From Bacillota bacterium (GTDB lineage Bacteria; Bacillota; Proteinivoracia; UBA4975; VEMY01): a stretch of DNA of 64,000 nucleotides. The notes beneath the pieces are model-generated. The model saw nothing but the letters and a program-made list of their open reading frames with translations, ran no database searches and was not told where the DNA came from. The position numbers and the translations under genes are program-made. The first letter of the stretch is position 1, and each line of letters begins with the position of its first letter. The stretch covers positions 62,001-126,000 of the forward strand of contig VEMY01000010.1 of NCBI GenBank assembly GCA_009711825.1, written 5' to 3'. This document shows, piece after piece, positions 1 to 64,000 of the stretch.

Positions 1-336
1 TTTCTTTTCCATCAAAACCTTGGTGAGTTCGGGATCCACACCTGACAGATGCAGGTATGTATAGAGAATCTGTCCTTCTTTAAACAGTGGGTACTCGCTG
101 GGAAGCGGTTCCTTAACTTTCATGATCATGTCTGCTTTGGCGAAAACATCCTGGGGAGTGGGGAGAATTTCAGCGCCGGAATTGATGTACTCCTGATCAG
201 AAAATCCGCTGCCTTCCCCGGCCTTAGTTTCAATAAACACCTGATGTCCTGCACCCGTAAGGGCATTTGCTCCCGCTGGGGTGAGCGCAATCCTGTTTTC
301 ATTGGGCTTAATTTCCTTTGGGACTCCAATAATCAT
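1..336 (-). CDS. ald: Alanine dehydrogenase, N-terminal part (runs off the window)
   Basis: The first 112 codons are visible; the gene continues beyond base 1. The protein begins [20 protein letters not shown], the classic start of NAD-dependent alanine dehydrogenase, with the RIALTP segment near residue 15 and a KVKEP segment near residue 74 typical of the family's substrate-binding domain. The enzyme interconverts alanine with pyruvate, NADH and ammonia in the cytoplasm. The ATG at 334-336 follows a GGAGGAGG ribosome binding site. Upstream are a sigma-54 promoter and TGCA dyads like those before the branched-chain amino acid operon, so it is probably induced by the same activator. Identity is secure for the visible part; the C-terminal NAD domain is not seen. 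Confidence 0.95.
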
Positions 337-375
337 TAAAACGCCTCCTCCAAGATTAATATCACCCTATACAAA

Positions 376-391
376 TGCAAAAAATATGCCA
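376..391 (-). promoter_or_regulatory. Sigma-54 (-24/-12) promoter of ald
   Basis: Read on the minus strand the site is TGGCATATTTTTTGCA. It has the GG and GC dinucleotides at the spacing of the sigma-54 consensus TGGCAC-N5-TTGCW, with one mismatch at the last base of the -24 block. It lies 40 bases before the ald start codon and 34-79 bases from a cluster of TGCA dyads, the arrangement expected for an enhancer-dependent promoter. Confidence 0.8.
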
Positions 392-424
392 TAAATATCA
401 TCCAACCTTGTCCACAAGTGGTCC

Positions 425-470
425 TGCATAAAATTGCATTTTTGCAATGTTTTGCATGCACAATTATGCA
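425..470. promoter_or_regulatory. Upstream activator sequence: three TGCA-N6-TGCA dyads
   Basis: Three 14-bp dyads of the form TGCA-N6-TGCA occupy 425-438, 443-456 and 457-470. The last two abut to give a central TGCATGCA at 453-460. The same abutting pair is found at 12026-12053, upstream of the other sigma-54 promoter. The site overlaps the last codons of spoIIM. I infer that it binds the sigma-54 activator encoded at 12051-13769; binding itself is not shown by the sequence. Confidence 0.65.
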
Positions 471-1102
471 ATGACCCAGGGTAACAGGCGTTCCAACAGC
501 CACGGGACAATCGCTGCCTCCAGCATTGCCAAAATAAACATGCCGACAAATGCTGTGAACTGAACAAAAATATACCCCAGTATTGGGGGCGGAGTGCGGT
601 CTCCTCCGCCAAACACTTTTGTAATCATTAACCAGCTGAATGCAACCGAATGTGCGCCAGAAAAGATAGTCACCGGAATCAACAAGGCGGCGAAGGGAAA
701 CAAGGTTGCCAGACAAAATACCAAGCCCCGCCAGGCCAGTCTCTGCACCAAATAGCCGACGGTGAATCCCAATACAACTCCCCTGATAAATACCAAACCC
801 CAGACAAAGGGCAATCCCACAACCGCTAAGCCGCATATTGTCGTGTAGAACACGAACATGCCGTTGGTATTCAGGGAGTTGGTGGCTATTTTTGCCTTGG
901 ATATGCTACCGCCCTCATCACTGATTTGAAGATAATAGTTCAGCCCCTCTTCAAGTTCCTGCTGTTGATAGAAATCCAGGTGATTGACCATAGTTGCGCC
1001 AAAAACCATGCCGATAACAAGCGCAATAACCATGGCCAGGGCAGCATTCCGCAAGTACCTTTCGTAACCCTTGGGAGCCTTGAGCAATTGGGAAATTCCC
1101 AC
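464..1102 (-). CDS. spoIIM: Stage II sporulation protein M
   Basis: This 212-residue integral membrane protein matches SpoIIM (DUF95 family). SpoIIM works with SpoIID and SpoIIP in the peptidoglycan remodelling that drives engulfment of the forespore. There is a hydrophobic segment near residues 20-38, a polar loop, then four more hydrophobic segments (about 80-105, 108-130, 135-152, 180-205). The family hallmark of a Gly/Pro-rich loop after a FSGAHS-type segment is present near residue 148. The GTG start at 1102 follows a run of GGAGG repeats. It sits downstream of an M20 peptidase and a DUF3866 gene, a grouping seen in other spore formers. Length is normal for the family. Confidence 0.92.
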   Translation of the reverse strand: MGISQLLKAPKGYERYLRNAALAMVIALVIGMVFGATMVNHLDFYQQQELEEGLNYYLQISDEGGSISKAKIATNSLNTNGMFVFYTTICGLAVVGLPFVWGLVFIRGVVLGFTVGYLVQRLAWRGLVFCLATLFPFAALLIPVTIFSGAHSVAFSWLMITKVFGGGDRTPPPILGYIFVQFTAFVGMFILAMLEAAIVPWLLERLLPWVIA

Positions 1103-1147
1103 ATCCTCCCCTCCCCTTACAAGCTACTTAAATGCTATGCGCCTGTC

Positions 1148-2218
1148 TCAGCGTTTAGACCTGTTCAATTCTACCGCTGCCTTTGCCGCGGCCCCCAGAG
1201 AATCAAAAAAAGCTGGATCCTGCTCGTAACCCCGCCCCATTGTCCTAAACAGCTTCGGATATCTGGCGGCAAGTACGCGCATCTGACGCTGTCGCCAGAT
1301 AAACCGATACCGCTGGGGAAGTTTGCGGATTGCAGACGCCAGTACCCGCCGCTGGGGCTGGCGGAGCAGTGGCAAGGGTATAACCGCCGAACCGGAATAC
1401 GCCTTGCGGAGTACGGTCAGGCTGTGGTGACTAATCCCATGGTGTCGACTGCGGGAATCGGCAAAACTTATCCGGGGCACAAAAATCGCCTGTCCCCCCA
1501 GGGCCTGGACCGCTTGCAAACTAAATCCCTGTTCCAAGCCGGAAAACCCATAGACTGTGCCTGTGCCGGCAATCCCCGGGCCAATGGAGACAATGATATA
1601 ATCAGCGTTTAACACCAGCTTAGCCGCCTGCAAACCGGTAAAGATATTGATTGCCTCTAAATCTCCGCCATAACAGTGGCCGCAGGAAATTGTCCCCTGT
1701 ACCAAGTGCTGCTTACGCAACCAAGCTAAATTTGTGCTAAACGCCACAGGCAAGGCCCCTCCATCCATCGACACAAAAACAATTCTTGCCCCGGGATCTT
1801 CTTGCCTGATTGCCAGCACCAAAGGGGGAAGCATACTGTGCAACTCCGCCACCAAAACCGGGGTCTGTTCCAATCCATCGGAGCACTGAAATTTATCGTG
1901 CCAGGGGCTGTTCTGCTCTTCAACGCAGTCTACCTGTACCTGGAGCGGAGTGTAGCGCAGTTTAACCTGATGGCCCCAACCGTAAGTGCGCTTCCCGGTA
2001 AAGGGGAGCACAAAATGAACACCGCCGCTGCCAAGTCCGATATCGACCGCGGTGGTATTGACAACCACTTCGTCCCCCGGGCTGGCTTTGGCTCCAAGCA
2101 TGAGATAATTTACAGCCCGGCATTCCTGTTCACCAACACGCAGGGATAATAACTGCAGGCCCGGCCGTTCTTCAATGATGCTAATAACCTTGGCCGGCCG
2201 CAGGTTAAGTGCGGGCAT
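1148..2218 (-). CDS. DUF3866 family protein
   Basis: This 356-residue protein resembles the DUF3866 family of Clostridia and Actinobacteria, which has no established function. The N-terminal 90 residues look like a small beta-rich domain with a VGEQECRAVNY segment. The remainder is alpha/beta with Gly-rich turns such as GPGIAGTGT near residue 214, followed by a basic C-terminal region with RRQRQMR-type segments. I chose the ATG at 2218, 7 bases after GGGAG; a TTG five codons upstream has no spaced ribosome binding site. The start overlaps the end of the upstream peptidase gene by 14 bases, so the two are translationally coupled. I infer only that it belongs to this small operon. Confidence 0.75.
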   Translation of the reverse strand: MPALNLRPAKVISIIEERPGLQLLSLRVGEQECRAVNYLMLGAKASPGDEVVVNTTAVDIGLGSGGVHFVLPFTGKRTYGWGHQVKLRYTPLQVQVDCVEEQNSPWHDKFQCSDGLEQTPVLVAELHSMLPPLVLAIRQEDPGARIVFVSMDGGALPVAFSTNLAWLRKQHLVQGTISCGHCYGGDLEAINIFTGLQAAKLVLNADYIIVSIGPGIAGTGTVYGFSGLEQGFSLQAVQALGGQAIFVPRISFADSRSRHHGISHHSLTVLRKAYSGSAVIPLPLLRQPQRRVLASAIRKLPQRYRFIWRQRQMRVLAARYPKLFRTMGRGYEQDPAFFDSLGAAAKAAVELNRSKR

Positions 2219-3275
2219 CCGACCACTCCCCAATTATCGTCCGTAACCAACGGGCCAGTTTATTCATTTCTGCTAAAGCCACCCGCTCCCTGGGACTATG
2301 CCCGTCAGTATAGCCAGTGCCGAGGTTGACGGTGGTAACCCCCAATTGGTTGAGAATATTTGCATCGCTGCCGGCATTCCTAGAGCTGATTACCGCCCCA
2401 AAACCGGCCGCATTAGCTGTTTTACGCAACAACCCAATCAAATTGTCTTCAGGCGCAATCGTATATCCGTCGTAGCTTTGCTGAGAATGAAATTGAAACG
2501 TTCCGCCTGAGTCACCTGTCGTTGCCTGGGCCAGCGCCTCAAGTTCACCGGCTAGATCCTGACGCCGTCGAGGAGAGAAGCTGCGAATCTCCCCGGTGAG
2601 CTCGACTAAATCACAAATCGTATTGGTCGTAGAACCGCCGCGAATAATTCCAATATTAAGCGATGTCTCCTTGTCAGGCATGTGGGGCGGCAGCTGCGTA
2701 ATAAACCGTGCTGCCATGCGAATGGCATCGATACCCTCCTGGGGGGCGGCAGCCGCGTGGGCAGTTTTGCCAATCATCTTGATTTGGATCTGCATTTCCC
2801 CGGATGCCCGGTTGATAACTGTTCCCACAGGTTCACCGGCGTCTAAGACCAGGCCGGCTCGGGCTTTCAAGTCGCCGGGTTTTAGCTGTTTTGCCCCCTC
2901 CATCCCCAACTCCTCCCCGACGGTTAACAATACCTCCACCGGCGCCGATTCAGGGATCTCAGGGAGCACTGCCAGCAGCGCAGCCAGCCCGGCTTTGTCA
3001 TCGGCGCCTAAAATACTGTCACCGCGGCTGTAAAAAACTCCGTCTTCAAAGCCCAAATTCAGGTCCGTGGTCGGCTCCACCGTATCCAGATGGCAGCAAA
3101 GCAACAGCGGTTCGCCCGCTCCCCTTCGAGCCACTAGATTTCCCGAAACCTCCCTGGGGCTGAAGCCAATCTCAGTCAGCTTTGCCCGCACAGCTGTCCT
3201 TATTTCCTCTTCCTGCCCGGATGGACTGTTGATTGCTGTCAATTCTCTAAATAAACGCGTAATCTTTTCTTCCAC
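2205..3275 (-). CDS. M20 family metallopeptidase (peptidase T-like)
   Basis: This is a 356-residue cytoplasmic zinc peptidase of family M20, close to the PepT-like group. The first metal-binding motif LLCCHLDTVEP lies near residues 57-67 and the second, ILGADDKAGLAALL, near 88-101. The catalytic Glu pair is in TVGEELGMEGA near 117-127, and a later metal His is in the GYTDGHSPRE segment. A lid/dimerisation domain occupies about 170-285. It probably hydrolyses di- or tripeptides, in keeping with amino acid fermentation. A TTG nine codons upstream has no ribosome binding site, whereas the GTG at 3275 follows AAGGGTGA. The gene follows the terminator of the oxidoreductase operon closely and may depend on read-through. 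Confidence 0.88.
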   Translation of the reverse strand: MEEKITRLFRELTAINSPSGQEEEIRTAVRAKLTEIGFSPREVSGNLVARRGAGEPLLLCCHLDTVEPTTDLNLGFEDGVFYSRGDSILGADDKAGLAALLAVLPEIPESAPVEVLLTVGEELGMEGAKQLKPGDLKARAGLVLDAGEPVGTVINRASGEMQIQIKMIGKTAHAAAAPQEGIDAIRMAARFITQLPPHMPDKETSLNIGIIRGGSTTNTICDLVELTGEIRSFSPRRRQDLAGELEALAQATTGDSGGTFQFHSQQSYDGYTIAPEDNLIGLLRKTANAAGFGAVISSRNAGSDANILNQLGVTTVNLGTGYTDGHSPRERVALAEMNKLARWLRTIIGEWSDART

Positions 3276-3308
3276 TTTTATCACCCTTGATACTGTATCC
3301 AATCAGGC

Positions 3309-3341
3309 AAAAAAAAATAAGCCGCTCAAAAGGCGGCTTAT
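3309..3341 (-). terminator. Rho-independent terminator of the branched-chain oxidation operon
   Basis: A perfect 9-bp stem (ATAAGCCGC at 3317-3325 with GCGGCTTAT at 3333-3341) has a 7-base loop. On the minus strand it is followed by a run of T (the A run at 3309-3317). It sits directly after the gamma subunit gene and closes the long operon. Confidence 0.9.
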
Positions 3342-3343
3342 TC

Positions 3344-3889
3344 CTATTGGCTCTTTTGACTGGCGTACTCGGCGCCCCGTTCCAGGGCCTGCTCATTAAC
3401 AGTCAACAGGTCATGGCGATGGGAGGGTAGAACCTTGCGCAGTGCCTCGAGAATACCTTCTTTGCTGACCAAGGAGGCCTTGCTCAACAGAGTGCCCATG
3501 ATGACCATATTCGCTACGCGGCTGTTCCCCAGCTCACCGGCCACCTCATTGGCGGGAACCGGGATCACTGTAATATCGTCCCGGGAAACCGACCGTTCAA
3601 TCAGCGAACTATTGTAAATCAATATACCGCCAGATTTGAGCATCGGCTCAAATTTGTCCATTGACGGTAGGTTCATGGCGATAACGATATCCGGCTCAGT
3701 TACCACCGGTGAACCGATTTGCTCATCGGAAATTACAACTGCACAGTTGGCGGTGCCGCCACGCATCTCGGGACCGTATGACGGAATCCATGACACTTCT
3801 TTGCCTTCAATCATACCGGCGTAGGTAAGCATCTGTCCCATGGACATTACACCCTGACCGCCAAAACCGGCGAGAATCAGTTCAGCCAT
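3344..3889 (-). CDS. 2-oxoacid:ferredoxin oxidoreductase, gamma subunit
   Basis: This 181-residue protein matches the gamma (catalytic-domain III) subunit of the pyruvate/ketoisovalerate ferredoxin oxidoreductase family. The N-terminal [14 protein letters not shown] motif (residues 8-21) and the [14 protein letters not shown] motif (residues 37-50) are the family signatures. Together with the alpha, beta and ferredoxin subunits encoded just upstream, it forms a four-subunit enzyme. That enzyme oxidises a 2-oxoacid with CoA to acyl-CoA and CO2, reducing ferredoxin. The neighbouring leucine-type dehydrogenases and acyl kinases make branched-chain 2-oxoacids the likely substrates, although 2-oxoglutarate or pyruvate cannot be excluded from sequence alone. 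The stop of the beta gene directly abuts this start. Confidence 0.92.
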
Positions 3890-4636
3890 TTATTTTCCCT
3901 CCTCAGGTGTACGGTATTCGCCCAGAGGATAATACTCCAGCATGTTCTGCTGCAGCCATTCCAGGGAATCCAGCGGCGTTTTGCCCCAGTTGGTGGGACA
4001 AGTGGATAAGACTTCAACTATTGAAAAGCCCAGACCCTTGATTTGAATTTCCAGGGCCTTTTTAATCGCTTTTTTCGCCTTGAGAATGTGGGGCACATCA
4101 TGAACCGATACCCGGGCCACATATACTGCACCCTGAAGGGTGGCCAGCATTTCCGAAACCTGGATTGGGTAACCGACATGGGAAGAATCACGGCCATAGG
4201 GAGAAGTGGTGGTGGTTTGACCAACCAAAGTAGTTGGCGCCATCTGGCCGCCGGTCATTCCATAAATTGCGTTGTTTACAAAAATGGTGCTGATTTTTTC
4301 GCCCCGGGCGGCAGCGTGGACGATTTCGGCACAGCCGATGGAGGCCAAGTCGCCATCGCCCTGATAGGTAAAGACTACATTGTCCGGGTTGGTGCGCTTA
4401 ATTCCGGTGGCAACTGCCGGCGCCCGACCGTGGGCTGCCTGCTGCATATCACAGTTAAAGTATTCGTAGGCCAGGACGGCGCAGCCGACCGGCGCCACAC
4501 CGATTGTCTTTTCGCGCACATTCAGCTCATCGATTGCCTCAGCCAATAAACGGTGTATAATCCCGTGGGTACAACCGGGGCAATAATGCATTTGTTTCTC
4601 CGTCATTGCCTGAGGACGGTCAAAGACCTTTTTCAT
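3890..4636 (-). CDS. 2-oxoacid:ferredoxin oxidoreductase, beta (TPP-binding) subunit
   Basis: This 248-residue subunit binds thiamine diphosphate. A CPGCTHG segment near residues 19-25 is typical of the four-subunit class, which lacks its own cluster-rich domain. The TPP/Mg motif spans YQGDGDLASIG (about 91-101) and the following NNAIYGMTGGQ segment (about 121-131). The gene starts where the alpha gene ends, sharing the ATGA overlap at 4636, so the two are coupled and made in equal amounts. In the pathway it carries the decarboxylation step that makes the hydroxyalkyl-TPP intermediate. The specific 2-oxoacid is inferred from the operon, not from residues I can assign. Confidence 0.93.
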   Translation of the reverse strand: MKKVFDRPQAMTEKQMHYCPGCTHGIIHRLLAEAIDELNVREKTIGVAPVGCAVLAYEYFNCDMQQAAHGRAPAVATGIKRTNPDNVVFTYQGDGDLASIGCAEIVHAAARGEKISTIFVNNAIYGMTGGQMAPTTLVGQTTTTSPYGRDSSHVGYPIQVSEMLATLQGAVYVARVSVHDVPHILKAKKAIKKALEIQIKGLGFSIVEVLSTCPTNWGKTPLDSLEWLQQNMLEYYPLGEYRTPEEGK

Positions 4637-5694
4637 TACCGGTCACCTCCCAGGACTGCTTTTGCTTTTTCAATGATTTCTGTGGGAGAGGGGATCATTC
4701 CGCCGGTCCGGCCGAAGAATTCCACAGGACGGGCGCCGTTTACAGTCAAGCGCACATCTTCAACCATCTGGCCGGCGCTCATTTCTACAGCAAGAAAAGC
4801 CTTGACGCTGTCAGGCAGCTGGGCAAAAGCTTTCTCAGGGAACGGCCAAAGACTAATCGGTCGCAGCAAACCGGCCTTAATGCCATGCTCCCGCAATTGA
4901 TTTACTGCGCTTTTTACGATCCGGGAGGTGGTGCCGTAGGCAACAAGGACCAGCTCGGCGTCATCACAATTATACAGTTCAAAGCGCTGCTCGTTTTCTT
5001 TAATTTGCTTATATTTTTCTTGCAGGCGCCAGTTATGCTCTTCCAGCTTCTCCGGCTGCATTGCCAGTGAATTGATGATGTTCGGTCCCCGACCGGCTGC
5101 GCCGGTTGTCGCCCAGTCCTTGGGCTTGAGCTCACGACTCTTGGGCTTGTTGAATTCAACCGGTTCCATCATTTGGCCAAGCACGCCATCGCCCAAGATT
5201 AGGACAGGGGCGCGATAATAGTCGGCAATATCGAAGGCCTCCATGGTCATATCGACCATTTCCTGAACACTGGCAGGACCAAAGACGATAAGGCGGTAAT
5301 CACCATGGCCGCCGCCCTTAGTGGCCTGGAGATAATCTGACTGGGCGGGCTGAATGCCGCCGAGCCCGGGGCCACCGCGAATGATGTTGACAATTACACA
5401 GGGCAATTCAGCGCCGGCTATATAGGAAATTCCTTCTTGCTTGAGGCTGATGCCGGGGCTGGAAGAAGATGTCATAACCCGGGCGCCGGCGCCGGCAGCA
5501 CCATACACCATGTTGATAGCCGAGACTTCACTTTCGGCCTGCAAAAACACGCCATCTACCTGGGGCATACGGCGGGACATGTACTGGGGCAGTTCGTTTT
5601 GCGGTGTGATTGGGTAACCAAAGAAATGTCTACAGCCGGCAGTAATTGCCGCTTCGCCAATCGCTTCGTTACCCTTCATCAGTTGTTTAGCCAT
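4636..5694 (-). CDS. vorB: 2-oxoacid:ferredoxin oxidoreductase, alpha subunit (VorB-like)
   Basis: This 352-residue subunit supplies the pyrimidine-binding domain I and the CoA-interacting domain II. It opens with KGNEAIGEAAITAGCRHFFG, then the PITPQNELPQYM motif near residue 29 and the SSSPGISLKQEGISY motif near residue 77, all diagnostic of the VorB/KorA group. GPGLGG near 109 is also conserved. Family members in operons like this are usually named 3-methyl-2-oxobutanoate dehydrogenase subunit VorB. The gene sits 15 bases downstream of the ferredoxin subunit gene and overlaps the beta gene. The oxidised 2-oxoacid would come from the two amino acid dehydrogenases upstream. Confidence 0.92.
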   Translation of the reverse strand: MAKQLMKGNEAIGEAAITAGCRHFFGYPITPQNELPQYMSRRMPQVDGVFLQAESEVSAINMVYGAAGAGARVMTSSSSPGISLKQEGISYIAGAELPCVIVNIIRGGPGLGGIQPAQSDYLQATKGGGHGDYRLIVFGPASVQEMVDMTMEAFDIADYYRAPVLILGDGVLGQMMEPVEFNKPKSRELKPKDWATTGAAGRGPNIINSLAMQPEKLEEHNWRLQEKYKQIKENEQRFELYNCDDAELVLVAYGTTSRIVKSAVNQLREHGIKAGLLRPISLWPFPEKAFAQLPDSVKAFLAVEMSAGQMVEDVRLTVNGARPVEFFGRTGGMIPSPTEIIEKAKAVLGGDR

Positions 5695-5709
5695 GAATTA
5701 ACCTCCTCA

Positions 5710-5913
5710 CTACTTATATACTTTGATTACGACATCGGGACAAATGCGGGCGCACATTGCGCAGCCGATACATTTGTCCATCTCCCTGACCGTAGCGGCC
5801 CGATATCCTTTTTTGTTAATCTTCTCGTCCATCACAACGATTTTTGTCGGACAGACGCTTACACAGAGTTCACACCCTTTGCAGCGATCGCGGTCAAATT
5901 CTACTTTGGGCAA
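5710..5913 (-). CDS. 2[4Fe-4S] ferredoxin-type delta subunit of the 2-oxoacid oxidoreductase
   Basis: This 67-residue protein has two classical cluster motifs, CKGCELCVSVCP near residues 11-22 and CIGCAMCARICPD near residues 48-60. It therefore holds two [4Fe-4S] clusters. It is the electron-relay subunit that passes electrons from the TPP subunit to soluble ferredoxin. The spacing between motifs and the short KIN.KGYRAA linker fit the VorD/KorD type rather than a free ferredoxin. The gene lies between the ATPase gene and the alpha subunit gene with gaps of only 15 bases on both sides, so it belongs to the same transcript. Confidence 0.93.
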   Translation of the reverse strand: MPKVEFDRDRCKGCELCVSVCPTKIVVMDEKINKKGYRAATVREMDKCIGCAMCARICPDVVIKVYK

Positions 5914-5928
5914 AAAACTCTACCTCCT

Positions 5929-6579
5929 TTAACTTAAATATGCGGGGAAAAGACTGATGTCCATGCTAAAAAGCTGCTCTAAATGGGTCGATAGTTCCGG
6001 CAGAATCTCCGGGCGGGCACAATGCCAAAGCACAGGAAGCTTCAGACTTGCCGCTGCTTCAGCGATAATTTTGGCGCCCTCAATTACATCATTGGCTGTG
6101 GTCTCCCGGCCCAGGTTGGTATTGTTAATCAGCGCATTCACCCGTAACCCTGATTTTGCCTCAATCCGTGCGGCCGCTTCCACAATTCCGGCAGCTGTGC
6201 TGGTAAACGGACGGCTACAGTTTACAACCTGCCAAACCTCTGCCCCTGCTCGCAGCAGCCGCTCCCGGTAACGACCCAGAACAACCGAGCCGTCATCCCC
6301 ACCGACATCGATGATTACACTGCCGGGCTGGGTGAGCGCTGCATCAACTCGGGGCGAAAGTGCAGGTAAATCTGCGTTCTGCAAGCGTTGATTGAACACA
6401 AATTCGATATCTTTATCTGCTAATTGTGCTTTTGCTTCCCGGGACCGGAAATACGGGTTAACAATGTCCAAATCGACCAAAATCACCTTTTCTTCAACGG
6501 CCTTTTGAACCGCAAGGTTTAGTGCAAATTCAGTTTTGCCGCTGCCGTACTCGCCAACTACAATTATTTTCTCTGTCAT
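5929..6579 (-). CDS. P-loop ATP-binding protein in the branched-chain oxidation operon
   Basis: This is a 216-residue cytoplasmic P-loop protein. The Walker A motif is GEYGSGKT at residues 9-16. The segment VDLDIVNPYFRSREA near 34-48 resembles the switch region of the SIMIBI (MinD/Mrp/ArsA-like) class, and VIIDVGGDDGSVVLGRY near 90-106 resembles its Walker B region. I do not recognise an exact family function. Its place between butyrate kinase and the ferredoxin subunit suggests assembly, activation or regulation of the oxidoreductase, but that is inference. The ATG at 6579 follows GGAGGAAA; an in-frame start 24 codons upstream lies inside the preceding kinase gene and gives a non-conserved extension. 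Confidence 0.8.
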   Translation of the reverse strand: MTEKIIVVGEYGSGKTEFALNLAVQKAVEEKVILVDLDIVNPYFRSREAKAQLADKDIEFVFNQRLQNADLPALSPRVDAALTQPGSVIIDVGGDDGSVVLGRYRERLLRAGAEVWQVVNCSRPFTSTAAGIVEAAARIEAKSGLRVNALINNTNLGRETTANDVIEGAKIIAEAAASLKLPVLWHCARPEILPELSTHLEQLFSMDISLFPAYLS

Positions 6580-6592
6580 TTTTCCTCCGGGA

Positions 6593-7672
6593 TTACTTGT
6601 ATTCCCTGGCCTGTTCCCTTCCTTCCAGCACCCTGAGTCCACCCAGGGCAAGGGCCAGCATTTCGTCTTCCCCGGGATAAACTTTCACCGGCGCAATAAA
6701 CGATACCCGCTCCTCAATCCAGGGCACCAGCAGTTCCCGGTCGTATGCAAGGCCACCGGTCAGCACAACGGCATCGACATCGCCCCGCAGCACCGCGGCA
6801 CAGCTGCCTATCTCTTTGGCCACCTGATAAGTCATGGCCCGGTAAATTAATTCCGCATCCTTATCGCCTGCACTGACGCGCTCCTGTACTTCCCGCCCGT
6901 CATTTGTTCCCAGATAGGCGACAAGGCCCCCTTGTCCTACAAGCTTTTTATAGAGCTCTTGCTGGCTGTACTTGCCACTGAAACAGAGCTTGACCAAATC
7001 CCCCACCGGCAGGCCGCCGGCCCGTTCCGGCGAAAATGGACCTTCACCATCTAATGCGTTATTTACATCCACAACCCGGCCGCGACAATGGGCGCCTACG
7101 GAAATGCCGCCACCCAAATGTACGACAATCAGATTCACCTTGTCATAATCACTATTAAGCTCTGCAGCAGCCCGGCGGGCAACCGCCTTTTGATTGAGAG
7201 CATGGAAGATACTGCGTCTTTCAATTTCAGGCATGCCGGAAATCCTTGCCTCTGGGTTCAGCTCATCAACCACCACCGGGTCGACAATAAACGCCTGAAT
7301 ATCAAATTGGCTCGCGATTTCCCAGGCAATAATGCCACCTAGGTTCGAAGCATGCTGACCCTGCAGGCCCTGACGTAAATGCTCCAACATCAACTCATTG
7401 ACAGTGTACGTGCCACCGGCGATTGGCTTCAGCAGCCCGCCCCTGCCAACAACAGCCGACAGCTTGTTGAGATTTATCCCCTGGCTATGGAGCGTCTCAA
7501 GAATTACATCTTTGCGGAACTGGTATTGGTCGATGATCGATTCGTACTGTTTCAGTTCATCACTGCTATGGCGCAATGTCTGCTCCAACATCGGCCGGTC
7601 TGCTTCGTAAACAGCAATTTTGGTTGAGGTGGAGCCGGGATTAATTACCAACAGGCGGTGTTTGGCAGTCAT
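6593..7672 (-). CDS. buk: Butyrate (branched-chain acid) kinase, copy 1
   Basis: This 359-residue enzyme of the acetate/butyrate kinase (ASKHA) family phosphorylates ADP with an acyl-phosphate, releasing the free acid and ATP. The N-terminal [14 protein letters not shown] motif (residues 9-22) is the phosphate-binding signature. [16 protein letters not shown] near 75-90 and [11 protein letters not shown] near 184-194 are typical of butyrate kinases. [14 protein letters not shown] near 216-229 follows. It starts with ATG behind AAGGAGGAA. A near-identical layout (dehydrogenase then kinase) recurs upstream at 9763-11909, so this is a second copy, perhaps tuned to a different chain. Substrates are probably isovaleryl-, isobutyryl- or 2-methylbutyryl-phosphate. 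Confidence 0.93.
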
Positions 7673-7685
7673 TGAATTCCTCCTT

Positions 7686-7727
7686 AAAAACCGGGGAGTT
7701 GTGCGATTATCTCCACAACTCCCCCGG
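7686..7727 (-). terminator. Intercistronic hairpin with T run between dehydrogenase 1 and kinase 1
   Basis: The arms CCGGGGAGTTGTG (7691-7703) and its near-complement at 7714-7727 form a GC-rich stem with one bulge. On the minus strand a run of five T follows, then the AAGGAGGAA ribosome binding site of the kinase gene. It looks like a leaky terminator or mRNA-stabilising hairpin that would lower expression of the downstream half of the operon. Confidence 0.6.
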
Positions 7728-7737
7728 CAATACTTAC

Positions 7738-8808
7738 CTAACGCTGAATGAAGTTGCTGCGTACCCGGCCAATCTTCTCGATACGTTCTTCAGCCATACG
7801 ATCAGCAGCTTTGTAAGTGGGGATATTATCCCGTTTGGCAATTTCGATAACCTTGGCGATGTTGTCATAAATTGTGGAAACCTTGGCCATCGCCCGCTCC
7901 TCATTGTAGCCATTCAATTCATCGGCGACATTCATCAAACCGCCGGCGTTAATAACATAATCGGGGGCGTAGAGGATGCCTTTTTCGTGGATAACGTCAC
8001 CATGACGGTCTTCCTTGAGGACGTTGTTGGCTGCGCCGGCAATAATTTTGAATTTAAATTGGGGAATAGTTTCATCGTTAATGATAGCACCCAAAGCGCA
8101 GGGGGCGAAGATATCGCATTCCACACCATAGATGGCATCGGGCTCAACAACTTTGGCGCCAAATTCGTTGACAACCTTGTCAATCGCTTCCTGGTTGATA
8201 TCACAGACAATCAGCTTGGCGCCAACTTCATGCAGGTACTGGCAGAGATAGTAACCAACATGGCCAACACCCTGCACGGCAACGACTTTGTCTTTGAGGT
8301 CGTCGGAGTCCCAGAGTTCCTTGGCGCAAGCCTGCATGCCACGGAAGGTGCCGTAAGCGGTCTTAGGCGAGGGGTCGCCGCTGCTGCCCTTGGCCTTGGA
8401 GACGCCGGTGACAAAATCAGTTTCCAGGTTGACAATATCCATGTCCTGAACAGCAGTTCCTACGTCCTCAGCAGTGATATAGCGGCCATTGAGGCTCTGG
8501 ACAAAGCGGCCAAAGGCACGCCACAGCTCTTCGCTCTTGTCCTTTCTGGAGTCGCCGATGATAACTGCCTTACCGCCGCCCAGATTCAGGCCGGCTGCTG
8601 CCGCCTTATAGGTCATACCCCGGGCCAGACGCAGAACGTCCTCAATTGCTTCGTCTTCGCTGTCATAGTTCCAGAAGCGGGTGCCGCCCAGTGCGGGCCC
8701 CAAAGTGGTGTCATGAATTGCAATCATTGCCTTGAGACCGGAAGTTTTGTCATGACAGAATACCAGTTGCTCGAAACCGTATTTCTCCATGTACTCAAAA
8801 ATCAACAT
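7738..8808 (-). CDS. bcd: Leucine/valine-type amino acid dehydrogenase, copy 1
   Basis: This 356-residue enzyme belongs to the Glu/Leu/Phe/Val dehydrogenase family. It oxidatively deaminates branched-chain amino acids to 2-oxoacids with NAD. The Gly-rich substrate loop and catalytic Lys are seen in [12 protein letters not shown] near residues 74-85. The Rossmann turn [11 protein letters not shown] lies near 176-186, and [13 protein letters not shown] near 235-247 is typical of leucine dehydrogenase. Length matches leucine dehydrogenase, not the longer glutamate dehydrogenases. ATG follows GGGAGGG. It is 26 bases downstream of ptb. A paralogue at 10839-11909 has the same length and start pattern, so the pair probably differ in preferred amino acid. 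Confidence 0.92.
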
Positions 8809-8834
8809 TTAAAACCCTCCCAGTTTTGTTATTA

Positions 8835-9746
8835 TTACTTGCCTTGAGCGGCAATAATGGCGCCCAGGGCAATTGAATTTAACTTAGCTTCCCGGCTGTC
8901 TGACCGTGAGGTCAGAACAACAGGAGCGCGTGCGCCGGCAATGACCCCCGCAGCCCGTGAACGGGCAAAGTAAATGATTGACTTATACAACACATTGCCA
9001 GCTTCAATCATCGGAACCAGCAGAATGTCGGCATTGCCTGCCACCGGTCCGGTAATACCCTTAATTTCAGCGGACTTGGCGCTGACAGCGCCATCCAAGG
9101 CAATTGGCCCGGAAACAATCGCTCTGCCGATTTCGCCCCTCGCAGCCGCTTTCGCAAGGCCGTCGGCGTCAATGGTAGCCTGCATCTTGGGATTGACAAC
9201 CTCCACTGCAGTCAGTGGCGCAATCCGTGGCTCCTCAATTCCCAAGGCATTGGCAACATCAACGGCGTTCTGGGCAATCTGAATCTTCTGTTCCAAGTCC
9301 GGCGCGATATTCATGGCGCCGTCGGTGAGCATAAACAAACGCTCATAGCCCTCCACTTCCAAGACTGCCACGTGACTGAGCAGGCGGTCTGTTCTCAGCC
9401 CCTCGTCCTTATCCAAAACTGCCCGGAGAATATCTGCGGTTCCAACTTTGCCTTTCATCACCAGGTCTGCCTGCCCGCCGCTTACCATGGCTACAGCTGT
9501 TTTGGCGGCTTGAACAGGATCCGGCTCATTGAGCAGCGAACATTGCGCAAGATCTAAACCAACTTCAGCGGCCACCGATTTAATCGTATCCTCATCGCCA
9601 ACCAACGTGACAGACACGACTCCCCAAGTAAGCGCATCGCCAACAGCCTGCAGCGCATCTTTATCCTGGGCCGCGGCCACAACCAGACGTCGACGATTGG
9701 GCAACGTCCTGGCAGCTTCCAGAATCTGCTCCATTTTGGTAAACAT
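8835..9746 (-). CDS. ptb: Phosphate butyryltransferase
   Basis: This 303-residue enzyme of the phosphate acetyl/butyryl transferase family converts an acyl-CoA and phosphate to acyl-phosphate and CoA. Typical segments are DLVMKGKVGTADILRAVLD near residues 85-103, LTDGAMNIAPDL near 134-145, and NADILLVPMIEAGNVLYK near 235-252. It links the 2-oxoacid oxidoreductase to the butyrate kinases so that acyl-CoA energy is recovered as ATP. An upstream in-frame ATG at 9836 would add 30 residues that look unlike the family. I chose the ATG at 9746 because GGAGGTGAG lies 8 bases before it. One ptb lies between the two dehydrogenase-kinase pairs and presumably serves both. Confidence 0.93.
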   Translation of the reverse strand: MFTKMEQILEAARTLPNRRRLVVAAAQDKDALQAVGDALTWGVVSVTLVGDEDTIKSVAAEVGLDLAQCSLLNEPDPVQAAKTAVAMVSGGQADLVMKGKVGTADILRAVLDKDEGLRTDRLLSHVAVLEVEGYERLFMLTDGAMNIAPDLEQKIQIAQNAVDVANALGIEEPRIAPLTAVEVVNPKMQATIDADGLAKAAARGEIGRAIVSGPIALDGAVSAKSAEIKGITGPVAGNADILLVPMIEAGNVLYKSIIYFARSRAAGVIAGARAPVVLTSRSDSREAKLNSIALGAIIAAQGK

Positions 9747-9762
9747 AGTCCTCACCTCCGAC

Positions 9763-10821
9763 CTAAACATATTCCCGGGGCTGCTCAGCTCCGGAAAGGA
9801 CCCGCAAGCACCCCTCAACCAGGGCCTGGAGTTCATCTTCGCCGGGATAAATCAACACCGGAGCAATAAAGCGCACATGGTCTTTGATCCAGCCAACCAA
9901 ACGGTCTGAATGAGCCAAGCCGCCGGTAATCACTATCGCCCGGACAGCACCGGACAGAACCGCAGCCATCGCCCCCACCTCTTTGGCAACCTGGTAAGCC
10001 ATGGCGTAAAACACCGCTTCCGCTTCTTGGTCACCGTCCAGAATGCGGTTTTCGATCTCCATGCCGTCATTGCTGCCGAGATAAGCCAGCAGCCCGCCTT
10101 GCCGGGTCAACTTGCGCAGAAGCTCTGACTCGGTATACTCACCGGAAAAGGCCATTTTGAGCAAGTCACCTGCCGGCAGACCACCGGTGCGCTCCGGCGA
10201 AAATGGTCCCGCCTCGTTGGCATTGTTCACATCTAGCATTCGACCGGCCAACAGCGGCGCCACCGAAATACCACCGCCAAGATGGACGACAATCATATTT
10301 GCCTCCCCAAGGGGCTGCCCCAAATCTTCTGCCGCCCGATGCGCGACCGCACGGATGTTCAGGGCGTGGGACAGACTGCGCCTAGGTATTTCCGGCATGC
10401 CCGAAACCCGCGCCTCAGGAATGAACTCATCAACAGCCACCGGATCAACGATGAATGCAGGTATGCCCAGTCGCTCTCCTAGAGCATGGGCAATCAATCC
10501 ACCAAGATTTGAAGCATGTTGACCCTGTACACCCACACGTAGATCTGCAAGCATCTGTTGGTTCACGGGATAGGTGCCACCGGCTAGCGGTTTCAACAGG
10601 CCTCCCCGGCCAACCACAGCAGACAACTGATCCCGAACCGGGGTCTTCTCCAACCACTCTTCCACAAGCTTGAGACGGTAGTCTAGTTGATCACTAATTA
10701 CAGGCGCCAATTCATCTACTTGGTGCCGCAGAGTCTCGGAAGCAAATTGATCGGTACCTTGAAAAATTGCCAGCTTGGTTGAAGTTGAGCCAGGGTTTAT
10801 GGCCAGTATCCATTGGGTCAT
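9763..10821 (-). CDS. buk: Butyrate (branched-chain acid) kinase, copy 2
   Basis: This 352-residue paralogue of the kinase at 6593-7672 shares all its signatures. These are [14 protein letters not shown] near residues 7-20, [18 protein letters not shown] near 70-87, [14 protein letters not shown] near 180-193 and FSPERTGGLPAGDLL near 205-219. It makes ATP and free acid from an acyl-phosphate. The two copies clearly diverge in the first 60 residues and around the loop after HLGGGISV, so they are old paralogues rather than a recent tandem duplication. The ribosome binding site AGGTG precedes the ATG. It lies 17 bases downstream of the dehydrogenase and 16 bases upstream of ptb, in one transcript. 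Confidence 0.92.
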   Translation of the reverse strand: MTQWILAINPGSTSTKLAIFQGTDQFASETLRHQVDELAPVISDQLDYRLKLVEEWLEKTPVRDQLSAVVGRGGLLKPLAGGTYPVNQQMLADLRVGVQGQHASNLGGLIAHALGERLGIPAFIVDPVAVDEFIPEARVSGMPEIPRRSLSHALNIRAVAHRAAEDLGQPLGEANMIVVHLGGGISVAPLLAGRMLDVNNANEAGPFSPERTGGLPAGDLLKMAFSGEYTESELLRKLTRQGGLLAYLGSNDGMEIENRILDGDQEAEAVFYAMAYQVAKEVGAMAAVLSGAVRAIVITGGLAHSDRLVGWIKDHVRFIAPVLIYPGEDELQALVEGCLRVLSGAEQPREYV

Positions 10822-10838
10822 TTTTACACCTCGTTATA

Positions 10839-11909
10839 CTATTTCCCTACATAATTCCTTGTAATCCGGCCGATTTCGTTTAACCGCTGCTCGACAAGCT
10901 TGTTCGCGGCTTCATCGGTTGTTATCCCTTGTTCTTTGGCGGCTGCAAAGATATCCAACAAACGGTTATAAATCATGGACGCCTTGCGGAAAGCCCTTTC
11001 TTTATTGTAACCTTCCAACTCGTCAGCTACCTGGATCAGACCGCCTGCATTGGCAACATAATCCGGCGCGTAAAGAATGCCGCGGTCGGCGACTGCCTGA
11101 GCGTGCCTTGGTTCTGCCAGAACGTTATTGGCAGCGCCGGCTATACCTTTGCACTTCAACCGAGGGATGGTGTCGTCATTGAGCACGCCACCCAATGCGT
11201 TGGGAGAATAGATGTCGCATTCCACGTCATAAATACTGTCGGGAGCCACAATCTCAATCTGATATTTCTCTTGTACAGCCTTTATGTTGTCTTCGTTGAT
11301 ATCACAACCAATAACCTTGGCGCCTTCTTCAATCAGGTGTCCTACCAAATGCAAACCAACCTTGCCCAGCCCTTGGACAGCGATGACCTTGTCCTTAAGC
11401 TCGTCGTTGCCAAACAGCTCCTTGGCGACGGCCTTGATTGCCCGCCAGGTGCCATATGCAGTGATAATTCCAGAGTTGCCACCGCCACCATATTCAGCCG
11501 GCAATGCCCCAACATACTTGGTTTCTTTCAGCGCAATAACAAAATCATCAAAGGTGGTTCCCACATCGGTCCCGGTCATGAAGCGGCCGTTAAGTACCTC
11601 GACATAGCGAGCAAAAGCCCTGAACAAGCCTTCGGATTTGTCTGTAGCGGGATTGCCCCAGATAAGTGATTTGCCGCCGCCATAGTCCACACCAGAAACC
11701 GCGGATTTGAAGGTCATCCCCTTGGATAGCCGCAATACGTCCAGAACAGCTTCCTCTTCGGTGTCGTAATTCCACATCCGGCATCCACCTAACGCCGGTC
11801 CAAGAGTGCTGTCATGGATGGCTATCAACGACTTTAACCCTGTGGTGCGATCATGATTAAAAAACAGCTGTTCATGACCTTCCTTTGCCATAGTCTCAAA
11901 AATCTTCAA
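10839..11909 (-). CDS. bcd: Leucine/valine-type amino acid dehydrogenase, copy 2 (first gene of the operon)
   Basis: This 356-residue paralogue of the dehydrogenase at 7738-8808 has the same catalytic GVDYGGGKSLIWG loop near residue 75 and a VQGLGKVGLHLVGHL dinucleotide fold near 178. It deaminates leucine, valine or isoleucine. An ATG at 11939 is in frame but lies before the strong GGAGGT site. The TTG at 11909 lies 8 bases after that site and gives a protein starting (M)KIFETMA, which aligns with MLIFEYM of the paralogue and gives the same length. I therefore prefer TTG. It is the promoter-proximal gene behind the sigma-54 promoter. A GGGGNSG insertion near residue 145 is not in copy 1. Confidence 0.9.
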   Translation of the reverse strand: MKIFETMAKEGHEQLFFNHDRTTGLKSLIAIHDSTLGPALGGCRMWNYDTEEEAVLDVLRLSKGMTFKSAVSGVDYGGGKSLIWGNPATDKSEGLFRAFARYVEVLNGRFMTGTDVGTTFDDFVIALKETKYVGALPAEYGGGGNSGIITAYGTWRAIKAVAKELFGNDELKDKVIAVQGLGKVGLHLVGHLIEEGAKVIGCDINEDNIKAVQEKYQIEIVAPDSIYDVECDIYSPNALGGVLNDDTIPRLKCKGIAGAANNVLAEPRHAQAVADRGILYAPDYVANAGGLIQVADELEGYNKERAFRKASMIYNRLLDIFAAAKEQGITTDEAANKLVEQRLNEIGRITRNYVGK

Positions 11910-11947
11910 GCCCCCTACCTCCCTTATTATTTGTACCATTTATACAA

Positions 11948-11963
11948 TGCAATTATTATGCCA
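11948..11963 (-). promoter_or_regulatory. Sigma-54 (-24/-12) promoter of the branched-chain oxidation operon
   Basis: The minus strand reads TGGCATAATAATTGCA, which has the exact spacing of TGGCAC-N5-TTGCW with one mismatch. It is nearly identical to the ald promoter at 376-391 and lies 39 bases before the TTG start of the first dehydrogenase. Its first base is the last T of the activator gene's terminator. The neighbouring activator gene contains the GAFTGA sigma-54 contact loop. Confidence 0.88.
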
Positions 11964-12006
11964 AAAAAGGGTGAGCAGTACGACTGTGTCTGTACTGCTC
12001 ACCCTT
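11963..12006 (-). terminator. Terminator of the sigma-54 activator gene
   Basis: A perfect 15-bp inverted repeat (11967-11981 with 11992-12006, core GGGTGAGCAGTAC) has a 10-base loop. On the minus strand a run of T follows at 11968-11963. It isolates the activator gene from the sigma-54 operon that begins immediately downstream. Confidence 0.92.
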
Positions 12007-12025
12007 GCAAAAGATTTCATTACCG

Positions 12026-12053
12026 TGCAAAAATATGCATGCAACATTGTTCA
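12026..12053. promoter_or_regulatory. Upstream activator sequence: two abutting TGCA dyads
   Basis: The order is TGCA, 6 bases, TGCATGCA (12036-12043), 6 bases, TTCA. That is two abutting 14-bp dyads with one mismatch in the last arm. The same geometry with no mismatch is at 443-470 before ald. The site is centred about 84 bases from the -24/-12 element and overlaps the stop codon of the activator gene. I infer that it is bound by that activator. Confidence 0.65.
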
Positions 12054-13769
12054 AGCAAGGCCGTGGCGCTCAATCTTATAATAAAGACTGCGCAGCGAGA
12101 TATTCAAGTCGCGCGCCGTTTGGGTCTTATTTCCCCGATTGCGCTCCAGAATACGCTGAATATATTGCTTTTCGAACTGGCCGACTGCTTCATCCAGCGA
12201 TGCCGCAACATCGGCCTCGGTTACCCCCGCATCCACCGCCCGGGGCATTTCGCTGTTCAACTCGGGCAAGTGTCCCGGACGAATGATCGTTTCATTGAAT
12301 CGCATGTTTATGATCGCCCGTCCCAGGACATTCTCCAACTCCCGCACATTTCCCGGCCAGTCGTAGGCCTGTAATGTTTCCAAAACTTCTGGAGACAAAT
12401 CCTCCACCACACGCCCGTATTCCTGATTAAACTTGCGCAAAAGATGTCTTGCCAATCGGGGAATCTCCTCCCGGCGGGTGCGCAGGGGCGGAATATAAAT
12501 CGGCACAACACTGATCCGGTAATAGAGATCTTCCCTAAATTTGCCGGCAACTACTGCCGACTCTAAGTCAATATTAGTAGCTGCAATTACCCGCACATCG
12601 ACAGTAATTGTAGCGGTGTCCCCAACGCGGGTAATCTCCTTCTCCTGCAAGACGCGCAGCAGTTTGGCTTGCACGCTTAAACTTACTTCGCCAATCTCAT
12701 CAAGAAAAATGGTTCCGCCGCTGGCCTGTTCAAACAGTCCCTTCTTGCCACCGCGACGGGCGCCGGTAAAAGCGCCTTCAACATAACCAAACAACTCGCT
12801 CTCCAGCAGATTGTCAGAAAGCGCCGCACAGTTCACCCGAATAAACTGATTATAACGACGCCTACTGGAATTATGAATTGCATGGGCGAAGAGCTCCTTA
12901 CCGGTGCCACTCTCTCCCAACAACAAAATTGTTGCCGGGGTCTCGGCAACTTTTCGCGCCTGTTCAACCGCCCGGACCATTTCCCGATTTTCGGCGATAA
13001 TATCATTAAAATCATATTTTGCTTCCAACGTCCGAATAATCTGTTTGGCCTTATCCAATTCTTCCGTGAGCCGCTTGATCTCAGAAATATCGTGAATTAC
13101 CGCCACACTGCCTTTAAGCTGGTCATTAACAATGATTGGCGCCGCATCGACCAGCACCTCTTTTTTTGCCGGGCCAACCCGCAACTGTACGCCCCGCATT
13201 GGCATTTTTTCCGACAGTACCCGCATATGAACGCTTTCGCCTTCGGCAATGTCTACTGTGGCCGGTTTGCCCAAGACATCAGATTCGGCGAATCCGGTCA
13301 GGCGTTTATAGGCAGGGTTAAAGAGAATCCCCTTGCCCTCGGTGTCCACCACAGAGATTGCGTCCTGGGTAGCATTGATAATTGCCTCAAGCATCCCCTG
13401 AATTTCCCGGAGATTTGTAATTTCTTCGGCTTGTTTACGCACTTCTGAGATATTTCGAAACACCGCCATTGCTCCGATAACCTTGCCGGCATCATCCTGC
13501 AATGGGATTCTGCTGGTGAGGATTATCTGATCATCCAGCTGTTGCTGTTTGTTCAGCTCCTCAACGCCCGAAGCCAGCACCCGCGGCAAACGGGAATTAG
13601 GTATAATCGTTCCCACCGGTTTTCCCAGCGCCTGTTCTCTGCGGGTGCCGAGAATCTCCGCCGCAGCAGAGTTAATGTGGGTGATTTTACCCTGAACATC
13701 GACAGCGACCAAGCCATCATGCATCGTATTGACAATTGCTTCGATACTAATCGGTGGCAGCTCACTCAA
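12051..13769 (-). CDS. Sigma-54-dependent transcriptional activator with two PAS domains
   Basis: This 572-residue regulator has PAS domain one at about residues 10-105, PAS domain two at about 125-235 and a short coiled linker. The AAA+ domain spans about 265-495, with Walker A GESGTGKE, the sigma-54 contact loop EGAFTGA and the WPGNVREL segment. A Fis-type helix-turn-helix follows at the C terminus (NKTQTARDLNISLRSLYYKI). It should remodel sigma-54 polymerase at the promoters at 11948 and 376, sensing a metabolite or redox signal through its PAS domains. I chose TTG at 13769, 8 bases after AAGGGGG; a GTG ten codons upstream lies before that site. It is comparable to BkdR-type regulators of leucine-degradation operons, although BkdR identity is not proven. 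Confidence 0.88.
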   Translation of the reverse strand: MSELPPISIEAIVNTMHDGLVAVDVQGKITHINSAAAEILGTRREQALGKPVGTIIPNSRLPRVLASGVEELNKQQQLDDQIILTSRIPLQDDAGKVIGAMAVFRNISEVRKQAEEITNLREIQGMLEAIINATQDAISVVDTEGKGILFNPAYKRLTGFAESDVLGKPATVDIAEGESVHMRVLSEKMPMRGVQLRVGPAKKEVLVDAAPIIVNDQLKGSVAVIHDISEIKRLTEELDKAKQIIRTLEAKYDFNDIIAENREMVRAVEQARKVAETPATILLLGESGTGKELFAHAIHNSSRRRYNQFIRVNCAALSDNLLESELFGYVEGAFTGARRGGKKGLFEQASGGTIFLDEIGEVSLSVQAKLLRVLQEKEITRVGDTATITVDVRVIAATNIDLESAVVAGKFREDLYYRISVVPIYIPPLRTRREEIPRLARHLLRKFNQEYGRVVEDLSPEVLETLQAYDWPGNVRELENVLGRAIINMRFNETIIRPGHLPELNSEMPRAVDAGVTEADVAASLDEAVGQFEKQYIQRILERNRGNKTQTARDLNISLRSLYYKIERHGLA

Positions 13770-13784
13770 ACCAGATGCCCCCTT

Positions 13785-13798
13785 TGCATAATTTTGCA
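13785..13798. promoter_or_regulatory. Single TGCA-N6-TGCA dyad before the activator gene
   Basis: TGCATAATTTTGCA at 13785-13798 is one half of the operator pattern found before ald and the branched-chain operon. It lies 16 bases before the TTG start of the activator, overlapping the likely transcript leader. The position suits autorepression, which is inference. Confidence 0.5.
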
Positions 13799-13825
13799 CT
13801 ATGGGGTATTCGCCACCGGTCTAAT

Positions 13826-14617
13826 TTATTCCTGCCGTTGCCGGCCCAAATAATCCAACCAACCTAGGATTGGCAGACGCTGTATTAATCGTGTAAAAGA
13901 ATACAGTTCTCCCACCAGATTGAGAACGAAAACGAAAAGCAAAGCCAATAACCGTCCGCTGGGGGACAGTGTCAGGAACAAGGCCATTGCCGCCAGCGCT
14001 CCCACCAAATTAGCGCCAGCATCGCCCAACATAATTCTGGCCCGGATATCGCCGCCAAGAATGCCTAAGACCGCACCGGTGCCGATTGCTGCCAGCAGCT
14101 GCCCCTGCCCGGTGGTTAGCAGAACAATCGGCGCCAAAAGTAGCAGGGCGCCCTTAAGCATCCTCCCGGGGCGCAGGTCCAATTGATTAAACAAATTTAC
14201 TGTTAGCAAGGCAGTTAATAAATCCGCCAGTGCCTGGATATTAAGCTGCGGAACAAATACCAGCCAGCCGGCGCCTGCAACCAGGGCCACCTTGACAATC
14301 CCTGTAGTCAGTTGACCGGCAAACAGTGCCCGAAAATGCCCCACGAAACCTCTGAACTCATGGTCGCCGATTGCGTCATCGATAAATCCGCCCATACAGG
14401 CTGCAGTAAGCCACAGTATGATTGAATGCTCTCGGTCAACACTGGTTAGCGTAAACGTCAAGATTATTGCCGGCAGCATAGCAATCCCAACTCCCGTGGG
14501 GATATGCACTCCCTGGTAATTGGCCTGGGTTAGTTTTCCCGCAAGCATATTTGCCACCGGCTGCTGGCAGAGCAATGTAACTAATCCGGCAATAACTATT
14601 GCACCTGCTACCGCCAT
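13826..14617 (-). CDS. MraY-like glycosyl-phosphotransferase family protein
   Basis: This 263-residue polytopic membrane protein has about eight hydrophobic segments and is related to the MraY/WecA superfamily, which attaches sugar-phosphate to polyprenyl phosphate. Recognisable pieces are the HIPTGVGIAML segment near residue 38 (MraY PTMGG region), the Asp pair in GGFIDDAIGD near 75-84 and MLGDAGANLVG near 196-206 (MraY GDTGS region). The usual NLTDGLDG motif is altered to NQLDLRPGR near 143. It is shorter than MraY (about 320 residues). It overlaps the glycosyltransferase gene by 10 bases. It may make a lipid-linked sugar for the envelope, but the altered motif makes activity uncertain. Confidence 0.75.
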   Translation of the reverse strand: MAVAGAIVIAGLVTLLCQQPVANMLAGKLTQANYQGVHIPTGVGIAMLPAIILTFTLTSVDREHSIILWLTAACMGGFIDDAIGDHEFRGFVGHFRALFAGQLTTGIVKVALVAGAGWLVFVPQLNIQALADLLTALLTVNLFNQLDLRPGRMLKGALLLLAPIVLLTTGQGQLLAAIGTGAVLGILGGDIRARIMLGDAGANLVGALAAMALFLTLSPSGRLLALLFVFVLNLVGELYSFTRLIQRLPILGWLDYLGRQRQE

Positions 14618-15276
14618 CCAGCTGCCCCCCGGAACAGGGCCCCCAGAACAGCCAAAAACTGTTTTCCCCTGTGTTTAAAGCCCTGAAGCGTCTTGCCATG
14701 CCCCTGATGCACAAAGTTTGTGTCCACTTCCTTGACCACATAACCGCGTTTCAGCGCCCGAACCGTCAGCTCCGTCTCCAGTCCAAACCCGCCTGTTCCC
14801 GGCAGACAGCGTTCCAAGACTTCTCTTTTGGCAGCCCGCTGACCGGAAAGCGGCGCCTGAAGCCTCTGTCCAGTTAAAATGAGAATGCCGTAACTGGCCA
14901 ATGACCGCACCAGTCCGAAGCCGCCGCCAGCGGAATGAATGAATTTGCCAATCACCATATCGCAACCACCACTGACAATCGGAACAAGTAATTTTGCCGC
15001 CTCCCGGGCGTGACGTCCCATGTCGCCGTCGATTAAAAGTATCACATCGCCAGTGGCCCGGGCCAGCCCGCTGCAAACAGCCGCTGTTTTGCCCCAATTG
15101 CGCCGATGACGTATCAGGGCTACCCCCTTTCCCTGTACCTTCGTTGCGGTATCGTCAGTACTGCAATCATCCACCACAATTACCTGCGCCGCCGGCAAGG
15201 TCGATTTTAGGGCCGAAACAGTGACAGTGATTTTCTCCGATTCGTTATATGCCGGAACTATGACCGAGATTCTCAC
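14608..15276 (-). CDS. Family 2 glycosyltransferase
   Basis: This 222-residue GT-A fold glycosyltransferase starts with VIVPAYNESEKITVTVSALK (residues 5-24). It has the nucleotide-binding VVDDCSTDDT near 34-43 and the metal-binding LLIDGDMGRHAREA near 79-92. No transmembrane anchor is obvious, although the middle (about 118-135) is hydrophobic. It is close to dolichyl-phosphate-type transferases that act on polyprenyl carriers. It overlaps both neighbours by a few bases, coupling it to the SteB-like gene upstream and the MraY-like gene downstream. I infer a shared role in modifying a lipid-linked or envelope glycan; the sugar is unknown. Confidence 0.85.
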   Translation of the reverse strand: MRISVIVPAYNESEKITVTVSALKSTLPAAQVIVVDDCSTDDTATKVQGKGVALIRHRRNWGKTAAVCSGLARATGDVILLIDGDMGRHAREAAKLLVPIVSGGCDMVIGKFIHSAGGGFGLVRSLASYGILILTGQRLQAPLSGQRAAKREVLERCLPGTGGFGLETELTVRALKRGYVVKEVDTNFVHQGHGKTLQGFKHRGKQFLAVLGALFRGAAGWR

Positions 15277-16025
15277 TGCCCTGCCTCCCCCGGGAAAAGA
15301 ACGGAATCGTGTCCGTAATGGCCAGACTGACCATGAAGCACTGCCGCCAGACTGTACAGACCGTGGGGGGTATCCAGATGGGAGACCGACGAGTAAAGCG
15401 CGTGCTCAAACAGTCCGGCAAGTGACCCTCGCTGACCCTTGCCAACAGCCACCACCGGCATGCCTTTGTCCAACATAAAACCGCCGAGCTCAGTTATAAA
15501 TTGCATGTTGGTCTCCGGGCCCACAACAAGCACAACGATATCCGGAGCATGCCACTCGCCTTCAAAAGACAAATTATCCTGGAGCGGACCCAAATAATAT
15601 TCTTTACCGTCAGTTATTGCCCTGCCCACCAAAGTTGCGGCTTTACTGGTCACATCCCCCAGCAAAAGCTGGACATCAATCACGTTTTCCATCAGGTAAC
15701 TCCCCAGTTCCGCCGGCATAAAATCCTTGCCATCATGGACCAACATCACCTTTTGCTGGATTGGATTCAACTGCAGATACCACTCTGTCAACTGCTCCAC
15801 TAACTGACGGGCCATTAGCATTGACGTACTGAATTCCTCCAACTCCTGGCTCAGCGAAACATAATTTTCATGTAAGTGGTTGTTTTTTTGCTCCAGGTCC
15901 TGAATTACTTCCCTTTGCTGCCGGATGATTATATCATCGCTGGTGGTGCTGCCGATAAATATACCCATCGCCAAAGCAATAAAAATGCCAATTACCGTTA
16001 TCAGATGTTGTTTATACCCGGTCAC
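15273..16025 (-). CDS. SteB/MctB-like membrane protein
   Basis: This 250-residue protein has a short cytoplasmic N terminus, one transmembrane helix (about residues 8-26) and a coiled coil (about 35-75). An extracytoplasmic alpha/beta domain follows, with LVVGPETNMQFITELGGF near 162-179 and MPVVAVGKGQRGS near 185-197. This matches the family named MctB or copper transporter in databases. In Corynebacterium the homologue SteB partners SteA at the division septum. The adjacent upstream gene here is SteA-like, so I favour the septal role over copper transport. The GTG start follows a GGGGGG run. It overlaps the glycosyltransferase gene by 4 bases. Confidence 0.75.
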   Translation of the reverse strand: MTGYKQHLITVIGIFIALAMGIFIGSTTSDDIIIRQQREVIQDLEQKNNHLHENYVSLSQELEEFSTSMLMARQLVEQLTEWYLQLNPIQQKVMLVHDGKDFMPAELGSYLMENVIDVQLLLGDVTSKAATLVGRAITDGKEYYLGPLQDNLSFEGEWHAPDIVVLVVGPETNMQFITELGGFMLDKGMPVVAVGKGQRGSLAGLFEHALYSSVSHLDTPHGLYSLAAVLHGQSGHYGHDSVLFPGEAGQ

Positions 16026-16027
16026 TT

Positions 16028-17158
16028 TCAGCCCCCCAACACCGCAGCGCTTAATTTGTAAATCAGCAAACTCACTAAATGTCGAAAATCAGATGACGCA
16101 TAGAGCAGGGCGAGAACCGGCAGCAGGGCAGCGCCGAACAAGGCTGCTATCCATCCCGGACCCGGCCCGGTTTGATACAATTTGCTCAATCCCCTTGCGT
16201 CCACAAGCTTGTCACCCACCCGCAATCGGGTGAGAAAGGTGCTGGCCATTCCGGGCCGCCCCTTATCTAAAAAATCGACCATGTTGGAGTGGGTGCCCAC
16301 GGCGACAATTAAGTCTGCTCCCTGGGCATGGGCCAAAAGCATTGCCACATCTTCGCTGGTGCCAGGCGCGCAAAATACATCGGCTTTAAGCCCCAGCGTG
16401 TACAGACGCTCCAAACCGGGCGCCCTGCCATCACTGTAGCCATGAACAATCAATTGGGCGCCGCATTGCAAGGCTCGGTTGCTGACACTGTCCATGTCTC
16501 CGAGGATTATATCTGGTTTTAAACCCTGTTCCAGCAACGCATCAGCCCCTCCGTCAACTGCTAATAGCAGGGGATGACGCTCGCGAATATAATCAGAGAT
16601 TATTTTTAGATCTTGCCGATAATCCCGACCGCGAACGACCACGACCACCGGGCGGTCATGAATACTATGTTCCAAGGGGGGAATTTTCAGGGGTCCGAGG
16701 ACAATATCCTTTTCCCGTTTGGCATATTCCAGCGTATTTTCAATGAACCGGTCCAGCTCCTCTGTCAGGTTGGCCCGGGTCGAGGTGAGCAGCAAATCTA
16801 CCGCTTCAGCAGTCAGAGGCGCCCCCAGCTGAAACGACGCGGAACCGCCTCGAAGCCGATTGTCGGAGGAAATGGATACATCTGTTCCGTCGGCAAGACT
16901 CCACAATTCTTCGGGGACCATATCATAGAGCTTGACCCCTTTTGCCAATAAGAGCGAGGGCCCCTCATTGGGATAGCGGCCACTAATAAACTTTTCGGTA
17001 TTAAGTACCGCGACGACGCCGCTGAGGGCCAGGCCTTCCGCGGCAACCAAATCCAAATCCCGGTGGCCTATCAGCGCGATATCCCCTCGTTTTAACAAAG
17101 GAATTAAATCTTTCGTCCGTCTGCCTTTCCTGAACCTGCCTGCAGTCAATTCATTCAC
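16028..17158 (-). CDS. SteA-like cytokinetic ring protein (thiamine pyrophosphokinase-like fold)
   Basis: This 376-residue protein matches the family annotated as putative cytokinetic ring protein SteA. An N-terminal segment carries IALIGHRDLDLVAAEGLALS near 27-46. The central part resembles the nucleotide-binding domain of thiamine pyrophosphokinase (LLAVDGGADALLEQGLKPD near 196-214, then ILGDMDSVS). A hydrophobic C-terminal region (about 335-372) could anchor it to the membrane. The GTG start at 17158 is followed three codons later by a TTG that sits better behind GGGGTGA, so the true start may be 17149. The gene leads the group with SteB-like, GT2 and MraY-like genes. Confidence 0.78.
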   Translation of the reverse strand: MNELTAGRFRKGRRTKDLIPLLKRGDIALIGHRDLDLVAAEGLALSGVVAVLNTEKFISGRYPNEGPSLLLAKGVKLYDMVPEELWSLADGTDVSISSDNRLRGGSASFQLGAPLTAEAVDLLLTSTRANLTEELDRFIENTLEYAKREKDIVLGPLKIPPLEHSIHDRPVVVVVRGRDYRQDLKIISDYIRERHPLLLAVDGGADALLEQGLKPDIILGDMDSVSNRALQCGAQLIVHGYSDGRAPGLERLYTLGLKADVFCAPGTSEDVAMLLAHAQGADLIVAVGTHSNMVDFLDKGRPGMASTFLTRLRVGDKLVDARGLSKLYQTGPGPGWIAALFGAALLPVLALLYASSDFRHLVSLLIYKLSAAVLGG

Positions 17159-17207
17159 CCCATCAAAACTAGTATTGCATGTCCTGTCCCAGCTTATCCG
17201 GGTAATG

Positions 17208-17228
17208 AAAAAAGGGCCGCAGCCCTTA
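17208..17228 (-). terminator. Terminator of spo0A
   Basis: A 6-bp stem AAGGGC/GCCCTT (within 17212-17227) has a short loop. On the minus strand a run of T follows (A run 17208-17213). It overlaps the spo0A stop codon. Confidence 0.8.
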
Positions 17229-18005
17229 ATTTTTCAGTTTTAGTCGCAATTTATCAGCCAACAAAGCAATGAATTCGGAATTTGTCGGTTTGCCCTTGTC
17301 ATTGCGTATAGTATACCGGAACATCTTGTTGATTGTTTCTAAATCACTGCGTTCCCAGGCAGTTTCAATTGCATGGCGTATTGCCCGCTCTACCCGGTTG
17401 GGAGTAGTGTGGAACCGTATTGCAATCTCGGGATAAAGACTTTTGGTGACACTGTTCAATATCGACATGTCCTCAATAACCAGAGTAATCGCCACACGTA
17501 AATATTGATAGCCTTTGATATGAGCAGGCACACCAACTTCATGCAGCATCTCGGTAATCTGGGTTTCCAAGTCCGGGCCCTTTTCAGTTGAATATGTATT
17601 GTCAGCGTGTTCACGGGTAGCTGCTGTTTCGAGACCAGCTGGATTTTGCAATTCTCGAATTCGCTTGATTAAAACCTCTATATTAAACGGTTTGAGAACA
17701 TAGTAATCGGCGCCCAAACGCAATGCTTGCTGAGTTATGTTTTCTTGACCAAAAGCGGTGAGCACAATCACTCGGGGACGATACTGGCCATTTGAATTCA
17801 GTCGCTCAAGAACCCCCAATCCGTCCAAATGGGGCATAATAATATCGAGAATAAGCACGTCAGGCTGATGCTTTTCCACCTTTTCGACAGCGTCGAGTCC
17901 ATTATTTGCCACAGCCAACAATTTGATATCCTGCTGTGCGGAAATAAATTCGCAAATTAAATTGCATAGTTCCCTGTTATCGTCAGCAACAACTACAGAT
18001 ATCAT
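17226..18005 (-). CDS. spo0A: Sporulation master regulator Spo0A
   Basis: This 259-residue response regulator has a receiver domain (1-125). Its acidic pocket is DDN (8-10), the phospho-acceptor Asp is in LILDIIMPHLDG near residue 54, and the conserved Lys is in YYVLKPFN near 105. A linker (125-150) leads to the Spo0A-specific DNA-binding domain (about 150-259), with the HTTPNRVERAIRHAIE recognition helix and the SEFIALLADKLRL end. It governs entry into sporulation. I start at the ATG at 18005, behind GAGGGG at 10 bases; an ATG six codons upstream has no ribosome binding site. It follows spoIVB by about 50 bases, the order found in most spore formers. Confidence 0.97.
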   Translation of the reverse strand: MISVVVADDNRELCNLICEFISAQQDIKLLAVANNGLDAVEKVEKHQPDVLILDIIMPHLDGLGVLERLNSNGQYRPRVIVLTAFGQENITQQALRLGADYYVLKPFNIEVLIKRIRELQNPAGLETAATREHADNTYSTEKGPDLETQITEMLHEVGVPAHIKGYQYLRVAITLVIEDMSILNSVTKSLYPEIAIRFHTTPNRVERAIRHAIETAWERSDLETINKMFRYTIRNDKGKPTNSEFIALLADKLRLKLKN

Positions 18006-18058
18006 ACCCTTCAATCCCCTCATTTTTTACTTACTGGAAAAACATTCTACATTAAAGT

Positions 18059-19372
18059 TCAAATATCCTGCAAATTATAAATTAAAGCCTCCAGATAATC
18101 TGGAGGCAGAGCCGACTCTAATTCTGACAACAAACCTGATTCAATTACCATCCATTCTGCAAAACATCCATAACCCCGATCTGGTTCATTGATAAACACA
18201 TGGGTCACGGCGCCAACCAGTTTCCCCTCTTGGATAATCGGGCTACCGCTCATCCCTTGAACTATCCCGCCTGTCGCTTCCAACAGTCGGACGTCAGTGA
18301 CTCTAATCACCATGCCTTTGCTAGATGGCTGATTCTGGATAAAAACTTTTTCGATCTCAATTTCAAAGCGTTCTATTTTGTCGCCTTTAACGACGGTGAG
18401 AATTTCTGCCTTACCTGTTTTTACCTGATGCCGCAATCCCAAAGGCAGCGCCTGCTGAACATTTTTTTCGGGAGTTCTGGATAAATGTCCGAAAATTCCC
18501 AGTTCAGTATTGAAATTGATACTGCCTAAAGATTGTTGCTCAGCATCCACTGTTCCTTTTTTCTCGCCCGGCTTACCCCTTGCGCCTGGCTCAATTGCGA
18601 TGATCTCAGCATCCACAATGCGTCCGGATTTTAAATCCACCGGTTGGTTGCCACTGCCGTCGGTAATCATATGACCCAGCGCGCCGTAGATACCGCTTTC
18701 GGGATGATAAAAGGTCATGGTCCCTACACCGGCGGTTGTATCCCGTAACAGCAAACCCAGTCGATTTTTCTTTAGTTGCTGGCAGTACTCCGGCTGTATA
18801 CGCAGTCTGATTGTTTCTCCGTCCCGCAGAACACTGAACTCCAACTCTTCCCCAGACTGGCTTAATTCGTCCAGAACAGCAGCCGACTGTTCAATATTGA
18901 CCAAAGGCTTCCCCTCGACAGCAACAATTATGTCTCCCTCCTGAAAACCTGACTCACGGGCCAGTTCAATAGCGCCTGCCTCGGTGTAAACAGCATCCAG
19001 ACCGCTGACCAAAACTCCCTCGTCCGATAATTTTACGGCGATGGAATGTCCCGAAGGCATCAATTCCAGGGGTGGAATAACCGTGACCCGCAAGTTACCC
19101 ATGGGCAATATGCCCATGAATTTAAGCGATAAATCGTAGCTGCCAATCTCTGTTGTGTCAAACAGCATGTCATCCAGTTTTCCGGCCATATCTTGCAGGC
19201 CTTTATCCGAAAGCTCGATTCCCCAGGGCAAATCAAAATCAAACGGTTGTTCCTCACCCTGAAACAAGGTAACTTCAGTGGGGAAGCTCCCCAGCATCTT
19301 CAATGCGGGAACTGTCAACATCACGACAGTCAGTAAACACAAGCCAACGGCTGTGATTATTCTGTTTCGCAA
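18059..19372 (-). CDS. spoIVB: SpoIVB serine peptidase
   Basis: This 437-residue secreted regulatory protease is made in the forespore. In other spore formers it cleaves SpoIVFA to trigger sigma-K activation. There is an N-terminal membrane segment (about 5-25) and a PDZ domain (about 110-200, with EGDIIVAVEGKPL). The SpoIVB peptidase domain follows, with GALGHMITD carrying the catalytic His near 232 and GIVQGMSGSPIIQ carrying the catalytic Ser near 370. I start at the TTG at 19372, 9 bases after GAGGAGG; a GTG nine codons upstream puts that ribosome binding site inside the gene. A terminator separates it from recN. Confidence 0.95.
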   Translation of the reverse strand: MRNRIITAVGLCLLTVVMLTVPALKMLGSFPTEVTLFQGEEQPFDFDLPWGIELSDKGLQDMAGKLDDMLFDTTEIGSYDLSLKFMGILPMGNLRVTVIPPLELMPSGHSIAVKLSDEGVLVSGLDAVYTEAGAIELARESGFQEGDIIVAVEGKPLVNIEQSAAVLDELSQSGEELEFSVLRDGETIRLRIQPEYCQQLKKNRLGLLLRDTTAGVGTMTFYHPESGIYGALGHMITDGSGNQPVDLKSGRIVDAEIIAIEPGARGKPGEKKGTVDAEQQSLGSINFNTELGIFGHLSRTPEKNVQQALPLGLRHQVKTGKAEILTVVKGDKIERFEIEIEKVFIQNQPSSKGMVIRVTDVRLLEATGGIVQGMSGSPIIQEGKLVGAVTHVFINEPDRGYGCFAEWMVIESGLLSELESALPPDYLEALIYNLQDI

Positions 19373-19541
19373 ATTGTGTGTTTCCTCCTCTACCACCACA
19401 CCTGCAACCTGTATTTAGTTCTAGTTTTAAATTTGCCGTCTGGGATGCTTTATATGCTGTTAATAACTCGCTGACCTAATAATTTTCACCCAGTCTGGGA
19501 ATTATATATTTTTCGGTTGGTTTTCCCTTCCTGCTTATAAA

Positions 19542-19574
19542 AATAAAAACAGGGTTGTTAGCACAGCCCTGTTT
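19542..19574 (-). terminator. Terminator of recN
   Basis: A 12-bp stem (AAACAGGGTTGT at 19547-19558 with ACAGCCCTGTTT at 19563-19574, one wobble pair) has a TAGC loop and A/T-rich flanks. It ends the recN transcript and sets spoIVB apart as its own transcription unit. Confidence 0.82.
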
Positions 19575-19582
19575 AAAATTTT

Positions 19583-21313
19583 TTAAACTGATTTTGCCTT
19601 GATTTTTCCGGCCAACCCCAACATCTCCCGGGCATGTCGAAGGGTCGCAGGTGTAACCTCTGCTCCTCCCAGCATCCTGGCCAGTTCCTCGACCCGGCCT
19701 TCCTGATCCAGTCTTCGCACCATGGTCTGGGTCCTGCCGGCTGCCGCTTCCTTCATAATGTAATAATGGCTGTCCGCCATAGACGCTACCTGTGGCAGAT
19801 GCGACACACAGAGCACTTGCCTTTGTATCGAGACGGAGGCGAGCTTTTCTGCAACTGCCTGGGCTGCCCTGCCACCAATCCCAGCATCAACCTCATCGAA
19901 AACAATGGTTTGCACCGGCTGCGCTGTTGCCAGGATGTTGAGAATTGCCAACATAATTCGGGACATCTCGCCGCCGGAAGCTATTTTTGCCAAGGGTTTT
20001 AAGGGCTCGCCCGGGTTGGGTGCAATCATGAACTCCACCTGATCAACTCCGGTTTCCGTGGCCTGTAGATTTTTCGCGTCCACAGGTATTCCTGTTTCTG
20101 ATTCTGTACAATCGAACTGAACCTCAAACCGGCTGTTTTTCATCTGCAGATAACTGAGCTCGGCTACGATTTTCTGAGCTAGATCAACAGCAACTCTACG
20201 TCGGCAAGCAGATAATTTACCCGCCGCTATTCCGGCATTGCGGGAAACTTCTTTGATCTCCGTCACCAACTGCCCATGCCTCTGTTCAGAAGCCCGTATC
20301 GCCTCAATCTCCGCAGTTTTTTGTTCCAGCCAGTTGAGTACAGCTTCAACGGAGCCACCATATTTTCGTTTCAAATCATTAATCAAATCCAGGCGCTGCT
20401 CTAATTCCTCCAAGCGTTGCGGATCGAAATCAAAGCCGTCAACAAACTGGCGCAACTGCCGGGCACTCTCTTCTATTGTATACAATGATTCCTCCAATTG
20501 TCCGGCTGCCTGATCTAAACTGCCGTCCAAACCATCAAAACGCTTTAATCCTTCCACCAGCGCGCCAAGGATTTGCACCACTGCCGGCTGCAGCTCCTCC
20601 CCCTGATAGAGATTGCTATAACCTTGTTCACAAAGCTCCAGCAATTGCCGGGCGTTTAGCAACAGTTTCCGTTCAGCCAACAGCTTATCTTCTTCGTCTG
20701 CTTCAAGTTCCGCCTGCTGAATTTCATTGATTTGGTATTGGAGCAAGTCCAACGTACGTTCCCGTTCAAACTCATCACCATGCAGCGAAGCCAGCTCAGT
20801 TTGGAGCGTTCGAAGCTCTTGCCATAAACTATGGTACTCTTGTCGCAAGCACAATAGTTCTTGGCCGCCGAAACTATCTAAGATTGCCAGATGGGCAGCG
20901 GGATTGAGAAGCGTCTGGTGCTCATGCTGGCCGTGGATTTCCACCAAAACGGCGGAAACCTCCCTGAGCTGGGCGAGGTTTACCGGCCGACCGTTAATCC
21001 GGGCCTGACTTTTACCCCCGGCATACACTTCCCGCTGTAAAATTACAGTCTCGTCTCCTGAATCGAGCCCGTTGGCCGCCAGCAGCTCCCCTACTATTTC
21101 CGAGCTGTCGAACTGAGCTGTTACCACTGCCCGCTCAGCGCCGCTGCGTACCAATTCGGATGAAGCCCGGGCGCCTACCACCTGATTTAGGGCATCGATG
21201 ATGATTGATTTACCGGCGCCGGTCTCACCAGATAGGATGTTCAAGCCACTGCTCAGTGAGATTGTCAGTTTATCGATTAGTGCAAAATTCTCGATGCTGA
21301 GTTCCCGCAACAT
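19583..21313 (-). CDS. recN: DNA repair protein RecN
   Basis: This 576-residue SMC-like ATPase loads at double-strand breaks. The N-terminal LSSGLNILSGETGAGKS contains Walker A near residues 22-37, followed by EIHGQHEHQTLLNP near 128-141. Long coiled-coil arms (about 155-360) surround a central hinge. The C-terminal ATPase half carries KIASGGEMSRIMLAI (signature motif, near 440) and TIVFDEVDAGIGGRAAQ (Walker B, near 470). Length is normal. nadK ends 12 bases upstream, so the two are cotranscribed. An argR gene, often found between nadK or tlyA and recN in Firmicutes, is absent here. Confidence 0.97.
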   Translation of the reverse strand: MLRELSIENFALIDKLTISLSSGLNILSGETGAGKSIIIDALNQVVGARASSELVRSGAERAVVTAQFDSSEIVGELLAANGLDSGDETVILQREVYAGGKSQARINGRPVNLAQLREVSAVLVEIHGQHEHQTLLNPAAHLAILDSFGGQELLCLRQEYHSLWQELRTLQTELASLHGDEFERERTLDLLQYQINEIQQAELEADEEDKLLAERKLLLNARQLLELCEQGYSNLYQGEELQPAVVQILGALVEGLKRFDGLDGSLDQAAGQLEESLYTIEESARQLRQFVDGFDFDPQRLEELEQRLDLINDLKRKYGGSVEAVLNWLEQKTAEIEAIRASEQRHGQLVTEIKEVSRNAGIAAGKLSACRRRVAVDLAQKIVAELSYLQMKNSRFEVQFDCTESETGIPVDAKNLQATETGVDQVEFMIAPNPGEPLKPLAKIASGGEMSRIMLAILNILATAQPVQTIVFDEVDAGIGGRAAQAVAEKLASVSIQRQVLCVSHLPQVASMADSHYYIMKEAAAGRTQTMVRRLDQEGRVEELARMLGGAEVTPATLRHAREMLGLAGKIKAKSV

Positions 21314-21325
21314 CTCGACTCCCCC

Positions 21326-22177
21326 TTACCCCCTCCGGGTTTGTTCCATAAGTTTACAGCGCAAGATATCAAAAAAGTTTTTCCCTCGCAGGCGAATTAG
21401 CGCAGTAACATAACGGGAATGTTCGATTTCTACCCGATCTGAATTTTGTAGATACATACTGTGCTGACCGTCGACAGTCAGGACAATTTCCTGTTGGGGG
21501 GAGCCGACATCGACTGTAATTTTTGCCGACTGATCGACCACCACCGGACGCGTCTGTAGTGTATGGGGACAAATAGGCGTTATTACGAACACGCGGACGT
21601 TGGGCGAAATAATCGGCCCACCGGCAGACAAAGAATAGCCGGTTGACCCCGTGGGCGTTGACACAATTAGCCCGTCTCCATGATAATTGCCGACCAGGAC
21701 CCCATCCACATACCCGTCGAGACGGATAATCCGGGAAAGCGGTCCCTTGGTGATTGTCGCTTCATTGAGGGCAAAGGTCTGCTCAACCAGTTGACCTGAA
21801 CGCAGAACCCGGACGCTTAACATGCTCCGCTTCTCAATAAAGTATTCGCCGTTGACCAGCTTAGCCAGATCTGTCTCCAACTCGGCAAGATCAACTTCCG
21901 TTAAAAAACCCAGGTGACCCAGGTTTACCCCCAAAAACGGGATGTTTAGCGTACAATAATGACGGGCGACGCTGAGAAATGTACCGTCACCACCCAAAAC
22001 CATAATCAGATCTACAGGCGGCAACGGCCCGCAGGTTTCCAGCTTCTGCTCGCCGCAATTCAGTTCCTTTTGGCACCAAACTGTAATTCCCTGCTTGCGC
22101 AGACATGCATAGATGCGCTCCGCCACCTGCTGAACGTTTGGCTTGGCCATATTTGCAATGATTGCTACTGATTTCAT
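21326..22177 (-). CDS. nadK: NAD kinase
   Basis: This 283-residue enzyme phosphorylates NAD to NADP. The GGDGT motif with its catalytic Asp is in IMVLGGDGTFLSVAR near residues 60-74. LGVNLGHLGFLTEVD follows near 84-98, FALNEATITKG near 135-145 and the Gly-rich STPTGSTGYSLSAGGPI near 170-186. I start at the ATG at 22177, behind GAGGTAG; a start 14 codons upstream would run into the preceding gene and adds an unrelated extension. The gene sits between a membrane protein and recN, as part of the conserved tlyA-nadK-recN neighbourhood. It supplies NADP to the Nfn complex encoded elsewhere in the window. Confidence 0.96.
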   Translation of the reverse strand: MKSVAIIANMAKPNVQQVAERIYACLRKQGITVWCQKELNCGEQKLETCGPLPPVDLIMVLGGDGTFLSVARHYCTLNIPFLGVNLGHLGFLTEVDLAELETDLAKLVNGEYFIEKRSMLSVRVLRSGQLVEQTFALNEATITKGPLSRIIRLDGYVDGVLVGNYHGDGLIVSTPTGSTGYSLSAGGPIISPNVRVFVITPICPHTLQTRPVVVDQSAKITVDVGSPQQEIVLTVDGQHSMYLQNSDRVEIEHSRYVTALIRLRGKNFFDILRCKLMEQTRRG

Positions 22178-22182
22178 AATAT

Positions 22183-22719
22183 CTACCTCAACAAAAGGTA
22201 CAGCACAGCGCCAAGACAAAGCGCCGTCGCCATAGCCAGAATATGTTGAACAATCCTCCGATTACTGATTACAATCGTTCGCAATTTTCCCTTGTCCATA
22301 TCGACACTGATTATGCCGTGGGGATTAAAAGCAATCTGATATTCCAGGATCCTGCGGCGAATATCGGCGTTCCGTACCGAACTGGTACCGGACCGAGCAT
22401 TTACCTCCACCACATACTTTTTAAACCCGCTGGTGACTACCAAATCCGCCCGCACTTTTTGCAGATGCTTGCGCTCGTCAATGCGAAAGTCCAAATATTT
22501 TACCACAGCCAGCGCCCGAATCCTATAACCCTGCTCTTGCAAAAACTCGGCCGCTTCATGTTCGAGCTTGCGAGGTGTTTCCCGGTATCCATACCAATCC
22601 CGCACAAATCTGTAGAGCAAAATCAAAAACGCGAAACTGCAGATCAGTGCATAGTCAAAAGCTGTAAGCAAGGGACCACCCCCTGAAAAGCGTTCCCTGT
22701 ATAATTCCACAAACGCCAC
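22183..22719 (-). CDS. Membrane-anchored protein with a nuclease-like domain, function unknown
   Basis: This 178-residue protein has a hydrophobic segment near each end (about 23-40 and 158-176) with a soluble domain between. The soluble part has the pattern of a restriction-endonuclease-like fold. The helix-rich EAAEFLQEQGYRIRA is followed by VRADLVVTSGFKKYVVEVNA (about 92-111), where Asp and Glu sit on adjacent strands. The expected Lys of a PD-(D/E)xK site is replaced by Asn (EVN), so catalysis is doubtful. A TTG at 22671 after GGGGGTGG could be the real start, giving 163 residues. It lies between tlyA and nadK. I do not recognise a named family. Confidence 0.7.
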   Translation of the reverse strand: MAFVELYRERFSGGGPLLTAFDYALICSFAFLILLYRFVRDWYGYRETPRKLEHEAAEFLQEQGYRIRALAVVKYLDFRIDERKHLQKVRADLVVTSGFKKYVVEVNARSGTSSVRNADIRRRILEYQIAFNPHGIISVDMDKGKLRTIVISNRRIVQHILAMATALCLGAVLYLLLR

Positions 22720-22737
22720 GCTATTCCTGCGATTAAC

Positions 22738-22762
22738 AAAAAAAAACCGGAAAACGGTTTTT
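22738..22762 (-). terminator. Terminator after tlyA
   Basis: The stem AAAACCG/CGGTTTT with a 5-base loop is followed on the minus strand by nine T (A run 22738-22746). It touches the tlyA stop codon and ends the dxs-tlyA transcript ahead of the membrane protein gene. Confidence 0.85.
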
Positions 22763-23562
22763 CAGAAATTTGCCTGTGCAGCGTCAACGACCTCAGCGGG
22801 AGTCGGAGGATTGCTAGAGAACCGGGAATCAAAGCCTCCATGGGCCAGATACTCAATATTGCCCTGGGGGCCCTGGATAGGTGAAAAATCCAAGTGGGAC
22901 AAATAAAACCCCTCTTTCCTGGCCACAGTCAACACCGAATCCAAAACCTGAACATGAATCTCAGGATCCCTTACTACTCCTTTTTTGCCGACCTGCTCCC
23001 TGCCCGCCTCAAACTGCGGTTTGATCAACATCACCACTTCTGCCGGCGGCGCAAGTAAACGGGCGATTACCGGCAACACAAGGCGAAGGGAAATAAAAGC
23101 GACATCTATACAGCAAAAATCCGGCACGCCCGCGGTGAAAGCCTGCGCTTGGAGATGTCGAATATTGGTCCGTTCGAGATTAATTACCCGCTCATCTTCC
23201 CGCAGTTTCCAGGCAAGCTGGCCGTAGCCGACATCGACAGCGTAGACCAAGACTGCCCCTGACTGGAGGCAGCAGTCGGTAAACCCGCCTGTGGACGCGC
23301 CAACATCCAATACGATGCGACCGCCCACTTCAAGGCCGAATTCATCGATAGCTTTAGCAAGTTTGAGTCCGCCCCTGCTGACATACGGGTTGGGCTCACG
23401 TAAACTGACGACGGTCCCCTCTGCAATCAAAAATCCGGCCTTGTCCACAGTTTCGCCATTAACCATTGCCTGGCCAGCCATTATCAGGGACCGGGCACGG
23501 GCACGGGTTTCCGCAAGGCCACGCTCGACAAGAATCAAGTCCAGCCTTTTTTTTCCTGCCAT
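22762..23562 (-). CDS. tlyA: TlyA family RNA 2'-O-methyltransferase
   Basis: This 266-residue protein has an N-terminal S4 RNA-binding domain (about 4-65, [20 protein letters not shown]) and an FtsJ-like Rossmann methyltransferase domain. The SAM-binding motif is [18 protein letters not shown] near residues 83-100. Conserved [18 protein letters not shown] follows near 108-125, and [11 protein letters not shown] near 178. Characterised members methylate ribosomal RNA cytidines; some are called haemolysins for historical reasons. The gene overlaps the end of dxs by 28 bases. The dxs-tlyA-nadK-recN order is common in Firmicutes, and part of it recurs in Actinobacteria. Confidence 0.92.
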
Positions 23563-25436
23563 TGACTGCCGCCATCCTCCATTATTTTATCAACTGCGTC
23601 AACGATATCGGAGCTGGTCAGCCTGCAAACGGTTGATAACTGCTGATGTGTGCCGTGGGTAACAAAACCGTCACCAACCCCCAGCAGACGGAGACTGGGC
23701 GTAAGTCCCGCCATGCTGCAAAACTCAGCGATTGCGCTGCCAAGGCCGCCGGCCGTCACGTGCTCCTCCACAACAACCACTCGTCCGCACCGTCCTATGG
23801 TCTGGGAAAGCAAATCTTTATCCAGGGGTTTGACAAACCGGGGGTTGATTACCGCGGCGCTAATCCCCCTGACGGCCAATTGACTTTGGGCCTCCAGGAC
23901 AGCAGGCAAGGTGGTGCCCAAACCAATCAGAACCAGATCCCGGCCATCCCGCAACAATTCGCCTTTACCCAGCGCCATCGGCGTAGACAAGGTAACAGGC
24001 AGCTTTTTGGCGCCGCCCCGGGGGTAACGGACAGCAATCGGTCCGTTATGCTGAACGGAGAGTTGCAACATTTGCTCAAACTCCCGGTAATCCTTGGGCA
24101 TCATTATTGCCATATTGGGGATCGCACGCAGCATCGAGATATCAAACAAGCCGTGATGCGTCTCTCCATCCGCGCCCACCAGGCCGGCCCGATCCACAGC
24201 AAACACCACGGGCAACTCGGGCAGGCAGACATCATGGAGGATTTGGTCATAGGCCCGTTGCAAAAAAGTAGAGTATACAGCCACCACCGGCCGATAGCCG
24301 GAACGGGCCAAACCAGAGGCGAGGGTTACCGCATGTTGTTCCGCAATGCCTACGTCGATGAACCGTCCGGGAAACCGCTGGGCAAATTTTGTAAGGCCTG
24401 TACCGTCAGGCATGGCAGCTGTAATTGCCACGATTCGAGGATCATTTTCAGCCAGGGCGCATAATTTTTCTGAGAAAACGCTGGTATAGGAATCACCGTT
24501 GTTTTTTTTCAGCTCCCCAGTCTCTTTGTCAAAGGGTCCGACACCATGATAAAGAGCTGGATTTAATTCCGCCGGTTTATAACCCTTGCCTTTGTTGGTA
24601 ATTGTATGAATCAGAACCGGACCCTGGTACTGTTTCGCTTTTGCCAGAACCTTCTGCATGGCGCCGATATTATGACCGTCTATCGGCCCTAGGTATGTGA
24701 AGCCCAGCTCTTCAAATATCATTCCGCTGACCAAAAGGTATTTCAGGCTGGATTTGACCCTGTCCATTGTCTTGTAAACTGTGTCGCCAATCGCAGGAAT
24801 CCTGCGCAATAAAAACTCAATGTCCTGCTTGGTCCGGGTGTATTTTGGATCTGTCCGCACCCGGCTTAAATAGGCGGAAAGACCGCCAACATTTTCAGCA
24901 ATTGACATCTCGTTATCATTGAGAATCACTGTTAGATTGCAATGCAAACACCCGGCATGGTTCAGGGCTTCAAATGCCATGCCGCCAGTAAGCGCACCGT
25001 CGCCAATCACAGCAACAACATGATAATCGTCCTGGTTTAAGTCCCGGGCGATGGCCATTCCCAGGCCAGCGGAAATCGAGGTGCTGCTATGCCCAGTTTC
25101 AACTATATCGTGACTGCTCTCAGAACGTTTGGGAAAACCGGAAAGCCCGCCAAATTGGCGTATCGTCTTAAACCGATTGCGGCGCCCGGTTATCAGTTTA
25201 TGCACATAGCACTGATGCCCTACATCCCAGATAATTTTATCTGTAGGTGAATCAAATACGCTGTGTAACGCCAGGGTAAGCTCAACAACACCGAGATTGG
25301 ATGCCAGATGGCCGCCGGTATTGCTGACAACAGCTACAAGCTCTTGGCGAATCTCCTCCGCCAACTTATTAAGTTGATTGACAGACAAATTTTTTAAGTC
25401 CGTTGGTTGGGCTATTGAATCCAAAATTCTCTCCAT
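23535..25436 (-). CDS. dxs: 1-deoxy-D-xylulose-5-phosphate synthase
   Basis: This 633-residue TPP enzyme makes DXP from pyruvate and glyceraldehyde 3-phosphate, the first step of the MEP isoprenoid pathway. Conserved parts are [16 protein letters not shown] near residues 70-85, the TPP motif [17 protein letters not shown] near 143-159 and the [14 protein letters not shown] segment near 171-184. The [15 protein letters not shown] active-site loop lies near 418-432. Length is typical. It starts 2 bases after oapA and overlaps tlyA. Its place downstream of OLE RNA and oapA, with ispA upstream, is the usual genomic setting of OLE RNA. Confidence 0.97.
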
Positions 25437-25437
25437 A

Positions 25438-25992
25438 TTAAGCGCCTCGCTTTCCAGGCCAAAGCTTTTGAACGTAAAATATTACTCTTCCGGCAATCAT
25501 TAATATATCCGGCGCCCTGTTAATAGCCAAGGTCTTGCCAATCCCCTTGCCGCCAACCGTCAGGGAGGCAACCAATGCGGTTAGAATTATACTTAAGTAT
25601 GTGCTTTCTGCAATAATATTATCAGTGGCCAGTTGAAAGATGATTGCCGTAGCTGCAGCACCACTGATAATTCCACTGATATCTCCGACCACATCATTGC
25701 AGAACGTGGCTACCTGCTCGGAATTTTTGGCCAGAGACAATGCCTGGCGGGCGCCAGGCAATCGTTTAGCGGCTTTGGCGTTCAGTGGTGGCAAAGAGGA
25801 AACTGCGGCAGCAGTGCCGATTGTATCAAACACAACCCCCAGCAAGATTATTGCCAGCAAGACCAATAACGACCCAATGAGTCCAAGCCAGCCTAAAAGT
25901 GATTGGGAAACAATATTAAAAAACAAGGATAAAAAAAAAGTCCATAATAAAATATTGCGCAACCAACGCATTGACTGCTTACCGTTAGCCAA
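25438..25992 (-). CDS. oapA: OLE-associated membrane protein OapA
   Basis: This 184-residue protein has about four membrane helices (near 9-30, 36-58, 106-126 and 132-150). A polar stretch (about 63-100) resembles the DUF21/CNNM-CorB region ([18 protein letters not shown], then [15 protein letters not shown]). The basic ends suit RNA binding. The identification rests mainly on position. In OLE-bearing bacteria the gene between OLE RNA and dxs encodes OapA, which tethers the RNA to the membrane as a dimer. The TTG start follows GAGGTGAG at 8 bases. A database would label it a hypothetical or CorB-like protein. I am fairly sure of OapA because the structured RNA precedes it. Confidence 0.82.
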
Positions 25993-26039
25993 AAGAACTC
26001 ACCTCTGACTTCCGACTTCAATTCCGATTCAGACATCTT

Positions 26040-26650
26040 ATATGTAAGGGGTGGTAGCTTGGCAAGTAAATGCTGCGGCTTAGGTCTAGCAGGTTTTCCC
26101 AACGGTTCACCAGCTGTCGCCAGACTGGCGGTTCCCCTTTAAGCCCCGCCCCGACTAACGTCGGCGCCAGATAGCCACTGAGACCGCACTTTAATCCCTG
26201 CCAAGCCTCTTTACAGAACAGCCTAGGAGCTTTCCTCAACGGTACAACCCTCTGCCCTAGCCTCTTTTGCAATTTAGGTTTCAAGCGCCTGAGCACAGTT
26301 GGCGTAGGCCAACGCCAGCTGCGCGGAATACCGCAATCCACCTATTTCGCTCAAGGCAGGCTACACTGCACACAGCCCCTCTTAATATCGGTCGGAACCG
26401 CATACAGGTTCTTCCCAAGCCGTAGCACTATACCCTCTGCATAGCGCCACGCACTTGGGTCTCCACGAAGGCGGGGTCAACGCCTACATGCCCTTGTAGA
26501 TCGCCCCATCCTTCTTAACTCCCAGCACCAACCCCCAACGGGGCGTCGGCAGCCGGCACCAGGAACTTCATCGATGTGCCCTTTGACGGATTTTTAGGCC
26601 CGCCCTCAGACAGAGGTGCACCGACTAGGATACTGCACCACCCTGAATGG
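26040..26650 (-). ncRNA. ole: OLE RNA (ornate, large, extremophilic)
   Basis: The roughly 600-base gap between yuiD/ispA and oapA/dxs has no credible gene but is rich in short perfect helices. The two ends can pair (GGGTGGT of the 5' end, plus 26637-26643, with ACCACCC near the 3' end, plus 26049-26055). Local hairpins include GTTGGC/GCCAAC at 26298-26313, CCGAC/GTCGG at 26151-26164 and CGCCA/TGGCG at 26118-26130. Length, orientation and the flanking isoprenoid genes plus oapA match OLE RNA of extremophilic Firmicutes. OLE forms a membrane ribonucleoprotein linked to stress tolerance and magnesium homeostasis. Exact ends are estimates; no covariance search was possible. Confidence 0.85.
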
Positions 26651-26666
26651 TATTATCAGTTTAACA

Positions 26667-26696
26667 TTTATACGATACTCATACAATATATAATAA
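26667..26696 (-). promoter_or_regulatory. Possible promoter of OLE RNA
   Basis: On the minus strand TTATTA (26691-26696) and TATAAA (26667-26672) are 18 bases apart in a very AT-rich stretch just before the 5' end of the RNA. The -35 match is weak (3 of 6), so OLE may rely on read-through from ispA as well. Confidence 0.3.
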
Positions 26697-26716
26697 TCTC
26701 TGAGAATCCATTTTCT

Positions 26717-27151
26717 TCAAGTTAATAAATATGCAATTAAACCACCTAAAACCGCACCGGAAAAGACTTCAAAAGGCGAATGTCCTAGCAATTCTTTTAA
26801 TTTTTCTTTTTCATTGACCAAATTGCTGCCATGGTAGAGGCGCGGAATCAGTGTATTGAGAATTCGGGCCTGCTTACCTACTGCCCGGCGCACACCAGCT
26901 GCATCATACATCACTATTAACGCCAGCACCAAGGCAATCGCAAAAGCCGTGGAATCCCAACCTTCTACAATACCCACGGCGGTAGTCAAAGCAGAAACGA
27001 AAGCAGCATGGGAGCTTGGCATGCCGCCGGCTCCCACCAGCCGGCTGAGGTTGAGCTTACGGTGGGTTAATAGGTCAAAGAACACCTTTAACAGCTGGGC
27101 AACTGTCCACCCCGCCAATGAAACCCAAAAAATTTTGTTGTCAAAAAACAT
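26717..27151 (-). CDS. Divergent PAP2 family membrane protein (YuiD-like)
   Basis: This 144-residue integral membrane protein resembles the divergent PAP2 family (DUF212). It has four or five hydrophobic segments and conserved motifs. These are GGMPSSHAAFVSALTTAVG near residues 42-60 (the phosphatase-like SH pair), VMYDAAGVRRAVGKQA near 79-94 and LGHSPFEVFSGAVLGG near 122-137. Members may dephosphorylate lipid phosphates such as isoprenoid diphosphates; this is unproven. It lies 12 bases after ispA, so it is cotranscribed with the farnesyl diphosphate synthase, and it separates ispA from the OLE RNA. GGAGGCGG precedes its start. Confidence 0.88.
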   Translation of the reverse strand: MFFDNKIFWVSLAGWTVAQLLKVFFDLLTHRKLNLSRLVGAGGMPSSHAAFVSALTTAVGIVEGWDSTAFAIALVLALIVMYDAAGVRRAVGKQARILNTLIPRLYHGSNLVNEKEKLKELLGHSPFEVFSGAVLGGLIAYLLT

Positions 27152-27163
27152 CTCGCCGCCTCC

Positions 27164-28045
27164 TTAGCTGCTGCGCTCACTGAGATTAAGGGCCAACTGC
27201 CGCAGGTGCTCACCTCTGGGGCCAAAATCCTCTATACTGGCAACAGCCCGTTCTGTGTACTGGGCGACCATTGTTCGTGCCTTGTCGACGCCCCAGAAAT
27301 CAACAATTGTTTTTTTGCCGGCCCGGGCATCAGCTCCCGGCTCTTTGCCCAGCTCATTGACATTGCCCACCACGTCAAGGATGTCATCAACAATTTGAAA
27401 ACACAGTCCCAAGGCCTCGGCATATGTGGTCAGGGTCTGCAACTGCTTGTCGGAAGCATTTGCGGCAATTGCGCCCAAGCGAACAGCCGCCCGCAGCAGC
27501 GCGCCTGTCTTGCGGCTGTGCATAGCCAATAAATCAGTTTCAGTGGCGACTTGGCCGAGAATATCTATAACCTGACCCGCGACCATTCCCTGGGGACCCG
27601 CATCTTTCGCCAATTCCCTGACCATGGCGACAGTAGTTTCCGGTTTCCGCTGGGTCAGGCTGATGATTGCAAACGCCTCGGTCAGCAAAGCGTCGCCGGC
27701 CAAAATCGCCATTCCATCGCCAAAAACTTTATGGTTGGTTGGTTTGCCCCGGCGCAGATCATCATCATCCATGGCCGGCAGGTCATCGTGAATTAGGGAA
27801 TAGGTGTGCACGAATTCCAAGGCCACAGCTGCGTCTAAGGCACATTCATGTTCCGCACCGCAGGCTTCAGCAGCAGCCAGAGTCAATACCGGCCGCAGAC
27901 GTTTGCCACCGGCAAAAAGAGAGTATTGCATCGCTTCCCGCAAAAGCGACGGGCTGTCAAGCCACTGCAGATGCCGCTCCATTGCGGCCTCCACCAACAG
28001 GCAGCGTTCTTGGATATAAGAGTTCAGATTAAAGCTATTCGTCAT
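27164..28045 (-). CDS. ispA: Farnesyl diphosphate synthase (IspA)
   Basis: This 293-residue trans-prenyltransferase condenses isopentenyl and dimethylallyl diphosphate to farnesyl diphosphate, feeding undecaprenyl and quinone synthesis. The first Asp-rich motif is LIHDDLPAMDDDDLRRGKPT near residues 84-103. The second is FQIVDDILDVVGN near 216-228, and GGKRLRPVLTL lies near 47-57. The long chain-length region with two extra residues in the first motif matches bacterial FPPS. It overlaps xseB by 11 bases, so exonuclease VII and isoprenoid genes share a transcript, as in most Firmicutes. Confidence 0.96.
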   Translation of the reverse strand: MTNSFNLNSYIQERCLLVEAAMERHLQWLDSPSLLREAMQYSLFAGGKRLRPVLTLAAAEACGAEHECALDAAVALEFVHTYSLIHDDLPAMDDDDLRRGKPTNHKVFGDGMAILAGDALLTEAFAIISLTQRKPETTVAMVRELAKDAGPQGMVAGQVIDILGQVATETDLLAMHSRKTGALLRAAVRLGAIAANASDKQLQTLTTYAEALGLCFQIVDDILDVVGNVNELGKEPGADARAGKKTIVDFWGVDKARTMVAQYTERAVASIEDFGPRGEHLRQLALNLSERSS

Positions 28046-28235
28046 TTCCGGCCAGCTTTTCCAGTTTTTGCTCGGCAGTTTTCAGTTCCTGGTCGCAGAC
28101 CTTAATCAAATTGCTGCCTTCTTCAAACAATGTAAGCGCTGCTTCCAAATCAGCATCCCCCTGCTCCAGGGTATGGACAATTTCTTCCAGGCGGCGCAGG
28201 GCATCTTCAAACTTAAGTTTCTCCTTTGCTTCCAT
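28035..28235 (-). CDS. xseB: Exodeoxyribonuclease VII small subunit
   Basis: This 66-residue helical protein has the typical FEDALRRLEEIVHTLEQGDA start (residues 8-27) and the LEAALTLFEEGSNLIKVCDQ helix (28-47). It binds the large subunit to form exonuclease VII, which degrades single-stranded DNA. I start at the ATG at 28235, behind GGGAG. A longer in-frame start at 28331 lies deep in xseA and adds 32 residues unlike the family. It overlaps xseA by 23 bases and ispA by 11, showing tight translational coupling. Confidence 0.94.
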   Translation of the reverse strand: MEAKEKLKFEDALRRLEEIVHTLEQGDADLEAALTLFEEGSNLIKVCDQELKTAEQKLEKLAGNDE

Positions 28236-29445
28236 CAGCTTTGCTCCCTTCAACAGCTTGCACCAGCGCCCGGGCGCTTCCATCCTGGAGTTGGATTGTA
28301 ATGTCTTGGCCTGGCCGCAACTGACACACACTGTTTATTATATCCGTTTCAGTTCTGATTAGCGAATACCCGCGTCTCAGTACGTTCCGAGGGTTAAGAT
28401 CCTCCAGGCGGTTATTGAGAGCAGACAAACGGTTTCGCCTGGCATCGAGCAAATTTTGTAAAATTGTCTGCAGTTTGTATGCAGTGTAATCGAGATTTTG
28501 CCGGGGCTGCAAAAGCAGCTGCCAGGGTCTTGTAAGAATTGGTCTGCTCCGCAACCGGCTAAAATCACTATGGACGGCAGTGAGTCGTCCCTGTATTGCC
28601 TGACGCAGTCGCTGGTCAAAGCCGGCCATTTGCTGGAGTACGGCAGCCCGCTCGGGTACCACCAGTTTAGCGGCGGCAGTCGGTGTCGCGGCCCGAACGT
28701 CCGCGGCAAAATCACAAATTGTATAATCAGTTTCGTGCCCGATGGCGCTGACCACAGGAATCGGACAAGCCGCCACCGCCCGGGCAACAGCTTCCTCATT
28801 AAACACCGATAATTCCTCCAGCGAGCCGCCTCCCCGGGTAATTACGATCACATCCAGTTCTAGTCTGGATAGATTGTTTAAAGCTGTAATTACCGAACTT
28901 GCCCCGCCAAGCCCCTGCATCAAAGCCGGGGCCAGCAAGGTAGTTAACGGCCACCCCTGACCGCTAGCGGTAGTAAGGAAATCCTGAAGCGCGGCGCTTC
29001 CCGGAGCGGTTATCAGGCCAATCCGGGCAGGAAAAGCAGGAATGGACTGTTTGCGCTCCCGAGCAAACAGTCCTTCAGCTTCCAGCTTATTTTTTAATTG
29101 AGCGAAAGCAAGGGCCAACGCTCCCTGCCCCGCAGGTTCCATGGAAAAAACATTTAACTGGTAATTGCCGCCCCGCTTATACACTGTCACATCGCCCCGG
29201 AGATATACCTTGTCTCCATCAGAGGGCGTAAAGAGCAGGCGCTGATTCCAGTTTCTGAACATTACGCATTTAATTGCACAATCACGATCTTTGAGTGTGA
29301 AATACATATGTCCGGAACCATGGTGGACGAAATTGGAGATTTCGCCCACCACAACTGTATCATAAAGAGCGGGAGCCTGCTCGATTGCCCGCTTGACCGC
29401 ATCAGTGAGCTCACTGACGGTAAGCGCCCGGGCAGAATCTAGCAT
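28213..29445 (-). CDS. xseA: Exodeoxyribonuclease VII large subunit
   Basis: This 410-residue catalytic subunit has an N-terminal OB-fold domain (about 1-105, with VVGEISNFVHHGSGHMYFTL). The catalytic domain (about 110-340) has IGLITAPGSAALQDFL near 141-156, VITRGGGSLEELSVFNEE near 199-216 and the AIGHETDYTICDFAADVRA motif near 236-254. Its C-terminal RGYSLI segment near 364 is family-typical. Length is slightly below the 440-460 residues common elsewhere; the shortening seems to be in the coiled region (about 270-350). It overlaps the end of folD by 7 bases. Confidence 0.95.
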   Translation of the reverse strand: MLDSARALTVSELTDAVKRAIEQAPALYDTVVVGEISNFVHHGSGHMYFTLKDRDCAIKCVMFRNWNQRLLFTPSDGDKVYLRGDVTVYKRGGNYQLNVFSMEPAGQGALALAFAQLKNKLEAEGLFARERKQSIPAFPARIGLITAPGSAALQDFLTTASGQGWPLTTLLAPALMQGLGGASSVITALNNLSRLELDVIVITRGGGSLEELSVFNEEAVARAVAACPIPVVSAIGHETDYTICDFAADVRAATPTAAAKLVVPERAAVLQQMAGFDQRLRQAIQGRLTAVHSDFSRLRSRPILTRPWQLLLQPRQNLDYTAYKLQTILQNLLDARRNRLSALNNRLEDLNPRNVLRRGYSLIRTETDIINSVCQLRPGQDITIQLQDGSARALVQAVEGSKADGSKGET

Positions 29446-30284
29446 TTGGAAGCGGCAAGGATTGTGTTGTGGAGCAGCATGGTAATCGTCATCGGCCCCA
29501 CGCCGCCGGGAACCGGAGTGATGCTTCCCGCAACGTTCAAAGCGGTTTCGTATTCCACGTCGCCAACCAGCTTATCATCCACGCGATTGACGCCCACATC
29601 AATAACCACCGCGCCAGGTTTAATCATGTCGCCGGTAACGAACTCAGGGCGCCCGACAGCAACAATCAAGACATCGGCATTCTTGGTATGGGCGGCCAAG
29701 TCTGCGGTCCGGGAGTGACAGATTGTAACGGTGGCATGCTCCCGCAGCAAAAGCAGGGCAATCGGCTTGCCGACGATATTGCTCCGTCCGACGACAACAG
29801 CGTTTTTGCCTTTGAGGTTCACACCCTCCTGGGCCAGAAGTTCCATGATGCCGTAGGGGGTGCATGGAAGCAGACTGTCCTCACCAACCAGCATCCGGCC
29901 GGCGTTGATGGGATGGAAGCCGTCCACATCTTTGGCAGGATTGATGGTTTCCAGGACCTTCAACTCATCGATATGCTTGGGCAGCGGCAGCTGGACAAGA
30001 ATGCCGTGAATCTTGTCATCGGCGTTGAGTTTTTCCACCAGATCCAGCACGGTTTGCTCGCTGACATCGGCGTCCAGGCGATGGACTTCGGAATAGAGAC
30101 CTACCTGACTGCAGGCCTTGGCTTTCATCCTTACATAGGTGGCAGATGCAGGGTCATCGCCGACCAAAACTACAGCCAGTCCGGGAACAATGTTTTTTTC
30201 TGCCTTTAGCTTGGCAACCTTTTCGGTCATGTCCTTGCGTAGCAGCTTGGCAACCTGTTTGCCGTCAATGATCTTCGCACTCAT
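29439..30284 (-). CDS. folD: Methylene-THF dehydrogenase / methenyl-THF cyclohydrolase
   Basis: This 281-residue bifunctional enzyme interconverts 5,10-methylene-THF, methenyl-THF and 10-formyl-THF. Conserved pieces are VGDDPASATYVRMKAKAC near residues 41-58, with the catalytic Tyr and Lys, and GILVQLPLPKHID near 95-107. The Rossmann motif VVGRSNIVGKP lies near 160-170 and the C-terminal TPVPGGVGPMTI near 258-269. It would take up one-carbon units from the glycine cleavage system encoded at 48064-52379. A separate FchA-like cyclohydrolase at 53024 suggests heavy C1 flux. It directly abuts the NfnB-like gene upstream. Confidence 0.96.
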   Translation of the reverse strand: MSAKIIDGKQVAKLLRKDMTEKVAKLKAEKNIVPGLAVVLVGDDPASATYVRMKAKACSQVGLYSEVHRLDADVSEQTVLDLVEKLNADDKIHGILVQLPLPKHIDELKVLETINPAKDVDGFHPINAGRMLVGEDSLLPCTPYGIMELLAQEGVNLKGKNAVVVGRSNIVGKPIALLLLREHATVTICHSRTADLAAHTKNADVLIVAVGRPEFVTGDMIKPGAVVIDVGVNRVDDKLVGDVEYETALNVAGSITPVPGGVGPMTITMLLHNTILAASKC

Positions 30285-31694
30285 TTAGTTCGCCTCCTCA
30301 TTTTTACTGGTAAGGTATTTATCGATGGCCTGGGCTGCAACTTTACCCGCACCCATTGCCTTGATAACTGTGGCTGCGCCGGTCACAACATCGCCGCCGG
30401 CATAAACACCGGGGATGCTGGTGCGACCGGTTTCCGGATCAGCGATGATATTGCCCCATTTGCTGGTCTCAAGACCGGAAGTGGTTCGAGGAATCAGGGG
30501 GTTCGGGCCCTGCCCAATGGCAACGACCACCACATCCACCGGGAACACGAATTCAGAGCCGGCAATCGGTACCGGCCGCCGGCGGCCTGATTGATCTGGC
30601 TCGCCCAGCTCCATTTTTACGCACTTCAGGCCGTTTACCCAACCCTTTTCATCGCCCAAAACTTCAATTGGATTGGTAAGGAGATTGAAATTAATCCCTT
30701 CTTCGCGGGCATGTTCAATTTCTTCAATCCGGGCCGGCATTTCCTTCTCGGAACGGCGGTAGACAATGTGTACTTCCTCGGCGCCCAATCGCAGCGCCGT
30801 CCGGGCAGCGTCCATAGCCACATTGCCGGCGCCAACGACGGCCACCCTTTTGCCCACATGAATTGGTGTCTCCCATTTGGGGAACATGTAGGCCCGCATC
30901 AGATTGGTCCGGGTGAGAAACTCGTTGGCAGAATACACACCATTGAGGTTTTCGCCGGGAATGTTGAGGAAATAAGGCAATCCTGCTCCGGAACCTACAA
31001 ACACCGCCTCATAGCCTTCTTCTGTCATCAGCTCTTCGATGGTAACTGTCCGGCCGACGACAACATTCAGCTGAATTTCTACGCCCAGTTTTTTAAGATA
31101 GTCAATCTCCCGCTGGACAATTGCCTTGGGCAGACGGAACTCCGGGATTCCATACATCAGAACGCCGCCCGGCTGATGGAAAGCTTCAAAGATTGTAACC
31201 CGGTACCCTTTACGCACCAGCTCACCGGCAACGGTCAAACCGGCAGGGCCGGAGCCGACAACAGCCACTTTCGGGCCGGTCAACGGCACGGGCTCAACTT
31301 CTTTGTTGCTGTTGGCCGCTTCCCAATCGGCGGCAAAGCGCTCTAGGCGGCCAATGGCCACCGGCTCATTTTTAATGCCGACGATACAAACCTGTTCGCA
31401 CTGCTCTTCCTGGGGACAGACCCGACCGCAGACTGCCGGCAGGCTGTTTTTGTCCTTGAGAATATCAGCCGCGCTTTGGTAATCTTTTTCAGCTATTTTA
31501 AGAATGAATGCAGGAATATTTATCCCCACCGGACAACCCTCGATACAGCGGGGGTTTTTGCATTGCAGGCAGCGGAGCGCTTCCGCGATTGCGGTATCTT
31601 CGTCATAACCGTAGGGGACTTCATCGAAGTTCTTTACTCGCTCCTCCGCAGGCTGGGCGGGCATTGGATGTTTTTTGGGGACAATCTTTGCCAT
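30285..31694 (-). CDS. NfnB-like NADPH-binding flavoprotein (GltA/glutamate synthase small-subunit family)
   Basis: This 469-residue flavoprotein has an N-terminal two-cluster iron-sulfur domain (CLQCKNPRCIEGCP near 42-55; CGRVCPQEEQCEQVC near 89-103). Two nucleotide-binding folds follow (VVGSGPAGLTVAGELVRKGY near 145-164 for FAD; VVGAGNVAMDAARTA near 288-302 for NADPH). It pairs with the overlapping downstream-type subunit at 31694-32509. The pair matches NfnAB, the electron-bifurcating NADH-dependent ferredoxin:NADP oxidoreductase. A stand-alone sulfide dehydrogenase (SudAB) is closely related and cannot be ruled out. The ATG at 31694 sits 9 bases after GGAGG and shares ATGA with the partner's stop. 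Confidence 0.9.
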   Translation of the reverse strand: MAKIVPKKHPMPAQPAEERVKNFDEVPYGYDEDTAIAEALRCLQCKNPRCIEGCPVGINIPAFILKIAEKDYQSAADILKDKNSLPAVCGRVCPQEEQCEQVCIVGIKNEPVAIGRLERFAADWEAANSNKEVEPVPLTGPKVAVVGSGPAGLTVAGELVRKGYRVTIFEAFHQPGGVLMYGIPEFRLPKAIVQREIDYLKKLGVEIQLNVVVGRTVTIEELMTEEGYEAVFVGSGAGLPYFLNIPGENLNGVYSANEFLTRTNLMRAYMFPKWETPIHVGKRVAVVGAGNVAMDAARTALRLGAEEVHIVYRRSEKEMPARIEEIEHAREEGINFNLLTNPIEVLGDEKGWVNGLKCVKMELGEPDQSGRRRPVPIAGSEFVFPVDVVVVAIGQGPNPLIPRTTSGLETSKWGNIIADPETGRTSIPGVYAGGDVVTGAATVIKAMGAGKVAAQAIDKYLTSKNEEAN

Positions 31695-32509
31695 CAGCAC
31701 TCACCTCCCACTTTTTTCTCCATCTCTTTGTACATCTCCAGGCGTCTTACTTGCTCGTCAAAATCCAGTTCATGGGCGTCAAAAGCGGGACCGTCGACAC
31801 ATGTAAACTTGACCTCTCCGCCCACTGTGACCCGACAGCCACCACACATGCCGGTGCCGTCTACCATCATCGAGTTCAGGCTGACAATGGTTTTAATTTC
31901 GTATTTACGAGTTAACTCGGCGACAGCGCGCATCATCGGAATTGGTCCAACAGCGATTACAAAGTCCGGTTTCTTGCCCTCATCAATCAGTTTCTGCAGA
32001 ACATCGGTAACAAAGCCTTTGTGACCTTTGCTGCCATCATCGGTGGTGACGAATGCCTGATTGCTGACAGCGGCCATTTCCGCTTCAAAGAACAATAGCT
32101 CAGCGGTACGAGCGCCGATAATTGTCGTCACATTATACCCTTGCTCATGAAGTGCTTTTGCTTCCGGATACACAGGTGCAACGCCTACCCCGCCGCCAAT
32201 ACAGACGACATTTTTTCCTTCTGGATGCTCAGTTGGTTCCCCCAATGGTCCCAGCAAGTCGGGGATGCTATCGCCCACCGCCAAAGCTCCCAGGAGTTGA
32301 GTTGAATGCCCAACCTCCTGGAAAACCAAAGTTATTGTGCCTTGCTCCCGATCAAAGTCGGCGATAGTCAACGGGATCCGTTCACCTTGTTCGTGGACCC
32401 GGAGAATCACAAACTGGCCGGGCTGGGCACGCCGGGCAATCATTGGCGCTTCAACCCTGAACAGCTTGAGAGTAGGAGCCAGTTCCTGCTTTTCAATAAT
32501 TTTAAACAC
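31694..32509 (-). CDS. NfnA-like FAD/NAD-binding subunit (PyrK/ferredoxin-NADP reductase family)
   Basis: This 271-residue protein has an FAD domain (about 1-95, with the RRAQPGQFVILRVHEQGERI motif) and an NAD domain (about 96-220, GGGVGVAPVYPEAKALHEQG). A C-terminal [2Fe-2S] motif GMCGGCRVTVGGEVKFTCVD lies near 229-248. This is the layout of NfnA/SudB and of dihydroorotate dehydrogenase electron-transfer subunits; pairing with the gene at 30285 points to Nfn. The complex would make NADPH from NADH and reduced ferredoxin, and the ferredoxin would come from the 2-oxoacid oxidoreductase. The GTG start follows GGGAGGG. Confidence 0.9.
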   Translation of the reverse strand: MFKIIEKQELAPTLKLFRVEAPMIARRAQPGQFVILRVHEQGERIPLTIADFDREQGTITLVFQEVGHSTQLLGALAVGDSIPDLLGPLGEPTEHPEGKNVVCIGGGVGVAPVYPEAKALHEQGYNVTTIIGARTAELLFFEAEMAAVSNQAFVTTDDGSKGHKGFVTDVLQKLIDEGKKPDFVIAVGPIPMMRAVAELTRKYEIKTIVSLNSMMVDGTGMCGGCRVTVGGEVKFTCVDGPAFDAHELDFDEQVRRLEMYKEMEKKVGGEC

Positions 32510-32593
32510 TGGTCAAGTCCCTCCCTTATAAAAGCTCAAATATTAAATTTCGCTCATAAAGCACAGATTCCTCCCCAATTAGGGAAATACAGC

Positions 32594-32613
32594 AAAAAAC
32601 CCGCCTTGCGGGT
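32594..32613 (-). terminator. Terminator after the Kae1-like gene
   Basis: The 6-bp stem ACCCGC/GCGGGT (32599-32613) has a 3-base loop and, on the minus strand, six T afterwards. It touches the stop codon of the upstream gene and separates the nusB group from the Nfn-folD-xse-ispA transcript. Confidence 0.85.
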
Positions 32614-33533
32614 CAATTTTTCCACGCCAGAACAGCGGCGCCGATGGCATGGTCCCGGGCCGTTTCCAGGCTGGCATATCGCAGCCTCAGGCCACGCAGG
32701 CGGTGATCCAGGCGTTGACGAATCCGCTGATTGGAGATTACGCCCCCAACCAGCAAGACATCCGACAGCCGTGTGTGGTCGCAGGCATGCAGCAAGGCCT
32801 TTTCCAGACCCTTGGCAACGCAGTCTTCCACGCCCCGGGCAATTTCTGTCGGCTCAGACTGGCCCACCAGGCGCAGCGCCGCGCTTAAGGGGCCGGAAAA
32901 ACTCATATCGCAGCCCTCAACCGGACTGGCCAGACGCACCTCACCCTTGGCTTTACGGGCCAACTGCTCTAATTGCGGGCCGGCAGGAAAGTCCAGACCC
33001 AGGGCAACTCCCACCCGGTCGACAAATTGACCGGCATTCAAATCTCTGGTTGCCCCCAAAACAGTTACGCTGGGTGTAGATGACCAGCGCACATGTAAGA
33101 TTTCACTGGTGCCGCCAGAAACATGGGCGGCAATAAATTCCTCGCCCTGCTCCGGCCACCAGGACAATGACCAGAGAGCAGCCGCCAGATGATTCGCCTG
33201 GTGACTGCATTCATGCACCGGCACAGACAGTCCCCTTGCCAAAACCCGGGCGAAATTGGCGCCGACAGTAAAAACCGGCATATAAGACCCCGACTGATCC
33301 CGGGGCCGGACGCTGACGCCAACGGCTGATAGTTGCTGGAAGTCAATCGCCAACTGCTCGACCAAATCAGGAAGGTTTTGGAGATGTTGGAATACAGCTT
33401 CCGACTGACGCAGGCCGTGGCTGCCTGCGGGCACTTGGAGCAAACGGCGCTGTTGGGCAATTAGGTTGGCCGGCTCATCTAACACTGCCACCGAAGTTGT
33501 ATAATTGCTGGTGTCTATGCCCAGGACACTCAT
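32613..33533 (-). CDS. Kae1/TsaD-like ASKHA protein (O-sialoglycoprotein endopeptidase-like paralogue)
   Basis: This 306-residue protein is related to TsaD/Kae1, the tRNA threonylcarbamoyl-transfer subunit. It starts with VLGIDTSNYTTSVAVLD (residues 3-19). The metal-binding HxxxH is in HECSHQANHLAAA near 107-119, and the ATP-site segments AAHVSGGTSEILHV and DVLLVGGVISN are present. The IDTSNYTTS start differs from the IDTSCDETS of true TsaD, and the protein is shorter, so this is the Clostridia-specific paralogue often found beside nusB; its role is unknown. I start at the ATG at 33533; a start 40 codons upstream lies inside nusB. Its ribosome binding site is weak, suggesting coupling to nusB. 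Confidence 0.82.
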   Translation of the reverse strand: MSVLGIDTSNYTTSVAVLDEPANLIAQQRRLLQVPAGSHGLRQSEAVFQHLQNLPDLVEQLAIDFQQLSAVGVSVRPRDQSGSYMPVFTVGANFARVLARGLSVPVHECSHQANHLAAALWSLSWWPEQGEEFIAAHVSGGTSEILHVRWSSTPSVTVLGATRDLNAGQFVDRVGVALGLDFPAGPQLEQLARKAKGEVRLASPVEGCDMSFSGPLSAALRLVGQSEPTEIARGVEDCVAKGLEKALLHACDHTRLSDVLLVGGVISNQRIRQRLDHRLRGLRLRYASLETARDHAIGAAVLAWKN

Positions 33534-33534
33534 T

Positions 33535-33945
33535 TTAAGGTTCCAACTCCTGGGCCAGCGTTTCTTTGTTTTTACGCACCGTTTCCAACAATCCATTGAT
33601 ATAGCCGGCGGATTTATCGTTTCCATAGGCCTTGGCCAGCTCCACCGCTTCATTTATCGCAACAGCTTCCGGCACGGTGTCGCGCAATAGCTCAAAAATA
33701 CCGATGCGCAATATCGCCTTGTCCACCCGGGGAAGACGCTCACTGGACCAGCCTCTGCTGTATCTAGCAATAAGCTCATCTAAAGCAGGCTTGACGGCAT
33801 TTACACCATCAACCAAGGTCGACAAATATTCCGCATCAACTTGCTTGGGAAAATACTCTATTTCCTGATTACAATCTGGTTCAGTGCCAAAGTCAGTCTG
33901 ATAGACAATGCGAAAGGCTAATTCCCGTGTTGCTCTTCTGGCCAC
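33535..33945 (-). CDS. nusB: Transcription antitermination factor NusB
   Basis: This 136-residue all-helical RNA-binding protein starts (M)ARRATRELAFRIVYQTDF, with the Arg-rich N terminus and the ARELAF-type motif of NusB. The LPRVDKAILRIGIFELLRD segment near residues 72-90 and AINEAVELAKAYGNDKSAGYINGLL near 97-121 are diagnostic; the latter binds the S10 protein in rRNA antitermination. The GTG at 33945 lies 6 bases after AAGGAGGAA; the upstream in-frame start would place that site inside the gene. It follows the DUF2273-AmaP-Asp23 group. Confidence 0.96.
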   Translation of the reverse strand: MARRATRELAFRIVYQTDFGTEPDCNQEIEYFPKQVDAEYLSTLVDGVNAVKPALDELIARYSRGWSSERLPRVDKAILRIGIFELLRDTVPEAVAINEAVELAKAYGNDKSAGYINGLLETVRKNKETLAQELEP

Positions 33946-33979
33946 GGCCGTTCCTCCTTGCAAAAAAAAGCGCCGCCTC

Positions 33980-34192
33980 TTAGCGCAGCGGTAACAGGCG
34001 TCGCAAAATAGTCTCTAAACCTTCGTCACCATCCAGAGCCTTGCCGACCAGATACCCGGCCACAGCACAGAGAATGATAAACGCGGTTTTCCAAAATCCA
34101 AACATAGCCCACAAAAGACCAATAACAAGACCGACAATAGTGCCGATAATCCGACCGCCGGCCGACCTGAGACTAGACAATAAATCTTTCAT
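33980..34192 (-). CDS. DUF2273 family small membrane protein
   Basis: This 70-residue protein has two hydrophobic helices (about residues 13-32 and 35-52) separated by a short turn, then an acidic and basic C-terminal tail (DGDEGLETILRRLLPLR). It belongs to DUF2273, which is almost always found next to amaP and asp23. The trio is thought to form a membrane anchor for Asp23-type proteins. It lies 11 bases after amaP. Its exact function is unknown. Confidence 0.9.
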   Translation of the reverse strand: MKDLLSSLRSAGGRIIGTIVGLVIGLLWAMFGFWKTAFIILCAVAGYLVGKALDGDEGLETILRRLLPLR

Positions 34193-34203
34193 AGCATTAC
34201 CTC

Positions 34204-34743
34204 CTATCGGAGTTCAACCCGACTGCGGGCGCTGGCTACGTTCTCCACCAATACCTTAACTTCTTCAATCGATATCCCGGCAATCCGATAAACATGGTCG
34301 CGGATTACCTTTTGCAGTTGGGCGCTCAGCTCGGGAATGCTGTCTTCTGTTGCCACCACAGTGCGTATGTACACTCCCAACGCCTCATTACGATTATAGA
34401 AACTGGCCTTGATTTCCCGCACGCCCCGAACCTGGGACGCGGCTTGGTTGATTAGGGTTTCAATTGCCGTAAGCGCAATCCGCACTTCCCCTTCTTCTGC
34501 CTGAATTATTACCGAATTGGGGGTGGGATCACGGTCAACAACGCGAAACTGGACAAAAAACAACCACAAAGAAATTCCGGCTATAAACGCGAATAATAAC
34601 GAGAACTGCCAGTTTGCGAAAACCGTTTCCAGAACATTGACCGCGAACTCCAATAACGCAGCGCTAAAGTGCATCACCGTCAGAAACCCCGCCAAAACTG
34701 CAATTGCTAATACCCACAGTGCTGTCAATAATGCCTTAACCAA
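34204..34743 (-). CDS. amaP: Alkaline shock response membrane anchor protein AmaP
   Basis: This 179-residue protein has two N-terminal membrane helices (about residues 4-25 and 45-64) followed by a soluble Asp23-like domain with AEEGEVRIALTAIETLINQA near 81-100 and VRGVREIKASFYNRNEAL near 104-121. In staphylococci AmaP anchors Asp23 at the membrane. The TTG start follows GGGGGGAG. The gene lies between asp23 and the DUF2273 gene with small gaps, so the three form one unit. The role here is inferred from homology: envelope stress adaptation. Confidence 0.88.
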   Translation of the reverse strand: MVKALLTALWVLAIAVLAGFLTVMHFSAALLEFAVNVLETVFANWQFSLLFAFIAGISLWLFFVQFRVVDRDPTPNSVIIQAEEGEVRIALTAIETLINQAASQVRGVREIKASFYNRNEALGVYIRTVVATEDSIPELSAQLQKVIRDHVYRIAGISIEEVKVLVENVASARSRVELR

Positions 34744-34772
34744 AAATAACTCCCCCCTTGTTCAGCGTTTAC

Positions 34773-35177
34773 TTAGAGCCGGGCTGATGATGAAGCCGTC
34801 TCGCCCTCGGCCAGGGCCTGAAGCTTAACGCCCTGAACGTGAACATTCACCTGGACAACATCGAGACCGGTCATCCCCTCAATCGCTTGTTTTACATTCT
34901 TTTGCACTTGCTCGGCTACTTCCGGAATGTTGATGCCATAATCAACAATTAGACATAAATCAACTGCTGTCTCCACTTCGCCGACAGCAACTTTCACACC
35001 CTTGCTCAGATTGCGCTTGCCAAGCATTTCTGCAATACCGCCAACAAAACCGCCACTCATACCGGCCACACCCTCTATTTCGATAGTGGCGAGACCAGCG
35101 ATAATTGACACAACTTCGTCGGCAATTTTAATTGAGCCGTAAGTATGCTCACTTAATACCTTTTGTTCGTCAGTCAT
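34773..35177 (-). CDS. Asp23/Gls24 family envelope stress protein
   Basis: This 134-residue soluble protein has the family motifs GSIKIADEVVSIIAGLATIE near residues 14-33 and VAGMSGGFVGGIAEMLGK near 37-54. VDLCLIVDYGINIPEVAEQV follows near 71-90, and QVNVHVQGVKL near the end. Members associate with the membrane under AmaP and respond to cell-wall or alkaline stress. It is the first gene of the Asp23-AmaP-DUF2273-nusB unit. An extended -10 promoter lies 63 bases upstream, and GGAGGTGTG precedes the ATG. Confidence 0.92.
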   Translation of the reverse strand: MTDEQKVLSEHTYGSIKIADEVVSIIAGLATIEIEGVAGMSGGFVGGIAEMLGKRNLSKGVKVAVGEVETAVDLCLIVDYGINIPEVAEQVQKNVKQAIEGMTGLDVVQVNVHVQGVKLQALAEGETASSSARL

Positions 35178-35239
35178 TGTCTACACACCTCCACACTAGT
35201 ATAAAAAAACCAAAGGCGTTTATTCTTTAAGTTTAGTTC

Positions 35240-35248
35240 ATTATAACA
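35240..35248 (-). promoter_or_regulatory. Extended -10 promoter of the asp23 unit
   Basis: The minus strand reads TGTTATAAT, a perfect TATAAT preceded by TG at extended -10 spacing, in the gap between spoIIIAH and the Asp23 gene. No clear -35 is seen. It would give a leader of about 55 bases before the Asp23 start codon. Confidence 0.55.
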
Positions 35249-35272
35249 AAATTAGCAATCAATTACCACCTG

Positions 35273-35860
35273 CTATTTTCCTGATTGGGCAGTCACATTG
35301 ATTTTATCTGGAGCGATATCGGTGCTGTTCATCACAATATGGATAATCAGACTGACCTCGGGAGTACTGAGCTCGCCGGCGCTGACAATTAAAAATGCCG
35401 CGTCATTCTGCAAAATTAAAACAGCGTTATCATAACCTTGGGCTTTGACGGCATTTTCCACCAGCATTTCCGTCTCCATTAGCCCGTGGAGGTCTAGGAG
35501 TTTCTGTTCTGCCTCCCGCTTGGCCTCATCACTGATATTTGGATTATCAATCATTTGGTTCAAGACATCAAGTTCCCGGCTCCGCACCCGTTCCCGTTCC
35601 AGCCGGTATTCGATAAAAAATTCTTCGCCGCTGCTAAACTGCCATTCGGCGGGGTCGTTCTCCTCAAACAAAGTTTCTTCCGCCTCCTCATCTTCTTCCT
35701 TTACGTCATCCAGCCCGGGTGTAACCGGGTCCGGGGTTTGGGCGGTAAAATCCAAATGCTCCCAAAGGCCGCCGGCCGTCACAACCAAATATCCGGCGGC
35801 GACAACCAACACAACCAATGAAAACATCACCACCGACCGGGGTATTTTCAACATTTTCAA
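35273..35860 (-). CDS. spoIIIAH: Stage III sporulation protein AH
   Basis: This 195-residue protein has an N-terminal membrane helix (about 9-29), an acidic linker (about 48-70) and an extracellular ring-forming domain. EEFFIEYRLERERVRSRELD lies near residues 80-99 and VENAVKAQGYDNAVLILQND near 135-154. SpoIIIAH inserts in the mother-cell outer forespore membrane and binds forespore SpoIIQ, forming the feeding-tube channel. It is the last gene of the spoIIIA operon and starts 5 bases after spoIIIAG. The acidic linker is longer than in Bacillus. Confidence 0.93.
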   Translation of the reverse strand: MKMLKIPRSVVMFSLVVLVVAAGYLVVTAGGLWEHLDFTAQTPDPVTPGLDDVKEEDEEAEETLFEENDPAEWQFSSGEEFFIEYRLERERVRSRELDVLNQMIDNPNISDEAKREAEQKLLDLHGLMETEMLVENAVKAQGYDNAVLILQNDAAFLIVSAGELSTPEVSLIIHIVMNSTDIAPDKINVTAQSGK

Positions 35861-35865
35861 CCCTC

Positions 35866-36432
35866 CTACCTTCCTTTTTGTATAGTAACCCGATATGCAG
35901 GTGTGTCCAAGGCCCCCTGCACTGCCTCCAACAATCGCTGCCGTACCCGGGGATTGTCGGCATTACTGGATACAATCAGCACTCCCCGGACTTTAGGGCG
36001 AATAACCTGGGTGACAACCGGTTGCTCCTGCCCGCCATTGCGGACAATTACCAGCTGGCCCCGCTCATCGTACTCAACCTGCTCCCTTACTCCGCCCTGG
36101 GCATCCTCTTCAAAAACCGTTCGTTCCCGCTCCTCGTGATTCCAGGCATAAACCATTTCCTGTTCATCGTCCAAAGTCAGAAATACCGAGATACGCCCGG
36201 CGCCATCAATGGTTTTCAAGATTCGTTCCAACTCCGCTTGCAGCTGGGTCTGGTAATCGGGCTGACTCTGCACATAACCACCGGGTGGATCGTCAACGCC
36301 CGCCGGCATTTGGCAACTTCCCGGCAGCACCAGCAGCATCACGCCCAAAGCCCCCAATATTCCCAGGAGCAGTTTGTTAGCGCCGGCACGCTTTTTCACC
36401 TGCTGAAAATAGCCCTTTAAATTCACGTTCAT
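35866..36432 (-). CDS. spoIIIAG: Stage III sporulation protein AG
   Basis: This 188-residue protein has a basic N terminus, one membrane helix (about residues 22-40) and an extracytoplasmic ring-building motif domain (about 70-188). Typical segments are LERILKTIDGAGRISVFLTL near 68-87 and VIRPKVRGVLIVSSNADNPR near 144-163. In other spore formers it builds a large ring in the mother-cell membrane as part of the A-Q complex. The 49-base gap to spoIIIAF is the largest inside the operon after that following spoIIIAA's leader. Identity is supported by order and motif. Confidence 0.93.
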   Translation of the reverse strand: MNVNLKGYFQQVKKRAGANKLLLGILGALGVMLLVLPGSCQMPAGVDDPPGGYVQSQPDYQTQLQAELERILKTIDGAGRISVFLTLDDEQEMVYAWNHEERERTVFEEDAQGGVREQVEYDERGQLVIVRNGGQEQPVVTQVIRPKVRGVLIVSSNADNPRVRQRLLEAVQGALDTPAYRVTIQKGR

Positions 36433-36481
36433 TGCTCCCCCCGCTTAATTGAGAGTCTGAGGACAGGTTCGGTCGACCTGT

Positions 36482-37093
36482 TTAATTCGTTTGGTCGGAT
36501 TCCGTAAACTGCCGCTCAAGTTCTGAATGCATGTATAGGCTCACTGACTCTACCGGCAGGTCCACCCGCTCCGCCAAGGCAAAAATCAAATCGTCATTCG
36601 CCAGTTCCAGATAATCGCGGGAGTCCTCGCCCCCTATACGCACCGATTCGATGGCGAATGCTCCCCCTGTTTTCGGAGCGATTAACACCGCCAGTGAATT
36701 AACTGCAACCATGTTGCCATGCTCATCTAGTTCCAAGTCCAGACGCACTCTTGTTTCGGTGCCGGGATAACGCCGGTTCACTGTCGGAGTAAGCTGCTGG
36801 GCCAATTGCTGCTCTACCATTTCCTGTGCATCCAAACTTCCCAGTTGATCCTCACCGTTTTCTGGGTAAGTGCTTATTGTCAATCCCAGTTCCGAGTCCG
36901 CCAGAAATTGCTCTGGATTCCATCCCTGGCCCAATAAGTCCATCACCGGTTGTAAAAGCATTGCCAGAATCAACAAACCTACCACCAATCGACAGTATGT
37001 TTTAAAAGTGTTGCTTGGCAGCAGCAGTTCAAAAAAACCCGCCAAAATTGCCAACAGAATCAGTTTCCGCACTAATTCGTAGAGCGTTTGCAA
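36482..37093 (-). CDS. spoIIIAF: Stage III sporulation protein AF
   Basis: This 203-residue protein has two N-terminal membrane helices (about residues 10-25 and 33-52) with YCRLVVGLLILAMLLQPVMD between and within them. A long soluble domain of ring-building type follows (about 100-200), with TRVRLDLELDEHGNMVAVNS near 111-130. It belongs to the SpoIIIA channel. The small gap to spoIIIAE and the position between AE and AG fix the identity even though the C-terminal half is variable in the family. Confidence 0.9.
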   Translation of the reverse strand: MQTLYELVRKLILLAILAGFFELLLPSNTFKTYCRLVVGLLILAMLLQPVMDLLGQGWNPEQFLADSELGLTISTYPENGEDQLGSLDAQEMVEQQLAQQLTPTVNRRYPGTETRVRLDLELDEHGNMVAVNSLAVLIAPKTGGAFAIESVRIGGEDSRDYLELANDDLIFALAERVDLPVESVSLYMHSELERQFTESDQTN

Positions 37094-37100
37094 GCAGCGC

Positions 37101-38222
37101 TCACCTCACCATCACCATCAGATTCGCTGATGCCACCAGAATTGTAACCACAAAGAAAAACATCAGTGCGGCCGCGGTCAGGGTGCCAATCAGCACAAAG
37201 AGGAAGCCGGCCATTGTATCCAACGTGCCACTGATTCCATCTTCGCCCAAAGGCTGAATCAATGCCGCCGTCAGCCGATAGATCACTGTGATTACAAACA
37301 ATTTTAGAATCGGGAACACACAGATGACTGTCAGCATCACCAAACCAAAAACACCCACCGAGTTTTTGAGCACCAGGGATGCTCCCGCCACCGTCTCAAA
37401 GGCATCGGCAAACATTCCACCCACCACCGGCACCGCCGCCTTGGCGGCGAATTTACCAGTCCGCAAGGCAACACCATCAGCGATTGTGGCCACCGTCCCG
37501 TTGATGACAGTCACACCCACAAACAGCGTCAACAGTAGGCCCAATATCCAAACTGCGCCATCTTTAAGAAAGCCGGCAAGACGCTGTAGCCCAAGGCCGG
37601 ACATCATTTTGTCCACCAACGCCAGGACCATAGCCAAAAACAAGAGCGGCATAATCACATTACTGATAATAAAACCAATCACCGCCGCAGCGGTAAACAA
37701 CAGGGGTTGAAACACAGCCGCCGCCGCAAGGCTGCCCATGCCAGCCAGCAGGGCCAACAAAACCGGTACCAATGCCATGGTGAAGTCGGACATCGCACCC
37801 ACCACTTCACGGACCATGCCACTGGCCACCGTAAAACTATGCACACTCACGGAAAACAGAACCAAAAACACTACCGCACGGCCAACCCGGGCCACTCCAT
37901 CATTGCCAAAGGCCGCTTGCAATCGGTTTAGCACTGCCGCCAGCACCGCCAAAAGCAACAGTTGACCCAACAAAACACCGTTGACCCAGATTTCATGGAA
38001 GAGGAATGTCAGCAGCCCGGAAATCAGACCCAGGATATCAAACCGCGCTCCAGGCGTACGCCAGTCCAATTCCGGCAGATACCGCTCATACTGGGCATAG
38101 GCCGTCTGCCACTGGCGTTCCATCTCCATAAGCATCTCGTCTTCATCCGCGTCAGCGAAGGCCGGAACCGGCGCAAGAATAATTATCACTAGCACCAGGG
38201 CCAATGTCAGCGCCCGTCTCAA
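37101..38222 (-). CDS. spoIIIAE: Stage III sporulation protein AE
   Basis: This 373-residue polytopic protein has an N-terminal signal-like helix (about 1-24) and roughly eight membrane helices between 60 and 370. The conserved LFVGVTVINGTVATIADGVALRT (residues near 229-251) and FAAKAAVPVVGGMFADAFET segments are diagnostic. It is the transporter-like core of the SpoIIIA complex that connects mother cell and forespore. Its start overlaps the stop of spoIIIAD by 4 bases. The length is close to the Bacillus homologue. Confidence 0.95.
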   Translation of the reverse strand: MRRALTLALVLVIIILAPVPAFADADEDEMLMEMERQWQTAYAQYERYLPELDWRTPGARFDILGLISGLLTFLFHEIWVNGVLLGQLLLLAVLAAVLNRLQAAFGNDGVARVGRAVVFLVLFSVSVHSFTVASGMVREVVGAMSDFTMALVPVLLALLAGMGSLAAAAVFQPLLFTAAAVIGFIISNVIMPLLFLAMVLALVDKMMSGLGLQRLAGFLKDGAVWILGLLLTLFVGVTVINGTVATIADGVALRTGKFAAKAAVPVVGGMFADAFETVAGASLVLKNSVGVFGLVMLTVICVFPILKLFVITVIYRLTAALIQPLGEDGISGTLDTMAGFLFVLIGTLTAAALMFFFVVTILVASANLMVMVR

Positions 38223-38611
38223 GGCAGTAACCTCGAAACCGTGTCAAATATTGTCGTGATAATCGGAAGCGCCAATAAAATTATCAAGACCTTGCCGGCC
38301 AGTTCTACCTTGGTGGCAATCGCCCCCTCGCCAGCATCCCGACACACCTGGGAACCAAACTCCGCCATATACGAGATGCCGATTATCCGCAATAACGTCC
38401 CCAAAAACACCATATTCAAATCGGCCTGCAGCGCCAGGCGTTCCAGATAACTAATTACCTCCAACAGCTTCCATGCCACCAGGGCAAAGATCAGTAGGCC
38501 GGCAGCCATAGACACCTGAAAGGCCAGTTCCGGTTTTTCCTGGCGGATCACAATAACCAAAATTGTGGCGACCACTGCCAGGGCAACAACCTGCATAATT
38601 GTCATGGCCAC
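38219..38611 (-). CDS. spoIIIAD: Stage III sporulation protein AD
   Basis: This 130-residue membrane protein has four hydrophobic segments and the LLRIIGISYMAEFGSQVCRD motif near residues 72-91 that marks SpoIIIAD/AC-type proteins. It works with SpoIIIAC and AE in the feeding-tube channel. It lies 5 bases from spoIIIAC and overlaps spoIIIAE by 4. Confidence 0.94.
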   Translation of the reverse strand: MAMTIMQVVALAVVATILVIVIRQEKPELAFQVSMAAGLLIFALVAWKLLEVISYLERLALQADLNMVFLGTLLRIIGISYMAEFGSQVCRDAGEGAIATKVELAGKVLIILLALPIITTIFDTVSRLLP

Positions 38612-38616
38612 TCACC

Positions 38617-38823
38617 TCAGTAAATCTGGAATATTGTCCGGACGGTGTTGAACAAATCTCCTATCAGGTGAATAATGAACATCATTACCATTACCACGCC
38701 CGCCAGAGTGAGCAACTGGGCCTGCTCGTTTTTACCTGCCTGACTGAGCACAGAGGTAAACACCATCAGCAAGATACCAATCCCCGCCAGCTTAAAAAGT
38801 AAATCCACATTTACAACATCCAC
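38617..38823 (-). CDS. spoIIIAC: Stage III sporulation protein AC
   Basis: This 68-residue protein has two membrane helices (about residues 8-26 and 33-52). The sequence VDLLFKLAGIGILLMVFTSV near 7-26 matches SpoIIIAC, which is always small and adjacent to AD. It is part of the membrane core of the SpoIIIA complex. The ATG is 12 bases after the spoIIIAB stop. Confidence 0.94.
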   Translation of the reverse strand: MDVVNVDLLFKLAGIGILLMVFTSVLSQAGKNEQAQLLTLAGVVMVMMFIIHLIGDLFNTVRTIFQIY

Positions 38824-38835
38824 CCGTCAGCCCCC

Positions 38836-39360
38836 CTAGAGCAAAATTATTATCAGAGCAATCCCGCTGAGCACGCCCAGATAGCGCCACATTTTTTCTG
38901 TTTTCTCCCGCTGTTTCTCCGCCTGGATTTCCTCCTGCTGCAGATGCCGTAGGTGCATTTCCAATTGCCGCTCCTGTTCTCCGGTGCAGCCACTGCCAAG
39001 CACCCGCATCAAGCTGTCGACAACCTGCAAATCCTGTTGGCTCAAAGCGGAGTCATGAAGGGCCGCAGTCCCCGTCTGCTGCCAGACCCAATATAATCCC
39101 CGCCCCTCCGCCTGGGCCAGACCTCTAGCCAGAGCCATAAAGAGCCCGGCCACCGGTGCATCCAAGCGCCGGGCAGACAACTGAAACGCATGGGGCAGTG
39201 GTGTTTGCCGGTAGCGGATTTCGCTGAGGAGAATAGTCAACCCGTATTGAAGCATGCGCAATTGCCTGGGCCGATTGCGGATACCCTCCGCCAGGGCAAA
39301 CCCCAAGCCTGTGGAGGCTGCTAGTATCATAAACGCGGCTAATACTCTCAGCATCTTCAA
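38836..39360 (-). CDS. spoIIIAB: Stage III sporulation protein AB
   Basis: This 174-residue protein has an N-terminal membrane helix (about residues 5-23), a helical cytoplasmic domain with QYGLTILLSEIRYRQTPLPH near 38-57, and a C-terminal membrane helix (about 157-174). It resembles type II/IV secretion platform proteins (GspF-like) and pairs with the SpoIIIAA ATPase. It overlaps spoIIIAA by 4 bases. Confidence 0.94.
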   Translation of the reverse strand: MKMLRVLAAFMILAASTGLGFALAEGIRNRPRQLRMLQYGLTILLSEIRYRQTPLPHAFQLSARRLDAPVAGLFMALARGLAQAEGRGLYWVWQQTGTAALHDSALSQQDLQVVDSLMRVLGSGCTGEQERQLEMHLRHLQQEEIQAEKQREKTEKMWRYLGVLSGIALIIILL

Positions 39361-40304
39361 TCACTCCTGTACAAAAATTGCCTGTCAGGCAATGCTATAA
39401 CAGCGGCGAGTCGGGGCTTCCCATTATGCCTGGCCAAAACCAGAATCCGCTCAAAAAAACCTTGGGCAAGTAGTTTCCCTAAGACAGGCTTGTTTTCTGC
39501 ATCCTTTAAATCGTTGGCGTGGGCGGTGCACAGCACCGCCACCCCGGCGCAAAGAGCTGATTCAATTGCCGCCATATCGCCGGAACGGCCCAGCTCATCT
39601 GCCGCTACCACCTGAGGGCCCATTGAGCGGACAAGCATCAACAATCCCTGTTCCTTGGGGCAGGCGTCAAGCACGTCGGTACGCGGGCCCACATCCAGCT
39701 GGGGTACCCCCCGGTAACAGCCGGCCAATTCGGAGCGTTCGTCAACCAGGCCGACATTCAGTCCGGCGCGTCCCTGCCCCCCGGCGCTCAACTGCCGAAC
39801 CAAGTCCCGGAGCAAAGTGGTCTTGCCACAGCGGGGCGGAGCCAGTATCAAAGTGCTGCATACCTGACCCCGGGATGTAAACAACCAGGGGAGTGCAGTA
39901 TCGGCGACGCCCGGCAGTTGCCGGGCCACACGGAAGTTAAGACTAGCGATCTCGGCCATTGCCGTGACCAGATTGTTTTCCGCCACCACCCGGCCGGCAA
40001 CGCCAATCCGGTGACCGCCGGCCACTGTCAGGTAGCCCTGGGCCAGCTGGCCGGCATAGGCATAAAAAGAATACTGACTGAGCAGGTTTACAGTCTCCTG
40101 GATATCCGTAAGGGTTAACACCCCCTCTGGCAGCGGCAGCGGGCAGCTTCTGTCCCCCATATCCAGCAGGGGATGGCTGCCAGAGCGCAGACGAATTTCT
40201 TCCACTTGCTGTCGGTCTCTATGGGGCAACCCACGGATAGCATTACGCACCCTGGGAACTAACAACGGTAGAAGGTGTTCCTCCCACTGCAGCTTAGAAA
40301 GCAA
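39357..40304 (-). CDS. spoIIIAA: Stage III sporulation protein AA (secretion-type ATPase)
   Basis: This 315-residue ATPase has Walker A in LILAPPRCGKTTLLRDLVRQ near residues 151-170, the VDERSELAGCY segment near 187 and the LGRSGDMAAIESALCAGVAV region near 240. It powers the spoIIIA channel, like PilT/GspE-type ATPases. A GTG at 40313 touches its own ribosome binding site, so I prefer the TTG at 40304, 8 bases after AAGGGAGG. It gives an N terminus (M)LSKLQWEEHLLPLLVPRV like other family members. The ribosome binding site lies in a stem of the preceding terminator-like hairpin. Confidence 0.93.
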   Translation of the reverse strand: MLSKLQWEEHLLPLLVPRVRNAIRGLPHRDRQQVEEIRLRSGSHPLLDMGDRSCPLPLPEGVLTLTDIQETVNLLSQYSFYAYAGQLAQGYLTVAGGHRIGVAGRVVAENNLVTAMAEIASLNFRVARQLPGVADTALPWLFTSRGQVCSTLILAPPRCGKTTLLRDLVRQLSAGGQGRAGLNVGLVDERSELAGCYRGVPQLDVGPRTDVLDACPKEQGLLMLVRSMGPQVVAADELGRSGDMAAIESALCAGVAVLCTAHANDLKDAENKPVLGKLLAQGFFERILVLARHNGKPRLAAVIALPDRQFLYRSD

Positions 40305-40352
40305 AAAAAACACCTCCCTTGCAATAATAGATATTGAAGGGAAGGTGTTTTT
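40303..40352 (-). terminator. Terminator-like hairpin containing the spoIIIAA ribosome binding site
   Basis: The arm at 40311-40320 (CACCTCCCTT) pairs with 40337-40347 with one bulge, and the stem extends through flanking A/T pairs. On the minus strand eight T follow (40310-40303). The 3' arm carries AAGGGAGGTG, the spoIIIAA ribosome binding site, and the T run flows into the TTG start. It would both end upstream transcripts and hide the site in read-through RNA. Confidence 0.75.
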
Positions 40353-40379
40353 ATGCCTTGGCTATGAAGATTTTACCAG

Positions 40380-40817
40380 CTAATCGACTGTTACCGGCGG
40401 CTCCGCTTCTTCATCCTGGCCCTCTTCATCGGAAAAAATCACTTTGTTGCAATTGGGACAAAGGATTTCCACCTCGTCATCAGCGACTTCTTCCAGGTCA
40501 TCTTCATTAACATAAACGATTTCGTCACAGTGGGGGCACTGGATTTCAAACTCGCTGAGTTCGTCTTCAGCAAATTCCGCGTCTGCTTCATCCTCATCAA
40601 ACAAAAACTCCTCGACATCAGCCAGATCCGAGTCCAGTGCTTCCAACACATCTTCGGTATCATCCAGTCGGGCATCGAGATCCTCAATCTGATCGGCCAT
40701 CTCCGCCAACAACTCCAGCATCTGGGTCAGCACCTTACCATTGGGTTCGGTGCTGTCCAAATTTAACCCCTCTGCCAATCCGCGTATGTACGAAACCCGT
40801 TCTTTCAGTGTGCTCAT
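40380..40817 (-). CDS. CD1247 N-terminal domain-containing zinc-finger-like protein
   Basis: This 145-residue acidic protein has an N-terminal helical domain (about residues 1-75) with the repeated-helix SYIRGLAEGLNLD and MLELLAEMADQIEDLDARLD segments typical of the CD1247 N-terminal domain. A C-terminal zinc-ribbon-like part follows (CPHCDEIVYVNEDDLEE near 93-109 and CPNCNKVIFSDEEG near 119-132). The function is unknown. It is commonly found beside efp and the spoIIIA genes in Clostridia, and it lies about 60 bases from efp here. It is separated from spoIIIAA by a terminator. Confidence 0.85.
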   Translation of the reverse strand: MSTLKERVSYIRGLAEGLNLDSTEPNGKVLTQMLELLAEMADQIEDLDARLDDTEDVLEALDSDLADVEEFLFDEDEADAEFAEDELSEFEIQCPHCDEIVYVNEDDLEEVADDEVEILCPNCNKVIFSDEEGQDEEAEPPVTVD

Positions 40818-40877
40818 TGCGATTCCTCCTTATTTTAAATTCAGTAAGTATATTCACCGCAGCGGTCGCAATTATTC

Positions 40878-41435
40878 CTAAGCCCGCTCCAGGTACTCGC
40901 CACTGCGGGTATCGATGCGCAACACATCCCTGACATTGATGAAGAAAGGAACGTTTACCACCAGACCGGTCTCCAATGTCGCCGGCTTGGAGCCCCCCGA
41001 GGCAGTGTCGCCGCGGATACCCGGTTCGGTATCGGTTACGGTTAACTCCACCGTCACCGGCAAGTCAACGCCAATAATCCGATTCTGGTAGACCTGCAAA
41101 TGCAATTCCATATTTTCTTTAAGATACTTCACTGCAGACCCCAGTTGATCCAACCCGAGGTCAAACTGGTCATAGGTCTCAGTATCCATGAAATACCAAC
41201 GGTCGTCGGAAGTATAGAGAAATTGGGTCGGACGCCGCTCCACATGGGCCTTGGCGATTTTGTCCTTGGGATTAAATGTCCGCTCGGTAACGGCCCCGGT
41301 TTCCAGGTTCTTCATTTTGGTGCGCACAAAGGCAGCGCCCTTGCCAGGCTTGACATGCTGAAAATCAATGATTGTATAGGCCTGGCCATCAATTTCAATT
41401 GTCAAACCGGTTCGAAAATCATTGGGAGAAATCAT
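40878..41435 (-). CDS. efp: Elongation factor P
   Basis: This 185-residue tRNA-shaped factor relieves ribosome stalling at polyproline. Three beta-barrel domains are expected. The N-terminal loop [20 protein letters not shown] (near residues 28-47) carries the Lys that is modified in many bacteria, and the C-terminal [16 protein letters not shown] segment is highly conserved. It follows the aminopeptidase gene by 12 bases, a pairing found in many Firmicutes. Length is standard. Confidence 0.97.
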
Positions 41436-41447
41436 CTCAAAAACCTC

Positions 41448-42515
41448 CTAAGCCAATTCAATTAAATTTTTCGGGGCGGAAGTCAATATCCGGCAGCCCG
41501 TTTCGGTAACGACAACAATATCTTCAATCCGCACACCGCCCCAGCCCGGCAAATATATTCCTGGCTCAACGGTGACGGCATTGTTTACCTGCAATGTATG
41601 GGTGGATGCGGGACTGAGGGTTGGCAGTTCATGGACTGCGAGGCCGACTCCGTGGCCAAGGCCATGGCCGAAATTATCGCCGTATCCCCGTTCGCTAATC
41701 AGATTCCGGGCCAGGGCATCGGCGTCGGCGCCGGTGAGCCCGGGGCGAATCCCGTCGATTGCCGCCAGTTGGGCATCGAGCACCGTATGATATATCTCCC
41801 GCTGCCGCTCATCCGCCTTGCCAAGCACAACAGTGCGCGTGATGTCAGAGCAGTACCCCTGATAAACACAGCCGAAATCCATTTTAACAAACTCGCCTGC
41901 CCGCAACACCTTTTCGCTGGCAACGCCGTGGGGAAGCGCCGACCGGGGGCCGGAGGCAACTATAATCTCAAACGAGGCGCCAGCTGCACCCTGGGCCTGC
42001 ATATAATGTTCTAATTCCAGCGCCACTGCCCGTTCGGTCAGACCCGGTTTGAGCACATCCAATATGTAGTTGAAGGCCTCATCGGCAATCCGCACTGCTT
42101 CCGCAAGCAGTTCAATTTCCGATCCATCCTTTTCACTGCGCAGCTCCAGAACGACATTGTCCTGGGCCACCAGTTGGATGTCGGAAAGGGCTGTTTCCAT
42201 CTTTTGAAACTGTCCGACTGTCAGATGGTCCTTTTCAAATCCCAGCTTTCTGATGCCCAGTTTGGTCAAAACCTGCTGCAGGTCTGTAGACAACATCTCG
42301 CGACCGGCCTGAACGATTTCAAAGCCGGGCACCTGCTCAGTTGCCTGCTCCACATAGCGAAAATCGGTCATAAATACCGGCTTGCCGCTGCGGGGCACCA
42401 CAGCTATACCCGCCGAGCCGGTAAAGCCGGTAAGCCAGCGCCGGTTCTCAGCCTGCATAACCATCATACCGTCCACATCAGCCATTAAATTTTGCAGCTT
42501 CTTATAACGCTCCAT
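41448..42515 (-). CDS. M24 family Xaa-Pro aminopeptidase
   Basis: This 355-residue metallopeptidase has an N-terminal creatinase-like domain (about residues 1-125) and a C-terminal pita-bread domain. The metal ligands are visible as KMDFGCVYQGYCSDITR near 210-226 (two Asp), GHGLGHGVGLAVHELP near 285-300 (His), and VEPGIYLPGWGGVRIEDIV near 317-335 (two Glu). It removes N-terminal residues before proline, completing peptide breakdown. Its stop is 12 bases before efp, and it starts 3 bases after aroQ. Confidence 0.93.
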   Translation of the reverse strand: MERYKKLQNLMADVDGMMVMQAENRRWLTGFTGSAGIAVVPRSGKPVFMTDFRYVEQATEQVPGFEIVQAGREMLSTDLQQVLTKLGIRKLGFEKDHLTVGQFQKMETALSDIQLVAQDNVVLELRSEKDGSEIELLAEAVRIADEAFNYILDVLKPGLTERAVALELEHYMQAQGAAGASFEIIVASGPRSALPHGVASEKVLRAGEFVKMDFGCVYQGYCSDITRTVVLGKADERQREIYHTVLDAQLAAIDGIRPGLTGADADALARNLISERGYGDNFGHGLGHGVGLAVHELPTLSPASTHTLQVNNAVTVEPGIYLPGWGGVRIEDIVVVTETGCRILTSAPKNLIELA

Positions 42516-42518
42516 TTA

Positions 42519-42959
42519 TTATTCGCTCCCCTCAATAATTTCAGTCAGCGTTTCTAGGGCCAGACGGTAACCGCGCCAGCCCAGCCCGGCTATCAAACCG
42601 TGACAACGGGCGGCCACCGGCAGCGTATGACGCTCCGGCTCCCGGGCGAAAACATTGGTCAAATGTACTTCCACCACCGGCACCGTCAAGGCGCTAACGG
42701 CATCGGCAATCGCAAGACTGTAATGCCCAAAGGCGCCGGGATTGAGGACAACCCCCCGGGCGTCATCTTCGGCTGCTTGCAGAAAATCGATAATCCGCCC
42801 CTCACAATTGGCTTGGCGAAACACCAATTCCAGCTTGCGCCCGGCAGCCCAGTCCATCAGTTTGTCATTCACCGCCTCCAGAGAAAGATCACCGTAAACA
42901 GCCACTTCCCTCCGGCCAAGCCAGTTTAAATTTGGACCGTTGATCACCCAAAAACGCAT
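42519..42959 (-). CDS. aroQ: 3-dehydroquinate dehydratase, type II
   Basis: This 146-residue enzyme dehydrates 3-dehydroquinate in the shikimate pathway. The catalytic Tyr is in RREVAVYGDLS near residue 22. The LNPGAFGHYSLAIADAV segment near 71-87 carries substrate-binding Asn and His, and the catalytic His is in VEVHLTNVFAREP near 99. The active-site loop reads RREVAVYG rather than the usual RREPEIYG, which is a modest variation. It is the first gene behind a good sigma-A promoter (42999-43027) and is followed by the aminopeptidase and efp. Confidence 0.94.
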   Translation of the reverse strand: MRFWVINGPNLNWLGRREVAVYGDLSLEAVNDKLMDWAAGRKLELVFRQANCEGRIIDFLQAAEDDARGVVLNPGAFGHYSLAIADAVSALTVPVVEVHLTNVFAREPERHTLPVAARCHGLIAGLGWRGYRLALETLTEIIEGSE

Positions 42960-42998
42960 CGCAAAAACCCTTCCTGTTTTCAGCTTCCATCTTCTCTA

Positions 42999-43027
42999 AG
43001 TATACGCCATCTCTCCTTGCCTGTAAA
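42999..43027 (-). promoter_or_regulatory. Sigma-A promoter of the aroQ operon
   Basis: On the minus strand TTTACA (43022-43027) and TATACT (42999-43004) are exactly 17 bases apart, each one mismatch from consensus. The leader to the aroQ ATG would be about 33 bases. It drives aroQ, the aminopeptidase, efp and the CD1247-like gene. Confidence 0.75.
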
Positions 43028-43054
43028 TTCCAATATTCCCACCGGGAAAAAATA

Positions 43055-43084
43055 TTGTTATTAAGACCAGATGTTTGCTATACT
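43055..43084 (+). promoter_or_regulatory. Sigma-A promoter of the aminotransferase-reductase fusion gene
   Basis: TTGTTA (43055-43060) and TATACT (43079-43084) are 18 bases apart on the plus strand. It faces away from the aroQ promoter across a 28-base gap. The leader to the ATG at 43230 would be about 140 bases, long enough for a regulatory element, but I see no known one. Confidence 0.65.
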
Positions 43085-43229
43085 AATAAATATCTGAGCA
43101 CAATCTTGTGCACATCGCGTTTTTAAACTCCGAAGGTGTTTAAAATACGCTTCCTTAAACCGTGGTCTGCTTCTTTTTATAGGCGACTCAATTGCAGATT
43201 AGGTGTCACAAAACACTGGAGGGAATTAC

Positions 43230-45806
43230 ATGGGCAATTTCAAGCGACACATCAACCCCTGGCTGGGTGAAATGCTGGAACATCTACATATGAATCTGGA
43301 CTATGAAAAGGGTGAAGGTAGTTTTTTGTATGCCAAGGGCAAAGCGTATTTGGATTGCGTGTCCGCCTACGGCGCCCTTCCCTTCGGCCATAACCCGCCG
43401 GAAATTTGGGCCGCCCTGGAAAAAGTGCGCTCCACCGCCAGGCCAAACTTTATGCAACCCTCGGCGCTAACGCCGGCAGCCGAGCTGGCAGAGCGCCTGC
43501 TTTCCCTCGCGCCTCCCGGCCTGGATTATGTGACTTTCACCAACAGCGGCGCCGAGGCCGTTGAAGCGGCTATAAAACTCGCCCGCTCGGCCACAGGTAG
43601 AAATAAAATCCTCACCACCAGCAATAGTTTTCATGGCAAAACCCTGGGCGCCCTCTCGGCCACCGGTAAAGAATCTTATCAAGCGGCCTTTGGCGCTCCG
43701 GTCCCCGGCTTCGATTACATCCCTTTCGGCGATTCCCATGCGCTTGCCGCATACCTGGAGGCCGACAGTGGGAAGCCGGCAGCGTTTATTGTGGAGCCGG
43801 TGCAGGGTGAAGGCGGCGTTGTACTACCGCCTGCGGGCTACCTAAAAGCTGTGCGTGAGCTCTGCAGCAAACATCAGGTTGTGTTAATTGTTGATGAGAT
43901 TCAAACCGGACTGGGCCGCACCGGCCGCTTGTTTGCTTGCGAAACGGAGGCTATTACTCCCGATGTGCTGCTTTTGGCCAAAGCCCTAGGCGGCGGGCTG
44001 ATGCCCATCGGCGCAGTCTTGAGCAAGAAAGACTTCTATTCCAGTGAATATGGACTTAAACATTCTTCTACATTCGCCGGCGGCACTTTGGCCTGTGAGG
44101 CGGGCATTGCAGTCTTGGAGCTGTTGACTGCCGATGGCCAGGCAATGGTAAAAAAAGCAGCCGAAACAGGCGCCTGGCTCCACCAGCGTCTAGAGGTACT
44201 CACTGCCCCCTATGATTTTGTTACTGTCCGGGGACGGGGACTGATGCTGGGCCTGGAGTTCAACATCGACAGAAACACCCATCCCCATTGCCTGCTTGGC
44301 AATTTGGCGGAACAGCAGCTTTTGACGCCGCTGGTCTCCAGCCATCTCCTGAATCAACATCAGGTGCGGGTGGCGCCAACACTAAACGGCGCCAATGTTA
44401 TCCGCATCCAGCCCCCGTTGACAATAACAGAAACAGAAGCAGAGCAGCTTTTGACAGCTCTTGAACAGACATTGCACCTTTTGGACCAGGGCGATACCGG
44501 CGCGCTGCTCAGCCCGCTGTTGGCCGATGGCAGCCCCACCCGGCTACCCCGCAAGCGTATCCCCCGTCAGCCCCAGATTCCGCGGGGCCGCAAATTTGCT
44601 TTTCTGCTCCATCCCCTGGCTGCCAACAGTTTTTCAGAGTTCGACGCCAGCCTCGGGCAGTTAAAACCCGAACAATTGGATGTCCTGATTCAGGACTGGC
44701 AGTCGGAACTATCGCCCTTTGTAATCGGCGAAGCGCCAATTCAATCGGCCGCCGGCGTCAGCGCCACTTGTCAGTTTATCAACATCCCAGCAACGGCTAA
44801 ACAGTTGATGGAAATGAATCCGGAAGCCAGTCTCGCCCTGGTGCGCCAAGGCGTAGAACTGGCCCGGGAGCAGGGCGCGGAGCTGGTGGGCCTGGGCGCC
44901 TTCACCTCGGTTGTCACCTGGGGCGGCATGCGGGTCCGGGATGTGGGTGTGCCTTTGACCACCGGCAACAGCTATACGGTGGCCACCGCCGGCGAGGCCG
45001 TGCTCCAGGCCCTGGAGCGGCTGGGCATTTTGCCCCAGCGAACAACGGCGGCGGTGGTTGGCGCGTCTGGCTCCATCGGTAGCGCCCTTTCCCACCTGCT
45101 GGCCGAATCGGTGGGTCACTTGGTGCTACTGGGCAACCCGTCCAATCCCCAACGCAGCCGTCAACGCCTGCAGGCAGTGGCAGACTCCATTTGCCGTCAC
45201 TTGCTGACAGAAGCGCCAGACAGTGCCATTGGCCAGATGCTCCGCAGACTACAGCCGCCGGCTACAACAGCCGATGACGACACGTTTACCAAGTTCTTTG
45301 TGGATGCTGCCAAGAATATTCCCATCACCATCAGCGTCGATGCCGACGCCTCCCTGCCCCGGGCCGACGTCGTGGCCACCGCAACCAATTCGGTCAGCGA
45401 GTTGGTGACCCCGGGCAATGTGAAATTCGGCGCCGTTGTCTGCGATCTTTCACGGCCAGCCAATGTCAGTCGGGAAATCAAACGCCTGCGTCCCGATGTG
45501 CTTGTCATCGATGGCGGCGTGGTCGAACTCTGGCAGCGCCCGGATCTTGGGTGGAATTTCGGGTTTGAGCAGGGCCTGGGTTATGCTTGCATGGCAGAAA
45601 CCATGCTGCTGGCTCTTGAAGGCCATCTCCAGCACACCAGCATCGGCAGCAACATTCCCATGGAGACCGTGCTGATGATGCGCAAGCTGGCCCAAAAACA
45701 CGGTTTTCGGGTCGCAGATTTACGCAGCTTCGACAAGCCGCTTTCTGAAGCCGATTGGCAGCGGGTTGTCCGTGCCCGCAACGGTCATTCCAAAAAGGTA
45801 AATTGA
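43230..45806 (+). CDS. Fusion of class III aminotransferase and acyl-ACP-reductase-like domain
   Basis: This 858-residue protein has two catalytic halves. Residues 1-425 are a fold-type I class III aminotransferase: TNSGAEAVEAAIKLAR near 104-119, VDEIQTGLGRTGR near 221-233 with the PLP Asp222, and AKALGGGLMPIGA near 250-262 with the Schiff-base Lys251. Residues about 460-850 resemble cyanobacterial fatty acyl-ACP reductase: GLGAFTSVVTWGG near 554, LTTGNSYTVATAG near 576, the Rossmann turn GASGSIGSAL at 611-620, and ACMAETMLLALE near 786 with a Cys at the position of the reductase nucleophile. The likely reaction is acyl thioester to aldehyde to amine, or the reverse; this is inference. The ATG at 43230 follows GGAGGG. 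It is the only plus-strand gene. Confidence 0.85.
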   Translation: MGNFKRHINPWLGEMLEHLHMNLDYEKGEGSFLYAKGKAYLDCVSAYGALPFGHNPPEIWAALEKVRSTARPNFMQPSALTPAAELAERLLSLAPPGLDYVTFTNSGAEAVEAAIKLARSATGRNKILTTSNSFHGKTLGALSATGKESYQAAFGAPVPGFDYIPFGDSHALAAYLEADSGKPAAFIVEPVQGEGGVVLPPAGYLKAVRELCSKHQVVLIVDEIQTGLGRTGRLFACETEAITPDVLLLAKALGGGLMPIGAVLSKKDFYSSEYGLKHSSTFAGGTLACEAGIAVLELLTADGQAMVKKAAETGAWLHQRLEVLTAPYDFVTVRGRGLMLGLEFNIDRNTHPHCLLGNLAEQQLLTPLVSSHLLNQHQVRVAPTLNGANVIRIQPPLTITETEAEQLLTALEQTLHLLDQGDTGALLSPLLADGSPTRLPRKRIPRQPQIPRGRKFAFLLHPLAANSFSEFDASLGQLKPEQLDVLIQDWQSELSPFVIGEAPIQSAAGVSATCQFINIPATAKQLMEMNPEASLALVRQGVELAREQGAELVGLGAFTSVVTWGGMRVRDVGVPLTTGNSYTVATAGEAVLQALERLGILPQRTTAAVVGASGSIGSALSHLLAESVGHLVLLGNPSNPQRSRQRLQAVADSICRHLLTEAPDSAIGQMLRRLQPPATTADDDTFTKFFVDAAKNIPITISVDADASLPRADVVATATNSVSELVTPGNVKFGAVVCDLSRPANVSREIKRLRPDVLVIDGGVVELWQRPDLGWNFGFEQGLGYACMAETMLLALEGHLQHTSIGSNIPMETVLMMRKLAQKHGFRVADLRSFDKPLSEADWQRVVRARNGHSKKVN

Positions 45807-45812
45807 TTACCC

Positions 45813-45837
45813 TAGCCCTGCCCTGCAGGGCTATTTT
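45813..45837 (+). terminator. Terminator of the fusion gene
   Basis: A perfect 9-bp stem TAGCCCTGC/GCAGGGCTA (45813-45821 and 45825-45833) has a 3-base loop followed by TTTT on the plus strand. It lies 7 bases after the stop codon. Confidence 0.88.
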
Positions 45838-46538
45838 GTATCCGGATTCAGACCGTCGTCCTCCAGGTCATAATAAAGGTGGCCACGGGAATCAATCTGG
45901 GCCAAAACTACTTCATCCAAATCCGCCACTCCCTGATCCTGGAGCTTGCTGCGCAGCCAGGCTTCGGTGACCCCCAATTCCTTCAGGCGGTGACGGATTA
46001 TCTTTCCCTCGCTGATCACCACCACCGGCAGGTTTTCCCGCTTCACATCCAGCCCCAGGTGCTCCGGCCGCAGGGGCTGATATTCGGCCTTCTGCAGAAC
46101 GCTCAAATGGCCGTCGGTCTCAAGCAGCGCATATTCAACCTGGTCGAGACTGAACACACCTTTGTTGCGCAACTGGGCCATCAGGTCGTCGCTGTTATAA
46201 CGAATCCGGGCCATGTTCCGCTCCAGAAGTTTTCCCTTGTACACAACCAACGTCGCTTCTCCCTCAGTCCATTTGCGAAAATACATGATCTTTAGGGCAA
46301 GCCAGCTATTTAAGATCGCCACCGCCGTCCACACCCCGATCGCCGTCAGAGGGTAGACCAGCGGCAAATCGGGATCGGTGGAGGCAGCTGCAGCGATTGA
46401 TCCAATTGTGATGCCGACAATGAAGTCAAAAAAGTTCAGCTGGGAGATCACCTTTTTTCCCAACAGGCGTGTCATCAGCACAAGCAAATAAAAGGCCAGC
46501 ACCGAGCGTATCAGAACATCAAAAATCAGGGCCATCAC
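45831..46538 (-). CDS. DUF421 family membrane protein (YetF-like)
   Basis: This 235-residue protein has three membrane helices at the N terminus (about residues 5-22, 40-55 and 62-82). The family signature LLGKKVISQLNFFDFIVGIT lies near 25-44. A soluble YetF-type domain (about 95-225) follows, with YNSDDLMAQLRNKGVFSLDQ and LGVTEAWLRSKLQDQGVADL segments. It converges with the fusion gene, and its stop codon overlaps the edge of that gene's terminator. The first codons are GTG-ATG; either may be used. The function of the family is unclear (spore-related in some Bacillus members). Confidence 0.9.
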   Translation of the reverse strand: MMALIFDVLIRSVLAFYLLVLMTRLLGKKVISQLNFFDFIVGITIGSIAAAASTDPDLPLVYPLTAIGVWTAVAILNSWLALKIMYFRKWTEGEATLVVYKGKLLERNMARIRYNSDDLMAQLRNKGVFSLDQVEYALLETDGHLSVLQKAEYQPLRPEHLGLDVKRENLPVVVISEGKIIRHRLKELGVTEAWLRSKLQDQGVADLDEVVLAQIDSRGHLYYDLEDDGLNPDTK

Positions 46539-46572
46539 CTCTCAATTCTAGTTTACCCGAGGTGGCAAATAT

Positions 46573-46602
46573 AAAAACCGGAGTCAGTTGACTCCGGTTT
46601 TT
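46573..46602 (-). terminator. Terminator of the glycine cleavage operon
   Basis: A stem of 13 pairs including the A/T ends (AAAAACCGGAGTC with GACTCCGGTTTTT) has an AGTT loop and T runs in both directions. It sits 3 bases after the lpdA stop, and could also act on plus-strand transcripts. Confidence 0.92.
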
Positions 46603-46604
46603 GC

Positions 46605-47978
46605 TTACCGCCCCTGAAAATGTAAATAACCGCCGGCGAGGCCATGGGCGGCTTCCGCCACCGCTTCCGCCAAAGTGGGGTGAGCGTGGATGATGCCGGC
46701 CAATTCTTCGCATGTGATTCCCTTGGCGACCGCCACTGTCGCTTCGGCAATCAAATCAGAAGCGTGGGGACCGATAATGTGGACGCCGAGGATTTTGCCG
46801 TCGGCGGCGGCCACCATCTTGACAATTCCCTCTTTATCGCCCTGGGCCAGGGCTTTACCGTTGGCGGCAAAGGGGAACTTTGCTACCTTGTATTCCAGGC
46901 CCTGCTCCTTGACCTCCGCTTCGCTCAAGCCAACACTGGCAACCTCCGGCAGGGTGAAAACACAGGATGGCACCGCTGTATAGTCCATTTCTGCCCTATG
47001 ACCCATTGCATTCTCAGCAGCGACAATTCCCTCCATCGAAGCGACATGGGCAAGCATGGCGCCGCCCACGCAGTCGCCAATTGCCCAAACTCCGGGCACA
47101 CTGGTGGCCATGGTCTTGTCCACGACAATCCCGCTCCGTTCGTATCCGATTCCGAGACCATCGAGGTCGATGCCGCCATAGTTGGGCATGCGGCCGGCGG
47201 CCAGCAGAACCTGCTCCACCGTTACCTGCTGATTGCCCCGCTTGCCTTCTAGCTCCACCTTGAGGCCGCCACTGCCGGACTCAATGCTAGATACCTTGGT
47301 GCCGGTGTGGATTTTGACCCCGGCCTTGCGCAGGCAAACCGAGAGCCGCCGCCCCAACTCGCTGTCCAAAGTGGACAGAAGACCGGGCAGCATCTCCACC
47401 AGCGTAACATCGACGCCAAAGGAGCTCATTATCGAGGCAAATTCCACTCCAACCACGCCGCCGCCCAGCACCAACAACGACTGGGGCAGCTGCTCGCTGT
47501 GGAGGATTGCGTCGGTGTCCACGACCCCGGGGCTGTCAATGCCGGGAATCGGCGGCTTGCCCTGGGCAGAACCGGTGGCGATGATTACTGCCTTGGCTTC
47601 CTCCTCCCTGGCGCCGAGGCGCACTTTACCAGGCGCCAAAAGTTCGGCCTTTTCGTTGACAACTTCAATCTCATTGCCCTCCATCAGGCCGTGAATCCCC
47701 TGAACCAAAGTCTTGACCACTCCATCGCGATGGCTGGCAACGGCACTGAAATCCAGCTTCAGTCCTTCAAAGCTGAGGCCAAATTGTTCTCCTTCCCGGG
47801 CTTCGGAATATAGCTTGGCCGAATGGTACATAGCCTTGGTGGGAATACAACCCCGGTTGAGACAAGTTCCGCCCAGCTCACCGGCCTCGGCCAGAAGCAC
47901 GCGGCCGCCTAACTGGGCTGCCCGGATTGCGGCCACATAGCCGCCGGGACCACCGCCAATGACTATTAAATCATACAT
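46605..47978 (-). CDS. lpdA: Dihydrolipoyl dehydrogenase
   Basis: This 457-residue flavoprotein reoxidises the dihydrolipoyl arm of GcvH with NAD. The FAD site is VIGGGPGGYVAAIRAAQLGG near residues 6-25, and the redox disulfide is in LGGTCLNRGCIPTKAM near 36-51. The NAD site is VLGGGVVGVEFASIMSSFGV near 171-190, and the C-terminal HAHPTLAEAVAEAA near 434-447 holds the active His and Glu. I start at the ATG at 47978, 8 bases after GGAAAGG; a TTG nine codons upstream precedes that site. As the last gene of the gcv operon it is the L-protein. Confidence 0.95.
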   Translation of the reverse strand: MYDLIVIGGGPGGYVAAIRAAQLGGRVLLAEAGELGGTCLNRGCIPTKAMYHSAKLYSEAREGEQFGLSFEGLKLDFSAVASHRDGVVKTLVQGIHGLMEGNEIEVVNEKAELLAPGKVRLGAREEEAKAVIIATGSAQGKPPIPGIDSPGVVDTDAILHSEQLPQSLLVLGGGVVGVEFASIMSSFGVDVTLVEMLPGLLSTLDSELGRRLSVCLRKAGVKIHTGTKVSSIESGSGGLKVELEGKRGNQQVTVEQVLLAAGRMPNYGGIDLDGLGIGYERSGIVVDKTMATSVPGVWAIGDCVGGAMLAHVASMEGIVAAENAMGHRAEMDYTAVPSCVFTLPEVASVGLSEAEVKEQGLEYKVAKFPFAANGKALAQGDKEGIVKMVAAADGKILGVHIIGPHASDLIAEATVAVAKGITCEELAGIIHAHPTLAEAVAEAAHGLAGGYLHFQGR

Positions 47979-48030
47979 AGAATCAACCTTTCCTTTCTTC
48001 CTCAATACTGGTAAGAGATATAGTTATATA

Positions 48031-48053
48031 GCCCGACCCCTCAGGGGCCGGGC
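48031..48053 (-). terminator. GC-rich hairpin between gcvPB and lpdA
   Basis: The arms GCCCGACCCC (48031-48040) and GGGGCCGGGC (48044-48053) form a strong stem with one A-C mismatch and a TCA loop. No T run follows, so it is more likely an mRNA-stability or partial-attenuation hairpin than a full terminator. Confidence 0.4.
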
Positions 48054-48063
48054 GTAACTATGT

Positions 48064-49524
48064 CTATTCCTGCTTCTGCCACCGCACCACCGGACTGCGG
48101 GCAGCGCCCACTTCGTCCAGCCGCGTAACCGGGGTGGAGTGGGGGGCGCCGGTCACTTGTTCCGGCTGCTCCCGGGCTTCCCTGGCAATCTGGCGCATCA
48201 CTTCGATGAAGTAATCCAGGGTTTCCTTGCCCTCGGTTTCGGTGGGTTCGATCATCATCGCTTCCTCGATGATCAAGGGGAAGTAAATTGTCGGTGGATG
48301 AACGCCGAAGTCCAGCAGCCGCTTGGCAATATCCAAGGTCTTGACTCCCTGGTGCTTTTGGAGTTTGCCGGAAAGCACAAACTCGTGCATGCAGTAGCGT
48401 TTATAATCCAGATGATAATCGGAGATCAACTGGCTCTGGAGATAGTTGGCGTTGAGGACAGCGTCCTCGCTCACAGCCCGCAGGCCCTCGCCGCCCATGG
48501 TGCGGATATAGGTGTAGGCACGCACGTTCACCGCGAAGTTGCCATAGAAGCCGTGGACTTTGCCGATGGACTGGGGTATGTCGTAATCAAACCGGAATTG
48601 ATCCCCGTCCTTCTTGATCCGGGGCTTGGGCAGGAAAGGAACTAGTTTTTCCTTCACACCCACCGGTCCAGACCCTGGTCCGCCGCCGCCATGGGGGGTG
48701 GAGAATGTCTTGTGCAGATTGAGGTGTACGACATCAAAACCGGTGTCCCCAGGGCGGACAATGCCCATGATTGCGTTGGCGTTGGCGCCGTCATAATAGA
48801 GCAGGCCGCCAGCTTCGTGGACAACAGCGGCAATTTCTGAGATCTGCTGATCAAAGAGACCCAAAGTATTTGGGTTGGTGAGCATCAATGCCGCAACTTG
48901 GTCATCGATCTTAGAGCGGAGATCGTCGAGACAGACACAACCGTCGCAGTCGGACTCCACTTCAACAACCTGCATGCCGGCCAGAGCGGCGCTGGCGGGG
49001 TTGGTGCCGTGGGCAGAGTCAGGAACCAGGACCTTGGTCCGCTTGTCATCACCCCGGCTCTGATGGTAGGCCGCAATCAGCTTCAAACCAACAAATTCAC
49101 CATGGGCGCCGGCCACAGGCTGCAAGGTAACGGCATCCATGCCCGTTATCTCCGCCAGATACTGCTCCAGGTTATACATCATTTCCAGGGCGCCCTGGCT
49201 GCAGCTTTCCGGCGCCAGGGGATGGAGCCGGGCAAATCCAGGCAGACGACTCATATCTTCGTTGAGCTTGGGATTGTATTTCATGGTGCAGGAACCCAGG
49301 GGATAAAACCCGGAGTCCACACTGTGATTCAAAGATGAAAGCTTGACATAGTGCCTAATCACATCGCCTTCGCTCACCTCGGGCAGAGCCGGCGGTTCGC
49401 TGCGCAGCTGATCGGCAGGCAGCAAGTCGGTCAGGGGGTGCTGATCCACGTCCAGTTCCGGTAAGGAATATCCGGTGCGACCGGGGACAGAGCGTTCAAA
49501 AATCAGGGGAACCGGATGTTTCAT
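48064..49524 (-). CDS. gcvPB: Glycine dehydrogenase (decarboxylating), subunit 2
   Basis: This 486-residue C-terminal half of the split P-protein decarboxylates glycine using PLP and passes the aminomethyl group to lipoyl-GcvH. The PLP Lys is in [20 protein letters not shown] near residues 265-284. The [17 protein letters not shown] motif near 81-97 and MTGMDAV-type [12 protein letters not shown] near 138 are conserved. It starts at the last base of gcvPA (ATGA-type overlap at 49524), so the halves are made together, as usual in Firmicutes with the split form. Confidence 0.96.
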
Positions 49525-50867
49525 TACGCAAGCACCTCCTGTAAAGCGTTTTTGTAGGCGAGAATTTCTTCACGGGTGCGCTTCTCGGTAACCGCCACCA
49601 GCAGGCAATCGGCCATATCCGGATAGAAGCGGCCTAGGTCAACACCAGCATAAATTCCCTTTTCCAGCAGCGAGTCAATTACGCCTGCCGCTGGTTTGGG
49701 AAGTTTGAGCACAAACTCTTTGAACATCGGCCCCGCAAAGGCAGACTCCACTCCCGGCACTGCTGTCAACTGCTCTTTTGCCCAATTGGCCTTGAGCAGC
49801 GATTGCTTTGCCACCTCCTGGAGACCGGCCGGTCCCATCAGGCTGAGGTAAACGGATGCAGCCAGTGCACAGAGCGCCTGGTTGGAACAGATGTTGGAAG
49901 TTGCCTTTTCCCGGCGAATATGCTGCTCTCTTGTTTGGAGGGTGAGCACAAAGCCGCGCCGGCCTTCGGTATCGGTGGTCTGGCCCACTACCCGGCCGGG
50001 GATCCGGCGGGTGAGTTTGCTGCTGACGCCCATGAAGCCCAGGAGCGGTCCGCCAAAATTCTGGCCCAGGCCCAAACCTTGGCCTTCACCGATGACGATA
50101 TCGGCGCCTAGCTTGGCGGGAGCTTCCAGCACGCCAAGACTGATGGGATCGGCTGTGACCACAAACAATGCTTTGTGGTTGGCAAGCTCTTTGCCCAGAG
50201 CCGGCAAGTCTTCCAGATTGCCAAAGAAGTTGGGGGATTGAACCATGAGTGCCGCAGTATCTTTGTCCAGCTCTTTAGCTAGGGTTTGCTGGCAAAGCCG
50301 GCCATCTTTGGCGGGGATGATTACCACTTCCGCATCGAGACCGTCCATAGAGGTCGTCAATACCTGACGATACCAGGGATGCATGGTCTCGGCCACCAGC
50401 AGCTTGCGCTTGCGGGTGGTGTTCAGGGCGATAATTGCCGCCTCCGACTGGGCGGTGGCCCCGTCATAGAGGGAAGCATTGGATACATCAGCGCCGGTCA
50501 GTTCGCAAATCATGGACTGGTATTCAAAAATTGCCTGTAACGTACCTTGGCTGACTTCGGGCTGATAGGGTGTATACGCTGTATAGAACTCAGAGCGTGT
50601 GAGAATATGGTTGATTGCCGAAGGAGTAAAGTGGTCATAAACACCGCCGCCGAGGAAATTTACAGCGCTGATGTTGTTCTTTGCTGCCAGCGACTCCATA
50701 TGGGTGACCAAAGCCGGTTCCGCCATTGGATGGGGCAGGTTATGGTCGCGCTTAAAGCGCAGCTTGCCGGGGATATCGGCAAACAAATCCTCGATTTTTT
50801 CCACCCCGATGGCCGCCAGCATCTCCCGACGTTGTTCCGGAGTATTGGGAAGATAGCGTTTTGCCAT
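49524..50867 (-). CDS. gcvPA: Glycine dehydrogenase (decarboxylating), subunit 1
   Basis: This 447-residue N-terminal half of the split P-protein begins [39 protein letters not shown] lies near residues 95-114 and [20 protein letters not shown] near 302-321, both diagnostic. It has the aminotransferase-like fold without the PLP Lys, which is in subunit 2. It follows gcvH by 3 bases and overlaps gcvPB by one base. It is part of the glycine cleavage system that yields methylene-THF, CO2, ammonia and NADH. Confidence 0.96.
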
Positions 50868-50870
50868 GCG

Positions 50871-51257
50871 CTACTCCTGTTCAGCGACAAACTGGCTGTA
50901 TTCTTCAGGGGTCATCAGGCCTTCGATGGCCTCTACATCCTCAACTTCAAAAACGACCATCCAGCCGTTGCCATAGGGCTCGCTGTTGACAAGCGCGGGT
51001 TCATCCAGCAAATCTTCGTTAATTTCAGCGACAACACCTGTCAGCGGTGAGTAGACGTCAGCGGCGGCCTTAACTGATTCCAGAACTGCAAAGCTGTCGC
51101 CTGTGCCAATCTCATCATCCACATCCGGCAACTCGACAAATACAATGTCGCCCAACTGCTCCTGAGCATAGTCAGTGACGCCTACGGTAACCCTGTTGCC
51201 TTCGATTTTTACCCATTCATGCTCCTTGGTGTACTTCAGTTCTTGATGAATGTTCAT
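50871..51257 (-). CDS. gcvH: Glycine cleavage system H protein
   Basis: This 128-residue lipoyl carrier has the lipoyl Lys in FAVLESVKAAADVYSPLTG near residues 57-75. It starts with YTKEHEWVKIEGNRVTVGVT and carries LPDVDDEIGTGD, all standard H-protein features. It shuttles the aminomethyl group between the P, T and L proteins. The stop of gcvT directly precedes its ATG, with GAGGC upstream. Confidence 0.97.
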   Translation of the reverse strand: MNIHQELKYTKEHEWVKIEGNRVTVGVTDYAQEQLGDIVFVELPDVDDEIGTGDSFAVLESVKAAADVYSPLTGVVAEINEDLLDEPALVNSEPYGNGWMVVFEVEDVEAIEGLMTPEEYSQFVAEQE

Positions 51258-52379
51258 TTATTTAGCCTCCCGTTTATAAAATGGTAATTTAACAACTTTC
51301 GCCTTCAGCCGGCGATTACGCACGCCAACCAAGACGGTGGTGCCTTCCTCGATGTAACTGGTGTCCATAAGGGCATTGGCTATGTTCTTGCCCACTGTCG
51401 GGGAGAAAGAGCCGGTTGTAATAACACCAATCTGATCGCCAGCTTCATTGTAAACCGGATACTCGGCCCGGGGAATGCCGCGGTCCAACATTTCCAGACC
51501 CCGTAATCTCCGTTTCAGGCCTGCTTCCTTCTGGGCAATCAGGGCCTGCTTGCCGATATAATCGGCTTCCTTCTTCAGCTTGACAAAGAATCCAAGCCCT
51601 GCTTCCAACGGCGATATTTCCGGGGAAATTTCATGTCCATACAGGGGCAGGTTGGCTTCAAAACGCAAAGTGTCGCGAGAGCCCAGCCCTGCCGGCAAGA
51701 GACCTTTGTCTTTCCCTGCCTCCATAATCGCCTCCCAAAGCGGAGCCGCGACGTCCGGCCGGCAGTAAATCTCAAATCCATCTTCGCCAGTATAGCCGGT
51801 CCGGGAAATCAAACAGGAGCGGCCAGCGACATTGGCTTCATGGACAAAGCGGAAAAAGCCCAGCTGATCCAGGGGGATATCAGTAATTTTTTGCAAAATC
51901 GCCTCCGCCTCCGGCCCCTGGAGCGCCAATTGCGCTGTGGTGTCGGAAGTATTCTCCAGCTGGATACCCTGCCAGCAATGTTGCTGTAACCAGAGCCAAT
52001 CCTTTTCAGCGTTGGCGGCGTTGACAACCAAGAGAAATTTCTGGGCGTTGAACCGATAGACCAGCAAATCATCCACCACACCGCCATCGGGATAGCACAT
52101 CAGGGTATACATTACCTGACCGTCCACCAAACGGCCGATGTCATTGGTCAGCATGGATTGCAGCCAATCCAGTGCTTTTTCTCCGCCGACAACGATTTCC
52201 CCCATATGGGAAACATCAAACAGTCCGGCCCGGTTACGCACAGCGTCGATTTCTTCCAGAATGCCGCTATACTGAACCGGCAGCGCCCAACCACCAAAGT
52301 CGACAATTTTTCCGCCAGCGTCCACGTGTTGCTGATACAAAGGTGTCTTGTTCAAGTTTTCCAAATCCAATAATCCCAC
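51258..52379 (-). CDS. gcvT: Glycine cleavage system T protein (aminomethyltransferase)
   Basis: This 373-residue enzyme transfers the aminomethyl carbon to THF and releases ammonia. Characteristic segments are KIVDFGGWALPVQYSGILEE near residues 24-43, LFDVSHMGEIVVGG near 53-66, and ISRTGYTGEDGFEIYC near 195-210. SRDTLRFEANLPLYGHEI lies near 237-254. It is the first gene after the glycine riboswitch, with GGAGG before its ATG. Length is normal. The order T, H, PA, PB, L is the common Gram-positive layout. Confidence 0.96.
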   Translation of the reverse strand: MGLLDLENLNKTPLYQQHVDAGGKIVDFGGWALPVQYSGILEEIDAVRNRAGLFDVSHMGEIVVGGEKALDWLQSMLTNDIGRLVDGQVMYTLMCYPDGGVVDDLLVYRFNAQKFLLVVNAANAEKDWLWLQQHCWQGIQLENTSDTTAQLALQGPEAEAILQKITDIPLDQLGFFRFVHEANVAGRSCLISRTGYTGEDGFEIYCRPDVAAPLWEAIMEAGKDKGLLPAGLGSRDTLRFEANLPLYGHEISPEISPLEAGLGFFVKLKKEADYIGKQALIAQKEAGLKRRLRGLEMLDRGIPRAEYPVYNEAGDQIGVITTGSFSPTVGKNIANALMDTSYIEEGTTVLVGVRNRRLKAKVVKLPFYKREAK

Positions 52380-52398
52380 CTCCAGTCATAGTTTTAAC

Positions 52399-52438
52399 AA
52401 AAAAGAACAGAAAAAGCAGCTGATGCTGTTTTCCCTGT
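52399..52438 (-). terminator. Expression platform terminator of the glycine riboswitch
   Basis: The segment 52407-52438 can fold into a long hairpin (ACAG...CAGC with ATCA loop and GCTG...CTGT, two bulges). On the minus strand T-rich sequence (TTCTTTTTTG) follows just before gcvT. The 5' arm overlaps the end of aptamer 2, so glycine binding should prevent termination. Confidence 0.8.
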
Positions 52439-52608
52439 CCTGTTACCTGAGAGATTTCATCCCCTTTGGTGCGCTGCAAACAACGCTCTCCAGAGTTGTG
52501 TCCAAGTGACAGTACTTTTGCCTGAGAGTTTCGGCCTGAACGCAACATTTCAAGGCCTTGCTCCTTCGGCGCCCGCCGTGCGCGGATCTCTCCCGTCACC
52601 CATCATCC
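52435..52608 (-). promoter_or_regulatory. Tandem glycine riboswitch (two aptamers)
   Basis: Aptamer 1 (about 52602-52501) starts GGGAGAGATC and ends with ACTCTCAGGCAAAAGTACTG. Aptamer 2 (about 52499-52435) starts CTCTGGAGAGCG and ends with ATCTCTCAGGTAACAGGACAG. The GGAGAG opening and CTCTCAGG-AA-AGGAC closing elements of each are the gcvT-motif signature. Two aptamers in tandem upstream of gcvT are the standard glycine-sensing arrangement. Together with the downstream terminator it should be an ON switch for the gcv operon. Confidence 0.95.
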
Positions 52609-52719
52609 ACCTGTATGCACTTTATCATCAGGTATTTTCGTCAATCCCGGGGAAAAATCCTGCAAATCAGCGCAAGTGATTAAAAGAACTAGCGTTTGGC
52701 ACTAATTTGGCTAAAAATC

Positions 52720-52983
52720 TCAATCTTTTGGTCTCGGTGGGGGCACTAAACGTTCCTGCGCTTGATTATCCAGGCAGAGCTTTATGTGGCTTTTCAATAA
52801 GTTATAGTCTTCCACCAGCTGTTCAAAGGATTCTCCCGTCAGACTCCACTGATTCCAGGGTGTGAAACTGACTTCCACTTCACCGTTGGCAAGAATTGTC
52901 ACCCGCGCCTCGATATTCAGTTCCGGCAGCTTAATACGGGCAAACAATTCTTTCTTTACATCCATGGTCAACAAAGCAAACAC
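52720..52983 (-). CDS. Small hypothetical protein
   Basis: This open frame encodes 87 residues with no family I recognise. The core (KLPELNIEARVTILANGEVE near residues 18-37) looks like two beta strands, followed by a helix (SFEQLVEDYNLLKSHIKLCL near 51-70) and a Pro-rich tail with PPPRPKD. There is no membrane segment. The first codon is GTG with a nearby GGGGG. An ATG at 52965 would give 81 residues. It follows the FchA-like gene by 41 bases and precedes the glycine riboswitch by about 110 bases. The bases from 52609 to 52719 hold no feature I can support. Confidence 0.55.
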   Translation of the reverse strand: MFALLTMDVKKELFARIKLPELNIEARVTILANGEVEVSFTPWNQWSLTGESFEQLVEDYNLLKSHIKLCLDNQAQERLVPPPRPKD

Positions 52984-53023
52984 CCCCTAGCCAACAAATA
53001 TGTGGCAGGAGGTGCAAATATGC

Positions 53024-53629
53024 CTAGAGAGCAGCGAACTGCCGCTTGCCCTCTTCATGAGCCGCCTGGGCACGGCGGGAAAGTTCCAGAGCTTCCTCTT
53101 GAATCGACTTAGCGTCCGCTTCTGGCAGCCAGGGCAGATTTATGTTCACATTGGCCAGGGCGCCCTGAAAAGCGGTGTGCAGCAATTCCATACCGACATT
53201 GAGATCACTGATGGCGTTGGGGTTGCCTTTGGTCACCAGCGGCGGTATTTTTTCCAACATCGCCACACAGGCAGAAGCTGTTTGCAGGGGCACTTTTGTG
53301 GCCTGCAAGGAGGCCTCATCGATTGCCTGACTCCGCCCGGGGTCATCTTTGGGCATGCGGTTAGCGGTCAGTACCTGTTCAAAGGCGGCGCTGTCGGCAT
53401 CCACCAACTCCAGAAAATGACCACGCCACTTTTCGGCATATTCGGCAGTGGCTTCCATCTCTTCTTTGACCTGGGCATACTTCTTCCGTGCGGCAGTGAC
53501 ATTGCAGAACATAGCCACCAGTCCGCTGCCCAAGGCAGCTACATAGGCAGAGGCGCTGCCGCCTCCGGGAGTGGGGTTTTTGTCTGCCAGTCGGGCACTA
53601 AACTCCTGCAACGACAAGTTTACCAGCAT
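53024..53629 (-). CDS. Cyclodeaminase/cyclohydrolase family protein (FchA-like)
   Basis: This 201-residue helical protein has the NPTPGGGSASAYVAALGSGL motif near residues 18-37, typical of FtcD C-terminal and FchA proteins. It probably hydrolyses 5,10-methenyl-THF to 10-formyl-THF, or deaminates formimino-THF. It ends upstream of the 87-residue gene and the gcv operon, so a role in one-carbon flow from glycine is likely. FolD at 29439 offers an overlapping cyclohydrolase activity. It starts with two Met codons; either is possible. Its closest functional partner would be formate-THF ligase, not in the window. Confidence 0.85.
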   Translation of the reverse strand: MLVNLSLQEFSARLADKNPTPGGGSASAYVAALGSGLVAMFCNVTAARKKYAQVKEEMEATAEYAEKWRGHFLELVDADSAAFEQVLTANRMPKDDPGRSQAIDEASLQATKVPLQTASACVAMLEKIPPLVTKGNPNAISDLNVGMELLHTAFQGALANVNINLPWLPEADAKSIQEEALELSRRAQAAHEEGKRQFAAL

Positions 53630-53646
53630 CAAAACACCTCGCTTAT

Positions 53647-54282
53647 TTATTTTCGCGATGTCTGAACATCGCTGAGATGACTTGCTTCATTGAAACCATC
53701 AATTACAACCCTGCCGCCGGGATTCCAGCGCAGGCGGGTCACACCGCAATTCAAGAAATACATTATGCCCCGGCTTTGCCAGGGTATGCCCAGCAGCCCA
53801 GATAAAACTGCCTTCAGGACACCGCCGTGGGTGACGACAAGAATTAAATCGTTCTCGTCATGCTCGGCGGCAATTGCGTCCAACACATCAATGCACCGCT
53901 TCTGAAAGTCTAAATAGTGTTCACCCTCCGGCGGCGCCGGCGACTTAAAGGGATCCTGCCGCCACTGCTGCCAAAGTTCAGGGTTGGTGGCCGCAATCTC
54001 CTCCCGAGTCAGCCCTTCCCACTCCCCCACATTTATCTCCTGCAAATCCTCGCGGATTAGCACATCCATCTCACGCCGCTCTGCAACCGCTTCCGCTGTA
54101 GCGAACGCCCGTTTCAGGGGGCTGGCATAAATTGCCTTCAGGGGCTTGTCCGCCAGCAAATCAGCCAGCTGCTGGGCCTGGCCGCGGCCCCGCTCATTTA
54201 GCGGGACATCCACGCTGCCCTGCATCCGGCCGGCGCTATTCCAGTCGGTTTCGCCATGACGCGCCAAAATCATCTTAGTCAT
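53647..54282 (-). CDS. Histidine phosphatase family protein
   Basis: This 211-residue phosphatase of the phosphoglycerate mutase-like superfamily has the active-site ILARHGETDWNSAGRMQGS near residues 5-23, with His and Arg. The second Arg is in AIYASPLKRAFATAEAV near 53-69, and the second His is in LILVVTHGGVLKAVLSG near 149-165. It may act on cobalamin intermediates (CobC), phosphoserine-like or phosphoglycerate substrates; the context (between ddl and fchA) does not decide. I chose the ATG at 54282 behind AGGAGG, 8 bases into ddl; an ATG 55 codons upstream lies deep in ddl. Confidence 0.9.
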   Translation of the reverse strand: MTKMILARHGETDWNSAGRMQGSVDVPLNERGRGQAQQLADLLADKPLKAIYASPLKRAFATAEAVAERREMDVLIREDLQEINVGEWEGLTREEIAATNPELWQQWRQDPFKSPAPPEGEHYLDFQKRCIDVLDAIAAEHDENDLILVVTHGGVLKAVLSGLLGIPWQSRGIMYFLNCGVTRLRWNPGGRVVIDGFNEASHLSDVQTSRK

Positions 54283-55366
54283 TATTGTCCTCCTGTCGCT
54301 TATGCTGCAGCCGTCCTCGCCGCCAGTGACGGGCAAGACCAAGCTCCACCAGCCGATTGACCAATTCCGGTCCGCCCAGACCGCTGGCCTCCCATAGCTT
54401 TGGATACATGCTGATGGCGGTAAAGCCCGGCATGGTATTGATCTCATTCAAATAGACGCTGCCGTCGGATTTCACAAACATATCCACCCGGGCAAGGCCG
54501 GCGGCATCGACAGCGTGAAAGGCCTCCACCGCCAAATCCCGCACCCGCTGTGTAACATCATCAGGCAATTGGGCCGGGATAATCAGGCGGGACTTTTCAT
54601 CCAGGTACTTGGCTGAGTAGTCGTAGAAATCATTGGCGGGGACAATCTCACCGGGCACCGAGGCCCGGGCGTGCTCATTGCCGAGGACACTGCATTCAAT
54701 CTCCCTGCCCGTGATGCCGGCTTCGACGATAATCTTGCTGTCATATTTCAGGGCTTCCTCCACGGCCGGTAACAACTCGCGAATAGTTGTAACTTTACTA
54801 ATCCCCACCGAAGAACCAAGATTTGCCGGCTTCACAAACAGTGGCGTACCCAGGCGCTCCTCGATGCGGGCCACCAGCTCCCGGCGCCCATCATCCCATT
54901 CCCAGGCATTAAACGCAATATAGCTGCCCATCGGCAGATTCCTGGCCCGGAAAGCAATCTTCATCTGCACCTTATCCATACCCACTGCGGACCCGAGAAC
55001 CCCTGACCCCACATAGGGCACACCCGACAGCTCCAGGGCACCTTGAACGGTTCCGTCCTCACCAAAAGGACCGTGCAGCACCGGGAATACAATATCCAAA
55101 TCCAGCGGCTCGCCATCCACCAGCAGACCCAACCCCTGATAATTCAGGTCCAGACTCACCGGCTGCGCCTCGCTCAAATCAGCGCCGTCTACTAACATCT
55201 GCCAGATATCCGGATGGTAAAGCCACTGGCCGTCATTGGTGATGCCAATGGCCAAAACCGAATGTCCCACTTCCTTCAGAGAATCCATGATATAGCGGGC
55301 AGACTGCAGGGAAACCTCATGCTCCCCCGAGCGCCCTCCCATCAAAACCGCTACCTTATGTTGCAT
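54275..55366 (-). CDS. ddl: D-alanine--D-alanine ligase
   Basis: This 363-residue ATP-grasp enzyme joins two D-alanines for peptidoglycan. It starts with KVAVLMGGRSGEHEVSLQSA near residues 4-23. FPVLHGPFGEDGTVQGALEL lies near 93-112, the ATP-grasp KPANLGSSVGISKV near 178-191 and the metal-binding YLNEINTMPGFTAISMYP near 306-323. The ATG at 55366 follows GAGGTG; a GTG three codons upstream overlaps that site. The 5' region is 33 bases from the transporter gene, in the same transcript. A vancomycin-type ligase is not suggested. Confidence 0.95.
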   Translation of the reverse strand: MQHKVAVLMGGRSGEHEVSLQSARYIMDSLKEVGHSVLAIGITNDGQWLYHPDIWQMLVDGADLSEAQPVSLDLNYQGLGLLVDGEPLDLDIVFPVLHGPFGEDGTVQGALELSGVPYVGSGVLGSAVGMDKVQMKIAFRARNLPMGSYIAFNAWEWDDGRRELVARIEERLGTPLFVKPANLGSSVGISKVTTIRELLPAVEEALKYDSKIIVEAGITGREIECSVLGNEHARASVPGEIVPANDFYDYSAKYLDEKSRLIIPAQLPDDVTQRVRDLAVEAFHAVDAAGLARVDMFVKSDGSVYLNEINTMPGFTAISMYPKLWEASGLGGPELVNRLVELGLARHWRRGRLQHKRQEDNND

Positions 55367-55398
55367 GCTAAACACCTCGCCTGTTTGCTAATATTATA

Positions 55399-56283
55399 TT
55401 ACTCCATTGCCGGCGCTTTAACCTTCCGGGGCGCCAATTCCGCCAGGAAAATCCCCGCCATGATCAAGACAGAGCCGGCAACACCCAGGGGGGGCAGGCG
55501 CTCAGCCAAAAAGATCATCGCAAAGACGGCGGCGAACACCGGCTCCAGTGCAAAGATCAACGCCGCACGTTCCGGGCTCACCACCCGCTGACCCCAGGTC
55601 TGCCCAACAGTGGTGATAACCGTGGCAAAGAAAGCCAGGTAAAGCAAGGACCACCAGATTATCGGTGCCATCGGCACCTGGGTTTCGAAAAGCAAAGTCG
55701 CCAGCCAACACACGGCAGCAGTGATCACGACCTTAATCAGCGCCAGCAACCCCACCCGCACCCGGTTGGCATAAAGCCCAACATATAGTATGTAAAAGGA
55801 AAAGGCGATGGCACTCAATAACAAATAAACGTCACCCCGGTTAATTGCCCAGCCGGCTTCAAAATCCAGACTCATCAACCCCATGCCGACAGCAGCCAAC
55901 CCGGCGGCAAAAAACACCCAAAAGGAAGGGCGCCGACGGAACAAAAGCGCTCCGGCCAAAGGCACCAACACAACCGCCAATCCGGTAATAAACCCGGCCT
56001 TAGTGGCTGTAGTATACACCATGCCAGTAGTCTGCCCCACAAACCCCATGGCCATCAAACCACCAGTCACCAGGCCACCTTTTAACTCCACAGAGTTCAT
56101 CGAAGGCAGGTTACGCAAGTTCAACAACAGCAGACCAAAGGTGGCCAAGGAAAAACGCCAGGCCAAAAAATATAACGGCGGCATCTCCGCCAGTAAAGAA
56201 TTTTTGGTAACAGTAAAAGTAGTCCCCCATATTAGGGTGATAAATATAAGAACCGCATACCCCATCCATCTCTTCTCTCTCAT
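55399..56283 (-). CDS. EamA/DMT family transporter
   Basis: This 294-residue protein has ten hydrophobic helices arranged as two EamA repeats, opening with MGYAVLIFITLIWGTTFTVT near residues 7-26. It carries the first-repeat GLVTGGLMAMGFVGQTTGMV segment and the second-repeat SPERAALIFALEPVFAAVFAM near 235-255. It is a drug/metabolite transporter, probably exporting amino acids or similar small solutes. The substrate cannot be read from the sequence. The start follows GAGGTGAG, and an extended -10 promoter lies 36 bases upstream, so it leads the ddl unit. Confidence 0.85.
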   Translation of the reverse strand: MREKRWMGYAVLIFITLIWGTTFTVTKNSLLAEMPPLYFLAWRFSLATFGLLLLNLRNLPSMNSVELKGGLVTGGLMAMGFVGQTTGMVYTTATKAGFITGLAVVLVPLAGALLFRRRPSFWVFFAAGLAAVGMGLMSLDFEAGWAINRGDVYLLLSAIAFSFYILYVGLYANRVRVGLLALIKVVITAAVCWLATLLFETQVPMAPIIWWSLLYLAFFATVITTVGQTWGQRVVSPERAALIFALEPVFAAVFAMIFLAERLPPLGVAGSVLIMAGIFLAELAPRKVKAPAME

Positions 56284-56318
56284 GGCTCACCTCAGAAGTA
56301 AAATGACATGACGGGATT

Positions 56319-56327
56319 ATTATAACA
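56319..56327 (-). promoter_or_regulatory. Extended -10 promoter of the transporter-ddl unit
   Basis: The minus strand reads TGTTATAAT, identical to the extended -10 before the Asp23 gene. It lies right after the pilus operon terminator, so the -35 region would overlap that hairpin. The leader would be about 30 bases. Confidence 0.5.
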
Positions 56328-56351
56328 TAAAAAAAGCCGGCTGGGCCGACT
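56327..56351 (-). terminator. Terminator of the type IV pilus operon
   Basis: The 7-bp stem AGCCGGC (56335-56341) with GCCGACT (56345-56351), one wobble pair, has a 3-base loop. On the minus strand at least seven T follow. It overlaps the stop of the last pilin-like gene. Confidence 0.88.
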
Positions 56352-56802
56352 ATTGGTTGTAGCGCATATTGCGCATAAAAATCCTCTCTTCAAGGGTAAC
56401 TTTCCCGGAGTTCACAGTTACTGCAATCTGGTACGTATTCTCTACTAATTCAAAATCAAAGCTATCAATATTACGGGCAAACACAACTACATCCCCGTTG
56501 TCGATATTACGGCGACGCAGAACCTTATCTTCAACCTCTATCGTCCAAGGGTCATTGTCCCGCACTCGTGTATAAATAATCGTGCTGTTGACACCTTCCT
56601 GGACATTCATTGCTCCGGCCAGTTCGGTACGTAAATGGGTCATTGCCAATTCTGCAGCCTGGCCACCAAAGGCGGCCTGTTGACTGCTATTGGCGCCACG
56701 CAAGGCACCAACAAAGAAGGTAGAGACCGCTGTGGTAATCAGTAGAAAAATTATCATAGTTACCAATAACTCAACCAAGGTCATACCTCTGTTGTTAAGC
56801 AC
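56350..56802 (-). CDS. Prepilin-like protein (PilW/ComGF type)
   Basis: This 150-residue minor-pilin candidate has the class III signal NNRGMTLVELLVTMIIFLLI near residues 3-22. The prepilin peptidase cuts after Gly6, leaving N-terminal Met, and a Glu lies five residues after. A soluble beta-rich domain follows. The GTG at 56802 is right after the prepilin peptidase stop (2 bases) and behind GGGGGTGG; a start 24 codons earlier lies inside the peptidase gene. It is the last gene of the operon. It probably primes or decorates the type IV pilus or DNA-uptake pseudopilus. Confidence 0.85.
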   Translation of the reverse strand: MLNNRGMTLVELLVTMIIFLLITTAVSTFFVGALRGANSSQQAAFGGQAAELAMTHLRTELAGAMNVQEGVNSTIIYTRVRDNDPWTIEVEDKVLRRRNIDNGDVVVFARNIDSFDFELVENTYQIAVTVNSGKVTLEERIFMRNMRYNQ

Positions 56803-56803
56803 C

Positions 56804-57568
56804 TTACCACCCCCAAAGCAATAATGTGAAATCCCAGTAAAGCTGAATAATCTCTGTTGACCAAAACATAGCAACCACTGCCCCTACCGCCAGAAATGGT
56901 CCAAATGGCACCTCAGTCTTCCTGCCACCTTTCCGGCTGAATAGCAGTATCCCAACAGAGATAAGTCCTCCGCCAAAGAACGAGACCAATAATGCAATTA
57001 GTCCGGACTGCCATCCCAGGGCCAAACCGATGGCGAGGGCAAGCTTGATATCTCCACCGCCCATGCCGCCCCGACTGGCTATGGCAATCAGAAACAGAAT
57101 AACAAAAAGTAATACTCCTCCCAAAATGGCGGCCCAGTCCAAGCTGACTAAGGCCAATAGAGCAAGAACCGCAGAAGCACCAAGACTGATTGAATCAGGA
57201 ATAATCCGGTGAGAAAAGTCGGTGCCAACAGCAATTACCAATGCCCATATCAAGATAATATACCGGAGGGTCTCCAGGCTATACCCCCATCGGAACCCAA
57301 TCAGGCCAAACAACAACGCAGTCACCATTTCAACCAACGGGTACTGCCAAGAAATTGCCTGGTTGCACTTAGCACATCTGCCCTTTAAAATGAGCCAGCT
57401 GAGTATCGGGACCAGTTGCCAGGGGAGTATTCTTTGCCCGCAGTGAGGGCAGTGGGATGGCGGCCAGGCTATTGACTCATTCCTGGGCAGTCTATAAATA
57501 CAGACATTGGCGAAGCTGCCAAACACTGCACCTAACAATGTGCCGACTAAACCAATTACTGTATTCAC
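56804..57568 (-). CDS. pilD: Prepilin peptidase / N-methyltransferase
   Basis: This 254-residue membrane aspartyl protease cleaves and N-methylates pilins. A zinc-type tetracysteine region (CPHCGQRILPWQLV near residues 40-53 and CAKCNQAI near 70-77) precedes the membrane core. The catalytic aspartates are in AVGTDFSHRIIPDSI near 116-130 and GGMGGGDIKLALAIG near 168-182. It has seven or eight hydrophobic helices. It overlaps pilO by 4 bases. All the prepilins in this window (56350, 60844 and 61303) would be its substrates. Confidence 0.95.
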   Translation of the reverse strand: MNTVIGLVGTLLGAVFGSFANVCIYRLPRNESIAWPPSHCPHCGQRILPWQLVPILSWLILKGRCAKCNQAISWQYPLVEMVTALLFGLIGFRWGYSLETLRYIILIWALVIAVGTDFSHRIIPDSISLGASAVLALLALVSLDWAAILGGVLLFVILFLIAIASRGGMGGGDIKLALAIGLALGWQSGLIALLVSFFGGGLISVGILLFSRKGGRKTEVPFGPFLAVGAVVAMFWSTEIIQLYWDFTLLLWGW

Positions 57569-58137
57569 TGGAAGGGGTTGTCCCTTCCGGGAGCATCGTA
57601 GGGAGTGGGAGGATAGAAATCATCACCATATATGGAGATTTGAATATTTGCATTGATACTGTCACCAGAGCGTGAAAGATTAAATGAATCCACTGCCAAC
57701 AGCCGCTCGTGGTTCTCCAACATCTTAATATAATCAAAATGCTCCTGATAATCGCCCTCCAAAAGTATTGTCAGGTCCAGGCTCATGTATTCATCATCTC
57801 TGCTGGGGTTCCCCCCCCGAATGCTATTGAGTGTTAAACCTGATTCCTCGGCCATTTTTTCAAGTTCAGCCAGGAGTTCCCGTAATTGACCATTGGGAGG
57901 GATCAGCGCCTCTAATTCTTCCTGTTGAACTAATAATGAGCCTGTATCAATCGCCAGCAATGTTTCCAGCCTTTGCTCCAATTGTTGTTGAAAGATTTCT
58001 CTGTTCTCGATCTCAGATTTTACCTGGTTTGATTCCTCAATTGCCGGTTCGAGAAATAGAAACCAAACACAGCCATTAACAGCGAGCATTAATACAATCG
58101 CAATTGCCCACTTGTAGGCAGGCGCTAGATTATTCAT
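57565..58137 (-). CDS. pilO: PilO-like type IV pilus assembly protein
   Basis: This 190-residue inner-membrane protein has a cytoplasmic start, one membrane helix (about residues 11-30), a coiled coil (about 31-65) and a small alpha/beta domain. LEALIPPNGQLRELLAELEK lies near 72-91 and LEGDYQEHFDYIKMLENHER near 127-146, the pattern of PilO/GspM-type ferredoxin-like domains. With PilM and PilN it forms the alignment complex that links the cytoplasmic ring to the pilus platform. It overlaps pilN by 8 bases and pilD by 4. Confidence 0.85.
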   Translation of the reverse strand: MNNLAPAYKWAIAIVLMLAVNGCVWFLFLEPAIEESNQVKSEIENREIFQQQLEQRLETLLAIDTGSLLVQQEELEALIPPNGQLRELLAELEKMAEESGLTLNSIRGGNPSRDDEYMSLDLTILLEGDYQEHFDYIKMLENHERLLAVDSFNLSRSGDSINANIQISIYGDDFYPPTPYDAPGRDNPFQ

Positions 58138-58678
58138 CTTCTTCGGGCACCTCCCGTCCGTGCCAACCGCTCAAAGTTAACTGAAACGAGCCATCTACGG
58201 TCGCACTATTATAATGAACTACCCGAAGCCCTGTTTCCTGGTGCAAACTTCCCAACATATTCGCTACTGCAGTAATGGATGGTGTATAGCCGCTCAAAAC
58301 GATTGCGCCGTCTGGAGTGCCTCGAAATCCGCTGAGTATTACCTCGTTCTCCATCGCCTGCTCAACTGATGTGAGCGACGGATTCCATAGCTTCGATTCG
58401 ACAACTTTCATTTGAATATAGTCAGCTTTTGCCATAACCGAATCTTCTAATTCTGCGGCCCACTCGGCATCAGCAATTTTCCTTTCCAAAGAAGCAATGC
58501 TTGACTCCAAGCTGTCTAAATCCGAGCGCAGTGTCCCCAAATTGACCTCGAGCAATACCCACCAGCCCGCCAAAGCCATTGCATTAATTAACAAAATTAT
58601 AGTGATTAAAACCGGGATTGGACGAAGTGAAGGTTGGGGACGAAATTGTTTTGGTAACAGGTTAACCTGAAGCTGCAT
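58130..58678 (-). CDS. pilN: PilN-like type IV pilus assembly protein
   Basis: This 182-residue protein begins MQLQVNLLPKQFRPQPSLRP, the conserved NLLP motif that binds PilM. A membrane helix follows (about residues 22-44), then a coiled coil (about 45-75) and an alpha/beta domain. The ATG at 58678 coincides with the pilM stop; an earlier in-frame start would extend into pilM. It sits between pilM and pilO in the usual order. Confidence 0.9.
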   Translation of the reverse strand: MQLQVNLLPKQFRPQPSLRPIPVLITIILLINAMALAGWWVLLEVNLGTLRSDLDSLESSIASLERKIADAEWAAELEDSVMAKADYIQMKVVESKLWNPSLTSVEQAMENEVILSGFRGTPDGAIVLSGYTPSITAVANMLGSLHQETGLRVVHYNSATVDGSFQLTLSGWHGREVPEEDE

Positions 58679-59670
58679 TATTTCCCCTCCCATAACCCGG
58701 CTCCAAGAGCAACGTTGTACATAATTTTATCGCTGCGGGGAGTGCGCAATTTACTGGCGAACTCAGCATACCTTGCCTGCACCCCGACAACATCGCCAAT
58801 CAGGGCCTCAACTCCTCGAGTCGAAGAAGCGCCGCCAGTCAACAGCACCTGATCAAAATTCTGGTCCCCTTCTTGCTGATAATTGCTGCGGTAATATTCA
58901 AGCGAGCGTTGCAGCTCGCGAGCCAATTCGCTGTGCCAACTTTCCAGCCATTCCTCGCTGTACTCACCACGTAACTTCATTATCTCTGCCTCTTCAAAGC
59001 TACGCTCTGTCGCTGCCTGAATTGCCTTTGTAGCCTGCAAACCACCGATCGACAAGCTCCGGGAAAAAACAAGCTTTGTGCTTTCAAAGAAATGCAGCTG
59101 GGTGGTTTCAGCCCCCAGATCAATAATTACTGTTGACTCATTGGAATCTTTTAATAACCAGCGCCCCAATGCCATTGGGGCTACATCCAGCGCAACAAGA
59201 CGCAAACCTGATTCTCTGACAGCATCGGTGTATCGCTCAATAGTGCTATCCCGTACAGCAACAAGAAGGATATCCTGCATCTCACCTTCTTCAGTAACTT
59301 TAGTTCCTTGCTGTACCCAGTCCATTTGGGCCTCTTCAACAGCAAACGGCAGAACCCTGCGGGCCTCCCACTCAACCGCGTCAGCTGTTTCCTTTGGCTT
59401 CATAATTGGAACCTGAATATGGCGCAGAACAAGAGTACTGGCCGGCAGTGTAGCCACAACCTGATTGTTTTGTAATTTTTGCTGCTTCACTAACATCTTT
59501 AAGGCATCACAAACTACTTCCGGGGTCTGTAGAACCCCTTTTGTGACAGCGCCCTCCGGACTAAGCATTCTTGCCACAAGGGGTTTCCCGCCTCTGCGGG
59601 GCAGACATACCTTGATGAAAGTGCTGCCTATGTCTAATCCGAGTTTGTATTTGTTAGAAAAAAAAGGCAA
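58678..59670 (-). CDS. pilM: PilM type IV pilus assembly ATPase-like protein
   Basis: This 330-residue actin/FtsA-like protein has the GLDIGSTFIKVCL phosphate motif near residues 10-22 and ATVIIDLGAETTQLHFFEST near 175-194. GVEALIGDVVGVQARYAEF lies near the end. It forms a cytoplasmic ring and binds the PilN N-terminal peptide. The start follows a T-rich stretch after the pilX-like gene, 16 bases away. A middle insertion common in FtsA is absent. The order PilM-N-O is standard. Confidence 0.92.
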   Translation of the reverse strand: MPFFSNKYKLGLDIGSTFIKVCLPRRGGKPLVARMLSPEGAVTKGVLQTPEVVCDALKMLVKQQKLQNNQVVATLPASTLVLRHIQVPIMKPKETADAVEWEARRVLPFAVEEAQMDWVQQGTKVTEEGEMQDILLVAVRDSTIERYTDAVRESGLRLVALDVAPMALGRWLLKDSNESTVIIDLGAETTQLHFFESTKLVFSRSLSIGGLQATKAIQAATERSFEEAEIMKLRGEYSEEWLESWHSELARELQRSLEYYRSNYQQEGDQNFDQVLLTGGASSTRGVEALIGDVVGVQARYAEFASKLRTPRSDKIMYNVALGAGLWEGK

Positions 59671-59686
59671 GGTTGCAGCCTCCCTC

Positions 59687-60829
59687 CTAGTTTTCCCAGT
59701 GAATTATCTGCACGCCACCAAACGCTGAAATCCAGGCCTGAGCAATTTCCGGTGGCAATTTCTCTGGTTGTGGTTCTCTAATCAACTGCTGTTGATTATG
59801 ATTGATCGTGACAACCTGTGCCATAATCGATCGCAGGTTCATGTTCTGCCCGGTAGTAACTGTTCCTTTAGCATAAAGATACATGTTTATGCTCTCATAT
59901 TCATCATCGGTATTGCTAACCTTTTCAACACCGTCAATGTCTCCATCAGCCATGACAATCAGATTACAATAATAATTCTCGTACTGGTTTTGAACGTCGA
60001 AATAAACATTGCCCCTCCCAACAATAACAATGGTTTCCCAAGGTAGGATACCATCCTGACGCCTAACCTCAATTGTTATGTCTTCGGTAAAATAATTGTT
60101 TTGCTTTAAATCTATAAACCGAATCCGGTCAGTTTCTTGTGGCCAAATTTCATAGTTGTCGTATTCCGAAAACAATTCGAGATCCACTTGAGGAAATTCC
60201 ACCTGATAATTTTTTGTATAGATTTCAGTATTACTCCAGTGGTGGTGGTTGGGAGGTTCTATTTCCGTATGTTCCTCGCGGGTGATGATTGCCGTATCAC
60301 TCTTTTGCGTATCGTTTGATATTTTCACATAATTGCTGTCAAAATGTGCATCTTGTTCAAAATAAATGCCGTCTATTTCAATATGGTCTGATGCAATATG
60401 CACAGGTCCGGAAATACGAAAGTTCTTTAATTCCTGCTTTTCCTCCCCTTCGCCACCGACGAACAGGGAATATTCGAAGGGGCCCTCGACGAATAACAGT
60501 GTTGCCCTGACAGTGCGGGTGGCACTACCCTTGGTACCCTTAGAAGTAATAATGAATTCATTTTCGCCAAGGCCCGGTTCTACCAGAACTTCAACCTGAC
60601 CGTCTTGCATATCCAGAACATGAGGCTGATTTAGCTCTTCGCCGATTCTAAGCAAGTGCATCCCATAATCAATTCCGCCCTCAGCATAATGAAAGGCCTG
60701 AGTCCCGTCTCTGTTCGTTATCGCAAAGGTGCTGTCTGCCCTTACAACCTGATACGCAGCCATCCCCACAATAGACAGAACGGCCACGACAATCAGGACA
60801 TTGACAAGGGCACTGCCACGAGTGTTCAC
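59687..60829 (-). CDS. PilX-like pilus assembly protein with large extracellular domain
   Basis: This 380-residue protein has a short N terminus and a hydrophobic helix (SALVNVLIVVAVLSIVGMAA near residues 6-25), but no Gly-Phe-Thr prepilin cleavage site. It fits PilX N-terminal-type pilus proteins. The remaining 350 residues are rich in Asp, Glu, Asn and aromatic residues, with PPNHHHWSNTEIY near 197-209, and appear beta-rich. Homologues are diverse, so the role as a minor pilin or adhesin is inferred from its place between the PilV-like and PilM genes. It ends 16 bases before pilM. Confidence 0.75.
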   Translation of the reverse strand: MNTRGSALVNVLIVVAVLSIVGMAAYQVVRADSTFAITNRDGTQAFHYAEGGIDYGMHLLRIGEELNQPHVLDMQDGQVEVLVEPGLGENEFIITSKGTKGSATRTVRATLLFVEGPFEYSLFVGGEGEEKQELKNFRISGPVHIASDHIEIDGIYFEQDAHFDSNYVKISNDTQKSDTAIITREEHTEIEPPNHHHWSNTEIYTKNYQVEFPQVDLELFSEYDNYEIWPQETDRIRFIDLKQNNYFTEDITIEVRRQDGILPWETIVIVGRGNVYFDVQNQYENYYCNLIVMADGDIDGVEKVSNTDDEYESINMYLYAKGTVTTGQNMNLRSIMAQVVTINHNQQQLIREPQPEKLPPEIAQAWISAFGGVQIIHWEN

Positions 60830-60843
60830 CGCACTGCACCTCC

Positions 60844-61245
60844 TTATCTTCTTAATTCAGAGCGTATAGTCGACAAACTCACTTCTCCGCCATTCCATTC
60901 AACCCGGACCTTAACTTCAAACAATGGCCGCGGATTCTCCGGGTCGCCCCCTGGGGCATTTTCCAGCTCGGTTACTTCGGTGTACACTGTAAACCGCCCT
61001 TCCGTTTCCACCGGGATTTCTTCCCCCGGGTAGATAAAGGAGGCTTCATGAGTTTCTGCCCGCAGACGTTCCAAATAATCCTCGGCAATTGCTAGGGCCT
61101 GACGCTGGGTCATGGTCTGTCGTGCCCGATTATTTGAAATAACGAAGAAGCCGGTCAAGGGGGCGACGACGATGCCCAAAATGAACACCGCCGTCAACAC
61201 CTCTACCAAAGTCAGACCGGCGCGGGATCGGATAAACTTAAACAT
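60844..61245 (-). CDS. PilV-like minor prepilin
   Basis: This 133-residue protein has a class III signal, SRAGLTLVEVLTAVFILGIV near residues 7-26, with cleavage after Gly10 and Glu at the fifth mature position. The soluble part holds LEVKVRVEWNGGEVSLSTIR-type strands at the end. It is a minor pilin, probably initiating pilus assembly with the PilX-like and PilW-like proteins. It is 14 bases from the PilX-like gene and 57 bases from the main pilin. Confidence 0.9.
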   Translation of the reverse strand: MFKFIRSRAGLTLVEVLTAVFILGIVVAPLTGFFVISNNRARQTMTQRQALAIAEDYLERLRAETHEASFIYPGEEIPVETEGRFTVYTEVTELENAPGGDPENPRPLFEVKVRVEWNGGEVSLSTIRSELRR

Positions 61246-61302
61246 ATAATCCCCCGCTTTTTAATTTGGTTAAACTGAGCAACTCAAACTATATGACGTA
61301 GC

Positions 61303-61749
61303 CTAGCCTTCGCCGCCTTCGTCGATGCTACCACCAGATGTTTGGATGATGCCGGTTGTGGGGTCATAGGTAATTGTCAAAACCCGGCCAGTAACTGTAT
61401 TACCAGACTCATCGGTATTGTTCCCTAGGAACTCAATTGTTTTGTTATCCAGATAGTCGTTTCCATGGTCTGTCCAGAGAATTTTCAGCTCATCGGGAAA
61501 CCCGGTGGCGTTAAGGGTAACCGTATCGATGCTGGGGTCGGCATCCTTGTCAACCAGGTACAGGGCCAGGGCGTTCTCCAAAGTTGATGCCAGAGCCTCG
61601 TCGCTGGCTTCACGGGCCTGATTAATCCGGCCAAGGATAATCGGGGTGGCGATTGCCGCCAGGATGGCGATGATTGCGACAACAACCAAAACCTCAATCA
61701 GGGTAAAGCCTTTCTCATTGTTAAGAGACCGATAGAAGAAATTCAACAT
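61303..61749 (-). CDS. pilA: Major type IV prepilin
   Basis: This 148-residue pilin has a 14-residue basic leader and the canonical cleavage KGFTLIEVLVVVAIIAILAA near residues 14-33, with Glu5 and the hydrophobic helix. The globular part carries ATPIILGRINQAREASDEAL near 37-56 and lacks a conserved Cys pair, so it is not stabilised by the usual C-terminal disulfide. A Gly/Glu-rich tail ends SGGSIDEGGEG. Its place between pilC and the minor pilins suggests the major subunit. GGAGGTAG precedes the ATG. Confidence 0.9.
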   Translation of the reverse strand: MLNFFYRSLNNEKGFTLIEVLVVVAIIAILAAIATPIILGRINQAREASDEALASTLENALALYLVDKDADPSIDTVTLNATGFPDELKILWTDHGNDYLDNKTIEFLGNNTDESGNTVTGRVLTITYDPTTGIIQTSGGSIDEGGEG

Positions 61750-61822
61750 TTTACTACCTCCTAGATTTTATTTGACTAAAATACCAACAATGTTACACTA
61801 CCGTTACCCCTCACCTCCTTAA

Positions 61823-63037
61823 TTATGGTTGGACGATGTCTCCCATTTGGAACATGGGCAGCATAACTGCCACAAGGACCAAACCAACAATACCGGCGAG
61901 AAACAATATAAGGAAAGGCTCAATAATCGAGCTCAACCGGTCCACAGTGTAGCGTACCTCTGCCTCGTAGAAATCAGCGACTTTACTCAACATAGTATCC
62001 ATTGCCCCAGATTCCTCGCCTACCTTGAGCATATGCAACAATAAGGGGGTGAACCGAGGAGATGCGCTCAACCCCGCAGTCAAAGTCAATCCTTCGGAAA
62101 CACCTTTGCGTGCATGAAGAACAGCGCTTGCGTATTCAACATTATTTACAACCCTGGCTACGATTTCCAAAGCAGTAATCATTGGAACGCCGCTGGCCAC
62201 CAGAATACTTAATGACCGGCAAAATCTCGCCATCGCGGCATTTTGGAACATCGTGCCAAACTTGGGCAATTTTAAGCTCAATCTTTGCGTTGCGTGTTTG
62301 CCTTTGGTTGTTCCAAGATAACGTTTAAGCCCGATAAACGCAGCAATCAGCATAACAATCAGAAGCAGAAACTGATTTTGCATAAAGTCACTAACTGCCA
62401 ACATCCCCTTGGTAATGCCCGGGAGTTCCATACCGCCCTCAGCAAACATGTCTGCAAAATTCGGGACAACAAAAACCATCAAACCAATTGTGATTCCAAT
62501 CGCAAATACAGCAATAAATATGGGATAAGTCGAAGCAGATTTAACTTTTTCCTGAATCTCACTCTGATTTTCAAAGTAATCGGCCATACGCTCCAGCACA
62601 TCATCCAGGGCACCGGATGCTTCACCGGCTTCCACCATACTGGTGAAGATGGTGGGAAATAAATCTTTGTGACGTTGGCAGGCTTCACTAAAAGTCTTGC
62701 CGGACTCCAAATCCTTGCCAACTTCGCCAAGCGCATCACCCAAAACAGGGTTCTCAGCCTGGGAGGCAATGGCAGAAATGGATGACATAATTGTGACCCC
62801 GGCCTTGACCATTGTCGCCATTTGCCGGCAAAACATAGCAAATTCCTTTAAAGGAATCCCTTTTTTCTTTAAAAAGCTCACGCCCTGACTTTTTGCTTTA
62901 CCTACATTAAGCTGGAGGACAATCATCCGCTTCTCCCTGAGCATAGCGGCGGCACGGTTCATGTCATCAGCCTGAATCTGTCCACTTACAACCTTACCGG
63001 TAGCATCCCGAGCTTTATATGTATAAATGTTGGACAT
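61823..63037 (-). CDS. pilC: PilC inner-membrane platform protein
   Basis: This 404-residue protein has two type II secretion F domains. The first contains KEFAMFCRQMATMVKAGVTI near residues 64-83 and the second MARFCRSLSILVASGVPMIT near 268-287. Membrane helices lie near 168-190, 220-240 and 376-398, with a GAMD-type motif in VGEESGAMDTMLSKVADFYE near 343-362. It anchors the pilus motor. It follows the PilT gene by 17 bases. Confidence 0.95.
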   Translation of the reverse strand: MSNIYTYKARDATGKVVSGQIQADDMNRAAAMLREKRMIVLQLNVGKAKSQGVSFLKKKGIPLKEFAMFCRQMATMVKAGVTIMSSISAIASQAENPVLGDALGEVGKDLESGKTFSEACQRHKDLFPTIFTSMVEAGEASGALDDVLERMADYFENQSEIQEKVKSASTYPIFIAVFAIGITIGLMVFVVPNFADMFAEGGMELPGITKGMLAVSDFMQNQFLLLIVMLIAAFIGLKRYLGTTKGKHATQRLSLKLPKFGTMFQNAAMARFCRSLSILVASGVPMITALEIVARVVNNVEYASAVLHARKGVSEGLTLTAGLSASPRFTPLLLHMLKVGEESGAMDTMLSKVADFYEAEVRYTVDRLSSIIEPFLILFLAGIVGLVLVAVMLPMFQMGDIVQP

Positions 63038-63054
63038 TTACATCCCTCCCGGGT

Positions 63055-64000
63055 TTAGAAGCTTGTGGGGTCAATAACTCCCATATCGGCAAGTTTCTTT
63101 AATGACTGGTCAAAGGTGTGCATACCGAATTTGGAGCCGGTTTCCATCTGGGTGGGTATCTGATGCAATTTCCCTTCCCGGATTAGGTTCTTGATAGCAG
63201 AGGTGCCAATCAGGATTTCGGTGGCACATACCCGACCGCTACTGCCCCGCTTGGGGAGCAAGCGCTGGGAAACGACCCCGCGCAGGGTCTCAGCCAGCTG
63301 CACGCGAATCTGCTGCTGTTGGTGAGCGGGGAAAACATCGATAATCCGGTCGACAGTTGCGGGAGCCGTCGAAGTGTGCAAAGTCCCCAGAACCAAGTGG
63401 CCAGTTTCGGCGGCAGTAACGGCGATGGAGATGGTCTCTAAGTCCCTCATCTCGCCAACCAGGATAACATCGGGATCCTGGCGTAGCGCAGCCCGTAGGG
63501 CGTTGGAAAATGAATATGTATCTTGTCCCACTTCCCGCTGATTGACGATAGACTTCTTGTGTTCATGTATATATTCTATCGGGTCCTCAAGTGTGAGTAT
63601 ATGGGCACTTTTCTCATTATTAATTGAGTCTATAAGTGCTGCCATTGTGGTAGATTTACCACTACCGGTAGGACCTGTAAACAGAACCAACCCCTGCTTC
63701 ATCTTGGCAAAACTATGGACAACCTCGGGCAACCCCAGTTCATCGATGCCGGGAATCCGGTCGGGAATAACCCGAAGCGCCGCGGCGGGGATGCCCCGCT
63801 GGCGGTAGACGTTAACCCGGAGACGGCCATCAGGCGCCTGAAAGGTGAAGTCTAGCTCGCCCCTGTCCATAAATTCATCGTAGCGGTCGCCGGTAAGTTC
63901 CTTAACGACTTGCTCCAATTTGGCAGGATCCATGATATCATCATTGACCTTTATCAGGTCGCCGTCAATCCTCATCAGGGGCGGGCGCTTGTTAGTGAAA
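63055..64000 (-). CDS. pilT: PilT retraction ATPase (start lies beyond the window)
   Basis: About 315 residues are visible; the reading frame stays open to base 64000 and the residues before the Met at 63975 (TNKRPPL) fit a family N terminus, so the true start lies upstream. Visible motifs are Walker A FTGPTGSGKSTTMAALIDS, the Asp box LEDPIEYIHEHKKSIVNQRE, Walker B region DPDVILVGEMRDLETI and the His box GTLHTSTAPATVDRI. These are the PilT/PilU set. It powers pilus retraction. The PilB extension ATPase is expected upstream beyond the window. Confidence 0.95.
   Translation of the reverse strand, partial: FTNKRPPLMRIDGDLIKVNDDIMDPAKLEQVVKELTGDRYDEFMDRGELDFTFQAPDGRLRVNVYRQRGIPAAALRVIPDRIPGIDELGLPEVVHSFAKMKQGLVLFTGPTGSGKSTTMAALIDSINNEKSAHILTLEDPIEYIHEHKKSIVNQREVGQDTYSFSNALRAALRQDPDVILVGEMRDLETISIAVTAAETGHLVLGTLHTSTAPATVDRIIDVFPAHQQQQIRVQLAETLRGVVSQRLLPKRGSSGRVCATEILIGTSAIKNLIREGKLHQIPTQMETGSKFGMHTFDQSLKKLADMGVIDPTSF

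Follow-up and report, generated by a model that had tools for sequence, protein, structure and literature searches.

The region at positions 26657-26035 of the minus strand is, taken as a whole, best explained as a full-length OLE noncoding RNA that is co-directional with an isoprenoid operon and has the gene of its protein partner OapA directly downstream, a reading to which we assign a probability of about 0.9. The window, i.e. the whole stretch of 64,000 nucleotides that was analysed, thus holds a member of a class that ranks with the largest structured RNAs of bacteria and for which no biochemical function is known.

Identification of the OLE RNA and its operon

Searching the complete window with the models of Rfam 15 gave an OLE (RF01071) covariance match at 26657-26035 (minus strand) scoring 499.3 bits (E 1.7e-143), well above the gathering score of 50 bits, and the alignment covers model positions 1-616 from end to end without truncation. 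A genome-wide covariance search (3,089,666 bases in 77 contigs) indicates that this is the single OLE of the host, and the same kind of search was positive in 0 of 14 control genomes. The matches to Pfam and NCBIfam define the gene order xseA, xseB, ispA, DUF212, OLE, oapA, dxs and tlyA, being xseA recognised by sequence only, and the genes around the RNA are the following:

27164-28045, minus strand: ispA, farnesyl diphosphate synthase (NF045485, above cut-off)
26717-27151, minus strand: DUF212 divergent PAP2 family gene, yuiD-like (PF02681, E 8.8e-52)
26035-26657, minus strand: OLE RNA gene (ole), full-length form (Rfam RF01071; conserved columns all intact)
25438-25992, minus strand: oapA, 184 aa, TTG start, predicted CNNM-like membrane protein (OapA profile, synteny and fold matches)
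23535-25436, minus strand: dxs, 1-deoxy-D-xylulose-5-phosphate synthase (TIGR00204, E 3.9e-253)

A sequence-only reading of this DNA had proposed OLE from the size, orientation and flanking genes (ispA/yuiD and oapA/dxs) of a roughly 600-base stretch without genes. This stretch is real, extending from the end of the DUF212/yuiD-like frame at 26717 to the start of oapA at 25992; the flanking genes are borne out by the family matches and the identity by the full-length covariance match, and neither of the outcomes that would speak against it, the absence of an OLE match or a conserved protein encoded in the region, was seen. The span then given to OLE, 25438-26650, holds only as RNA plus oapA, because the RNA itself starts near 26643; the mature molecule probably corresponds to about 26643-26049.

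Elsewhere in the window, the only other Rfam match above its gathering score is a glycine riboswitch aptamer (RF00504, 66 bits) at 52500-52605 (minus strand), upstream of apparent gcvT and gcvP genes. The plus strand carries at 43203-45806 an 867-aa frame in which an apparent class III aminotransferase is fused to a second, dehydrogenase-like half, and at 6593-11939 (minus strand) two butyrate-kinase-like and two amino-acid-dehydrogenase-like genes, read by eye, are clustered, possibly as a duplicated branched-chain acid pathway.

RNA structure and dimer contacts

We have compared the window RNA with a set of 103 aligned OLE RNAs, mostly high-scoring matches from one phylum. At the 186 columns that are conserved in at least 97% of these sequences, the window sequence itself included, no departure was found (0 of 186), so that the OLE core is intact. 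The structural elements located in the window are:

26637-26643, minus strand: P1 5' strand GGGUGGU, which closes the RNA (exact complement of 26049-26055; paired changes in relatives)
26049-26055, minus strand: P1 3' strand ACCACCC (pairs with 26637-26643)
26625-26635, minus strand: putative P2 5' strand CAGUAUCCUAG, with a CUAG palindrome (can pair with CUAGGCUG, from which P2 is assigned)
26219-26226, minus strand: putative P2 3' strand CUAGGCUG (pairing with the P2 5' strand)
26608-26622, minus strand: P3/P3.1 5' strand GGUGCACCUCUGUCU, proposed membrane-spanning helix (pairs with 26257-26241)
26241-26257, minus strand: P3/P3.1 3' strand GGGCAGAGGGUUGUACC (pairs with 26622-26608)
26585-26605, minus strand: P4 hairpin; its A-rich loop CCUAAAAAUCC is conserved (A-A bridge in the OLE dimer)
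26539-26545, minus strand: L5.1 loop CGCCCCG, loop-loop dimer contact (covaries with L6)
26487-26496, minus strand: L6 loop CAAGGGCAUG, partner of L5.1 (covaries with L5.1)
26305-26312, minus strand: L9 loop UUGGCCUA, self-complementary GGCC, symmetrical kissing loop (palindromic in most relatives with a long enough P9)
26114-26121, minus strand: loop GGCGACAG of a 3'-domain hairpin, taken as P13, the OapB site, from the published description

The pairing of the two ends noticed in the sequence-only reading (26637-26643 with 26049-26055) is exact. P2 is the published region of contact between OLE and OapA (PMC12265935). All three published dimer contacts, the A-run of L4, the L5.1/L6 pair and the palindromic L9, are kept in the window RNA. 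For the first of these, a pattern search found CUAAAAAU in 99 of the 103 relatives; the A-A bridge of the OLE dimer is described in PMC12286853. The covariation of L5.1 with L6 takes the A-U form in 50 sequences and the C-G form, which is that of the window, in 14, whereas C is never (n=0) combined with a base other than G, counts that are inflated by the kinship of the sequences; covariation at the intermolecular contacts of OLE had already been reported (PMC12286853).

The P5/P6 region is also conserved among the aligned relatives. Near these helices OapC and bS21 would induce a kink-turn in OLE. In H. halodurans, bS21 is reported to bind a P6 segment that mimics the 16S anti-Shine-Dalgarno sequence CCUCCU (PMC12054373), and the corresponding window segment (26472-26467) reads GCCUUC and not CCUCCU. 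Among relatives, CCUCC occurs in no more than 26 of 98, an upper bound owing to end trimming, and is missing from at least 72 of 98. From the window segment and these counts, the mimic is therefore not shared by OLE RNAs in general, at least in this phylum.

Instead of being an independent RNA, the stretch might serve oapA/dxs as an untranslated leader or an attenuator, which would account for its location 57 nt before oapA among the co-directional genes of one operon, as well as for the failure to find a promoter-like site of the same strand between 25900 and 27300. We consider this reading very improbable, given that conservation extends over the full length of OLE, including the closing P1 helix, that the 186 near-invariant columns hold across many genera, that OLE persists in a genome where oapA is gone (G331, see below), and that in H. 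halodurans OLE is an abundant and processed RNA (PMC12265935, PMC11332333).

Length of the P3 helix

Lyon and Breaker have proposed that the P3/P3.1 helix crosses the membrane (PMC12265935), for which a fixed length is what would be required. In the window this helix has 15 pairs and a 2-nt bulge; in relatives, the P3 5' strand measures 16-20 nt (99 sequences) and P3/P3.1 comprises 10-15 base pairs, averaging 13.4 (89 sequences), its sequence varying freely while its length stays near-constant. The P9 element ranges from 36 to 145 nt in the same sequence set; in this comparison of stem lengths only the rows for the P3 5' strand and P9 were used, as loose anchors gave outliers in several stems. 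The near-constant length of P3 would thus support the membrane-spanning proposal, although without deciding it, because any rigid fold would also fix the length.

The OapA protein

Neither Pfam nor NCBIfam returned an OapA family for the 184-aa frame at 25992-25438, for which NCBIfam gave no match at all, and for this reason we built a profile of our own to identify OapA. Relatives with 37-56% identity are found on six titled genome contigs, and in all of these (6/6) a full-length OLE lies directly upstream. Using a profile of the proteins encoded downstream of OLE, we detected an OapA relative directly after the RNA in 102 of 102 testable loci (103 OLE loci were collected and L137 was left out of this count). 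The window protein scores 260.5 bits against a 7-sequence profile in which it is itself included, and is 56% identical to that of locus L002. The residues D56, D100, G103, D104, G111, G148, K149 and K153 are present in all or nearly all OapA sequences. On the strength of these comparisons, of the sub-threshold CNNM match and of the predicted fold, both given below, the frame is assigned as OapA.

In agreement with the sequence-only reading, the gene begins with a TTG at 25992, 57 nt past the end of P1 and with the ribosome binding site AGAGGTGAG just upstream, and the protein has a CNNM-like region, as judged from a sub-threshold profile match and from the predicted fold. Indeed, the comparison with CNNM (PF01595) gives 18.0 bits, below the cut-off of 28.4, and we thus do not file OapA as a CNNM member. 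The AlphaFold2 model obtained from seven sequences is all-helical (mean pLDDT 78), and its six top Foldseek matches in the PDB are all CNNM/CorB/CorC Mg2+ transporters, with probabilities of 0.97-1.00, TM-scores of 0.45-0.57 (by query length) and weak E-values (0.03-0.7); a sequence search against PDB chains found nothing real. The model thus predicts that OapA is CNNM-like, resembling the CNNM/CorC membrane domain, which is also the published view (PMC11332333).

Co-occurrence of OLE and OapA

In the 398 sampled genomes of the phylum, OLE is present in 284 and an OapA-profile match in 294, and comparison of the two lists by eye shows OapA in 283 of the 284 OLE carriers. The RNA and the protein are thus almost perfectly linked. 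A strong OapA match without OLE was noted in six genomes. In the five that could be placed (G122, G215, G240, G263 and G355; the sixth is G333), no more than about 240 nt separate OapA from a contig end, on the side where OLE would be. We have thus rejected these five as true cases of OapA without OLE, the RNA having probably remained unassembled. The few further OapA carriers without OLE have weak matches and may be other CNNM proteins.

Fragmented matches were treated likewise. Introns or duplications behind the split or multiple OLE of G007, G220, G239, G269, G127 and G161 were rejected, since the fragments lie mostly at contig ends, and we read them as assembly breaks; an apparent shortened variant in G011 was rejected because of the runs of N on either side of it. 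In these six split cases and in the five genomes named above, contigs end within OLE or beside it. Perhaps the conserved OLE sequence branches metagenome assembly graphs, and OLE would then be under-counted. Low scores across the whole model, from 170 to 282 bits, were observed in G025, G238 and G387 (loci L069, L062 and L063); L069 has runs of N, and L062 and L063 may be divergent forms of OLE.

The CNNM-like fold and the weak CNNM profile match could be taken to mean that the 184-aa frame encodes a small transporter of the CNNM/MpfA type that has nothing to do with the RNA and is adjacent to it by chance. This is very improbable, considering that the same gene follows OLE at every testable locus, that OapA accompanies OLE in all but one of the carriers, and that the placed strong OapA cases without OLE all lie close to a contig end. 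The idea that a conserved protein is encoded and the RNA match incidental can be practically dismissed: Pfam and NCBIfam returned no family for the only sizeable same-strand frame within OLE (26341-26018, 107 aa), indels of widely differing length separate the relatives in P7-P10, and the covariance score reaches 499 bits.

Having retained OLE with OapA as the reading of the locus, we have looked at the one carrier that departs from the linkage. Genome G331 (99% complete, 68% GC) has an OLE of 475 bits with 0 departures at the 186 conserved columns, in an operon with xseB, ispA, OLE and dxs, where about 200 nt with a GC-rich hairpin occupy the expected oapA site (region L140:1501-2360, equivalent to G331 C36:3026-3885). 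No OapA was found next to this OLE, in a search of the whole genome or with the 102-sequence profile on 1.9 Mb of it, nor any CNNM protein by a crude motif search, and OapB- and OapC-like proteins are present. According to a published survey (PMC11332333), OLE may never be found separate from OapA, and the OLE genes seen in the rare organisms without OapA look defective, which is not the case of the G331 RNA. We therefore put forward, tentatively and at somewhat less than even odds, that OLE can stay intact without OapA, as in the operon ispA - OLE - dxs of G331, so that not every OLE may depend on OapA; the missing oapA may also be an assembly error. If true, OLE would have a function that is separable from its membrane anchor, or an unrelated protein would have replaced OapA.

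Other partners and proposed mechanism

The genes for OapB, OapC and bS21 are all found in the host genome. The OapB candidate, identified by weak similarity and position, is a 94-aa KOW-like protein; its gene lies between map and infA, and the protein finds OapB (7k9b, E 2.2e-4) as its top match in the PDB. The OapC/YbxF homologue is an L7Ae-family protein encoded beside rpsL, with YbxF, the orthologue of OapC, as best PDB match; a bS21 gene is likewise present. A CNNM search of the host genome found no canonical (MpfA-type) gene, the only hits being the sub-cut-off OapA and one unrelated weak match, as expected of an OLE carrier; a canonical CNNM protein is encoded in 12 of the 14 control genomes. 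All 13 genomes of the class have OLE (13/13) and 5 of the 13 also have a canonical CNNM, which indicates that the replacement of MpfA is not strict and that the known anticorrelation is no more than a tendency.

By analogy with H. halodurans, C. acetobutylicum and C. botulinum, OLE would form a dimer of two RNAs via L4, L5.1/L6 and L9, anchored at the membrane by OapA, and its fold would be acted on by OapB and OapC. Most likely, the resulting particle would replace MpfA-type Mg2+ export and link metal and stress status to growth. This picture of a membrane-anchored RNA dimer tied to Mg2+ handling and to stress comes from the literature, and the data obtained here are compatible with it.

Comparison with known OLE and CNNM systems

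The possible natural occurrence of OLE without oapA, the nearly constant length of a P3 helix with a drifting sequence and the limited distribution of the anti-Shine-Dalgarno mimic offer concrete tests for the field. The locus itself is one more complete case: every known partner gene is present and an MpfA-type transporter is absent, in line with the current model but without extending it.

With the CNNM/CorC/MpfA proteins (PF01595), the window OapA is predicted to share the fold of the membrane domain, but at 184 aa it is too short to hold the CBS and CorC domains as well, and its score stays below the cut-off. In respect to the OapA class, position, length and the conserved FD..G.A, ND.VGD and VGGK motifs are the same and nothing notable differs, the start codon being TTG. 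OLE variants 1 and 2 (TANB77 and RF39 clades; PMC11332333) have the conserved core in common with the window RNA, which, unlike them, retains P7, P8 and P9 in full together with the presumed P13 loop and is thus not a shortened variant. Compared with the full-length OLE class (RF01071; H. halodurans, C. acetobutylicum, C. botulinum), the length, the near-invariant nucleotides, the P1 closing helix, the L4, L5.1/L6 and L9 contacts and the position between ispA/DUF212 and oapA/dxs are all shared, whereas the P6 3' strand, GCCUUC, is without the CCUCC(U) mimic of H. halodurans (PMC12054373). The window OLE is a further full-length example of this known class and not a new kind of RNA.
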